From positions 1 through 34,516 of the forward strand of contig JALVVK010000085.1 of the NCBI GenBank assembly GCA_027023445.1: a DNA stretch of 34,516 bases, in the 5' to 3' direction. The notes beneath the pieces were generated by a model, which saw only the letters and a program-made list of their open reading frames with translations, was not told where the DNA came from and searched no databases. Position numbers and translations under genes: made by a program. The DNA is from Deltaproteobacteria bacterium. Lineage in GTDB: Bacteria > Desulfobacterota > Dissulfuribacteria > Dissulfuribacterales > JALVPX01. Numbering within the stretch: the first letter of the stretch is position 1; every line of letters starts with the position of its first letter. This document shows positions 1-34,516 of this stretch, in pieces.

Positions 1-2380
1 CTGCTCCGCCATCCAGGAAGTAGTTAATGCTCCCCACACCCGTGTTATCCTCAGCACTCACCTGCACTGAGAGAAAATCACCCTGTAGGAGTTGAGGCGA
101 AGTTTGCGGCTGGAGCACCGTCAATACAGGTGCCGATGTATCCTGTATCACCGCAAAATCTACCTCGGATTGCCCTACGTTCCCGGCAGCATCTGTAGCT
201 ATGGCAGTGAGGCTATGCTGACCAGGACTTAGATTTGTGGTATCAACAGTGCACGTATATGGCGAAAGGGTTGACTGCGTAAAAGGCTCTGAGGAGCCAT
301 CCAGGTAAAATTCTACACTCTGGATACCTCCGTTATCGTTCACTGTGGCTGTAGCCTTTAGGGGCGTACCCACAATAACGCTCGTAGCGGAGAGCCCTAC
401 CTCTACATCAGGAGGTGAAGTGTCCTGAGAGGCCATGACTATGCCCTGAACTGTTTCCGCTGCGTTCTGCGCAGTATCATATGCCCTGAAGCGAAGTTCA
501 TGACTACTTTGAGGTGTCAGGCCCTTGGTATCAATAGCAAAGACATAGGGATACTGGTTGACCACCGCTTGGACGTGCCCATCAAGCAGATACTCCACCC
601 TGTCAATCCCGTTCTCATCCTGAGCAAGGACAGTGATGTTGAACTGGGCTCCAGGGACCACGGCATTTGTATTGATATTTCCTGGGACAACGAGGTCTAT
701 ATCCGGAGGAGTGGTATCAGGTTCTAAAGGTGACCCCCCTGTCTTGAACTGAACATTCATCCCGGATGCAATTTGATTACCTTCCGTATCGTAGATGTCC
801 GGGGAAACAATTAAGTGGTAGGTGGTATTATAATCTAAGGGATCCCTGTGCTTCAGGGATACGGCCATCTCTCCTGATGGAAGCGTGTTGATTTCGAAAA
901 ACGTGGGAACAATGTTGCCCGCTGCATCCATTAGGATTATTGTGCCTTCGCTGCTACCCGTGCTCAAAGAGGAGGTATCGATAGCCTTGGAGAAAAACAC
1001 TGTTGGGATAGTGTCCACACCAAGATTAGTTGAATTGTTTACCGGTGCCACCCTGACTGCCGCCCTTCCAGAAGGGGCCTCAGTTTCTGCCGGGAAGGAC
1101 CCGACAGGGCATTCCTCATCTCCCATGTGAATAAACAGTTGCAGGTTCTGGGATGCAGCTCCTGTGCAGGATGTGATGTCTCCTGTCACCGATGGAAAGA
1201 CAGTAAAGGCCTGAGACACTGTATCGCCAGGTTGTATATTACCCAGGTCACGCACTACCGCATGGGGACCATTTTGTTCATCGAAGGCCAGGGATTTTCC
1301 AAGGTTGAGCGCCAGGCTCGCATAGTTCGCGGGGATATCGGAGGTATTTGTAATGCTTACCAGGAGTTGGTAGGGTTGTCCTGCGGTCACACGGTCGGGC
1401 TGCTCTACTACTACAGCAAGATGGGGTGGTCCTTTTACCTCGATCGAGGTGGAAGCAGACCCTGAAATTGGAACGGGAGAGGTGAACCCAGGTCCGCTCA
1501 AATTACCTGAAAATTCGAGGTTGATATCGTAGTCACCTATCTTGTCACCACGAACAATCCAGTCTCGGCTGGCCTGCCCTCCTGGTGCGATGTCTCCAAA
1601 TGTATTCTGTCCTGACTGGGGGGAAATATTCGTCACACCTTCTGGCACTGAAATCCTGGCCTTCATATCCTTGAGGAGGAATATTTCGGAGGTGTTCAGC
1701 AGGATAAGCTTTACATTAAAAAATTCCTTGAGCGTTTTTATGGTGCCATCGATAATCAGGATGGCTGGAATGGGTGGCGGGTGGTAGCCGTTTACCTCAC
1801 CCAAATCCAGTTCCAGCAGGTATGCTTGCGGTTGTTCATTCGGCCTTCCTCCCCCTCCTCCACCGTCTTTGGGGAGCTCAATACGTTCTTTATAGGTGCC
1901 CCTATCCTCATTGGATCGAGTCACATAGGTATGTAAGGGGACCTCTTTGTTGCCAACTGTAAATACTATGTCAAATTTGGACACATTGTAGTTGGAAGGG
2001 TCGGTAACGTCTATCACGCCATTGTTTACGAGATCTTTTATCTCATCGGTGGTAAGCCTTTTGCTTTCCGCCCTTGCAACTACCACTTTACTCAGTGATA
2101 CCTGTGTTACCTTTATGGGCGCCGAGGACACCGCATTGCCGCTGGCATCGCGGGCAGTCACGGTGAAGACATTTACCGCGTTCTGTTTAAGCGGCACCGG
2201 GATAGAAAACTGCCCCCCATCTCCGGGGACCGTCCCGCTTTTTGTTACTCCTGCACCGTTTACTTGCACGCTAACATCCGCACGCACAGGCACGGCCGGA
2301 AAGGATATAAAAAAGAGCACCATGACAAAGGACAACCAATATCGCGAGGATCTGCTCATGCGCCTAATCATCCTGCTCAT
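1..2380 (-). CDS. Large secreted protein with Ig-like repeats (partial, C-terminus beyond left edge)
   Basis: The frame starting at ATG 2380 stays open to base 1 (about 793 codons, checked codon by codon), so this is the N-terminal part of a larger protein. Residues 1-35 look like a signal peptide: basic start, hydrophobic core WLSFVMVLFFISFPAV, then a possible cleavage near VRA. A Gly-rich hinge (KDGGGGGRPN) lies near residue 170. Around residues 440-550 a segment beginning APVNNSTNLGVDTIPTVFF fits the SbsA-type bacterial Ig domain. After it come at least three similar Ig-like repeats of about 100 residues with the recurring themes D-NGI--V-Y-LDG and AxDxAGN. The start lies 9 bases after the stop of the upstream giant gene, with a G-run (GGGGG) as a weak ribosome site, so the two are probably co-transcribed. 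Role inferred: exported surface or matrix protein. No catalytic domain is visible in the part present. Confidence 0.85.
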   Translation of the reverse strand, partial: MSRMIRRMSRSSRYWLSFVMVLFFISFPAVPVRADVSVQVNGAGVTKSGTVPGDGGQFSIPVPLKQNAVNVFTVTARDASGNAVSSAPIKVTQVSLSKVVVARAESKRLTTDEIKDLVNNGVIDVTDPSNYNVSKFDIVFTVGNKEVPLHTYVTRSNEDRGTYKERIELPKDGGGGGGRPNEQPQAYLLELDLGEVNGYHPPPIPAILIIDGTIKTLKEFFNVKLILLNTSEIFLLKDMKARISVPEGVTNISPQSGQNTFGDIAPGGQASRDWIVRGDKIGDYDINLEFSGNLSGPGFTSPVPISGSASTSIEVKGPPHLAVVVEQPDRVTAGQPYQLLVSITNTSDIPANYASLALNLGKSLAFDEQNGPHAVVRDLGNIQPGDTVSQAFTVFPSVTGDITSCTGAASQNLQLFIHMGDEECPVGSFPAETEAPSGRAAVRVAPVNNSTNLGVDTIPTVFFSKAIDTSSLSTGSSEGTIILMDAAGNIVPTFFEINTLPSGEMAVSLKHRDPLDYNTTYHLIVSPDIYDTEGNQIASGMNVQFKTGGSPLEPDTTPPDIDLVVPGNINTNAVVPGAQFNITVLAQDENGIDRVEYLLDGHVQAVVNQYPYVFAIDTKGLTPQSSHELRFRAYDTAQNAAETVQGIVMASQDTSPPDVEVGLSATSVIVGTPLKATATVNDNGGIQSVEFYLDGSSEPFTQSTLSPYTCTVDTTNLSPGQHSLTAIATDAAGNVGQSEVDFAVIQDTSAPVLTVLQPQTSPQLLQGDFLSVQVSAEDNTGVGSINYFLDGGA

Positions 2381-2389
2381 CTTAACCCC

Positions 2390-5300
2390 CTATTGAGAAA
2401 CCTCGAATGTTATATCCTGACCAGCAGGAACTTTTACCGAATAATAGCCACTACAGTCGGTATAGACCTCGGTATCAATTTCAGGTATGTATATCCGTGC
2501 TCCTCTAAGCGGTATCAAGGTTTTGCTGTCAACTACCACGCCAGTCAGTGTGGCCTTCGGAGCATCGGCTTGTCTTAGCATTATGGCCCGATTTAGTGGT
2601 GGCTCGCCATCCCGGTCTATGCTAAGCCAGAGTGCTGTGGTCTGGGAATGCGGTGTAATAGTAGCCTCAAAGGCATGGTTCACTACCTCTATATTCCTGC
2701 GTTCACCTGAATCGGTTGTCAGTTTAATGGAGTTCACATTACCGTCTTTCACTATGCCCTTTATATTGACCGAAGAGCCGTCTGCCTTTACCTCTTCCGG
2801 CGAAAATATTATGAGCTGTTTTATCCTGTCCACATCCGGCACGAGTAAAGACTCCGTAATTTCAGGGTCGGGAAGATCAATCTGCTGCCCCTGAAGCACT
2901 ATTCTGCTGCACGGTATTTTTATGTTCCTTAGCAGAAGCTTTCCTCCGGCATCACCTGGTACAGAAATGGAAAAGCTGAATGTGTCTGCCGTATACTGCA
3001 TGGTAACCTCGGGTTCATTTGCAGTGGGTTCGTTTAATGGCTGGTAATCCAGGGTATCGAGTGAGCACAGGTTTACCACCCTTTCAGGCCCGTTAGGTGG
3101 CATTATTGTGACTGTCCTGGTGAATGGGGGAAGCAGCAAATAGTCTCCTTGCCTTAGGGCCTTTTGCGACCCGCCAGGCATTTCTACCAGTACCGGTGCA
3201 TCCACATTTGTCTTACACGGTATAAGCAGGGGTATCCGATGGATTCCTTCCATGTCTCCTACAAGGAGGGAGTTCCCATCAGCACTTATATCCATTGCCA
3301 GGGGGTACTTAAAGGCATAAGGCATCTCAATGACTTCATCCTGACTAATAAGAACATGATAGAATAGTGCCGACTCCAGCACCTGCCTCGGTACCAGGAA
3401 GAGTTTTCCTGTCTGGTTATCAAGGAAATAGAGGTCACCCAGGTCATTGAAGACCAGGTCAGAAAGCATGGCAAAACGGTTATTGGAAGGATTGAATAAA
3501 GGCTCTGGAGGGGAAGTGGAAGAATAGAATATATTGCTGCCGCTTGTAAAATAATAGCTGGATCCCTTCTCAAGAGGGTTCTGTGCAATCCTTGAAAAAG
3601 GTGTTATCAGGTTCTCGTCAGACTTAAATATTGGCTGAGATATATTCCTGTCTGGCCACGGGCCAGGAGGGTTACCCTCTCTCCTGTCCAAAATTGTAAC
3701 TGCCTGCGAGCCCACATCCAGTATGGCTATGGACTCGGGATCGCTCACGCCACATGGGTTAAAAAATCCAAAATGCCCTACATAGATATCAGTGACCTCG
3801 CAGGGGTGAGCAAAAAACCATGTCTGCAGTCCCGGGACATAGCCACCGTACCGTACAGAACCAAGATAAAAGCGATCACCGTGTGAGATATTATCCGCAG
3901 ATGGCTCAAGATTGTAAGGATAGCGGAAACCAAACACCCTTCCTCCAAATCTATCCTCGCTTGCACCGTTGACAGTGTAAAGCCAGCCCTGGCTGTCAAC
4001 GGCAAGGCCTTTTTGATGAGGCTCCTTAAAGAAGGTATCTATTACGGGCTTCCAGCCATCAGGTGTCTTCTCATAGATCTTCCCCGTGGGTCCAAGGCTT
4101 ACATATTCCTTCCCGTGGTAGCGGTCCACGGCAATATCTATGGACGGGAAGTTATTAGCCACAGGATAGACTATGAGAGAAGTTGAACTGAGGCCACTGC
4201 TCTGAAATTGGGTATCATGGAAAACCTCGTAGGCCATATTTAGAGAATCCTGCAGGGCATTCAGCACAAAGCCCCCGGCAGGAAGTCCTGCTGTCAGGGT
4301 ATTCCATACCAAATCACCACCCCAATCAAGCTCAGGCGGCATCACTGCATCTGCGCGTCGGATATGGCTTTGAAAATAGTAGGTGTTAGCCCCTAATGGA
4401 GGGGAATCATCCACATAGACGAGAAGCCCATTCTTAGTCCTCGGGAAGTAACTACTTGGCTTTACCGCTATTCTTTTAGTATGTCCATCTTTATCTTTTC
4501 TATAGATGCTATAGTAAAATCTTGGTACAGTGTTTTGACCATGATCTCCAGGGCTGGGCTTAAAGAGCAAAATAACATTCATGCCCGTGAATGTCTTAAC
4601 AGAAAAGGCTCCCACGATGGAAGGTGCGCGGGGCATGCCAGCCTTTACAATTTCTTCTTTCATTTTTTGAAGCAGGGGCGAATAGATTTGCTGTAACGCA
4701 GACCCTGCAAGCCCGCTTAAAAAGCCTTGTATAAGATCTGCGGAGATTTCCCAATCCCCCATTGACTCTTCCAGCCCCTGTATCGTCAGGAATGCCCTTA
4801 CCTTCTTTACATCCGGCAGCGGCATGGAGGTGTATATACCGAAGTATTTTTCTATTAGGCTATTTTCACGGTTCGCAATAAGCACGCCATAAAGATTATT
4901 CTTAACAAGGTTGTCCCAGCAGAACTTGGCTATCCCTTTGTCCATTCCACTGCTTCCCCCTCCACCATTGTTGTCATCTCCATCTGCAAGCAGAATAGGC
5001 CCGTCCATGTCGCTCGCGGTATCTCTAAATTCCATGCCCAGTTCCGCAACCATGTGAGACGTATTAACAGAGCCGGTGTTTGTGGGGAAAAATTTTCTGT
5101 CCAGATACACAACAAAACTGTTAACAAGAAGGTACATTTGTAGCGGGTTCAGGGTGGTATCCGGGGTGATGCGTGGAGGAGTGTCGGATATAACAGAGCC
5201 CTTGTTAAAGATGGCTACAAACAGGGAATTGCCAGGCGCAGAAGGATCCTGCCAGACTGTGGGAAGAAAATCATTGAAGGCCTTTATCCACTGTGCAAAG

Positions 5301-6946
5301 CTGGGAGGTTTGGGGTCCCAGCCAACGATGCTATTGAAGAGTATCAACGCACTGGTAAGCCGACTCACCTTGCCCTGAATCGCCCAGGCCTCTGCCATGC
5401 GCTCAAGCCCCTTACTGGTAAGGGAGACGATTCCGTCGCCTGTTATCCGGGGGTTGAGTTGATGGCCCTGCTCATCCAGGACCCCCATATCAGTGTCTCC
5501 CACTGCAATTATGGTATTGATTATGCGCTGCTTGGCCTCTTCTATGCCGGGCGGGGGCTCAAGGCTGTTCGCCCCATGGGATATGACACTGTAAATATTG
5601 GCCGAACTGGGATCAGATGGGGGTGCTGCTCTCCTTTCCAGTTTAATGTCAGAAAAAGATAAATCCAGCGTGTCACCGTTTTCCCCGTCGATGTCAAGGA
5701 GGAGTGGGGCAAAATTCTGGGCATTTACAACCAGTTTCTGCTTGCCCGATGGCACATTGTGGAGGGTAAAAACACCATTGGCGTCAGTAGTCACCTTGAT
5801 ATTGATACCATCCAGGCTAACCGAAGCTCCTGTCAGGGGGTTTCCCTGCTCATCCGTAACCCTCCCTGTTATAGTCATTGAACCAGGAAGCACGTTAAAG
5901 CCGACGACGCTGGTTGCTTCCTCTGCACCAGTCACTGCAATGACCCTGCGATCACCGATGGTCGCATCATCGTTTATCCGAATGTGGGCCACAGCACTGC
6001 TGGGAGACTTTACTTCAAGCCCCAGCACGTCAATGCCCTCGCCAAAGGAGACCTGGGTCGTCCCTTGGGAGAAGTGGGTATTGGTACCCTTTATGGCCAC
6101 TTCCAGCACCTGGCCCTGGGTTGAAGCAGAGGGGGCAAGAGAGTTTATGAAAACGGGAGGAGCTGCCTGAGGTTGCCCGCCTGTAGCGCCCGCGTTTACG
6201 GCACCTGAAATGTTCAGCGTCGGGGTATACACAGGACTTGGAGGCTGGTTGATATTGAGGCTCAGGCCTCCACCCTGACCACCTGCAGCAAGGACTGTAA
6301 ATGCCCCAATCTTTGTCAACCTTCTTCTCCCTATGAAGATTGTAAGGTCCCTGGAGCCGAGTTGGGCATCATTGGCAATGGAAATGGCTGCGGTAAGAGT
6401 TGTAGGGCCGGTCACACTTACGCTGTTCACGCTGATTCCTGCGCCGAGATTTACCCTGACCCTTCCAGGCATGAGCCGGATGTTTACTGTGGTTATTTCA
6501 ATATCCAGCGAACCACCCTGGGTCCCTGAGTCAGGCGACAGGCCTGTTATGGCTGGGCTCGGGTAAAGGATAAAAGGCAGGGTATTGGACTGCTCCCCGT
6601 TTACCTCCACCATGACGTCCAGCGTTGTGGGCCGGGTTATGGGAGAGGGCACAACATCAGGGGGCACAGTGAAGAGGAGCTTGTAGAGATCCTCACTTCC
6701 CGTAACCTGGTACACGCGTATTACAGGGGCTGTAACACCGTTTACATAAACGGTATTGTTCTGTGTGGATGTTGTATCCAACCCCTGTCCGGTGATAGTA
6801 ACGGCTGAGCCAATTATTCCCCTGTTAGGAGAAAGGTTAATGATTTTGACTGCAGCCATGGCACCAGAGCAAAAAAATACCAGGACTGCGATAAGGGCGA
6901 GAATCCCCGTGGCACCCTTCACCTTTGCCGATATGTGGGAATCCAT
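2390..6946 (-). CDS. Giant secreted multidomain protein (IPT/TIG, carboxypeptidase-regulatory-like, propeller-like)
   Basis: 1518 residues from ATG 6946. This start has GGAGGG 6 bases upstream; an in-frame TTG at 6961 overlaps that ribosome site and is unlikely. The order is: signal peptide (residues 1-32, core GILALIAVLVFFCSG, ending AMA); three IPT/TIG-like domains (about 33-130, 131-223, 265-355; openings such as INLSPNRGIIGSAVTITGQG); a carboxypeptidase-regulatory-like domain (about 357-430, GRVTDEQGNPLTGASVSLDG); a region of unknown fold (about 450-900) with an Asp/Gly-rich stretch GDDNNGGGGSSG; a region with propeller-like motifs (about 955-1265, e.g. GLAVDSQGWLY, AMDISADGNSLLVGD); and a second carboxypeptidase-regulatory-like segment at the extreme C-terminus. 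No anchor motif (PEP-CTERM, LPXTG, terminal membrane helix) is seen. Secretion and a surface or matrix role are inferred; the precise function is unknown. Confidence 0.88.
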   Translation of the reverse strand: MDSHISAKVKGATGILALIAVLVFFCSGAMAAVKIINLSPNRGIIGSAVTITGQGLDTTSTQNNTVYVNGVTAPVIRVYQVTGSEDLYKLLFTVPPDVVPSPITRPTTLDVMVEVNGEQSNTLPFILYPSPAITGLSPDSGTQGGSLDIEITTVNIRLMPGRVRVNLGAGISVNSVSVTGPTTLTAAISIANDAQLGSRDLTIFIGRRRLTKIGAFTVLAAGGQGGGLSLNINQPPSPVYTPTLNISGAVNAGATGGQPQAAPPVFINSLAPSASTQGQVLEVAIKGTNTHFSQGTTQVSFGEGIDVLGLEVKSPSSAVAHIRINDDATIGDRRVIAVTGAEEATSVVGFNVLPGSMTITGRVTDEQGNPLTGASVSLDGINIKVTTDANGVFTLHNVPSGKQKLVVNAQNFAPLLLDIDGENGDTLDLSFSDIKLERRAAPPSDPSSANIYSVISHGANSLEPPPGIEEAKQRIINTIIAVGDTDMGVLDEQGHQLNPRITGDGIVSLTSKGLERMAEAWAIQGKVSRLTSALILFNSIVGWDPKPPSFAQWIKAFNDFLPTVWQDPSAPGNSLFVAIFNKGSVISDTPPRITPDTTLNPLQMYLLVNSFVVYLDRKFFPTNTGSVNTSHMVAELGMEFRDTASDMDGPILLADGDDNNGGGGSSGMDKGIAKFCWDNLVKNNLYGVLIANRENSLIEKYFGIYTSMPLPDVKKVRAFLTIQGLEESMGDWEISADLIQGFLSGLAGSALQQIYSPLLQKMKEEIVKAGMPRAPSIVGAFSVKTFTGMNVILLFKPSPGDHGQNTVPRFYYSIYRKDKDGHTKRIAVKPSSYFPRTKNGLLVYVDDSPPLGANTYYFQSHIRRADAVMPPELDWGGDLVWNTLTAGLPAGGFVLNALQDSLNMAYEVFHDTQFQSSGLSSTSLIVYPVANNFPSIDIAVDRYHGKEYVSLGPTGKIYEKTPDGWKPVIDTFFKEPHQKGLAVDSQGWLYTVNGASEDRFGGRVFGFRYPYNLEPSADNISHGDRFYLGSVRYGGYVPGLQTWFFAHPCEVTDIYVGHFGFFNPCGVSDPESIAILDVGSQAVTILDRREGNPPGPWPDRNISQPIFKSDENLITPFSRIAQNPLEKGSSYYFTSGSNIFYSSTSPPEPLFNPSNNRFAMLSDLVFNDLGDLYFLDNQTGKLFLVPRQVLESALFYHVLISQDEVIEMPYAFKYPLAMDISADGNSLLVGDMEGIHRIPLLIPCKTNVDAPVLVEMPGGSQKALRQGDYLLLPPFTRTVTIMPPNGPERVVNLCSLDTLDYQPLNEPTANEPEVTMQYTADTFSFSISVPGDAGGKLLLRNIKIPCSRIVLQGQQIDLPDPEITESLLVPDVDRIKQLIIFSPEEVKADGSSVNIKGIVKDGNVNSIKLTTDSGERRNIEVVNHAFEATITPHSQTTALWLSIDRDGEPPLNRAIMLRQADAPKATLTGVVVDSKTLIPLRGARIYIPEIDTEVYTDCSGYYSVKVPAGQDITFEVSQ

Positions 6947-7022
6947 AGCTTTTCCCTCCAACCTCTCGATTTTTTTATCCTTTTTTATATGCGTTAGTGT
7001 TAACTTATTTTTCTGCTGTCGA

Positions 7023-7820
7023 TTATCCTGCAGATTGAGACCAGCGTTCCCTGCCTTTACGTAGAATCCCTAAAAGCCCTACGCCAACAAGGGCTAGTGT
7101 GGAAGGCTCAGGAACTGGCGCAGGGGGCTGGTTTTCGGGTACATCGCCCGTGATTGCAACGGAGCTACCTGAACTGGACATGTTATTTGAGATCCAATAC
7201 CAGCCGCCTGTAAAGTTTTCTGCACTCATATCTACCGGACCGTTATAGACGTAAGTGTTACCATTATCAGTGAATGTGAAATTGTTGAGCTGGGCCTGGC
7301 CGGTAAACCTCAGGTCCTTGATGTAAAGGAGTGGGGCGAGCACCGTCTGGGTGTAGCAAAGGAATGGGTCATTTGCCTGTATAAGGTTTACCAGGCTATC
7401 CCCCGGGCCAATGTTGCTGACATTTTCTCCATCGGTGTAGGTATTGCTGTTGGTGTCATAACTGGTATAGTTCAAGAGTGTTAGGGGATCATAGACGCCA
7501 TCCGGATAGACGTAATTAGGGTTACTTAAAATGAGGTGGTAGTTGGTAGCATAGCTTCCACTGTTATCGCTTGCCAGGGAAAACCACAATTCCCCGTTTA
7601 TAATATCAACTGGCACGGGTAAGCTACCGCTGGATCCGGTGGTATTTACCACGTTGATGTTTCCCCACGATGTGCCAAACCAGTCTGTATATGTATCTAA
7701 GTCAAGGGTCCCAAATTTAAATTCAAGGGCCTTCACGCCAGTGTCAAGGCTCAAAAGCATAATCACTGCCACAAAGAAAATAAAAAAGCCTCCAGATAAC
7801 CTTTTCTTCTTCTGCTGCAT
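7023..7820 (-). CDS. PEP-CTERM sorting domain protein
   Basis: 265 residues. The N-terminus has a basic start (QQKKKR) and a hydrophobic core (FFIFFVAVIMLLSL), consistent with a signal peptide. The body is rich in Asn, Thr, Ser, Asp and Gly, as usual for exported PEP-CTERM proteins. The C-terminus carries VPEPSTLALVGVGLLGIL followed by a basic cluster (RKGRER): Pro-Glu-Pro motif, short membrane helix, Arg/Lys stop. In known systems exosortase recognises and cleaves this tag; no exosortase gene is in the window. After the basic cluster there are about 6 extra residues (WSQSAG). GGAGGT lies 10 bases before ATG 7820. It is the first gene downstream of the sigma-54-like promoter at 8231-8246 and lies 76 bases upstream of the 1518-residue protein. 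The substrate or partner of the mature protein is unknown. Confidence 0.88.
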   Translation of the reverse strand: MQQKKKRLSGGFFIFFVAVIMLLSLDTGVKALEFKFGTLDLDTYTDWFGTSWGNINVVNTTGSSGSLPVPVDIINGELWFSLASDNSGSYATNYHLILSNPNYVYPDGVYDPLTLLNYTSYDTNSNTYTDGENVSNIGPGDSLVNLIQANDPFLCYTQTVLAPLLYIKDLRFTGQAQLNNFTFTDNGNTYVYNGPVDMSAENFTGGWYWISNNMSSSGSSVAITGDVPENQPPAPVPEPSTLALVGVGLLGILRKGRERWSQSAG

Positions 7821-8003
7821 GCTATTTATTACCTCCGTTTGAATTCATGAATACCCCGGATAACTCTGTAGCCATCGGTCCATAGGAGTCTGTCCCGCAA
7901 ATATTTACAGTCGGAGTGATGGTTTGAGGGATCACGGGTTTTGTCTTGATCTGAGGATCACTATTGTGCCTCTTTGCCTTACGTCTTCATGCCTCAAGTT
8001 TAA

Positions 8004-8017
8004 ATTAACATGTTAAT
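8004..8017. promoter_or_regulatory. Perfect 14-base palindrome
   Basis: ATTAACATGTTAAT reads the same on both strands. It lies about 185 bases upstream of the PEP-CTERM start, inside the predicted leader. It could be an operator, but no known regulator motif is recognised; an A+T-rich palindrome of this length can also arise by chance. Confidence 0.35.
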
Positions 8018-8095
8018 ATCATTATGCTATTCCACCAAAAACATCCTGTGAGCAACTAAATGTTTGAGGCTCAGATTCACAGGGCTTAACATCAT

Positions 8096-8148
8096 TTTAT
8101 TGCCACCCAAAAACACTGACCATGTTAGTGGTCTTGGCTGGCAATAAA
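8096..8148. other. Nested hairpin in the PEP-CTERM leader
   Basis: Outer arms are 10 bases and perfect (TTTATTGCCA at 8096-8105, TGGCAATAAA at 8139-8148). Further in, CCAA (8107-8110) can pair with TTGG (8134-8137). The core can form CACTGAC/GTTAGTG with a three-base loop, or alternatively GACCA/TGGTC on the minus strand. There is no T-run after it on either strand, so it does not look like an intrinsic terminator. It lies about 275 bases before the PEP-CTERM start; a role in RNA stability or attenuation is only inferred. Confidence 0.5.
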
Positions 8149-8191
8149 TCCCTTAGCCGACAGGTTTTTAAAGGTATTTGTTTCCATATTT

Positions 8192-8209
8192 TTTTTACCT
8201 TTGTAAAAA
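8192..8209. promoter_or_regulatory. Palindrome just downstream of predicted start site
   Basis: TTTTTAC (8192-8198) and GTAAAAA (8203-8209) are perfect inverted arms around CTTT. The TTTAC/GTAAA half-sites resemble those of the upstream palindromes at 8342 and 8476. Relative to the sigma-54-like promoter it sits at about +11 to +28, where a repressor or a second activator dimer could bind. Function is inferred. Confidence 0.35.
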
Positions 8210-8230
8210 GACTTTGTGAACAGGACCCGA

Positions 8231-8246
8231 TGCAATTTTTTTGCCA
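8231..8246 (-). promoter_or_regulatory. Sigma-54 (-24/-12) promoter candidate for the PEP-CTERM operon
   Basis: The minus strand reads TTGGCAAAAAAATTGCAT across this site. It matches the -24 element (TTGGCA) and the -12 element (TTGCAT) with exactly 10 bases between the invariant GG and GC. Consensus positions missing are the C and G after TGGCA. The start site would be near 8220, giving a leader of about 400 bases before ATG 7820. Palindromes at 8342-8359 and 8476-8507 lie about 130 and 260-280 bases upstream of that point, a usual distance for enhancer-binding activators. rpoN is encoded at 28.7-30.2 kb. RpoN control of PEP-CTERM genes through PrsK/PrsR has been reported in floc-forming betaproteobacteria; here it is inferred from sequence only. 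Confidence 0.6.
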
Positions 8247-8341
8247 AAAAATATTTTGTAATTAGGTGAAATTGCAGGATATTATGTGCTGGATAAATGA
8301 AGGGAAGACTAAAATTTAGAAGAAAAATTCCTACACCTTGA

Positions 8342-8359
8342 AAGGTTTACATAAACCTT
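8342..8359. promoter_or_regulatory. Perfect palindrome, probable activator site 1
   Basis: AAGGTTTACATAAACCTT: two perfect 8-base arms around CA. The core GGTTTA-TG-TAAACC recurs imperfectly at 8479-8493. It is centred about 130 bases upstream of the start predicted from the sigma-54-like promoter. Candidate binders are an NtrC-type activator (none encoded in this window) or the membrane LuxR-type protein encoded next door. Confidence 0.55.
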
Positions 8360-8475
8360 GTCGGGGTGGGAGAGGGTGCTGGTATAGGTAAAGATTTTAT
8401 CTCACTATTATTGTTTAAAATAACCTAAAAGGCATTTTAGGAAGATCAGAGAGGAAAAAAAATTCTCTTTTTAGG

Positions 8476-8507
8476 AAAGGATTTACATAAACCTATTTGT
8501 AAACCTT
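8476..8507. promoter_or_regulatory. Imperfect palindrome plus extra half-site, probable activator site 2
   Basis: The plus strand carries GGATTTACATAAACC (8479-8493), differing from the core of site 1 by one inserted base, followed by a further half-site GTAAACCTT (8499-8507). Half-site spacing is about 11-12 bases, roughly one helical turn, so adjacent dimers could sit on the same DNA face. Function is inferred from similarity to site 1 and position. Confidence 0.5.
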
Positions 8508-8601
8508 TTTGGTAACATATTGAAATCAAAAGAATATTGTTTTGGACCCAAAGAGGAAAGGATTTTTTCTCCTTTGAAATAGTCAGCGCGAAAATCGGTG
8601 T

Positions 8602-9963
8602 TTAACCGTTCTGAAGTTTTCTGAAAAGTTCTTTTTTATTTCTGGCGCCTGCCTTTTCATATATCCTGCTGCAGATGGCCTTTACTGTCCCAAGGGCAAT
8701 GCCAAGGTCGGATGAAACCTCTCTTAGCTTTTTCCCTTCGATGAGGAGTAAAAAGACCTCTGTTTCACGTTCAGAAAGCCGCAGTTTTTTGGCAATGCTT
8801 TCCAGGATAAATTTGTCCGAGGGGTGGCTGTCTTCAATCCCGTTTGAAGAACCAGAAACATTATTGTTCGTTATGTCGTCCCTTGTGGAAGGTGGCGGCG
8901 GAAGCGCAAGAGGCGTCTGCTTTTGATCATTACCGTGTCTTTCCATTAAGAAGCGGCAACATAAAATAGCAGGGACAATCATGAGAAACAGGAAAAAGAG
9001 TTGCCATTCTAAACTTTGGGATGAATCCGGACCGAGCCTGGAAAAAAGCAGGGTCCCTGAAAGGATGGACAGGGGGAAAAGTGTAAGGCTCAAGGCAGTT
9101 TCCAGAAGATTTTCAGTCATGGCCAGGATATAGGAAATGGAAAAGACATCCGCCATGCCAAAACCAACCTCTATGAAGAAGAGGGATATATCGGGAAGGT
9201 GAGCCATTTGAAATATTACAGAAAGCCCCATGAGTGGAATTATCATGGCAGGCAAAAAGTCAAAGGCCCAGGGATTTTTTATCAGGGCTAAAATTCCTGC
9301 AACGTATCCGCCTGTACTTATAAGATTAAAATAGGTGAAATCCATCACGGGACCTTGGCTGGTTTCCAGACATGAATAATAAAATCCGCCCAGTAAATAG
9401 AAGGTAAAAAAGAAAAACAGGAAGAATAGCAGGTGCCTTGGTGGTCTAAAGGACAGGTTCTTGATTGAGAAGGTGGCGTCAGGCCTTTTTATTCTCCATG
9501 AGACCAGGCCAAGGGCCAGAAGCATGAGTCCAATGGGATAGGGTAGTCGCTCGAGTATCAAAAGAATCACATTGCCAGAGAGGATGCCAAGTCCCACTGA
9601 GGGGATAAGTCCTTCGATGGCTATATTTTTTGCAAGGATGGCAAGATGGATGAGAAGCACACTAAAGAAAAGGCCCAGAAAGAAGCTTAGAAAAGGATTC
9701 GAGTACCATGCGGAAAATACAAGAAGAATTGATTCAATGGTCCATGAGCGAAGGGCGAATTGGGCAGTCGTTCCCTTTCGAGACCACAAAAATGATGCCA
9801 GGGGGAGGCCTGTCAGATTTCCAATGAGAAAGAACGTGCTCCTCTCTGACGAAATGTCTGGTAACAGTCCCTGCTCAAGAGCTGCACCCAGGAGCAATAT
9901 TGAGGTTAATAGAAATCCCTTGAAAATAGGGGCTGAAAAGTCGGATGTTTTAAAAAAATACAC
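8602..9963 (-). CDS. Membrane-embedded LuxR-family transcriptional regulator (about 12 helices plus HTH)
   Basis: 453 residues. Residues 15-350 contain about 12 strongly hydrophobic segments separated by short polar loops, resembling a major-facilitator-like bundle (e.g. FLLTSILLLGAALEQGLL, LLFFLFFFFTFYLLGGFYY). A polar linker rich in Pro and Asn follows (about 350-385). The last 65 residues are a GerE/LuxR-type helix-turn-helix (LSERETEVFLLLIEG, LGIALGTVKAICSRIYEKAG). There is no receiver or autoinducer-binding domain. Similar membrane-LuxR proteins are known in Actinobacteria such as Eggerthella. The start chosen is GTG 9963, with a weak ribosome site. The nearest downstream gene on the same strand is the PEP-CTERM gene, across palindrome-rich DNA that it might control. 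The sensed ligand is unknown. Confidence 0.85.
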   Translation of the reverse strand: MYFFKTSDFSAPIFKGFLLTSILLLGAALEQGLLPDISSERSTFFLIGNLTGLPLASFLWSRKGTTAQFALRSWTIESILLVFSAWYSNPFLSFFLGLFFSVLLIHLAILAKNIAIEGLIPSVGLGILSGNVILLILERLPYPIGLMLLALGLVSWRIKRPDATFSIKNLSFRPPRHLLFFLFFFFTFYLLGGFYYSCLETSQGPVMDFTYFNLISTGGYVAGILALIKNPWAFDFLPAMIIPLMGLSVIFQMAHLPDISLFFIEVGFGMADVFSISYILAMTENLLETALSLTLFPLSILSGTLLFSRLGPDSSQSLEWQLFFLFLMIVPAILCCRFLMERHGNDQKQTPLALPPPPSTRDDITNNNVSGSSNGIEDSHPSDKFILESIAKKLRLSERETEVFLLLIEGKKLREVSSDLGIALGTVKAICSRIYEKAGARNKKELFRKLQNG

Positions 9964-10471
9964 AAGAATCTTTGAATCTGTCGCGGGATACGGGCTGGCA
10001 AAACCGCAGTGCAGTTGGCAGTAGACTTGAGCCCATGATTAGCGCCTTTATGGTTTATTCTGTTGGGGAATCAACTCTGTGTCATGATTTATTAATGAAT
10101 TCAAATTGTTATATGGCACCTTTTCCCCGGATTACGTAATTCGGGAGCCAATTATGAATAATCGGCAAGCATTTTTTAGAACAACGTACTGATTTTAAAT
10201 ATAAAAGCCTCCTCTCCTGGTCAAATAACATTGATCCTGAATAAGAAAAAGAGATACCCAAAAAGTGATAAAAATATAGCACAAAAATGTTATGGTCGTA
10301 AACCAGAGGAGGAGTCCGCCGGCAGAATTTTAACTGTTTCGGGGGCGCAGGGCTCATGCGTCGCTTTCTGAGCAAGTTGCCACCGGATCAACCGCCTCAC
10401 TGACGTCTGAAACTTGATGTTTCATGCGATATGGCGTATTCCTGTGGCAGTGGGGCGCAACCGGAGGAAAT
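9964..10471. other. Gene-free stretch between the LuxR-type gene and the repeat cluster
   Basis: No convincing gene. A minus-strand frame at 10109-10375 has no ribosome site, no recognisable domain and odd composition, and is rejected. The minus-strand leader of the LuxR-type gene contains possible stem arms GGGCT (9992-9996) and AGCCC (10030-10034). No known riboswitch or tRNA was recognised. Confidence 0.5.
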
Positions 10472-10541
10472 AGCTCAAAGCTGAAAGCTGAAAGTTGAAA
10501 GTTGAAAGTTGAAAGCTCAAAGCTGAAAGCTCAAAGCTCAA
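10472..10541 (+). repeat. Tandem 7-base repeat, ten units
   Basis: Ten consecutive copies of AGCTSAA or AGTTGAA with no spacers. Unit order: AGCTCAA, two AGCTGAA, three AGTTGAA, AGCTCAA, AGCTGAA, two AGCTCAA. This is a true short tandem array, not a CRISPR. Two more units in the same orientation lie at 10739-10752 and four inverted units at 10788-10815. Confidence 0.9.
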
Positions 10542-10602
10542 GGTAAAGATTAAAAAATTGTTTTCCATAAGTTACAATTCACCGTTTACCATTCAATATT
10601 TT

Positions 10603-10635
10603 CATGTCCTGGGGTGTGAAGCACCACTTGGCATG
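10603..10635 (+). repeat. CATG-bounded hairpin repeat, copy 1
   Basis: 33 bases beginning and ending in CATG, with inner hairpin GGTGTGAAGCACC (10614-10626). The same layout recurs at 15599, 22940 and 23580, all in the same orientation. In this copy the inner stem is GGTG/CACC, extendable by a T-G pair. It is preceded by TTTACCATTCAATATTTT, like the leader of the other copies. Confidence 0.8.
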
Positions 10636-10695
10636 CAGGTTTAGGTGAACAAAATGTCTGGCTGAATTCCGACTAATTCTTTATTTATTCGACCA

Positions 10696-10738
10696 AACTT
10701 TCATGAGATGGGGTTTGTCACCCCCTGACATGAAAGTT
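10696..10738. repeat. Hairpin with 10-base perfect arms, related to the CATG family
   Basis: AACTTTCATG (10696-10705) pairs perfectly with CATGAAAGTT (10729-10738). Inside, GGGG (10710-10713) can pair with CCCC (10721-10724). The outer arm is the same CATGAAAGTT module that ends copies 2 and 4 of the CATG family, but the inner core differs. Confidence 0.75.
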
Positions 10739-10815
10739 AGCTCAAAGCTCAAAGTCAGAAACTAAAAGCAAACATGGCTTCTTTGCCTTGAGCCTTGAGC
10801 TTTCAGCTTTGAGCT
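10739..10815. repeat. Inverted 7-base repeat units
   Basis: Two forward units AGCTCAA at 10739-10752 and four reverse units at 10788-10815 (TTGAGCC, TTGAGCT, TTCAGCT, TTGAGCT). The reverse units are complementary to the ten-unit array at 10472-10541. A long-range inverted repeat therefore encloses both hairpins at 10603 and 10696. Confidence 0.85.
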
Positions 10816-10833
10816 ATTTTCACGGTAAATCAT
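10811..10833 (+). repeat. 23-base dispersed repeat, copy 1
   Basis: This block contains TATTTTCACGGTAAATCAT. It matches the reverse complement of 23497-23519 at 22 of 23 positions. It overlaps the last inverted 7-base unit and the start of the 36-base repeat at 10831-10866, showing that the repeat modules are joined end to end. Confidence 0.75.
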
Positions 10834-10866
10834 TTTCTCAGGCATTCGAAGCGCATAATCCGGGAT
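10831..10866 (+). repeat. 36-base repeat in the manB leader, copy 1
   Basis: It begins CATTTTCTCAGGCA and ends GCATAATCCGGGAT. A second copy at 13494-13529 matches 33 of 36 positions. In both cases the repeat ends 12-17 bases before a start codon (manB here, dtd there), so it lies in the translation initiation region. Confidence 0.85.
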
Positions 10867-10878
10867 CAAGGAGGCATT

Positions 10879-12234
10879 GTGAACACGGAGATATTCAGAG
10901 AGTACGACATAAGAGGCAGGGTGGATACCGATCTGGATGAAAGCACCGTCTATGCCATAGGAAGGGCGTATGGCACCTTCCTGGCGCGGGAAGGGCTTTC
11001 CAGGGTTACAAGCGGAAGGGACGGCCGGGTTCATTCGGAGTCTATTCAGCAGACACTTATAAGGGGCATGCGTGCCGCGGGTTGCGACATTACAGACGTC
11101 GGGCTCTGCCCCACACCGCTGCTTTATTTTTCCATTGAACACCTGGGTACGGATGGCGGTATACAGGTAACCGGGAGCCACAATCCCCCGGAATACAACG
11201 GATTTAAGATGTGCGTCCGCAACGCCACCCTGTTTGGCGCGCAGATCCGGGAGATAAGACGGATTATTGAACAGGACGGCTATGCCGCGGGGGAGGGGAC
11301 GCTTGAATCCCGCCATATAATCGAGCCATATCTGCAGTACCTCAGGGGAAATATCCGCGTATCCCGGCCCTTGAAGGTGGTTGTTGACGCTGGGAACGGG
11401 GTTTCGGGCCTTGTCGCGCCACGGGCCTTTTCCGACCAGGGGTGTGATGTTGTTCCCCTGTACTGCGACGTGGACGGGACGTTTCCCAATCACCACCCGG
11501 ATCCCACAATTCCTGAAAATCTGCGGGATTTGAGGGACACGGTCCTGAAAACCGGGGCGGATTTCGGCGTGGCCTATGACGGTGACGGGGACAGGCTTGG
11601 TGTTGTGGATGAAAAGGGAGGTATCCTGTGGGGGGACCAGTTGCTCATGATCTTTGCCAGGGACATATTGAAGGATCATCCGGGAGCCGCCATCATAGGG
11701 GAGGTTAAATGCTCCCAGGTCATGTACCAGGATATCGAAAAACACGGTGGGCGGCCCGTCATGTGGAAGACCGGCCATTCACTTATAAAGCAGAAGATGC
11801 GGGAGGAAAATGCCCTGCTGGCAGGCGAGATGAGCGGGCATATGTTTTTCGCACACAGGTATTTCGGCTTTGATGACGGCCTTTACGCGTCTTTGCGTCT
11901 GGCTGAGATTCTGGCAAAGGGCACCATGCCTCTGTCCCGCTTTTTAGAGGATGTCCCGGAGACGTTTTCCACCCCGGAAATCAGGGTGGAGTGTCCTGAA
12001 CGGCTCAAGTTCAGCATAGTGGAGCGTATTCGTGACTGGTTCGCCCGGCGTCATGAAACCATAGACGTTGACGGTGTGCGGGTGGTTTTTCCCAATGGGT
12101 GGGGACTTATCCGCGCGTCTAACACCCAGCCCGTTCTGGTGCTTCGTTTTGAGGCGGACTCCCCTGAAAATCTGGAGAAAATCAGGGGCTTCATGGAAGG
12201 GAAGCTGAAAGAGGTAATGGATGGGGAAAGATAG
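10879..12234 (+). CDS. manB: Phosphomannomutase / phosphoglucomutase
   Basis: 451 residues, alpha-D-phosphohexomutase family (AlgC-like). It interconverts hexose 6- and 1-phosphates, supplying precursors for LPS and exopolysaccharide. Visible motifs: the N-terminal FREYDIRG signature; active-site serine loop VTGSHNPPEYNGFKM (about residues 96-110); metal-binding DGDGDRLG (about 234-241); sugar-binding GEMSGHMFF (about 315-323); and a C-terminal domain with the phosphate-contacting RASNTQPVLVLRFE. Start GTG 10879 with AAGGAGG 6 bases upstream. The leader is occupied by a 36-base repeat. The stop overlaps the start of the DciA-like gene by 14 bases, implying translational coupling. Mannose versus glucose preference cannot be read from sequence. 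Confidence 0.93.
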   Translation: MNTEIFREYDIRGRVDTDLDESTVYAIGRAYGTFLAREGLSRVTSGRDGRVHSESIQQTLIRGMRAAGCDITDVGLCPTPLLYFSIEHLGTDGGIQVTGSHNPPEYNGFKMCVRNATLFGAQIREIRRIIEQDGYAAGEGTLESRHIIEPYLQYLRGNIRVSRPLKVVVDAGNGVSGLVAPRAFSDQGCDVVPLYCDVDGTFPNHHPDPTIPENLRDLRDTVLKTGADFGVAYDGDGDRLGVVDEKGGILWGDQLLMIFARDILKDHPGAAIIGEVKCSQVMYQDIEKHGGRPVMWKTGHSLIKQKMREENALLAGEMSGHMFFAHRYFGFDDGLYASLRLAEILAKGTMPLSRFLEDVPETFSTPEIRVECPERLKFSIVERIRDWFARRHETIDVDGVRVVFPNGWGLIRASNTQPVLVLRFEADSPENLEKIRGFMEGKLKEVMDGER

Positions 12235-12712
12235 CCCCCGGGTATCCAGGCTCTCCCGCCTGATTTCTGACATGGCCTCCAGGCAGGGGTGGTCGCCCAG
12301 GCTGGCAAGGGCAAGGGCCTGGAAAATCTGGGAAGAGGTGGTAGGGGCGGAGATTGGCGCCCATTCCTGGCCATCGAGGATCATCAGGGGCGAGGTCCTG
12401 GAGGTGGCGGTCAGTGATTCGGTATGGATGCAGCAGATCAGTTTTCATAAGGCTTTCATCGTTCAGGAACTTAACTCAAGGTTACGAAGGGATGCCGCGT
12501 TAAAAGATATTCGCCTGGTGCTTGGGAATCCTGGGGAAACACGTTTCGGCAGCAAAAAAATAGGCTCTCATGTCCGGCATGAAAATATGAAGATAGACCG
12601 TGGGGAATGGGAACGGGCAAAGGACCTGTTTGCCTCCGTAAAAGACGATGAGCTGAGAGGCGCCCTTGTGCGCCTTTATTTGAAGTCGAGGATGCGCCAG
12701 AAGAGAGACTGA
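12221..12712 (+). CDS. DciA-like (DUF721) protein
   Basis: 163 residues. The N-terminal half matches the DUF721 pattern: a helix with SRLISDMASRQGW, then ARAWKIWEEVVGAEIGAHSWPSRI and GEVLEVAVSDSVWMQQISF. DciA proteins load or operate the replicative helicase DnaB in bacteria lacking DnaC/DnaI. The C-terminal 60 residues are Lys/Arg/Glu rich without a recognised fold. It overlaps manB by 14 bases and faces the TrmN6-like gene tail to tail with only 7 bases between, so no separate terminator fits. The family match is clear; the replication role in this organism is inferred. Confidence 0.8.
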   Translation: MGKDSPRVSRLSRLISDMASRQGWSPRLARARAWKIWEEVVGAEIGAHSWPSRIIRGEVLEVAVSDSVWMQQISFHKAFIVQELNSRLRRDAALKDIRLVLGNPGETRFGSKKIGSHVRHENMKIDRGEWERAKDLFASVKDDELRGALVRLYLKSRMRQKRD

Positions 12713-12719
12713 CACCAAA

Positions 12720-13409
12720 TCAGGATCTAATTTTTCCTCCGTTTTTCAGGATCAGGGGCTGCAGTACCCTAAGTTCCACGCCCGCGTCCCTGCACCCTTC
12801 CACCAGGATCATCCTTGCCTGGCTGTTTGCGTCGGGATGCACAAACCTGGCCCTTTTGGGTTCAAGGGACATTTCCCGCATTCCGGAGAACAGGCTTATG
12901 GAACGGTCTGCCGGGTATATAACCGCTATCCGTCCGCCCGGCCTGAGCGCGTATCTCGCGGCTTTCAGTATCCCGGTCAGAGTGGTAAGTATTTCGTGGC
13001 GCGCCAGGGCCTCCTGGGAGTTTATGCATATCCTTCCGGTGTCAGGGGGACGGTATGGAGGATTTGAGACCACATAATCAAAGGAGCCGGCAGGCAGAAT
13101 CCGCTGGATATTGTTCAGGTCTTCCCGGATTATTTTTATCTGTTCCTCCATGTGGTTTATCCGGATATTTTTCTCCGCCAGCCCTGCAAGCGGATGTTGG
13201 ATTTCAATGGCAGTGATGTGAATTTCTGGATATCTGTCTGCCAGGAGCATGGAAATAATGCCGCAGCCCGCTCCCAGCTCCAGCACCCTGTCCCTTTGCC
13301 TGGGACCGGCAAAGTCGGCCAGCAGGAGTGAGTCTATGGAAAAACGGTAACCGTCCGCAGGTTGCAGCACCTCAATATTTTCTATGGAGTCACGGGTGAT
13401 TCGATTCAT
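12720..13409 (-). CDS. TrmN6-like SAM-dependent methyltransferase
   Basis: 229 residues. The SAM motif VLELGAGCGIISMLLA (about residues 40-55) and the N6-adenine motif YVVSNPPYRPPD (about 110-121) place it with TrmN6/YfiC, which methylates N6 of adenosine 37 in tRNA1(Val). The opening HDxLLLADF-like segment (SIDSLLLADFA) is also typical. ATG 13409 lacks a clear Shine-Dalgarno, only an A-rich tract (AAAAAAAATG). Divergent from dtd, with 137 bases between that contain a 36-base repeat. Exact substrate (tRNA or another RNA/protein) is inferred from the family. Confidence 0.8.
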   Translation of the reverse strand: MNRITRDSIENIEVLQPADGYRFSIDSLLLADFAGPRQRDRVLELGAGCGIISMLLADRYPEIHITAIEIQHPLAGLAEKNIRINHMEEQIKIIREDLNNIQRILPAGSFDYVVSNPPYRPPDTGRICINSQEALARHEILTTLTGILKAARYALRPGGRIAVIYPADRSISLFSGMREMSLEPKRARFVHPDANSQARMILVEGCRDAGVELRVLQPLILKNGGKIRS

Positions 13410-13493
13410 TTTTTTTGTAAAATGATATATGGATGAATATTTCGTAGAAGGTATTTTTATCTGGATAAAACCACAGGCCTGAGGAGTTTAAAA

Positions 13494-13529
13494 CATTTTC
13501 TCAGGCAGTTGAAGTGCATAATCCGGGAT
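13494..13529 (+). repeat. 36-base repeat in the dtd leader, copy 2
   Basis: Matches 10831-10866 at 33 of 36 positions, same orientation, ending 17 bases before the dtd ATG. In this copy GCCTGAG at 13477-13483 and CTCAGGC at 13500-13506 form 7-base perfect inverted arms, a feature absent from copy 1. Confidence 0.85.
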
Positions 13530-13546
13530 AAGTGCGGGGGAATGTT

Positions 13547-14005
13547 ATGAGGGCTGTATTGCAGAGGGTGACAGAGGCCATGGTAAAGGTGGATGGAGCC
13601 GTTATCGGCAGTATCGGCGTTGGAGCCCTGATTTTCGTGGGGGTGGAACAGGGAGACACGGAGCGGGATGCCCTGTACCTGGCTGATAAGTGCGCGGGAC
13701 TCCGTATCTTTGAGGATGGCCATGGCAGGATGAACCTTTCCCTGGCCGAAGTGGGGGGCGGAGTACTCCTTGTTTCCCAGTTTACCCTGTGCGCGGATTG
13801 CAGGAAGGGCAGGCGTCCCTCATTTGTCAGGGCGGCCCGGCCTGAGAAGGCCGAGGCCCTCTATGAACTTGTGGGGCGGGAAATCCGCAAAAAAGGTATT
13901 GATGTGCAGACCGGAAGGTTCGGGGCGATGATGGACATACACCTGGTAAATCACGGCCCGGTAACAATATTGCTTGACAGCCGGGGAGCGCTGCAGGCGG
14001 GGTAA
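13547..14005 (+). CDS. dtd: D-aminoacyl-tRNA deacylase
   Basis: 152 residues from ATG 13547, which has GGGGGA 5 bases upstream; an in-frame GTG at 13532 would add five residues and is less likely. It hydrolyses D-aminoacyl-tRNA (and mischarged Gly-tRNA-Ala), recycling tRNA. Family motifs are intact: start [17 protein letters not shown], the active-site [17 protein letters not shown] (about residues 78-94) and the cross-subunit Gly-cisPro motif [11 protein letters not shown] near the C-terminus. Convergent with the universal stress gene, 15 bases apart. Confidence 0.95.
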
Positions 14006-14021
14006 GAGGTAATCCTCGCCT
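13995..14021. terminator. Possible bidirectional hairpin between dtd and the stress protein gene
   Basis: AGGCGGGG (13995-14002) can pair with CCTCGCCT (14014-14021), 8 pairs including one wobble. It spans both stop codons of two convergent genes. There is no T-run on either side, so if it ends transcription it is not a standard intrinsic terminator. Confidence 0.3.
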
Positions 14022-14488
14022 TAGCCCTCTGACCTGGAAATCCATCCAATGGGGATGCAAAGAACCGGGCATGGCAGAAGCCTTACCACCTTTTCTACGG
14101 TGCTTCCAAAGAAGATCTCATCGATCTTGCCCACACCCCTGCTTCCATATCCTCCCATAAGTACAAGGTCGGCCTGGAGTTCCCGGGCTTTCACAGCGAT
14201 TTCCTGGAAAGGGTTGCCATAGGAGACTATGGAATCCCTGACCCTGTCAACCAGGCCCGTTTCCCTTAAAAATTGTTTAAGGCCCTGTTTGGCCTGTTTG
14301 CCCAGCCGCTTTTGAACCTCTTCCGGAGGCTCGTCTGAGTATTGCGCGATTTTATCAGCGATGCGGGTGTCAACTACATGGATGAGTACCAGTTGAGCCT
14401 CCTTGGGAAACATCTGCTTGGCGAAATTGATCGCGCTTCTGGCGCATTCAGAAAAATCTACAGGAATCAGTACGGTGGAAATGTTCAT
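14021..14488 (-). CDS. Universal stress protein (UspA family)
   Basis: 155 residues from ATG 14488 (MNISTVLIPVDFSECA), preceded by GGGAGA. A longer frame from 14521 adds 11 residues without family support. The fold signature is present: the opening IPVDFS, a central LVLMGGYGSRGVGKIDEIFFGS matching the ATP-binding G-x2-G-x9-G-S pattern, and the end PCPVLCIP. Single-domain UspA proteins of this class often bind ATP and respond to starvation or envelope stress. It lies 39 bases downstream of the prmA-like gene on the same strand, so they may share a transcript. Confidence 0.9.
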   Translation of the reverse strand: MNISTVLIPVDFSECARSAINFAKQMFPKEAQLVLIHVVDTRIADKIAQYSDEPPEEVQKRLGKQAKQGLKQFLRETGLVDRVRDSIVSYGNPFQEIAVKARELQADLVLMGGYGSRGVGKIDEIFFGSTVEKVVRLLPCPVLCIPIGWISRSEG

Positions 14489-14527
14489 AAGGATTCTCCC
14501 TTTTATCTGCATAAAAATCAAATGTTT

Positions 14528-15391
14528 TTACTTTTGCAGCGCGATAGAGGTGATCCAGCCATCCTGTTCTTCTGACCGGATAACCTCAAAACCACAGGGA
14601 TGGATCAGCCGGGAGATCTCCTCCTGGTTGGCTGCTTTGAAGCCGCTCATTACCACGATTCCAGGAGGAGCCAATAACTTTACGATCTCCCTGAATGTTC
14701 TGATCATAACAGAGATTGTCAGGTTAGCCAAAGCCAGGTTCCATTTCCCCTGTGGCAGGTTCTGTAAGGGAGTGTTCGTCACGGAAACCGTGGTTTCCAG
14801 TCCGTTTTGGCGTATGTTTTCCCGGGCTACCCTTATCGACTCCGGGTCAATATCCAGGCACAACACGGATCGGGCGTTCATTTTCCCAGCGATAATACCC
14901 AGGATGCCGGTTCCCGTGCCTACGTCCAGGACATCCCTGCCGCGGACGAGGTCGTGTTCGTGGAGATATTCCAGGGCTTGAACACTGCCCCGGGTGGTGG
15001 GATGGCAACCATCGCCAAAGGCCCATCCCGGCCGCATAAAGATGAAATTTTCCCCGGATGCCGGATGCCTGTTCAGGGTGTCGGGCGGCGCCACCATCCA
15101 CGACCGACCGACCCTCACCGGCTGTCCGTTTCCCAGGGAGTTATAACGTGCAAGGGGCATGACTTCCCAGTCTGTATCAGTGTTGGCATGCCCTGGAAGG
15201 CATTGTAAAACACGGACCTGGAGTCTCCGTAGGCAGGAATCCCAGCGCCCGGCAGGTTCCCTTGTGACAAGGGTCAGTATCCCCGGAGGGCTGTTCAGGA
15301 TCTGCCAGGGGATATCTGAGCACAGGTCAGCCGGGATATTGACCGGACCTTTTCCTGAAAAACGGATTTGAACCACCAGTCCCTCATTCAT
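14528..15391 (-). CDS. prmA: Ribosomal protein L11 methyltransferase (PrmA-like)
   Basis: 287 residues. The SAM-binding motif VLDVGTGTGILGIIAGKMNA (about residues 154-173) and the preceding GWAFGDGCHPTTRGSVQALEYL block follow the PrmA layout of an N-terminal L11-binding domain plus C-terminal Rossmann domain. Canonical PrmA has AFGTGTHPTT and ANIL; here they read AFGDGCHPTT and LANL, so divergence in the catalytic loop is real and a related methyltransferase is possible. Start ATG 15391 has only a weak ribosome site. The 266 bases upstream hold a palindromic repeat element, separating it from the coiled-coil gene on the same strand. Confidence 0.75.
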   Translation of the reverse strand: MNEGLVVQIRFSGKGPVNIPADLCSDIPWQILNSPPGILTLVTREPAGRWDSCLRRLQVRVLQCLPGHANTDTDWEVMPLARYNSLGNGQPVRVGRSWMVAPPDTLNRHPASGENFIFMRPGWAFGDGCHPTTRGSVQALEYLHEHDLVRGRDVLDVGTGTGILGIIAGKMNARSVLCLDIDPESIRVARENIRQNGLETTVSVTNTPLQNLPQGKWNLALANLTISVMIRTFREIVKLLAPPGIVVMSGFKAANQEEISRLIHPCGFEVIRSEEQDGWITSIALQK

Positions 15392-15469
15392 GGCCTGTTA
15401 ACCTGAGATACACCGATTTTTATTCCTGGCTATTGCTTGTCATGCCGGGCGCGCCGGAAATGGCAGTTG

Positions 15470-15640
15470 CCGTGAAAATACAATGTTAAATGGTAAATTC
15501 TAAATGTTAGATTAAGGTGCTAAAGTTATTATATCTTCCTGAATTTTAAAAAAATGCTTACCACAATTTACAATTTAACATTTACCATTTAACATTTTCA
15601 TGCTCTGGGGTGCGAAACACCACTCGGCATGAAAGTTTGG
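15470..15640. repeat. Composite palindromic intergenic element
   Basis: Left arm 15482-15498 (AATGTTAAATGGTAAAT) and right arm 15580-15596 are perfect 17-base inverted repeats separated by 81 bases. The right arm is directly followed by a CATG hairpin copy and AAAGTTTGG. The left flank extends outward so that 15470-15498 is a perfect 29-base reverse complement of 21483-21511. No coding frame lies inside, so it resembles a small non-autonomous element; no target-site duplication could be established. Confidence 0.75.
15599..15631 (+). repeat. CATG-bounded hairpin repeat, copy 2
   Basis: 33 bases with outer CATGC/GCATG and inner GGTGCGAAACACC, where GGTG pairs with CACC. Same orientation as copies 1, 3 and 4. 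Followed by AAAGTTTGGG. Confidence 0.8.
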
Positions 15641-15657
15641 GATGATAGCATCCATTG

Positions 15658-16296
15658 TCACGAATGTTTATGGGAAATACGCTTTGATAGTTTCTTGATA
15701 TCGTTATCCAGCGAACGGGCCCCTTTTTCCACCTCCTTGAATTGATCGAGTTTTATGGCGTGTACCAGGTCCGCCCATCGGATGGTGAGTTCATTGACGC
15801 GTCTTGTGAGTTCGGCATCTTCTTTTGGAATCATATTTTTCAGCTGATCGAGCCGTTTTTTCAGCCTTTCGGTGATCCTGCGTGCCTTGGCAATAGAATC
15901 TGCTCTGGCCTTCTCAGAGATCTCCCTTGCCCTGTTTGCCGCCTCAGCCGCTTTTCTGGCCAGAAATTCCGCCTTCAGATACGATTTTTGCCTGGCATAT
16001 TCCTTTGCCCTGCTGAGCATGTTCAGTGCCTCATTCCAGGCATCTGGCGCCAGCCTTTGTGCGCTTTGCCGTTCGGCCTGTTTTATTGAAGATATTGCCT
16101 CTTCGTATCTATGTCTCCAGCGGGCCAGTTGCTTTGCCCCCGGGCTCTTTTCTCTTATCCTGGCCAGCTCTTTTTTAATATCTTCCCTGAGACTTGTTGG
16201 AGAAGGAAGGGTGAAGCCTGTACAAAATGTCAATAAGGCGGCGGCTATTCCCGCCGCAAGTATCCGGAGCCGCATGCGGGATCCTTGATCTTTCAT
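15658..16296 (-). CDS. Exported coiled-coil protein (DUF4398-like)
   Basis: 212 residues. An N-terminal hydrophobic segment (residues 9-28, LRILAAGIAAALLTFCTGF) looks like a signal peptide or anchor; the Cys is preceded by Phe, so a standard lipobox is not met. The rest is almost entirely helical and charged: residues 85-135 (ALNMLSRAKEYARQKSYLKA, then AEFLARKAAEAANRAREISEK) resemble the DUF4398 helical repeat, followed by a long Lys/Glu/Arg coiled coil to the C-terminus. Start ATG 16296 has GAGAAG 5 bases before it, and the upstream M23 peptidase gene ends 7 bases away. Co-expression with a LytM-type peptidase suggests an envelope role, possibly an adaptor; this is inferred. Confidence 0.75.
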   Translation of the reverse strand: MKDQGSRMRLRILAAGIAAALLTFCTGFTLPSPTSLREDIKKELARIREKSPGAKQLARWRHRYEEAISSIKQAERQSAQRLAPDAWNEALNMLSRAKEYARQKSYLKAEFLARKAAEAANRAREISEKARADSIAKARRITERLKKRLDQLKNMIPKEDAELTRRVNELTIRWADLVHAIKLDQFKEVEKGARSLDNDIKKLSKRISHKHS

Positions 16297-16303
16297 TATC
16301 TTC

Positions 16304-17644
16304 TCACATGTTGGCCAGGATATGGGTCTGTATCCATCTCCCGTCCCACCATTCTTCCGGGTTGACGAAGACCCCGTTGACTAACATGCCGTAATGGAGA
16401 TGATCCCCGCCCGCAAGGCCTGTTTCCCCTGTCCTGCCTATGATCTGTCCCTTTGTTACCTGGTCTCCCTTGTTGACAAAAATGGCGCTCAGGTGCGAAT
16501 AGGTACTGAAGAGGCCCAGGCCATGGTCGATAATCACCGTGTTGCCGTAGATGCCAAGATAGTCGGCAAACACCACAATGCCGTTGTTGCCCGCGGGCAC
16601 CTTCGCGTGCCTGATTGAGGCAAGGTCAACACCCATGTGGTAGGTCGTGCCTATCTTCCTGCCCTTGTAGATATATGTGCGGTAGTCAGCAAAATTGGCC
16701 CTCTGGGCAGATCGCGGCAGACGCAAAAAACGGCCCTTCCATAACATTTTTTTGGATCCGTTTGAGCACAATTCCTTGAACTTTTTGTTGTCCTCTGCGC
16801 GCAGTTTGGTGTTGACCTGCAGGAAAACCTGTAGAAGGTTTCCCTTGAGATTGGCATATCTTAGCTTGAAATCCGGCATTTTTCGTTCAAGAAAGGTGTC
16901 GGTGATTCGTATGGTGTCAAAGACCTTCTTTTTATGCATGATCCTGAAGGGAACTGAGACCTGTCCTATATTCCCCGCGCTGTCAACCGCTTCTACTATA
17001 AATGTTTTGGGCCTGGGGTCATTGTACGGTATTGCCACCATGGCTACATATGACTGCTTTCCTCCCATCGGGTCCGGACAGGCCGGGAAAAAGATATTGT
17101 CTATGCGCACCCCTGTTTTTTCAGGAATTTCACTGACCTTGTACGAGACGAGACCTGAGCCCCCGACCGCAATGTTATGCGTAAGGCTTTTCAGCGCGAT
17201 TCTTGGGGGATTGGTATCAATACGCAGGGGAATGTTTAATATCTGTTGATTTCCCTTGAACCCTCTTCTGAGAGTGGAATCTGTTGCCACGATCCTGAGA
17301 GTGGCCTTTCCCTGTCCAAGTCCGAGGGACAGGGGTTTGATAATCCAGGATTCCCTGGTTTCCTTTACTCCGGATCCCATCCACCACCGTGTCGCCGGAT
17401 AGTTTTTTGAGGCCACGGGCACCTCCTTGTGTCCCTGGATGAGATAGACTGAAATGGATTTGATGCCGCTTCTGTTGTCTTTTGCCAGTACATTGAGCCT
17501 GTATTCCCGGCCAATCACCTTAGGTTCCGGGCTGATCTGAAGGGTCGGAGGCGTTCCTTCCATGAGGAAATAGGAGATAAAACAGACGCCGGCTATTACA
17601 GCCAGCGCCAGGATGGAGATAAGAAAACCGAATAATTTTTTCAT
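16304..17644 (-). CDS. M23 family (LytM-type) metallopeptidase with N-terminal Ig-like region
   Basis: 446 residues. A single N-terminal membrane helix (about residues 5-27) is followed by a beta-rich region (30-300) with Ig-like phrases (RLNVLAKDNRSGIKSISVYL, FIVEAVDSAGNIGQ), then a C-terminal M23 domain. Zinc ligands of the LytM family are visible: H336 and D340 in HMGVDLA, and H417 in DHLHYG; H384 (TYSHLS) and H415 fit the catalytic positions. It is therefore likely an active peptidoglycan endopeptidase facing the periplasm, or an activator-type relative. GGAGTT precedes ATG 17644. It sits between pth (32 bases upstream) and the coiled-coil gene (7 bases downstream). Confidence 0.9.
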   Translation of the reverse strand: MKKLFGFLISILALAVIAGVCFISYFLMEGTPPTLQISPEPKVIGREYRLNVLAKDNRSGIKSISVYLIQGHKEVPVASKNYPATRWWMGSGVKETRESWIIKPLSLGLGQGKATLRIVATDSTLRRGFKGNQQILNIPLRIDTNPPRIALKSLTHNIAVGGSGLVSYKVSEIPEKTGVRIDNIFFPACPDPMGGKQSYVAMVAIPYNDPRPKTFIVEAVDSAGNIGQVSVPFRIMHKKKVFDTIRITDTFLERKMPDFKLRYANLKGNLLQVFLQVNTKLRAEDNKKFKELCSNGSKKMLWKGRFLRLPRSAQRANFADYRTYIYKGRKIGTTYHMGVDLASIRHAKVPAGNNGIVVFADYLGIYGNTVIIDHGLGLFSTYSHLSAIFVNKGDQVTKGQIIGRTGETGLAGGDHLHYGMLVNGVFVNPEEWWDGRWIQTHILANM

Positions 17645-17676
17645 GACGTAAACTCCATGGCAGGCTTAAACCCGGA

Positions 17677-18258
17677 TTATGCTGTGCGCCCGTTAAACTC
17701 GTTCATCGCAGCATCTATGCCTTCTTTTAGATAACACTCAATGCCCCTGAGGCAAAGTGTTTCAACAGCTTTTTTGACAGGTATCTCAGAGGAAGAAAAT
17801 TTGGACAGCACATAACGGTCCACTGGCATAGGGCCCTGGGGCCGGTTGATTCCTATTTTCAATCGTGGAAAGTCACTGGAACCCAGGCTTTGGATAATGG
17901 ATCTGACGCCGTTGTGCCCACCGTGTCCACCTGAACGCATGAACCTGATCCGGCCCAGGGGAATATCAATATCGTCGTGGATAACTATCAGGGCTTCAAG
18001 ATGGGTTTTATAGAATCTGGCTACAGGAGCCACCGCGTCCCCGCTTCTGTTCATGTAGGTCAGGGGCTTGATGAGGACTACGTTGCGGCCATACATTGAA
18101 CCCGGCGCCGCGGCGTATGGGGCGGCGCCAGTCTTTGTCCTGAATGTAAGGTCGTGCTCAGACGCTATCAGGTCCACAACATCAAATCCGATGTTATGCC
18201 TGGTGCCTGCATACCTGTCCCCCGGGTTGCCCAGCCCCACTATCAATGTCTTAGACAA
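17677..18258 (-). CDS. pth: Peptidyl-tRNA hydrolase
   Basis: 193 residues. It releases tRNA from peptidyl-tRNA dropped by ribosomes. Catalytic and binding residues align with the E. coli enzyme: N11 (LGNPG), H21 (TRHNIGFD), N70 (PLTYMNRSG), D95 (HDDIDIPLG) and N116 (GHGGHNGVRS). The start is TTG 18258, supported by AGAGGA 5 bases upstream and by the usual short MxxxLIVGLGNPG beginning. The adjacent rplY-pth order, 77 bases apart, is widespread in proteobacteria. Confidence 0.96.
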   Translation of the reverse strand: MSKTLIVGLGNPGDRYAGTRHNIGFDVVDLIASEHDLTFRTKTGAAPYAAAPGSMYGRNVVLIKPLTYMNRSGDAVAPVARFYKTHLEALIVIHDDIDIPLGRIRFMRSGGHGGHNGVRSIIQSLGSSDFPRLKIGINRPQGPMPVDRYVLSKFSSSEIPVKKAVETLCLRGIECYLKEGIDAAMNEFNGRTA

Positions 18259-18335
18259 CAGTGTCCTCTGTCTGGTTTTGGCAAGGGAGCGAGATTAGTA
18301 CTTCAGCCTGCCGGTTCACATAAGGTGATATCGCA

Positions 18336-18980
18336 TCAGGCCTCTTCGGATTCAGGTTCCGGTCCGGCCTCTTCTCCTTCTTCACCTTCTTCGGCTTCTT
18401 CTTCTGCCTGTTTGGCCTCCGGACCCACAATGGTCAGCAGAGTGGTGTCCGGGTCGTTGAGGAAACGGACGCCCTCAGGCGGGGTGATATCTTTTACGTG
18501 CATTGCCTCGCCTATGCCGAGCTCAGTTACATCAATCTGAATTTCTTTTGGAATAGCCAGGGGCAGGCATGAAATTTCCAAGCCTCTCTGGATGATTTCA
18601 AGCACTCCGCCTTCCTCCACACCCTTTGCCTTGCCCGTGACCGCTATGGGTACGTTAACAGTGACCTCTTCATCCACATAGATCTTGTAGAAGTCAATGT
18701 GGCGTATTTCATCGTTGACAGGATGTCTCTGAAGTTCCTTGATCAGAGTCAGGTGTTTGCTTGTCTGACCATTGTCGCGGAGGTTGAGGGAAAAAAGAAG
18801 CTGTTCCCCTTTTGCCGCAATCAGCAGTTTATTTAATTCATGCCGGTTAACGAAAATGGAAATCGTGTCGGTTTTCGGACCATATAAAACTCCCGGAACC
18901 TGGCCGTCTTTTCTGAGTTTTCTCGCAACTCCCTTGCCGGAGTCGGTTCTTATCTGGGCATCTATTTCAACCTGTTTCAT
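18336..18980 (-). CDS. rplY: 50S ribosomal protein L25/Ctc
   Basis: 214 residues, the long Ctc form: an N-terminal 5S-rRNA-binding domain (VARKLRKDGQVPGVLYGP, ELQRHPVNDEIRHIDFYKI) plus the C-terminal TL5 domain (EVTVNVPIAVTGKAKGVEEG, CLPLAIPKEIQIDVTELGIG). It ends in a strongly acidic tail of about 25 residues (EEEAEEGEEGEEAG), common in this group. It follows prs in the same operon, 48 bases away. Confidence 0.96.
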   Translation of the reverse strand: MKQVEIDAQIRTDSGKGVARKLRKDGQVPGVLYGPKTDTISIFVNRHELNKLLIAAKGEQLLFSLNLRDNGQTSKHLTLIKELQRHPVNDEIRHIDFYKIYVDEEVTVNVPIAVTGKAKGVEEGGVLEIIQRGLEISCLPLAIPKEIQIDVTELGIGEAMHVKDITPPEGVRFLNDPDTTLLTIVGPEAKQAEEEAEEGEEGEEAGPEPESEEA

Positions 18981-19028
18981 TAATCAAACTCCCTAACATT
19001 ATTGTTGTAAAAAAAGAGGTAAATATCT

Positions 19029-19973
19029 TTAAACAAATAAGGAACTTACAGAATCATCATTATGGATGCGGCTTATTGCCTCCCCAAGCAGATCAGCGAC
19101 AGACAGGACCTTTATCTTATCCACCTTCTGCGCTTCCTCGGATAAAGGTATGGTGTTTGCCACAACAAGGGACTTCAGTACCGACTCCCTGACCCGTTCA
19201 ACCGCCGGGCCTGAGAGGACCGGATGGGTGGCGCAGCCGTGGACCTCCACAGCTCCGTGTTCCTTGAGTGCCCTGGCAGCATGACATAATGTGCCCGCCG
19301 TGTCCACCATGTCGTCCAGGATTACAGCGGTTTTCCCCTTGACATCGCCTATGATATTCATCACCTGGGATTCATTCGGGCGTTCCCTGCGCTTGTCAAT
19401 GATGGCAAGTCCTGCGCCCAGACGTTTGGCAAAGGCCCTGGTCCTTTCCACGCCTCCCGCGTCCGGTGACACCATGACCACATCCCCGTTTATGTGTTTT
19501 TTAAGGTATTTCAGCAGCACGGGGGCCGCGAAGAGGTGATCCACCGGTATGCTGAAAAAGCCCTGGATCTGCCCGGCATGAAGATCCATTGCAAGCAAAC
19601 GGCGTGCTCCTACCGTGGTGATTATGTCAGCAACCAGCTTGGCGCTGATCGGTACCCTCGGAGCGGCCTTCCTGTCCTGCCTGGCATATCCATAGTAGGG
19701 CAGGACAGCTGTTATGCGTCTTGAGGACGCCCTTCTCAGGGCATCCACCATGATAAGCAGTTCCATGAGATTATGGTTGACCGGCGGGCATGTGGGCTGT
19801 ATGACAAAGACATCCGCTCCACGGACATTTTCGCCTATTTCGACAAATATTTCTCCGTCGCTGAAGGTACGTACGGATGCCCTGCCCAGGGGTTGATCCA
19901 GATAATCACATATGGCCTCGGCCAGGGCCGGGTTTGCATTTCCTGTAAAGATTTTAATGGTATCTAATGGCAT
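19029..19973 (-). CDS. prs: Ribose-phosphate pyrophosphokinase
   Basis: 314 residues. It makes PRPP from ribose 5-phosphate and ATP for nucleotide, His and Trp synthesis. Motifs: [19 protein letters not shown] (about 38-56), catalytic-loop and ATP residues in [17 protein letters not shown], metal-binding [11 protein letters not shown] (about 129-139), and the PRPP loop [12 protein letters not shown] (about 217-228). Full length compared with the usual 310-320. ATG 19973 is 24 bases downstream of tRNA-Gln, in the order ispE, tRNA-Gln, prs, rplY, pth also seen in Pseudomonas. Confidence 0.97.
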
Positions 19974-19997
19974 TTAAACTGTTCCGCTCCTTAAACC

Positions 19998-20072
19998 TGG
20001 CTGGGGTGGGAGGATTCGAACCTCCGAATGCGGGTTCCAAAGACCCGTGTCTTACCACTTGACGACACCCCA
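19998..20072 (-). tRNA. tRNA-Gln (UUG)
   Basis: The minus strand folds as a full cloverleaf: acceptor TGGGGTG/CACCCCA, anticodon stem CGGGT/ACCCG with loop CTTTGGA giving anticodon TTG (20038-20040), and T-arm GGAGG-TTCGAAT-CCTCC. The discriminator base G and the CCA end (19998-20000) are encoded. It lies 8 bases after the ispE stop and 24 before prs, so it is presumably processed from the operon transcript. Confidence 0.97.
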
Positions 20073-20080
20073 ACCGTTTT

Positions 20081-20935
20081 TTATTCAAAACCCCTGACCA
20101 CGAATTCAGAAAAAGGCCTTCTTGCGCCTTTCTGCCTGGTCATGGCGTTACTTGCGCGGATGGCAGCCTGCCTGTTATTAAAAACGCCGAATACGGTTGA
20201 ACCACTGCCTGACATGAGAGCCGTCTCCGCGCCAAGATCCAACAGAGCATTTTTTATTTCCAGGATCTCTGGATACCGGGGAATCACTGCCTTTTCAAGG
20301 TCATTCATCCACATCGCGGTCTCGTGGCCGTGACCAGCGCTAAAAATAGTTTTGTGACACGGGGTTGTCAACTCCAAATTGCTGTAGGCCCAGGCGGTTT
20401 TTATGGCAAAACCGGGCCATATCAGCAGGAACCAGGACGATGTGCCTGCGTGTGGCTCAAGGATTTCTCCTACTCCCCTGCCAATGGCGGCAGGGGCATC
20501 CAGGATAAAAAAAGGTACATCAGCGCCAAGCCCGAGGCCAAGCTTCATAAGCTCATCCCCGGAAAGGGGATTTGAGGCAAGATCGTTCAGACAGGTTATT
20601 ACCGCCGCCGCGTCTGAGCTGCCCCCGCCTAATCCGGCTCCCGTGGGGATGTTTTTATGCAGGCGCAACTTTACATCAAGGTCCAGGCCGGTTTTTCCCA
20701 GGAAGGCCCTGGCTGCCTTGCAGGCAAGGTTGTCAGGGCCGTGCGGGACCGGTATGCCCGTGCATTCCAGTTGAACCTGCCCCGTGCCTTTCCCGGTTTC
20801 AACCTGGAGCTTGTCAAAAAGCGTTATTTTCTGGAACAGCGTGTGGAGCTCATGGTATCCGTCAGGGCGTCTGCATATCACCCTCAGGAAAAGATTCAAC
20901 TTCGCAGGGGCCTTTACCGGGACGGAACTATTCAA
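20081..20935 (-). CDS. ispE: 4-(cytidine-5'-diphospho)-2-C-methyl-D-erythritol kinase
   Basis: 284 residues, GHMP kinase family; phosphorylates CDP-methylerythritol in the non-mevalonate isoprenoid pathway. Motifs: KAPAKLNLFLRVICRRPDGYHEL near the start, the ATP loop PTGAGLGGGSSDAAAVI (about 94-110) and the C-terminal LMSGSGSTVFGVF. The start is TTG 20935, 4 bases before the DUF1844 stop, suggesting translational coupling. CTP made by pyrG feeds the step before this one in the same pathway. Confidence 0.95.
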   Translation of the reverse strand: MNSSVPVKAPAKLNLFLRVICRRPDGYHELHTLFQKITLFDKLQVETGKGTGQVQLECTGIPVPHGPDNLACKAARAFLGKTGLDLDVKLRLHKNIPTGAGLGGGSSDAAAVITCLNDLASNPLSGDELMKLGLGLGADVPFFILDAPAAIGRGVGEILEPHAGTSSWFLLIWPGFAIKTAWAYSNLELTTPCHKTIFSAGHGHETAMWMNDLEKAVIPRYPEILEIKNALLDLGAETALMSGSGSTVFGVFNNRQAAIRASNAMTRQKGARRPFSEFVVRGFE

Positions 20936-20939
20936 TGTC

Positions 20940-21212
20940 TTACTTGCCTGACGCCTTTACATATTTCAGCCGAAGATCAAATATAATGTGTTCCAGCAGG
21001 GATTTTTCGTCATCCGTGAGGTTCCCTCTGGTCTTTTCCTGAAGCATGGCCAGGGTGTCTATGGCGTGCTGTGCCATGGTCAGATCCTTTTTCTTTTCTC
21101 CGCTTTCAGGTGAATTCATCTCTCCCAGATGAACAAGGGCAGATGTGTTGATGGAAAGGACAAGGGTGGCAAAGGTGACTTCCGGAAGAGGTATCCCGCG
21201 TTTTTTATCCAT
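20940..21212 (-). CDS. DUF1844 domain protein
   Basis: 90 residues from ATG 21212 (MDKKRGIPLPEVTFATLVLS). AGGAG lies 8 bases upstream; an in-frame TTG two codons earlier is too close to that site. The conserved DUF1844 pattern is present: PEVTFATLVLSINTSALVHLG, then MAQHAIDTLAMLQEKTRGNL and the ending DLRLKYV. The family is small, common in deltaproteobacteria and without an assigned biochemical function. Its gene precedes ispE in an apparently translationally coupled unit. Confidence 0.85.
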   Translation of the reverse strand: MDKKRGIPLPEVTFATLVLSINTSALVHLGEMNSPESGEKKKDLTMAQHAIDTLAMLQEKTRGNLTDDEKSLLEHIIFDLRLKYVKASGK

Positions 21213-21237
21213 GATCAAGCTCCTGTATTGTCAGAAT

Positions 21238-21321
21238 TTAATGCCGGAGATTTTTCTGCTCCCGTACCTGACAATAATCCTGGATCACGCGGCTGCCAAG
21301 TTTGTTTGCCCTTTTAGCCAT
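21238..21321 (-). CDS. Possible 27-residue leader or small protein
   Basis: Frame from ATG 21321 to TAA 21238, reading MAKRANKLGSRVIQDYC and ending VREQKNLRH. GGCGGG lies 3 bases before the ATG, closer than usual. It is basic and directly precedes DUF1844 with 25 bases between. No family recognised; it could be a chance frame in a leader. Confidence 0.25.
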   Translation of the reverse strand: MAKRANKLGSRVIQDYCQVREQKNLRH

Positions 21322-21382
21322 GGACCCGCCATAGACAATTTGGCGGCCATCGTCAGGGCTGCCAGATAGCCCAGGGCAAGAA

Positions 21383-21511
21383 AATGCTAAATGATAAATG
21401 ACGAATTGTAAATTGTGGCAAACAAATTTTTGTTAGATTCAAAAAGATACAACAACCTGGTACCTTAATTTATCATTACAGAATTTACCATTTAACATTG
21501 TATTTTCACGG
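21383..21511. repeat. Palindromic intergenic element, second copy of the long arm
   Basis: The left arm 21383-21399 (AATGCTAAATGATAAAT) pairs with the right arm 21483-21499 (ATTTACCATTTAACATT) with two mismatches, 83 bases apart. This copy has no CATG hairpin after it. The right end 21483-21511 is a perfect 29-base reverse complement of 15470-15498. It occupies much of the 370-base gap between the divergent DUF1844 and paaK-like genes; nothing else was recognised there besides the small frame and the weak promoter. Confidence 0.75.
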
Positions 21512-21514
21512 GGG

Positions 21515-21543
21515 TTGACATGCATATCCCTGTGCCGTAAATC
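21515..21543 (+). promoter_or_regulatory. Weak sigma-70 promoter candidate for paaK
   Basis: TTGACA (21515-21520), 17 bases, then TAAATC (21538-21543). The -35 is perfect but the -10 matches only 3 of 6 positions. It lies 48 bases before the paaK-like start and directly after the palindromic repeat. Confidence 0.3.
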
Positions 21544-21591
21544 CTTTTCATGGCTCATGAGTTATATTAACCGGTAAGGGGGAACTTCTGT

Positions 21592-22902
21592 ATGTGGAAT
21601 TCCATAGAAGGCGCGTTCAGGGAGGAGCTGGAGGCCCTTCAATCCAGGAGGCTGAGGCAGACCGTTGAGAGGGTCTATCATCTTGTGCCGTTTTACAGGG
21701 AAAAGCTGGATGCCCTGGGTATTAAACCCCGGGATATCAGGTCCGTTAAAGATCTTTCCCGCCTGCCCTTCACCTTGAAGCAGGATCTAAGGGATCATTA
21801 TCCCTTCGGGCTTTTTGCCGTTCCCATGGAGCAGGTGATCCGTATTCATTCATCGTCCGGCACTACCGGCAAGCCCACGGTGGTGGGATACACCGAGCAT
21901 GACTTGAAGGTGTGGAACGAGGTCATGGCAAGAACAATGTCCATGGGCAACGTGGGACCGGGCGATGTTGTGCATAACGCCTATGGCTACGGCCTTTTTA
22001 CCGGAGGCCTTGGTTTCCATTATGGCGGAGAGGCGGTTGGCGCCTCGGTGGTTCCATCCAGTGGAGGTTTTACAAAACGCCAGCTTCTGCTTATGAAGGA
22101 TTTCGGCGCTACGGCGCTGTGCTGTACCCCTTCTTTTGCCCTTCATCTTTCCGAGGTGGCCAGGGAAGAAGGGTATGATCTTCACAACGATTTCAAGCTC
22201 AAGGCCGGCTTCTTCGGCGCAGAACCCGCGTCTGAAGGGCTCAGGCAGGCCCTTAGGGATGCCTGGAACATACAGTACGTAGAGGCCTACGGGTTGAGTG
22301 AAATTATCGGGCCGGGGGTCGCGGCTACCTGTCCAGAGGGCAGGCTTCATGTCTTTGAGGATCATTTTATTCCGGAGATCATTGATCCTGAAACAGGGGA
22401 GGTGCTTTCGGACGGCGAGGAGGGTGAACTGGTGATTACAACAGTTACGAAACAGGCCCTTCCTCTTCTTCGTTACCGCACCAAGGACATTACCAGGCTT
22501 TACCGAGAGCCCTGCGCCTGTGGAAGGACCCTGGTGGGCATGGATTCCATAAAGGGACGCAGTGACGACATGCTTATTGTAAATGGCGTGAACGTGTTTC
22601 CGTCCCAGGTAGAGCATGTTCTTACCAAGGTGGAGGGCACTACTCCCAATTATGTTATTGTGGTAGACAAAAAGGGAGTGCTGGATAAGCTTGAGGTCTG
22701 GGTTGAGATGGACGAGAGCACGTTTGCCGATGGCATAGGCGCTCTGGAGACCTTGAAGCGAAGGCTTGAAACAGAGATGCTTAATGACCTTTATATAAAC
22801 GTGAGGGTAAAACTGGTGGAGCCCAGGACCCTTGAGAGAAGCATGGGCAAGGCAAAGCGGATCATGGACAGGCGTGAGAGCGAGAGCCTGGAACGGTCAT
22901 GA
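21592..22902 (+). CDS. Phenylacetate-CoA ligase family protein (PaaK-like)
   Basis: 436 residues, adenylate-forming family. The phosphate loop [13 protein letters not shown] spans residues 86-98; [16 protein letters not shown] (about 235-250) and the [17 protein letters not shown] / [20 protein letters not shown] hinge region (about 300-345) are those of PaaK. It activates an aryl acid such as phenylacetate to its CoA thioester via an acyl-adenylate. ATG 21592 has AAGGGGGAA upstream. The next gene encodes a tandem ACT protein. This pairing is common in anaerobic deltaproteobacteria and archaea, often with indolepyruvate oxidoreductase genes, which are not seen here. Substrate is not determined by sequence. 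Confidence 0.88.
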
Positions 22903-22939
22903 TTTTTTTTGCCGTTCACCATGTATCATTCAACATTTT

Positions 22940-22972
22940 CATGCGTTGGGGTGCGAAGCGCCACTCAGCATG
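22940..22972 (+). repeat. CATG-bounded hairpin repeat, copy 3
   Basis: 33 bases with outer CATGC/GCATG and inner GGTGCGAAGCGCC (GGTGC pairs with GCGCC through one G-T wobble). Lies in the 131-base gap between the paaK-like and ACT genes, same orientation as the other copies. Confidence 0.8.
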
Positions 22973-23033
22973 AAGGTTTGGTTCAGGGTAAACATATTAC
23001 CGGCAGTGATAGTGGTGACAAAGGATCTTAGAT

Positions 23034-23477
23034 ATGAGAAATAAGTACGCAGTAAAGCAATTATCCGTATTCCTGGAGAACCGTAAGGGAAGGTTACTTG
23101 AGGTAACGGAAACCCTAAAAAATGCGGGAGTCAATATCCGGGCGCTGGCCATGGCCGAATCAGCGGAATTCGGTATCCTGAGACTGGTGGTCAATAATCC
23201 TGAAAAGGCTAAGAACGCCCTTTCAACAGGGGGGTTTACCGTAAAGGAGCAGGATGTTTTTGCCGTTGAGGTGGAGGACAGGCCAGGGAGTTTCTTTCAG
23301 GTGGTCAAGGCCCTGGCGCACTCAGATATCAATATTGACTATACATATGCCTTTGTTGGGAATTCCAACAGGGCGGTGCTGATATTCAAGGTGCCTGACG
23401 AGATGCTTAACAGGGCGCTTGAGTCTCTGGACAGGAGCGGCATAGGGCTTGTTGAACCCTTGTTTTTCTACGATTAA
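23034..23477 (+). CDS. Tandem ACT-domain protein
   Basis: 147 residues made of two ACT domains: residues 7-70 (QLSVFLENRKGRLLEVTETL, then NVNIRALA-type strand IRALAMAESAEFGILRLVV) and 75-140 (DVFAVEVEDRPGSFFQVVKA, INIDYTYAFV). ACT domains bind amino acids for allosteric control; there is no attached enzyme, so this is probably a free regulatory subunit. It follows the paaK-like gene and is bracketed by two same-orientation copies of the CATG hairpin (22940 and 23580). Function of the free form is unknown. Confidence 0.87.
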   Translation: MRNKYAVKQLSVFLENRKGRLLEVTETLKNAGVNIRALAMAESAEFGILRLVVNNPEKAKNALSTGGFTVKEQDVFAVEVEDRPGSFFQVVKALAHSDINIDYTYAFVGNSNRAVLIFKVPDEMLNRALESLDRSGIGLVEPLFFYD

Positions 23478-23496
23478 TGGGTAGTTGGTTGTTTTC

Positions 23497-23519
23497 ATGA
23501 TTTACCGTGAAAGTAGCTC
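23497..23519 (-). repeat. 23-base dispersed repeat, copy 2 (inverted)
   Basis: Reverse complement of 10811-10833 with one mismatch in 23. It directly abuts and partly overlaps the nested hairpin at 23516-23572. Confidence 0.75.
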
Positions 23520-23572
23520 ATGGTTTAAGAAACAAGGTGATTTTTTGTGACTATCACCTATGAGCCATGAGC
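23516..23572. repeat. Nested double hairpin between the ACT gene and pyrG
   Basis: Outer arms GCTCATGG (23516-23523) and CCATGAGC (23565-23572), perfect. Inner arms AGGTGAT (23535-23541) and ATCACCT (23553-23559), perfect, with a T-rich loop. The T-run is inside the loop, not after the stem, so a standard terminator is unlikely. Confidence 0.75.
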
Positions 23573-23573
23573 C

Positions 23574-23618
23574 AACTTTCATGCTCCGGGGTGCGAAGTG
23601 CCACTTGGCATGAAAGTT
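23574..23618 (+). repeat. CATG-bounded hairpin repeat, copy 4 with long outer stem
   Basis: AACTTTCATGC (23574-23584) pairs perfectly with GCATGAAAGTT (23608-23618), 11 pairs, enclosing inner GGTGCGAAGTGCC. This copy has the longest stem of the family and follows the nested hairpin by one base, within the 217-base gap upstream of pyrG. Confidence 0.85.
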
Positions 23619-23694
23619 TGGGTAGACCGACACCCTGATCATGAAATTTTCTATTGTTAATGTCCTGTGGGATTGAGATAAGATAGGAAGATCG

Positions 23695-25368
23695 ATGAAT
23701 ACCAAATTTATTTTTATCACTGGCGGCGTCCTGTCGTCGCTCGGCAAGGGGCTTGCGGCAGCCGCCATCGGGGCGCTTCTGGAGGCCAGGGGCCTCAAGA
23801 TTACCTTTCAGAAACTGGACCCGTATATCAATGTGGACCCCGGCACCATGAATCCTTTTCAGCACGGAGAGGTCTTTGTTACGGACGACGGCGCGGAGAC
23901 CGACCTTGATCTCGGCCATTATGAGCGGTACACCCACGCGGAGCTGAGACAGCGGCACAACTATACCTCAGGGCGTATATATCACAGTGTTATCACGAAG
24001 GAACGCCGGGGGGATTACCTGGGGGGGACGGTGCAGGTCATCCCTCACGTTACGGACGAGATAAAGCAGGCGGTACTGCAGTTGGATGGCGAGGCGGATG
24101 TGGCCATCATTGAGATAGGGGGTACGGTTGGTGACATAGAGGGCCTGCCGTTCCTGGAGGCCATACGTCAGCTCAGGGGTGATCTTGGCAGGGAGCATAC
24201 CCTGTATATTCATGTGACGTACGTCCCCTTCATAAGGGCGGCCGGAGAACTAAAGACAAAACCTACCCAGCACAGCGTCAAGGAATTAAGATCCATAGGC
24301 ATCCAGCCTGACATTCTTCTCTGTCGATCAGAGATCGGCCTTTCCAAGGAGATAAAGGAAAAGATCGCCCTTTTCTGCGATGTTGATACGGACAGGGTTA
24401 TTACGGCCAGGGATGTCAAGTGCATCTATGACGTGCCTGTGCGATTCCACGAAGAGGGCCTGGATGAGAGGGTTGTTGAATGCCTGAATATATGGACCCG
24501 GGCCCCTGTGCTCACCGAATGGGAAGACCTGATGGCCCGGGTCAAGGAGCCCCAGTACAAGGTCCGTATTGCCATGGTGGGCAAGTATGTGAATCTCAGG
24601 GAGTCGTACAAGAGCCTGAACGAGGCCCTGTTCCACGGAGGGGTGGCCAACAGCTGCCAGGTGGAAATAGACTTTATTAACTCTGAAGATGCCAGGGGAG
24701 ACCAGTTGCGGGAGCGTCTTTCCAGGGTTGACGGGATACTGGTTCCTGGAGGTTTCGGCTCAAGGGGTATTCCCGGCAAGCTGGATGCCATTTCGTATGC
24801 CAGGGAGAACAAGGTTCCTTTTTTAGGTATATGTCTGGGAATGCAGCTTTGTGTCATAGAATTCGCCAGGAAAAAGGCAGGCCTTGCCCTGGCGGACAGC
24901 ACAGAGTTCGCGGCGTCTACCCCGGATCCTGTTATCTATCTCATGAAAGAGTGGTATGATTACAGGAGCGGGACCATGCAGGTCCGGGATGAGGGCAGCC
25001 AGAAGGGTGGAACCATGCGTCTCGGGGCATATCCGTGCAGGCTTGAGGCAGACACCTTTGCGCGTAAGGCCTATGGGGTTGATGAAATATTTGAAAGGCA
25101 CCGTCACCGTTACGAATTTAATAACGAATACCGCGGAATCCTGGAAAAGGCCGGGATGAAGATTGCCGGATTGAGTCCTGACGGTGAGCTTGTGGAGATC
25201 GTGGAACTGCCGGATCATCCATGGTTTCTGGGATGCCAGTTCCACCCGGAGTTCAAGTCCAGGCCGCTTAACCCGCATCCCCTGTTTGTTTCCTTTGTCC
25301 GGGCGGCCCTGGCAAAAAGACATGGCGCCAGATCGGATCATGACGGTGCGGAACAAGTGGTTTCATGA
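23695..25368 (+). CDS. pyrG: CTP synthase
   Basis: 557 residues. It converts UTP to CTP using ATP and glutamine. The synthetase domain opens with [20 protein letters not shown] (P-loop), contains [20 protein letters not shown] and [17 protein letters not shown], and is followed by a class I glutamine amidotransferase domain with catalytic Cys in [10 protein letters not shown] (about residues 378-387) and the His-Glu pair in CQFHPEF near the C-terminus. Full length. Its stop overlaps kdsA by 4 bases (ATGA), so the two are coupled. CTP is the co-substrate for Kdo activation, which fits with the downstream genes. Confidence 0.97.
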
Positions 25369-26192
25369 ATAAGGCCTATATAAACGACACTGTGATTGGA
25401 GCGGGTTCTCCTCCCCTGTTAATAGCAGGCCCATGTGTGCTTGAGGATCTTGATACGGCTGTCACTGTGGCGCAATTCATGGCGGAGGCGGCTGAACGCA
25501 ATGGTTTTTCCTACTGTTTCAAGGCCTCTTTTGATAAGGCCAATCGCACGTCGATCAGCTCCTATCGTGGGCCCGGCATGGAAAAGGGCCTGGAGATGCT
25601 GGCCGAGGTGAGGAGCCGGGTGGGAGTGCCGGTTCTCTCTGACATCCATACCCCGGATCAGGCGGCCCGGGCGGCCCGGGTACTTGACTGTATCCAGATT
25701 CCGGCCTTCCTGTGCAGGCAGACCGATTTGCTGGTGGCGGCGGCCCGCACAGGGAAACCGTTAAATATCAAAAAAGGCCAGTTCATGGCCCCCTGGGACA
25801 TGCGTCACGCATTGAACAAGGTCCATGAATCTGGAAACAGCAATGTCCTTCTCACCGAGCGTGGGGCCATGTTCGGGTATAATAATCTCGTGGTGGACAT
25901 GAGATCTCTTGCCATCATGAGAGGGCTGGGCGTACCGGTAATATTCGATGCCACCCACAGTGTCCAGCTTCCCGGAGCGGGTGACGGCTGCTCCTCCGGG
26001 CAGCGGGAATTTGTGCCGCTTCTTGCCAGGGCTGCTGTTGCCGCCGGTGTTGACGGTGTGTTCATGGAGGTCCATCCAGACCCGGAGAAGGCCCTTTGTG
26101 ATGGCCTAAACAGCCTTTCCCTGCAGGGGGCGGAGAATCTTCTGGCGGAGTTGTCCGCTATTGCCAGGATCCAATCGGCCTGTGAGGGATAA
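25365..26192 (+). CDS. kdsA: 3-deoxy-8-phosphooctulonate synthase (Kdo-8-P synthase)
   Basis: 275 residues. It condenses PEP with arabinose 5-phosphate to Kdo 8-phosphate, a committed step to the LPS inner core. Motifs: [16 protein letters not shown] near the start, [12 protein letters not shown] (about 54-65), [14 protein letters not shown] (about 132-145), [11 protein letters not shown] (about 189-199) and the C-terminal [13 protein letters not shown]. Overlaps pyrG by 4 bases; kdsC begins 4 bases after its stop. Confidence 0.97.
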
Positions 26193-26196
26193 ATAG

Positions 26197-26739
26197 ATGT
26201 CCGGTGGATATGAACAGCGCGTTTTATGGAGGGCCTCAAAGGTAAGGCTGCTGGCCCTGGATGTCGATGGGGTACTGACCCCTGGCACCATTGTCTACAC
26301 GGACGCGGGGGAGCAGGTGCAGAGCTTTCATGTGCGGGACGGCCTGGGGCTGAAACTGCTCATGCGTGCCGGCATAGAGGTAGCCATCATAAGCTCCCGG
26401 TCTTCGGAAGCGCTGGCAAAAAGAGTGGATGAGCTGGAAATACGGCGTTCCTACCAGGGAGTAAAGGACAAGATCTACGTCTATAATTCCCTTATCGAAG
26501 AATTAGGCCTGCGGGATGAAGAGGCAGCTTACGTGGGGGACGACTGGGTTGATATTCCGGTTCTCAAAAGAGTGGGGCTTCCCGTGGTGGTTGCCGATGC
26601 CGCTTTCCCTTTGAAGGATTATGCCAGCTTTGTCACAAGACAGCCTGGGGGGCATGGCGCTGTAAGAGAGGTGTGCGATCTGATACTTACAGCCAGGGGC
26701 CTCTGGAATGATGTCCTTGAGTCCGTTATTTCCGCCTGA
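26197..26739 (+). CDS. kdsC: Kdo-8-phosphate phosphatase (HAD, YrbI family)
   Basis: 180 residues. It removes the phosphate from Kdo 8-P. HAD motif I is LLALDVDGVLTPG with nucleophile D22 and D24; motif II is AIISSRSS; motif III/IV is AAYVGDDWVDIPVL. It has no large cap domain, as in tetrameric YrbI proteins. Follows kdsA directly; 43 bases then lead to lptC. Confidence 0.94.
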   Translation: MSGGYEQRVLWRASKVRLLALDVDGVLTPGTIVYTDAGEQVQSFHVRDGLGLKLLMRAGIEVAIISSRSSEALAKRVDELEIRRSYQGVKDKIYVYNSLIEELGLRDEEAAYVGDDWVDIPVLKRVGLPVVVADAAFPLKDYASFVTRQPGGHGAVREVCDLILTARGLWNDVLESVISA

Positions 26740-26782
26740 TGCGTTACCGTTTCCATAATGATTAGGACAAGAATCCTGGCAC

Positions 26783-27370
26783 ATGTCCATTAAAATAACC
26801 CAAGTCCTTGAACAGAAATATTTTACCTGGGCCCTGGCCCTGATACTTCTTTCCCTTGTCCTCTGGGTTGGTTATCAGAAGGGGAAACAGGGCAGGGAGG
26901 ATCTGTGGACAGTGGACCTCAGCAGGATCAAGGCGGATCTTGTGCTCACGGGGGTACGCTATACAAGGAGTGAAAACGGGCGGATACGATGGGTGATCAA
27001 TGCTGCTGGTGCCAGATTTTTTGATGAAAAACAGTTGGTTAAACTGGATTGCGTGCGCATGCAGTTTTTTACTTCACAGAACCAAAAGGTGCTTGTGCAG
27101 GCGGATTCCGGTCGTTACGATCTCGCCACGGAAGAGATGTCGGTTAGCGGCCATGTCAAGGTGGTTTCAGAAAAGGGCGATACCCTTTATACAGATACCC
27201 TTCATTTTTCCAATGCAAGGAACCTTATCTGGTCCAGGGACAGGGTGCGGATGAAAGGCGGCGGTATGGAAATCAGGGGAAAAGGCTTTGAGTATTATCT
27301 GGGGCAGGGTAAGTTTATTATAAGAAAACAAAAGACCGTGATACAGGAAGGCGGTAAGATAGGATTGTAA
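26783..27370 (+). CDS. lptC: LPS export protein LptC
   Basis: 195 residues. One N-terminal membrane helix (about residues 14-30, FTWALALILLSLVLWVGY) and a periplasmic beta-jellyroll repeat region (DLVLTGVRYTRSENGRIRW, VLVQADSGRYDLATEEMSVSG, GKGFEYYLGQGKFII), the OstA/LptC fold. LptC links the LptBFG transporter to the periplasmic LptA bridge. Its place between kdsC and lptA supports the assignment; lptF and lptG are not in the window. Confidence 0.88.
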   Translation: MSIKITQVLEQKYFTWALALILLSLVLWVGYQKGKQGREDLWTVDLSRIKADLVLTGVRYTRSENGRIRWVINAAGARFFDEKQLVKLDCVRMQFFTSQNQKVLVQADSGRYDLATEEMSVSGHVKVVSEKGDTLYTDTLHFSNARNLIWSRDRVRMKGGGMEIRGKGFEYYLGQGKFIIRKQKTVIQEGGKIGL

Positions 27371-27396
27371 CCTGTAACAGGAGGAGAAAGAGAGCC

Positions 27397-27942
27397 ATGC
27401 AAGGTTTGTCATCGCAAGCGCCAGCAGCCGACAGCCAGGGCAGATATATATTTTGGTCTGGTTTCCTGTTTGTTCTTTGCCTGATGTTAACAGCTTATGT
27501 AGGCATGGCCCGGGCGGCCCGGAAGCCGTCTCCGAGGGAGCCGGTCAGGATTCAGAGTGACCGCATGGAGACCATTGACAAGAAGGGTAACGTGGTCTTC
27601 AAGGGACACGTGAGAGCTTCGAGGGGGGACCTTGTCATCCATTCCGATGTCCTCAAGGTGTATTACAGGCAGGTTCCGGGCAGGGAGGGCAAAAGATTGA
27701 TAGATAGGCTTGTGGCTGAGGGCAATGTCAAGATCACCAAGGATGAGAGGATGGCCACCGGCAAGAAAGCTGTTTACAACAAGCCGGAAGAAAAAATAAT
27801 ACTTACGGGCAATGCCCAGGTCTGGGACGGACGGAACAGGATCCGGGGCGATAAAATTGTCTTTTTTGTCAACGAAGACAGGAGCATTGTTGAAAGTTCC
27901 GGCTCCCATAAGGTGGAGGCGGTGGTTTATCCTGAAGATTGA
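27397..27942 (+). CDS. lptA: LPS transport periplasmic protein LptA
   Basis: 181 residues. Signal peptide over residues 15-43 (FWSGFLFVLCLMLTAYVGMA, ending ARA). The mature part is an OstA-type beta-jellyroll: PVRIQSDRMETIDKKGNVVF, KGHVRASRGDLVIHSDVLKV, AVYNKPEEKIILTGNAQVWD and GDKIVFFVNEDRSIVESSG. It carries LPS across the periplasm. GGAGGAGAAAG precedes ATG 27397; lptB follows 13 bases after the stop. Confidence 0.92.
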   Translation: MQGLSSQAPAADSQGRYIFWSGFLFVLCLMLTAYVGMARAARKPSPREPVRIQSDRMETIDKKGNVVFKGHVRASRGDLVIHSDVLKVYYRQVPGREGKRLIDRLVAEGNVKITKDERMATGKKAVYNKPEEKIILTGNAQVWDGRNRIRGDKIVFFVNEDRSIVESSGSHKVEAVVYPED

Positions 27943-27955
27943 CCCTGGAGCGGGA

Positions 27956-28678
27956 ATGGCGGAACTTAAGGCCTTTGATCTGGTCAAAAAATACAGGGGC
28001 CGGCGGGTTGTGGATGGTGTCAACCTGGACCTTGCCGATCACAGCATAGTCGGTTTGCTTGGCCCCAACGGAGCGGGTAAGACCACCACGTTTTACATGA
28101 TGGCGGGCCTGATAAGGCCCGACCGGGGCAAGGTGGTGCTGAACGGCGAGGATGTTTCGGTTCTTCCCATGCATAAGCGGGCGCTCAAGGGTATTACCTA
28201 CCTTCCCCAGGAGGCATCTGTGTTCAGGCGGCTTTCTGTTGCGGATAATATCAGGCTGGTTCTGGAAGCAAGGGGTATGCCCAGATATCAGGTGGAGGCC
28301 CGTACGGAGGAGCTTCTGGAACAGATGGGGTTGAGTGATCTTGCCGGTCAGAAGGCCTATTCACTGTCAGGCGGTCAGAGAAGACGGGTGGAGGTAATGA
28401 GGGCTCTCGCCACCAGGCCGGACTTTATACTTCTGGATGAGCCCTTTGCCGGAGTGGACCCCCTGGCGGTGGCGGATCTTCAGGAAATAATTAGAAATTT
28501 GAAGAAGATGGGTATTGGTGTTTTTATATCGGATCATAACGTACGGGAAACCTTGACGGTATGTGACAGGGCCTATATCCTGAATTCAGGCAAGGTAATT
28601 GTGGAAGGCACACCGGAAGAAATATCGCAGAGTGAAACGGCGCGAAAAATTTATTTAGGAGAGGAGTTCGCACTTTGA
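27956..28678 (+). CDS. lptB: LPS export ABC transporter ATP-binding protein LptB
   Basis: 240 residues from ATG 27956 (MAELKAFDLVKKYRGRRVVD), preceded by GGAGCGGGA. A longer frame reaching back into lptA is rejected. Walker A GPNGAGKTT, signature SLSGGQRRRVEVMRAL, Walker B FILLDEPFAGVDP, switch His in ISDHNVRET. These fit LptB, the cytoplasmic ATPase that drives LPS extraction by LptFG. Confidence 0.96.
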   Translation: MAELKAFDLVKKYRGRRVVDGVNLDLADHSIVGLLGPNGAGKTTTFYMMAGLIRPDRGKVVLNGEDVSVLPMHKRALKGITYLPQEASVFRRLSVADNIRLVLEARGMPRYQVEARTEELLEQMGLSDLAGQKAYSLSGGQRRRVEVMRALATRPDFILLDEPFAGVDPLAVADLQEIIRNLKKMGIGVFISDHNVRETLTVCDRAYILNSGKVIVEGTPEEISQSETARKIYLGEEFAL

Positions 28679-28726
28679 TCCATTTGGGTCTGTTTTTGGA
28701 TCTGGTCCTGGATTTTGAAGTATAAT

Positions 28727-30211
28727 ATGGATATCGGACTGAAACAGCAGGTAAAGCTCAGCCAGCAACTGGTAATGACGCCCCAGTTGCAGCAGGCGAT
28801 TAAACTCCTTCAGTTATCCAGGATAGAGCTGATTGACACAATCAATCAGGAGATGGAGGCTAATCCTGTCCTGGAAGAGGCAACCGGAGAGCCTGAATCC
28901 GAGGAAGGGTCTTCCCAGCCCGAAGGCAAGACCGGGGACACGGAATGGAAGGAGGCCGAGGCCTCGGTGCCCGCCCTGTCCTCGTCAGAGCAGGAAAAAA
29001 CCCCATGGGAAGACAAGGCCCTGGAAGAGGTGGACTGGAAGGAGTTCTGGGACGACGAGGCAAAGACACAGATGCCTTCTTATTCCTTTGAAGAAAAAGA
29101 GGGCACAAACTACGAAAATCTCATTACCAGGACAACAAACCTGACCGAGCATCTCATGTGGCAGTTGCAGCTTTCCCGCATGGATGACGAGGAGCGTGGA
29201 ATAGGATGCCTCATTATTGGCAACCTGGACAAGAACGGCTATCTGAAGATATCGGTTGAAGAAATTGCCCGGGAGATTCACTGCGACCCTGAGCGCATTG
29301 AACAGGTTTTGAAGAAAGTCCAGCATTTTGATCCGGTGGGGGTGGCCGCCAGGGACCTGAGGGAGTGCCTGCTGATTCAGGCAGAAATCCTTGGTATAAA
29401 CGATCCGCTGGTAAAGGAAATCATTCAGAACCATCTTCCCCACCTTGAACGCCATAATTATCAGGCGATTGTAAAGGCCACTGGCAGGAGCATGGAGGAT
29501 GTTTCCCATGCCATAGATGTCATCACGGGGCTTGAGCCCAGGCCAGGCCGTTCCTTCAGCACGGACGAGGTACAGTATATTGTCCCTGATATTTACGTTT
29601 ACAAAATGGACAATGAATACGTTGTGTCTCTTAATGATGAGGGCGTGCCCAGGCTGAGGATAAACTCGTATTACAGGGATGCCATCAAGAAGGGTAATGC
29701 CCCGGAGGACGCGAAGGACTTTATCCAGGGAAAGCTGAAAACCGCGGTGTGGCTTATTCGCAGTATCCATCAGCGCCAGAGGACCATTTATAAGGTCACA
29801 AAAAGCATCGTAAAGTTTCAGCGGGAGTTCCTGGACAAGGGTATCACCCACCTCAAGCCCCTGATCCTCCGTGACGTGGCGGAGGACGTGGGTATGCATG
29901 AATCCACCATCAGCAGGGTTACCACCAACAAGTATGTCCACACACCCCAGGGTATCTTTGAACTGAAATTTTTCTTCAGTGTCGGTCTGAAACGGCATAA
30001 CGGCCAGGAGGACGTGGCAACCCAGAGCGTTAAGGAAAAGATCCGCCAGCTCATCCAGGCCGAAGATCCGGTCAAGCCATACAGCGACAAGCAGATAGTG
30101 GATATTCTGGCAAAGGACAATATACGTATTGCGAGGAGAACTGTTGCCAAGTATAGAGATCAGATGGGCATTTTGCCATCCAGTCGCAGAAAACGTCCCA
30201 AATTAAAGTAG
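28727..30211 (+). CDS. rpoN: RNA polymerase sigma-54 factor
   Basis: 494 residues from ATG 28727; an in-frame TTG at 28715 would add four residues. Region I is the activator-interacting domain (GLKQQVKLSQQLVMTPQLQQ, AIKLLQLSRIELIDTI), then an acidic region II (about 45-120), core-binding domain, helix-turn-helix (MHESTISRVTTNKYVHTPQG) and the RpoN box ARRTVAKYRDQMGI near the C-terminus. It recognises -24/-12 promoters and needs an NtrC-type activator. The lptB-rpoN-hpf-ptsN-rapZ order is conserved in many proteobacteria. A -24/-12 match occurs upstream of the PEP-CTERM gene in this window. Confidence 0.97.
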   Translation: MDIGLKQQVKLSQQLVMTPQLQQAIKLLQLSRIELIDTINQEMEANPVLEEATGEPESEEGSSQPEGKTGDTEWKEAEASVPALSSSEQEKTPWEDKALEEVDWKEFWDDEAKTQMPSYSFEEKEGTNYENLITRTTNLTEHLMWQLQLSRMDDEERGIGCLIIGNLDKNGYLKISVEEIAREIHCDPERIEQVLKKVQHFDPVGVAARDLRECLLIQAEILGINDPLVKEIIQNHLPHLERHNYQAIVKATGRSMEDVSHAIDVITGLEPRPGRSFSTDEVQYIVPDIYVYKMDNEYVVSLNDEGVPRLRINSYYRDAIKKGNAPEDAKDFIQGKLKTAVWLIRSIHQRQRTIYKVTKSIVKFQREFLDKGITHLKPLILRDVAEDVGMHESTISRVTTNKYVHTPQGIFELKFFFSVGLKRHNGQEDVATQSVKEKIRQLIQAEDPVKPYSDKQIVDILAKDNIRIARRTVAKYRDQMGILPSSRRKRPKLK

Positions 30212-30276
30212 AAATGGGAATCAGGGTTGCTTGTGACTGATTAGTAAAGATAAATTTTCCCTTGGAGGTTTTTTTT

Positions 30277-30798
30277 ATGCGAATAAGTCTTACCTACAGA
30301 AACGTGGAGTCATCCGATGCGTTAAAGGAGTATGTTGAACAGCGTTTTAAAAAGCTGAAAAAGTATATAGACGGGCCAATGGATGTAAATGTTGTCCTTT
30401 CCGTGGAGAAGTTCAGGCAGACAGCCGAGGTTGTGATGTCAGGAGACGGAATCCGGGCGGCTGCCAAGGAGGTCCAGGAGGACATGCGCGCCGCCATAGA
30501 TCTTGTGTCGGACAAGATTGAAAAGCAGCTCAAGAGGTACAGGGAGAAACTCAGGAACAAACGCACTTCAGGCCAGGCCCCCCACCAGCCGGCAGACGAC
30601 GCCCCTGTCACAACAGAGCCTGAGGAGACGGTCATCCAGGCGGAAAAAATGCAGGCCAAACCTATGTCAGTGGAAGAGGCTGTTGCCCAGCTTCAACTGC
30701 TCGACAGGGATTTCATCGTTTTTCCCAACGCGGACACAAACCAGGTAAACGTGGTTTACTGGCGTAAGGACGGTGCCCTCGGTCTTATAGAGCCTTAG
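30277..30798 (+). CDS. hpf: Ribosome hibernation promoting factor, long form
   Basis: 173 residues from ATG 30277; the in-frame TTG at 30262 overlaps the ribosome site TTGGAGG. N-terminal HPF/RaiA domain (RISLTYRNVESSDALKEYVE to about residue 98) and a C-terminal dimerisation domain (about 115-173, LQLLDRDFIVFPNADTNQVN, ending VVYWRKDGALGLIEP), joined by a Gln/Pro-rich linker. Long HPF makes 100S ribosome dimers in stationary phase. Its stop is 3 bases from ptsN. Confidence 0.94.
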   Translation: MRISLTYRNVESSDALKEYVEQRFKKLKKYIDGPMDVNVVLSVEKFRQTAEVVMSGDGIRAAAKEVQEDMRAAIDLVSDKIEKQLKRYREKLRNKRTSGQAPHQPADDAPVTTEPEETVIQAEKMQAKPMSVEEAVAQLQLLDRDFIVFPNADTNQVNVVYWRKDGALGLIEP

Positions 30799-30801
30799 AC
30801 T

Positions 30802-31263
30802 GTGAAGATCCTTGATTATATCTGTAACGGATGTATTGTTCCCGATCTTACCGCCGAGTCCAAGGATGATGTCCTGGACAAGCTGGCAGAAAGGTTGTCG
30901 GAACATGAGAGTTCCCTGGATCGTTCTGAGGTCTTTCGTGTGCTTAAAGAGAGGGAGCAGCTGGGAAGTACCGGTATAGGAGGCGGCGTGGCCATACCTC
31001 ACGGCAAGATCGAAAGCCTGGATCGGATGATCATAGAGGTTGCACGCAGCAGGGAAGGTGTACCCTTTGAAGCCGTGGACAACCGGCCGGTACATATCAT
31101 TTTTTTGCTTCTTGCCAACAACAACGCGGCTACCCAGTATCTGAAGATTCTGGCCAAAATTTCAAGGCTGCTGAGAGCCCCCGGGGTATATGAAAGGCTT
31201 TTGTCAGCCCCTGATGATGACGCAATCAGACAGATAATAGACGAGGTTGATGGGCAGGGTTAG
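30802..31263 (+). CDS. ptsN: PTS IIA-like nitrogen-regulatory protein
   Basis: 153 residues. PTS EIIA type 2 (Fru/Ntr) fold with phosphorylatable H67 in GGGVAIPHGK. PtsN is usually a regulatory phospho-acceptor and does not transport sugar. GTG start at 30802, 3 bases after the hpf stop. No EI-Ntr or NPr gene is seen in the window, so its phosphate donor must lie elsewhere. Confidence 0.93.
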   Translation: MKILDYICNGCIVPDLTAESKDDVLDKLAERLSEHESSLDRSEVFRVLKEREQLGSTGIGGGVAIPHGKIESLDRMIIEVARSREGVPFEAVDNRPVHIIFLLLANNNAATQYLKILAKISRLLRAPGVYERLLSAPDDDAIRQIIDEVDGQG

Positions 31264-31297
31264 CGAAAATGTTTTGAAAGGGGAATCCGGGGCCGGT

Positions 31298-32161
31298 ATG
31301 GTCCAGGGCGTGGTGATTACCGGCATGTCCGGTTCCGGGAAAAGTACCGCGTTGAAGGCCTTTGAGGACCTTGGCTATTTCTGCGTGGATAACCTGCCCA
31401 TTGTGCTTCTGCCGGAGTTTTTGTCCCTTACCGGTCATACCGGCACCATGCCTCGCAAGGTGGCCATGGTTATGGACGTCAGGGAGGGGACATTCCTGGA
31501 TCAGTTCAGGTCAATTTTTGCCCAGATTCGGGACAGGGGCTATCATCTCGAGGTGCTGTTCCTGGACGCAGGCGATGATGTCCTCGTGAGAAGATTCAGC
31601 CAGACCAGGCGAAGACATCCGCTTTTGCCGGGAGGTAATCTTTCTCAGGGGATAAGCACCGAGCGTGCCCAGTTGAGGGGTCTTCGGGAATATGCCGACA
31701 GGGTTCTGGATACCTCGGATTTTAATGTCCACCAGCTCAGGCAGACCATCCGGAACCTTTATGCCCCCAGGGAGAGGCTGGATCAGATGGTGATTCATCT
31801 TGTCTCCTTTGGTTTTAAATACGGGCTTCCCGCGGACGCAAATATGGTGCTGGACGTCCGTTTCCTTCCAAATCCCTACTTTGAGCCTGATTTAACCCGG
31901 TTGAGCGGCTGCGATGATGCGGTTCAGTCCTATGTCCTGGATCATGAGGATACCCGCGAGTTTTTATCGCGAACCCGGTCCCTGCTGGACTACCTTGTTC
32001 CCAGGTATGAGGCGGAGGGCAAGTCGTACCTGGTTATTGCCGTGGGTTGTACGGGCGGGCGTCACAGGAGCGTTACCATAGTCGAACACCTTAAAAGGCT
32101 GTTTACAGAGGCAGGGCTCAAGGTTATTGTCACCCACAGAGACAGTGACAAGGAAGGATAG
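31298..32161 (+). CDS. rapZ: RNase adapter RapZ
   Basis: 287 residues from ATG 31298, chosen because MVQGVVITGMSGSGKS aligns directly with the E. coli start and length (284). An alternative ATG at 31250 overlaps ptsN and adds 16 residues. Walker A GMSGSGKST, then GYFCVDNLPIVLLPEF, and the C-terminal AVGCTGGRHRSVTIVEHL of the small-RNA-binding domain. In enterobacteria RapZ targets the small RNA GlmZ and controls glucosamine synthesis; outside them the role is less clear, though it commonly travels with ptsN and rpoN as here. Confidence 0.93.
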   Translation: MVQGVVITGMSGSGKSTALKAFEDLGYFCVDNLPIVLLPEFLSLTGHTGTMPRKVAMVMDVREGTFLDQFRSIFAQIRDRGYHLEVLFLDAGDDVLVRRFSQTRRRHPLLPGGNLSQGISTERAQLRGLREYADRVLDTSDFNVHQLRQTIRNLYAPRERLDQMVIHLVSFGFKYGLPADANMVLDVRFLPNPYFEPDLTRLSGCDDAVQSYVLDHEDTREFLSRTRSLLDYLVPRYEAEGKSYLVIAVGCTGGRHRSVTIVEHLKRLFTEAGLKVIVTHRDSDKEG

Positions 32162-32216
32162 CGCCTGATAAAAATCAAAAGGGCTCGGATTCTGTCATGA
32201 AAATGGAGAGGATATC

Positions 32217-32618
32217 ATGGTTGGTGTGGTAATAGCGACACACGGACGATTGGCCCAGGAACTTCTTCAAACCACAAAATTTATAGTGGGGGCCACGGAC
32301 AGGATGGAGGCCCTTACCATTGATCCATCCCGGCCGGTGGAAGAGCTCCAGTCTTCCATTCGCAAGGCCATCAGGAATGTGGATTCCGGAAGCGGCGTGC
32401 TGGTGCTGACCGACATGTTCGGAGGTACCCCGGCCAACATGACACTTGCCTTCCTGGAAGAATCCTCGGTGGAGGTCATTACCGGGGTAAACCTGCCCAT
32501 GCTTATCCGGCTTTCCCAGTGCCGTTCCAAAGGACAAAGTCTTTCAGAGGTGGCAAAGACCGTTGTGGAATACGGCAGGAAGAGCATCAACCAGGCCTCT
32601 GAAATCCTGCGGAAATAG
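32217..32618 (+). CDS. PTS mannose-type EIIA domain protein
   Basis: 133 residues, EIIA-Man fold. The start MVGVVIATHGRLAQELLQ carries the likely phosphorylated H9; LVLTDMFGGTPANM (about 62-75) and GVNLPMLIRL are typical. In deltaproteobacterial clusters this lone IIA follows rapZ and is thought to be regulatory. GGAGAGGATATC precedes the ATG. The usual ptsH and ptsI neighbours are absent; rimI follows instead. Confidence 0.9.
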   Translation: MVGVVIATHGRLAQELLQTTKFIVGATDRMEALTIDPSRPVEELQSSIRKAIRNVDSGSGVLVLTDMFGGTPANMTLAFLEESSVEVITGVNLPMLIRLSQCRSKGQSLSEVAKTVVEYGRKSINQASEILRK

Positions 32619-32629
32619 TCGGGGATTCC

Positions 32630-33145
32630 TTGAACGGACGTCGGATTCCCCCCGGCTTCAAGGTGAGAATGGCCAGGCCGGAGGACCTTCCACGGATTCT
32701 TGCCATAGAATCGTCGTCACATGTTTCTCCCTGGAGCTCCGAGGCCTTCCTGTCCGAGATGATGGGCACGCAGGCGCACCAGAGGATGTGGGTGGTTTCT
32801 GCCTCACGCGGTCCCGGCGGCATTGCCGCGTATGTGTGTTTTCATTACCTGGTGGACCAGGTATATATCCTGAATTTTACCGTGGCGGAACCCTTCAGGC
32901 GAAAGGGGCTTGGCAAGGCACTTCTTTCCCTGGTGTTGTTTTGGGCGGAAAGACACGGGTGCGATTCCGTGGTTCTTGATGTGAGGTCTGACAACTCGCC
33001 TGCCATAGGCCTTTATGTCGGGGCCGGCTTCAAAAAAACGGGTGAGAGCAAATCCGGGGCAGGTGTGCCTTTCTCATGGAGAATGCTGAAGAGGCTGACG
33101 CAGGAAAGGTCTCAGGTCTCCTCCGGGGGGAATGCCACCACCTGA
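32630..33145 (+). CDS. rimI: GNAT acetyltransferase, RimI-like
   Basis: 171 residues. GNAT fold with acetyl-CoA loop RRKGLGKALL (about 97-106), preceded by VYILNFTVAEPFRRKG, and the C-terminal LDVRSDNSPAIGLYVGAGFKK typical of RimI, which acetylates the N-terminal Ala of S18. Start TTG 32630 is weakly supported; a downstream GTG or ATG (residues 12-14, VRMARPED) is possible. Its last 34 bases overlap the 3' end of epmA on the other strand. Confidence 0.85.
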   Translation: MNGRRIPPGFKVRMARPEDLPRILAIESSSHVSPWSSEAFLSEMMGTQAHQRMWVVSASRGPGGIAAYVCFHYLVDQVYILNFTVAEPFRRKGLGKALLSLVLFWAERHGCDSVVLDVRSDNSPAIGLYVGAGFKKTGESKSGAGVPFSWRMLKRLTQERSQVSSGGNATT

Positions 33146-34038
33146 TCGATTTCACTGGAATTGGTGAGCAGCATCACAAGCCTGTCTATACCGAGGGCCA
33201 TTCCGGCGCACGGAGGCATTGCGCTTAACGCGTTCAGGAAGTCTTCCGGCCATGGATATTCTTCAAGCCCCCTGCCCCGTCTTGCCAGAAGTTCCTCGCG
33301 GAATCGTTCCGCCTGTTCCTCAGGATCGGTCAACTCTGTAAATCCGTTGGCAAGCTCCAGCCCCGCGCAATATAATTCCACCCTTTCCGCGACGTCTGTC
33401 CTCCCAGGCTTGAGCCGGGCAAGAGATGCCATGGAGGCGGGATAGTCCATGAGGAATACGGGCCTGTCATCCGGAAGTCCTGGTTCCACACAGGCCACAA
33501 GGTCCATGTCGAACCGGTCCGGGTCCGGGGCGGGGCCCGGTGTCCAGCCGGCAAGATCAAAAAATGCCTGTTCCACTGTTAAACGCGGAAACGGAGGGCT
33601 CATGTCTATTCCCCGGCCATTCCAGGGGATATTCCTCTGGTCAAGATCCATGGCCAGACAGATCGCCGTAAGAAGGCTCTCACAGTCCTTCATCAGCCTG
33701 TTATAATCAGCACCTGTTCTGTACCATTCGAGCATGGTGAATTCAGGAAGGTGAAAGCGGCCCCGTTCCTCCATTCTGAAGACCGGACCAAGCTGGAATA
33801 TTTTATCAAGGCCCTGTGCAAGCAGGCGTTTCATGTTTAATTCCGGGGAAGGTATGAGGAACAACCTGCCCTTTGCGCCGCCCTGATTTACGGAAAATGT
33901 CCTTATGTTCCGTTCAGGGGCAGGAGCCCTGACAAGAAGCGGGGTCTGGACCTCAATGAAGCCCTGGTCTGTGAAATATTGCCGGACGGCCTGAATTATA
34001 CGTGCCCTGAGGGCAAGGGTTTGGGACAGGTTTTTCAA
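33112..34038 (-). CDS. epmA: EF-P lysine(34) lysyltransferase (EpmA/GenX)
   Basis: 308 residues, a class II lysyl-tRNA synthetase core lacking the tRNA-binding N-terminal domain. Motif 1-like VRQYFTDQGFIEVQTPLLV, motif 2 FQLGPVFRMEERGRFHLPEF, and motif 3 AGMALGIDRLVML. It attaches beta-lysine (or lysine) to EF-P. TTG start at 34038; an in-frame stop upstream rules out much extension. It lies 13 bases downstream of efp, its substrate. EpmB (lysine aminomutase) is not in the window. Confidence 0.92.
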   Translation of the reverse strand: MKNLSQTLALRARIIQAVRQYFTDQGFIEVQTPLLVRAPAPERNIRTFSVNQGGAKGRLFLIPSPELNMKRLLAQGLDKIFQLGPVFRMEERGRFHLPEFTMLEWYRTGADYNRLMKDCESLLTAICLAMDLDQRNIPWNGRGIDMSPPFPRLTVEQAFFDLAGWTPGPAPDPDRFDMDLVACVEPGLPDDRPVFLMDYPASMASLARLKPGRTDVAERVELYCAGLELANGFTELTDPEEQAERFREELLARRGRGLEEYPWPEDFLNALSAMPPCAGMALGIDRLVMLLTNSSEIDQVVAFPPEET

Positions 34039-34051
34039 GAAAAGGGCCCGG

Positions 34052-34516
34052 TTATTTCTTTACCCGTTCAACGTACTGGCCGGTCCGGGTGTCTATTTTG
34101 AGTTTTTCACCTTCTTCAATGAAGAGTGGTACCTGGAGCGTGTATCCGGTTTCCAGGGTAACCGGTTTTGTTGCCCCGGAGGCGGTGTCACCCTTGAGGC
34201 CGGGAGATGCCTCACTGACTGTCAGCTCCACGAATATGGGCAGAGAGATATCTATCGGGGTTCCCTGAAAGAACAGCACGTCCACTTCCATGTTGTCCAC
34301 CAGGAAGTTCCTGGCATCACCTATATGCTCTTCTGTTACGGTTACCTGGTCATAGGTGGTGAGATCCATGAAATGGTACCCTTCTCCGTCTTTATAGAGA
34401 AACTGCATATGGACTTCATCCAGGTTGGCCGGTTCAAATTTTTCACCGGAGCGGTAGGTCCGGTCCATTGTGAGGCCGGTAACCATGTTTTTGAGTTTAC
34501 ACCGGTAAAGGGCCTG
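34052..34516 (-). CDS. efp: Translation elongation factor P (partial, N-terminus beyond right edge)
   Basis: The frame is open to base 34516 without a start, so the N-terminal KOW domain, including the modified Lys34, is off the window. The visible 154 residues match EF-P: KLKNMVTGLTMDRTYRSGEK, FMDLTTYDQVTV, and the C-terminal OB domain TKPVTLETGYTLQVPLFIEE with the terminal GEKLKIDTRTGQYVERVKK. EF-P relieves ribosome stalling at polyproline. epmA lies directly downstream. Confidence 0.95.
   Translation of the reverse strand, partial: QALYRCKLKNMVTGLTMDRTYRSGEKFEPANLDEVHMQFLYKDGEGYHFMDLTTYDQVTVTEEHIGDARNFLVDNMEVDVLFFQGTPIDISLPIFVELTVSEASPGLKGDTASGATKPVTLETGYTLQVPLFIEEGEKLKIDTRTGQYVERVKK

Follow-up and report, generated by a model that had tools for sequence, protein, structure and literature searches.

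A predicted sigma-54 promoter with an operon-specific GGTTTAY element, linked to a transmembrane LuxR-type gene, before a PEP-CTERM operon

Control of PEP-CTERM genes through a PrsR box and sigma-54, including that of the RpoN-dependent gene pepA, has been described previously (PMC1569441; PMC9850573). Haft et al. (2006) reported a 17-nt motif that ends in TTTACA and is followed, after about 63 nt, by a sigma-54 motif, and matched it to PrsR/PrsK/PrsT; many PEP-CTERM upstream regions fell outside this PrsR class, and the authors concluded that further regulators must exist (PMC1569441). In Desulfovibrio vulgaris, sigma-54-dependent control of PEP-CTERM genes involves the cytoplasmic two-component bEBPs DVUA0057, DVU0110 and DVU0804, the binding motifs of which were reported as not validated (PMC3333781).

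We analysed a stretch of 34,516 nucleotides (the window) from a deltaproteobacterial genome. As in PrsR-box systems, a PEP-CTERM gene is preceded by a long intergenic region that holds a predicted sigma-54 -24/-12 promoter and, further upstream, activator-type sites. Unlike those systems, the window has GGTTTAY repeats rather than the 17-nt TTTACA-ending motif about 63 nt upstream, comes without PrsR or PrsK over cut-off, and ties the promoter to the gene for a transmembrane LuxR-type regulator (TM-LuxR) and to a multi-gene operon that includes giant proteins. With D. vulgaris, which belongs to the same phylum and has more than one activator, the locus shares predicted sigma-54-dependent PEP-CTERM control, but the regulator linked to it is TM-LuxR rather than a cytoplasmic two-component bEBP. 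TM-LuxR resembles the transmembrane transcription regulators (TTRs; PMC10269533) in that a predicted membrane region is joined to a DNA-binding domain and the gene sits beside its likely target, but differs from them in having about 12 membrane helices, a LuxR-type HTH and an apparent sigma-54 promoter as target. The locus is a variation on the known sigma-54 PEP-CTERM promoter, set apart by an operon-specific, TM-LuxR-linked element.

The -24/-12 element and the operon behind it

The operon, its promoter and the neighbouring regulator gene comprise the following features.

2–2380, minus strand: second giant protein with bacterial Ig domains, truncated where the window and contig end and at least 793 aa long
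2390–6961, minus strand: giant secreted protein of 1523 aa with TIG and carboxypeptidase-regulatory-like domains
7023–7820, minus strand: 265-aa PEP-CTERM protein, encoded at the head of the operon (PF07589, 30.0 bits, cut-off 20.7)
8231–8247, minus strand: sigma-54 -24/-12 promoter TTGGCAAAAAAATTGCA, GG at 8245–8244 and GC at 8233–8232, with GG-N10-GC spacing
8602–9963, minus strand: TM-LuxR, about 12 N-terminal membrane helices and a C-terminal GerE/LuxR HTH

A strict sigma-54 pattern matched once in the 781-bp intergenic region that separates TM-LuxR from the PEP-CTERM gene on the minus strand, compared with 0.002 matches expected from dinucleotide shuffles, and the promoter and the upstream palindrome occurred jointly in 0 of 2000 such shuffles. 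A sigma-70 promoter in this region was rejected, as matches were at chance level only. The exact GG-N10-GC spacing is kept 50–70 bp 5′ of the PEP-CTERM start at five other TM-LuxR-linked loci (hereafter module loci), in G021, G023, G025, G037 and G039, which are Thermodesulfobacteriota MAGs of the same order as the window genome. G021 and G023 both have TTGGTAAAGAATTTGCGA, with the start codon 65–69 bp further on, and the promoter reads TTGGCATATTCATTGCT in G025, ACGGCACATTTTATGCT in G037 and TCGGCATCTTCATTGCT in G039, 52–63 bp 5′ of the start. G018 and G044 have a weak box or none, and the G001 contig does not reach its position.

Across the order, sense-strand sigma-54 sites with a score of at least 14 precede 59 of 89 PEP-CTERM genes, mostly 40–100 bp 5′ of the start, compared with 0 of 89 in the antisense control; because some of these genes are mutual orthologs, the independent events are fewer than the counts. 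The survey covered 300 bp upstream of each gene, extended to 800 bp for the gene in the window, and scored sites by a simple weight scheme calibrated on the antisense strand. RpoN is encoded in the window itself (TIGR02395, 470.6 bits, C85:28757–30193). The conserved spacing, the survey counts and the presence of RpoN therefore strongly support, as a prediction, that the -24/-12 element is a genuine sigma-54 promoter, as an earlier note on this DNA had proposed for 8246–8231. RNA polymerase with RpoN would bind 8247–8231 and start near 8220, the position predicted from the element. The rpoN neighbourhood has the canonical order lptC-lptA-lptB-rpoN-hpf-ptsN-rapZ (window 26783–32161, plus strand) and lies 19 kb from the promoter studied.

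The earlier note was also right about the PEP-CTERM gene downstream, and the two giant proteins, which it had assigned to the operon only as a possibility, are supported as members of it: gene order is conserved in G021 and G023, with orthologs of the 1523-aa giant directly 3′ of the PEP-CTERM gene. Identity of the PEP-CTERM protein to its orthologs in these two genomes is 47–48%, and the giants are orthologous among the window, G021 and G023 at 42% and 60% identity, the ortholog of the second giant measuring 2398 aa. A sequence search of named genomes with the 1523-aa protein returned no match.

The GGTTTAY element

Two sites upstream of the promoter make up the element.

8342–8359, minus strand: site B, a perfect fused palindrome AAGGTTTATGTAAACCTT, composed of AAGGTTTA-TG-TAAACCTT
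8477–8507, minus strand: site A, AAGGTTTACAAATAGGTTTATGTAAATCCTT, with the tandem part AAGGTTTACAAATAGGTTTATGTAAATCC at 8507–8479

Upstream palindromes with a GGTTTA-TG-TAAACC core had been described in the earlier note; the one at 8359–8342 is perfect and the second is imperfect, and both turned out to be parts of a conserved composite in which direct GGTTTAY half-sites 11–12 bp apart (site A, at about -250) precede a pair that is either inverted or fused (site B, at about -104). Site A contains two direct half-sites, 12 bp apart in the window and 11 bp apart in relatives: GGTTTAC at 8505–8499, and a second one that runs on into the imperfect palindrome GGTTTATGTAAATC (8493–8480). The intergenic region holds four GGTTTAY half-sites against 0.36 expected, a number matched in 1 of 1000 shuffles, and the 16-bp core of site B has one exact site in the whole 2.24-Mb genome. 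A single perfect palindrome with 8-bp arms was present in 14% of shuffles of this AT-rich DNA and is not significant alone.

Comparison with relatives makes the case for the element, as judged from sequence, much stronger than these window statistics. In relatives, GGTTTACAAAAAGTTTATGTAAA-like tandem sites lie 3′ of the LuxR-type ortholog, and pairs such as ACATAAAC-N7/8-GTTTATG stand 120–150 bp closer to the promoter. The two units that make up site B in relatives are some 18–20 bp apart. The distance from the upstream RTAAAC half of site B to the T of TGGC is 104 bp in the window, 102 bp in G023, 101 bp in G021 and 103 bp in both G025 and G039; in G037 it is 52 bp. Being palindromic and within roughly 80–200 bp upstream of a sigma-54 promoter, site B has the layout of an NtrC-type UAS, and the activator-type sites proposed in the earlier note are supported as a prediction.

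The pattern TTTACANAN{1,2}GNTTAYGDAAA gave five matches in 46 same-order genomes (about 100 Mb), all at TM-LuxR-linked PEP-CTERM loci, and its reversed control gave none in the same genomes; the window copy escapes the pattern by one extra base. GTTTAYRTAAA units were present upstream of 6/6 module promoters compared with 2/57 other PEP-CTERM promoters, and among same-order genomes the composite was found only at TM-LuxR-linked operons. The earlier note had set enrichment upstream of further PEP-CTERM genes as a test; it was absent, which goes against a genome-wide PEP-CTERM regulon and restricts the element to operons of this type. With one exact core site in the window genome and units at so few non-module promoters, the palindrome was rejected as a genome-wide PEP-CTERM operator.

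The element is common to two unrelated types of PEP-CTERM cargo. The window, G021 and G023 have one PEP-CTERM type with the orthologous giants, and G018, G025, G037, G039 and G044 have another, followed by PKD or beta-propeller proteins where the contig allows. Conservation is thus higher in the control element than in its cargo. An extended site A is found in G044 (L198, G044:C62, 3195–3312), where the GGTTTAC half-site is present ten times 3′ of TM-LuxR, mostly at intervals of 11 bp.

TM-LuxR and the candidate readers of the element

TM-LuxR has a GerE domain (PF00196, 37.7 bits), its HTH covering residues 385–453 approximately. Its structural model shows 12 helices and then a 4-helix HTH at low confidence (pLDDT 49), and hydropathy analysis also indicates a membrane protein, so that by prediction it has the make-up of a transmembrane transcription regulator, a membrane region plus a DNA-binding domain. 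Full-length or partial relatives occur in 11 same-order genomes, those with a name being Deltaproteobacteria/Thermodesulfobacteriota MAGs. The gene lies directly 5′ of the PEP-CTERM operon in the window, G001 (the contig of which stops after the GGTTTAY element), G018, G025, G037, G039 and G044. In G021 and G023 it is convergent at the far end of the operon; the linkage has therefore outlived a rearrangement. Between loci, the HTH is 54–65% identical to the window copy and the membrane part 32–40%. A weak relative in G002 is without the element downstream. This neighbouring 12-helix gene, absent from the earlier note, accompanies the element more consistently than any other candidate partner. 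Autoregulation of TM-LuxR through the same element was rejected, as no consistent sites lie upstream of the gene. In G018, a good sigma-54 site, TGGCAATGGTCATGCA, lies 80 bp 5′ of TM-LuxR itself (L072 5810–5795, minus strand), unlike the weak site before the PEP-CTERM gene there.

We favour, as somewhat the more probable explanation, an operon-specific sigma-54 promoter at which the GGTTTAY half-sites are read by the neighbouring TM-LuxR and a separate enhancer-binding protein opens the promoter. Sites A and B would form an operon-specific control element for the PEP-CTERM protein and the two giant secreted proteins, and the membrane-anchored TM-LuxR would read the half-sites and couple an envelope signal to the operon. 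We infer binding by TM-LuxR because no other regulator tracks the GGTTTAY sites and because LuxR/NarL-type domains tolerate both direct and inverted half-site arrangements; the direction of control is likewise inferred. The variable arrangements, direct as well as inverted, with ten half-sites in G044, fit a reader of the LuxR/NarL type better than a dimer of the Fis type. The AAA+ ATPase on which sigma-54 depends is missing from LuxR proteins, and a separate NtrC-type activator would for this reason be required, for which the window genome (G000) offers about 20 candidates, PrsR being excluded. Several points count against this reading: TM-LuxR cannot itself activate sigma-54, the 200 bp around the module promoters yielded no site for a separate activator, the G002 relative is without the element, the sigma-54 box is weak or absent in G018 and G044, and the distance of site B is typical of a bEBP enhancer.

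In the main alternative, less probable and still substantial, a dedicated non-PrsR NtrC-type activator of other DNA specificity uses the GGTTTAY sites as enhancers and TM-LuxR is a passenger or modulator. Sigma-54 requires such a protein, the window genome encodes about 20 bEBPs, and site B, about 103 bp upstream and in relatives a pair of units as described above, resembles the other enhancer classes (-84/-104 and -80). A kinase and bEBP pair even adjoins TM-LuxR in G021 and G023. However, this bEBP occurs across the order, also in genomes that lack TM-LuxR, and in other genomes it lies apart from the module; the one candidate examined was not module-specific and none that is came to light, and ten direct repeats about 11 bp apart are unlike known NtrC-type sites. 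The pair, a histidine kinase with an NtrC-type regulator (L068 849–3748; L069 17587–19496), has orthologs of the regulator in most of the order and is possible but not specific because of this wide distribution; it was rejected as the dedicated activator.

PrsR boxes, GGAAA palindromes and the predicted leader

Control by PrsK/PrsR, the parallel drawn in the earlier note, is very unlikely and was rejected for this operon. Sigma-54 combined with PEP-CTERM is the pattern of Haft et al. (2006), and GGTTTACA has TTTACA in common with the 3′ end of their motif 1 (PMC1569441). However, the window genome, 99% complete, contains no PrsR (TIGR02915, best 425.6 bits compared with a cut-off of 502.6) and no PrsK (TIGR02916, best 106.5 bits compared with 300) over cut-off, so that the search for a PrsR homologue proposed in the earlier note came back empty at that threshold, and the published PrsR box is present in 0/6 module promoters. 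Boxes occur where PrsR is encoded: a PrsR-type box, TGTCGGANNNNTTTACA with up to three mismatches, was detected at 12/57 non-module PEP-CTERM promoters, the clear cases at -77 to -80, and in the order the motif is present at about ten genes, mostly at this distance; the box-bearing genes usually share a contig with a prsR above the TIGR02915 cut-off (G043:C167, G013:C9, G024:C137, G003:C12, G039:C58, G038:C146, G040:C193). A position 77–80 bp before TGGC corresponds to a spacer of 60–63 nt; TGTCGGANNNNTTTACA was equated with the Haft motif by length, 3′ end, spacing and PrsR linkage. Since relatives have the GGTTTAY element only beside a neighbouring TM-LuxR gene, the window operon appears to be run by a switch of its own and not by PrsR. 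Chance matches in AT-rich DNA with no regulatory role, for which the shuffle frequency of one perfect palindrome might speak, are refuted by the comparisons: across a diverged order, as many as nine loci have kept the sequence, the spacing and the gene context.

The commonest PEP-CTERM enhancer in the set is a GGAAA-N4-TTTCC palindrome, found (with N3–7 spacers) at 25/57 non-module sigma-54 promoters compared with 0.5 in shuffles. Its positions cluster at -83/-84 and -104, a separation of two helical turns. Each of the other three PEP-CTERM genes in the window genome (L076, L078, L075) has it, at -104 (C58), -107 (C12) and -105 (C24), and no exact copies lie within 200 bp of the module promoters; the window operon is thus set apart from its sister genes within one genome. 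A literature search found no description of this palindrome, which is not proof of novelty; the enhancer is apparently new to the literature.

The locus may be viewed as one regulon outside the PrsR class with a testable, named regulator, its comparison revealing GGAAA-N4-TTTCC as a second, commoner enhancer. We tentatively suggest a broader scheme, in which TM-LuxR controls the sigma-54 promoter through helically phased GGTTTAY arrays, as one of three enhancer codes (PrsR box, GGAAA-N4-TTTCC and GGTTTAY/TM-LuxR) that sort PEP-CTERM proteins into sigma-54 regulons within one order. It would be unusual for a membrane-tethered LuxR protein to act on a sigma-54 promoter, and such control would tie an envelope signal to surface-layer building.

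With a start near 8220, the predicted leader would be about 400 nt long (7821–8220, minus strand), compared with about 40–60 nt in relatives. Its DNA shows no conservation across the order, its overall folding energy is not unusual (z -1.1), and a riboswitch or other known RNA was rejected after an Rfam search gave nothing near threshold. One hairpin stands out in it.

8096–8148, minus strand: hairpin with 25-bp arms in the predicted leader, no Rfam match

The hairpin overlaps the end of a possible 20-codon open reading frame (8187–8125).

Follow-up and report, generated by a model that had tools for sequence, protein, structure and literature searches.

A dispersed family of two-hairpin, MITE- or REP-like palindromic elements in an uncultured Desulfobacterota-like lineage

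Introduction

ERIC sequences are intergenic palindromic elements of ~100-170 bp that have no coding capacity and largely lack a known active mobiliser. The BOX elements of Streptococcus pneumoniae are modular intergenic repeats in which fixed ends enclose a variable middle, a build that is also seen in the elements described here, which we analysed in a 34,516-nucleotide stretch of DNA (the window) and in the genome to which it belongs. Unlike in BOX elements (PMC3049150), heptad units here form a palindromic middle, and arms are exchanged in their entirety. With the Correia/NEMIS-type intergenic MITE-like repeats (reviewed in PMC10969869), our elements share a length of ~100-170 bp, a palindromic and non-coding sequence and, for the most part, the lack of a known active mobiliser. 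Their sequence is nonetheless unrelated to that of ERIC and Correia/NEMIS, and their arms, made of ~7-bp units, differ between subfamilies that have common ends.

Like REP and REPIN sequences (PMC2817692, PMC3116915, PMC3733652), the elements are short imperfect palindromes that are intergenic, present in tens of copies, similar in scale, sometimes arranged as inverted pairs, and suggestive of the same single-stranded DNA hairpin logic. They differ by the absence of a GTAG/CGTC tag and of a flanked RAYT (REP-associated tyrosine transposase), and by a unit composed of a long hairpin and a short hairpin in fixed order. REPs also favour unidirectional and convergent regions (PMC3733652), whereas our elements avoid convergent gene pairs. 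Non-autonomous IS200/IS605-derived elements likewise have a hairpin near each end, a T-rich target and no clear terminal inverted repeats; however, the two IS200-like elements of this genome have other ends and, as far as seen, insert into our type-B elements rather than mobilise them.

The first-pass annotation, which reported four copies of a 33-nt hairpin in the window, did not recognise the family. An Rfam search of the window returned a tRNA only, and a literature search, with most subscription journals outside its reach, gave no match for MITEs, REPs or palindromes of heptamers from this group. The elements apparently form a previously undescribed miniature mobile element family. As for the host, the window encodes a CTP synthase whose identity to those of named Desulfobacterota-type genomes does not exceed 70%, which places the host as an uncultured lineage near Desulfobacterota.

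Results

Flank alignment showed that the reported hairpin forms only the 3′ module of an element that is ~110-175 bp long. The four 33-nt hairpins are placed exactly (starting at 10603, 15599, 22940 and 23580, all on the + strand and all intergenic), they have the CATG ends and the GGGGTG-Y-GAA-...-CCAC cores that had been described, and the last three are followed on their 3′ side by AARGTTTGG. The proposed CATG-bounded unit is however too small, as conservation reaches 70-140 nt further on the 5′ side and ~5 nt further on the 3′ side, and the stem itself goes on outwards (CCAACTTTCATG.../...CATGAAAGTTTGG). The whole element lies between TTT and TTTRG and consists, in this order, of ACCGTGAAAATA, a long hairpin, CTTTCATG, the short hairpin and CATGAAAG. 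The foot of the short hairpin is CTTTCATG/TTTTCATG in the 47-49 hairpins aligned. The 5′ ACCGTGAAAATA and the 3′ CATGAAAGTTTGG are not inverted copies of each other, so that terminal inverted repeats are absent.

The arms of the long hairpin are composed of ~7-bp units and fall into four common types, all with the same element ends. Type A pairs (AGCTCAT)n with ATGAGCC, type B pairs AATGTTAAATGGTAAATTCTG... with ...CACCATTTATCATTCAACATT, and types C1 and C2 pair AGCTCAA/AGCTGAA with TTTGAGC. In C1 elements, an unrelated second hairpin, CATGTCAGGGGGTGACAARCCCCATGTCATG, fills the slot of the CATG hairpin. Type-A copies differ in length by 7-nt steps. In the host genome and in genomes G040 and G042, full length is uniform, at 111-137 bp for most A and C types; a few elements bounded by both ends reach ~266-269 bp, some with a nested palindrome in the loop, and no both-end-bounded element in these three genomes encloses a gene or represents a coding version.

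The window contains the four reported hairpins but also two elements that the first-pass annotation had not counted. Copy 1 (10603-10635, +, CATG type 1) is the 3′ module of a chimeric element (10472-10642, +) in which a type-C heptad 5′ arm (AGCTSAA units, 10472-10541) is followed by a type-B 3′ arm and hairpin. It is inserted in repeat M, a 255-bp repeat with CCCGGATTATGC ends and 84 end matches in the genome, whose right end (10826-10866, +, terminal inverted repeat ...GCATAATCCGGG) follows. The same repeat hosts the first of the additional elements, a complete and inverted C1 element (10693-10828, -) with its second hairpin CATGTCAGGGGGTGACAAACCCCATCTCATG at 10702-10732, inserted between AATGATTT and TGG. 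Copy 2 (15599-15631) belongs to a complete type-B element (15467-15640, +) with the 5′ end TTGCCGTGAAAATA. The other additional element (21359-21513, -) is of type B and 3′ truncated, without a CATG hairpin. Copy 3 (22940-22972) ends a 5′-truncated type-B element (22912-22981, +), and copy 4 (23580-23612) ends a complete type-A element with AGCTCAT/ATGAGCC arms (23502-23621, +) located upstream of pyrG.

Further copies exist well beyond the window. The hairpin pattern, which matches the window four times but none of 100 dinucleotide shuffles of it, has 13 exact matches in the 2.24-Mb genome (nine on one strand, four on the other) as compared with none in a reversed control. Permitting one mismatch in the core gave 53 matches against two, and a covariance model built from 27 copies recovered at least 49 hairpins. 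Profile searches identified 93 element copies (55 B, 26 A and 12 C) in 766 kb of stretches picked for containing hairpins, a sample that does not give the genome-wide density.

It had been proposed that the stem varies by compensatory changes, and this is refuted. Among the four copies, the fifth pair is lost in copy 2 (C.A) and the remaining stem changes are one-sided wobbles. Scored on the structure ((((((.((((((((...))))).))))))))), 47 distinct hairpins from across the genome have 87.4% of pairing cells paired compared with 88.0% in shuffled controls, one pair altered on both sides where 2.7 are expected, and a covariation of 0.113 against 0.121 after shuffling. In the inner stem, 36 single changes break pairing and 18 keep it, with no two-sided change, an outcome that the first-pass annotation had itself named as a refutation. 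No covariation was found either in the type-2 hairpin or in the within-type stems of A and B, and the covariation terms of the long stems are unfavourable (+0.57 for B, +0.28 for A). Complementarity is maintained only between whole arm or hairpin types and not between single stem changes, while the outer TTTCATG/CATGAAA stem and the element ends are invariant or nearly so. This calls for caution, as palindrome families can be misread as covarying RNAs; here only the outer stem and the ends conserve pairing.

The idea that the family acts through a folded form fares better than the evidence offered for it. While the compensatory changes fail, the family is dispersed and whole window elements fold well as single-stranded DNA, with z-scores of -4.93 (B), -4.38 (A) and -6.10 (C1); all three are predicted to form both the long hairpin and the CATG hairpin. 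The 33-mer of copy 4 alone folds no better than its own shuffles, which indicates that the outer flanks matter for folding. A folded form is probably either an intermediate in the replication of the family or the state in which it is recognised.

With gene calls taken from a simple ORF scorer, 88 of the 93 copies are intergenic. Convergent regions are under-used (4/89 versus 32/239 background regions, p=0.027), and copies between tandem genes show no significant orientation preference (29 versus 20, p=0.25). Orientation is not biased relative to GC skew (55/93, p=0.10), a comparison that leaves a lagging-strand orientation unsupported. We also noted 25 copies versus 15 in a 5′-truncation pattern reminiscent of retrotransposition, but dropped it since the stretches were chosen by their 3′ hairpin and are therefore biased.

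The mobility of the elements is well supported, in part by their insertion sites. When the joined flanks of 34 elements were searched against the other stretches, those of the C1 element matched many empty M copies at 85-90% (AATGATTTTGG). At the junction after AATGATTT in M sit four type-C1 and type-A elements; the left junction of the window C1 element is shared by copies L214, L224 and L256. Similarly, the flanks of L010 rejoin at CACCTTTTAGG in M, a site that is occupied in L010, L003 and L007. Insertion sites are T-rich, with the element placed between TTT and TRG. T-runs lie on both sides of the elements, with GTT instead of TTT as the left flank of type B; in such runs, insertion with a target duplication would look the same as insertion without one.

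The distribution among genomes is patchy, which also supports mobility. Within the order, strong matches occur in the host genome and in G032 and G022 (another family, genus g18), and none in the sister genus g2 (G001, G002). More diverged copies that keep this architecture are found in G040, G042, G039, G031 and G018 (genera of f10 being among the carriers), and something similar in G091. A sample of 345 genomes from across the phylum, searched under stricter filters, yielded no further strong carrier; phages, plasmids and IMG/VR gave no match to the element, and GTDB contigs scanned for the exact pattern gave none either. A type-A copy in G032 is 93.7% identical to a host copy over 142 nt, although G032 is a draft bin (89% complete, 3% contaminated) and contamination could account for part of its similarity, and a C1 copy in G040, which belongs to another family, is 91.5% identical to the window C1 element. 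Gene segments that adjoin copies from these genera (L264, L268, L334) are only 69-76% identical. The greater similarity of the non-coding copies suggests that the elements were transferred between families.

Discussion

We propose, with a probability of roughly 75%, that the family consists of non-autonomous, palindromic mobile DNA elements of the MITE/REP-like kind that are mobilised in trans by a putative enzyme. The features of MITEs in the broad sense are indeed present: precise ends, multiple dispersed copies and empty sites. A trans-acting transposase would recognise the two hairpins and the conserved TGAAA/TTTCATG/CATGAAAG ends, and it may now be absent from some hosts. Judging from the hairpin ends, recognition would most plausibly take place on single-stranded DNA during replication, in an HUH/Y1-like manner, a mechanism that we put forward tentatively and hold to be rather doubtful. 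Against this proposal as a whole, there is no transposase with these ends, a target-site duplication is not cleanly legible, and G022 and G040 have copies but no Y1 transposase; moreover, elements using an HUH enzyme on the lagging strand might show an orientation bias relative to GC skew, and none is seen here.

One alternative is that the elements are REPs or REPINs of the RAYT type, moved by a REP-associated tyrosine transposase that the same genome encodes. The first-pass annotation had suggested looking for such a gene or another of the IS200/IS605 type, and the host genome does carry four Y1_Tnp genes, two RAYT-like (C1:67940 and C103:5804) and two IS200-like, none of which has the CATG hairpin as its own end. 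The window also contains an inverted pair (10603, +, and 10702, -), and genome G031 has a RAYT-like gene with two CATG hairpins within 300 bp. However, the two RAYT-like genes of the host are not flanked by CATG hairpins, the one on C103 having its own, different hairpins. The group of the G031 gene carries GGGGACAGGC terminal repeats, which fit the TIRYT consensus GGGGWSAS (PMC3733652) and assign it to that type; the downstream CATG copy lies inside that repeat, and homologues of the gene in G018, G041 and G014 have no CATG hairpins. Carriers G040 (34 matches) and G022 have copies but no Y1_Tnp, the GTAG/CGTC (or GTGG) tag is missing at the hairpin foot, and the depletion in convergent regions and the non-complementary stem changes also depart from this model, which we regard as quite unlikely. 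The IS200-like element at C107 was considered as an autonomous partner and rejected, as it is itself inserted in a B element; IS200 ends also adjoin B arms at C25 and C59, and the ends of the IS200-like elements at C107 and C59 differ from those of our elements. Neither a reverse transcriptase (PF00078) nor an IS91-type Y2 transposase (PF04986) was found in the host genome.

Derivation from a DDE insertion sequence, with TTT as a 3-bp target duplication and ACCG...AAAG as ends, would account for the TTT on both sides of type-A copies and for occupied sites reading ATGATTT[..]TTTGG where the empty one reads ATGATTTTGG. It is unlikely given the lack of terminal inverted repeats, the GTT to the left of type-B copies and the fact that no longer, transposase-bearing copy was seen in the host genome, G040 or G042. 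Amplification of palindromic intergenic sequence by recombination or gene conversion, with no transposase at all, could explain chimeras such as the one at 10472-10642, interchangeable arms, truncations and 7-nt length steps; the precise ends, the recurrent junctions in M and the near-identical copies in other families speak instead for a specific insertion reaction and make this reading improbable. Many copies precede a gene on their own strand by 0-100 bp, which, together with the avoidance of convergent regions, could suggest a cis-regulatory or leader RNA structure dispersed ahead of genes. With no significant orientation preference in tandem pairs, no covariation, no Rfam match and many truncated copies, we give this idea very little credence.

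The elements, whose target sites are recurrent and which appear to cross family borders, represent a visible share of intergenic DNA in this uncultured group. We can speculate further that the heptad-repeat intergenic arrays of these genomes represent stems of a single mobile two-hairpin class, served by an undescribed non-RAYT enzyme, whose ends and architecture stay constant even when unrelated palindromes replace arms and hairpins; this is possible but, in our estimation, not the probable case. The enzyme, once found, would show whether mobilisation needs no more than hairpins of exchangeable sequence. Selection would act on the ends and on the outer stem; the arm and inner-hairpin sequences would drift, and slippage by 7 nt, with template switching between arms from time to time, would reshape them. 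Such template switching (quasipalindrome correction) may explain copy L251 (CATGCTAAGCGGTGCCTTGTGCCGCTTAGCATG), which is an almost perfect palindrome.

Repeats and insertions associated with the element family

Repeat M, a 255-bp host repeat with the ends CCCGGATTATGC...GCATAATCCGGG, occurs dozens of times genome-wide (84 end matches), and stretches of it lie in the window at 10853-10864, 13516-13527 and 17671-17682.

In the same genome (G000), the arms of type-B elements of the two-hairpin family are interrupted by IS200-like elements in at least three cases, on contig C107 (locus L184, 1064-1844), at C25:3851 (L222) and at C59:244 (L048). It is possible that type-B palindromes are preferred insertion targets of IS200-like elements. 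A separate dispersed repeat, TTTTATCCGAAAATGCATTTTTTGAT...AGCCATGGACACACAAGGACATACATGGACAAAAA, frequently adjoins type-B elements; we observed it at loci L012, L039, L066, L214 and L266, and it is also present in the related genome G031.

The RAYT-like gene at C103:5804 (L182) of G000 has its own hairpins on both sides, TTACCGCTTTCAGCCCAAAGCCGAAATCGGTAA and a similar downstream copy, which likely form a REP pair of a family other than the CATG hairpin.

At L251 (G000, C133), one copy of the CATG hairpin comes close to a perfect palindrome and folds as DNA with z -6.96, a form that arm-to-arm template switching could produce. In the related genome G040, the C1 elements at L329 and L337 are longer and carry a nested palindrome, CTTTGCGTTCTTGGCGTCCTT..., inside the loop, as if a second repeat had inserted there.
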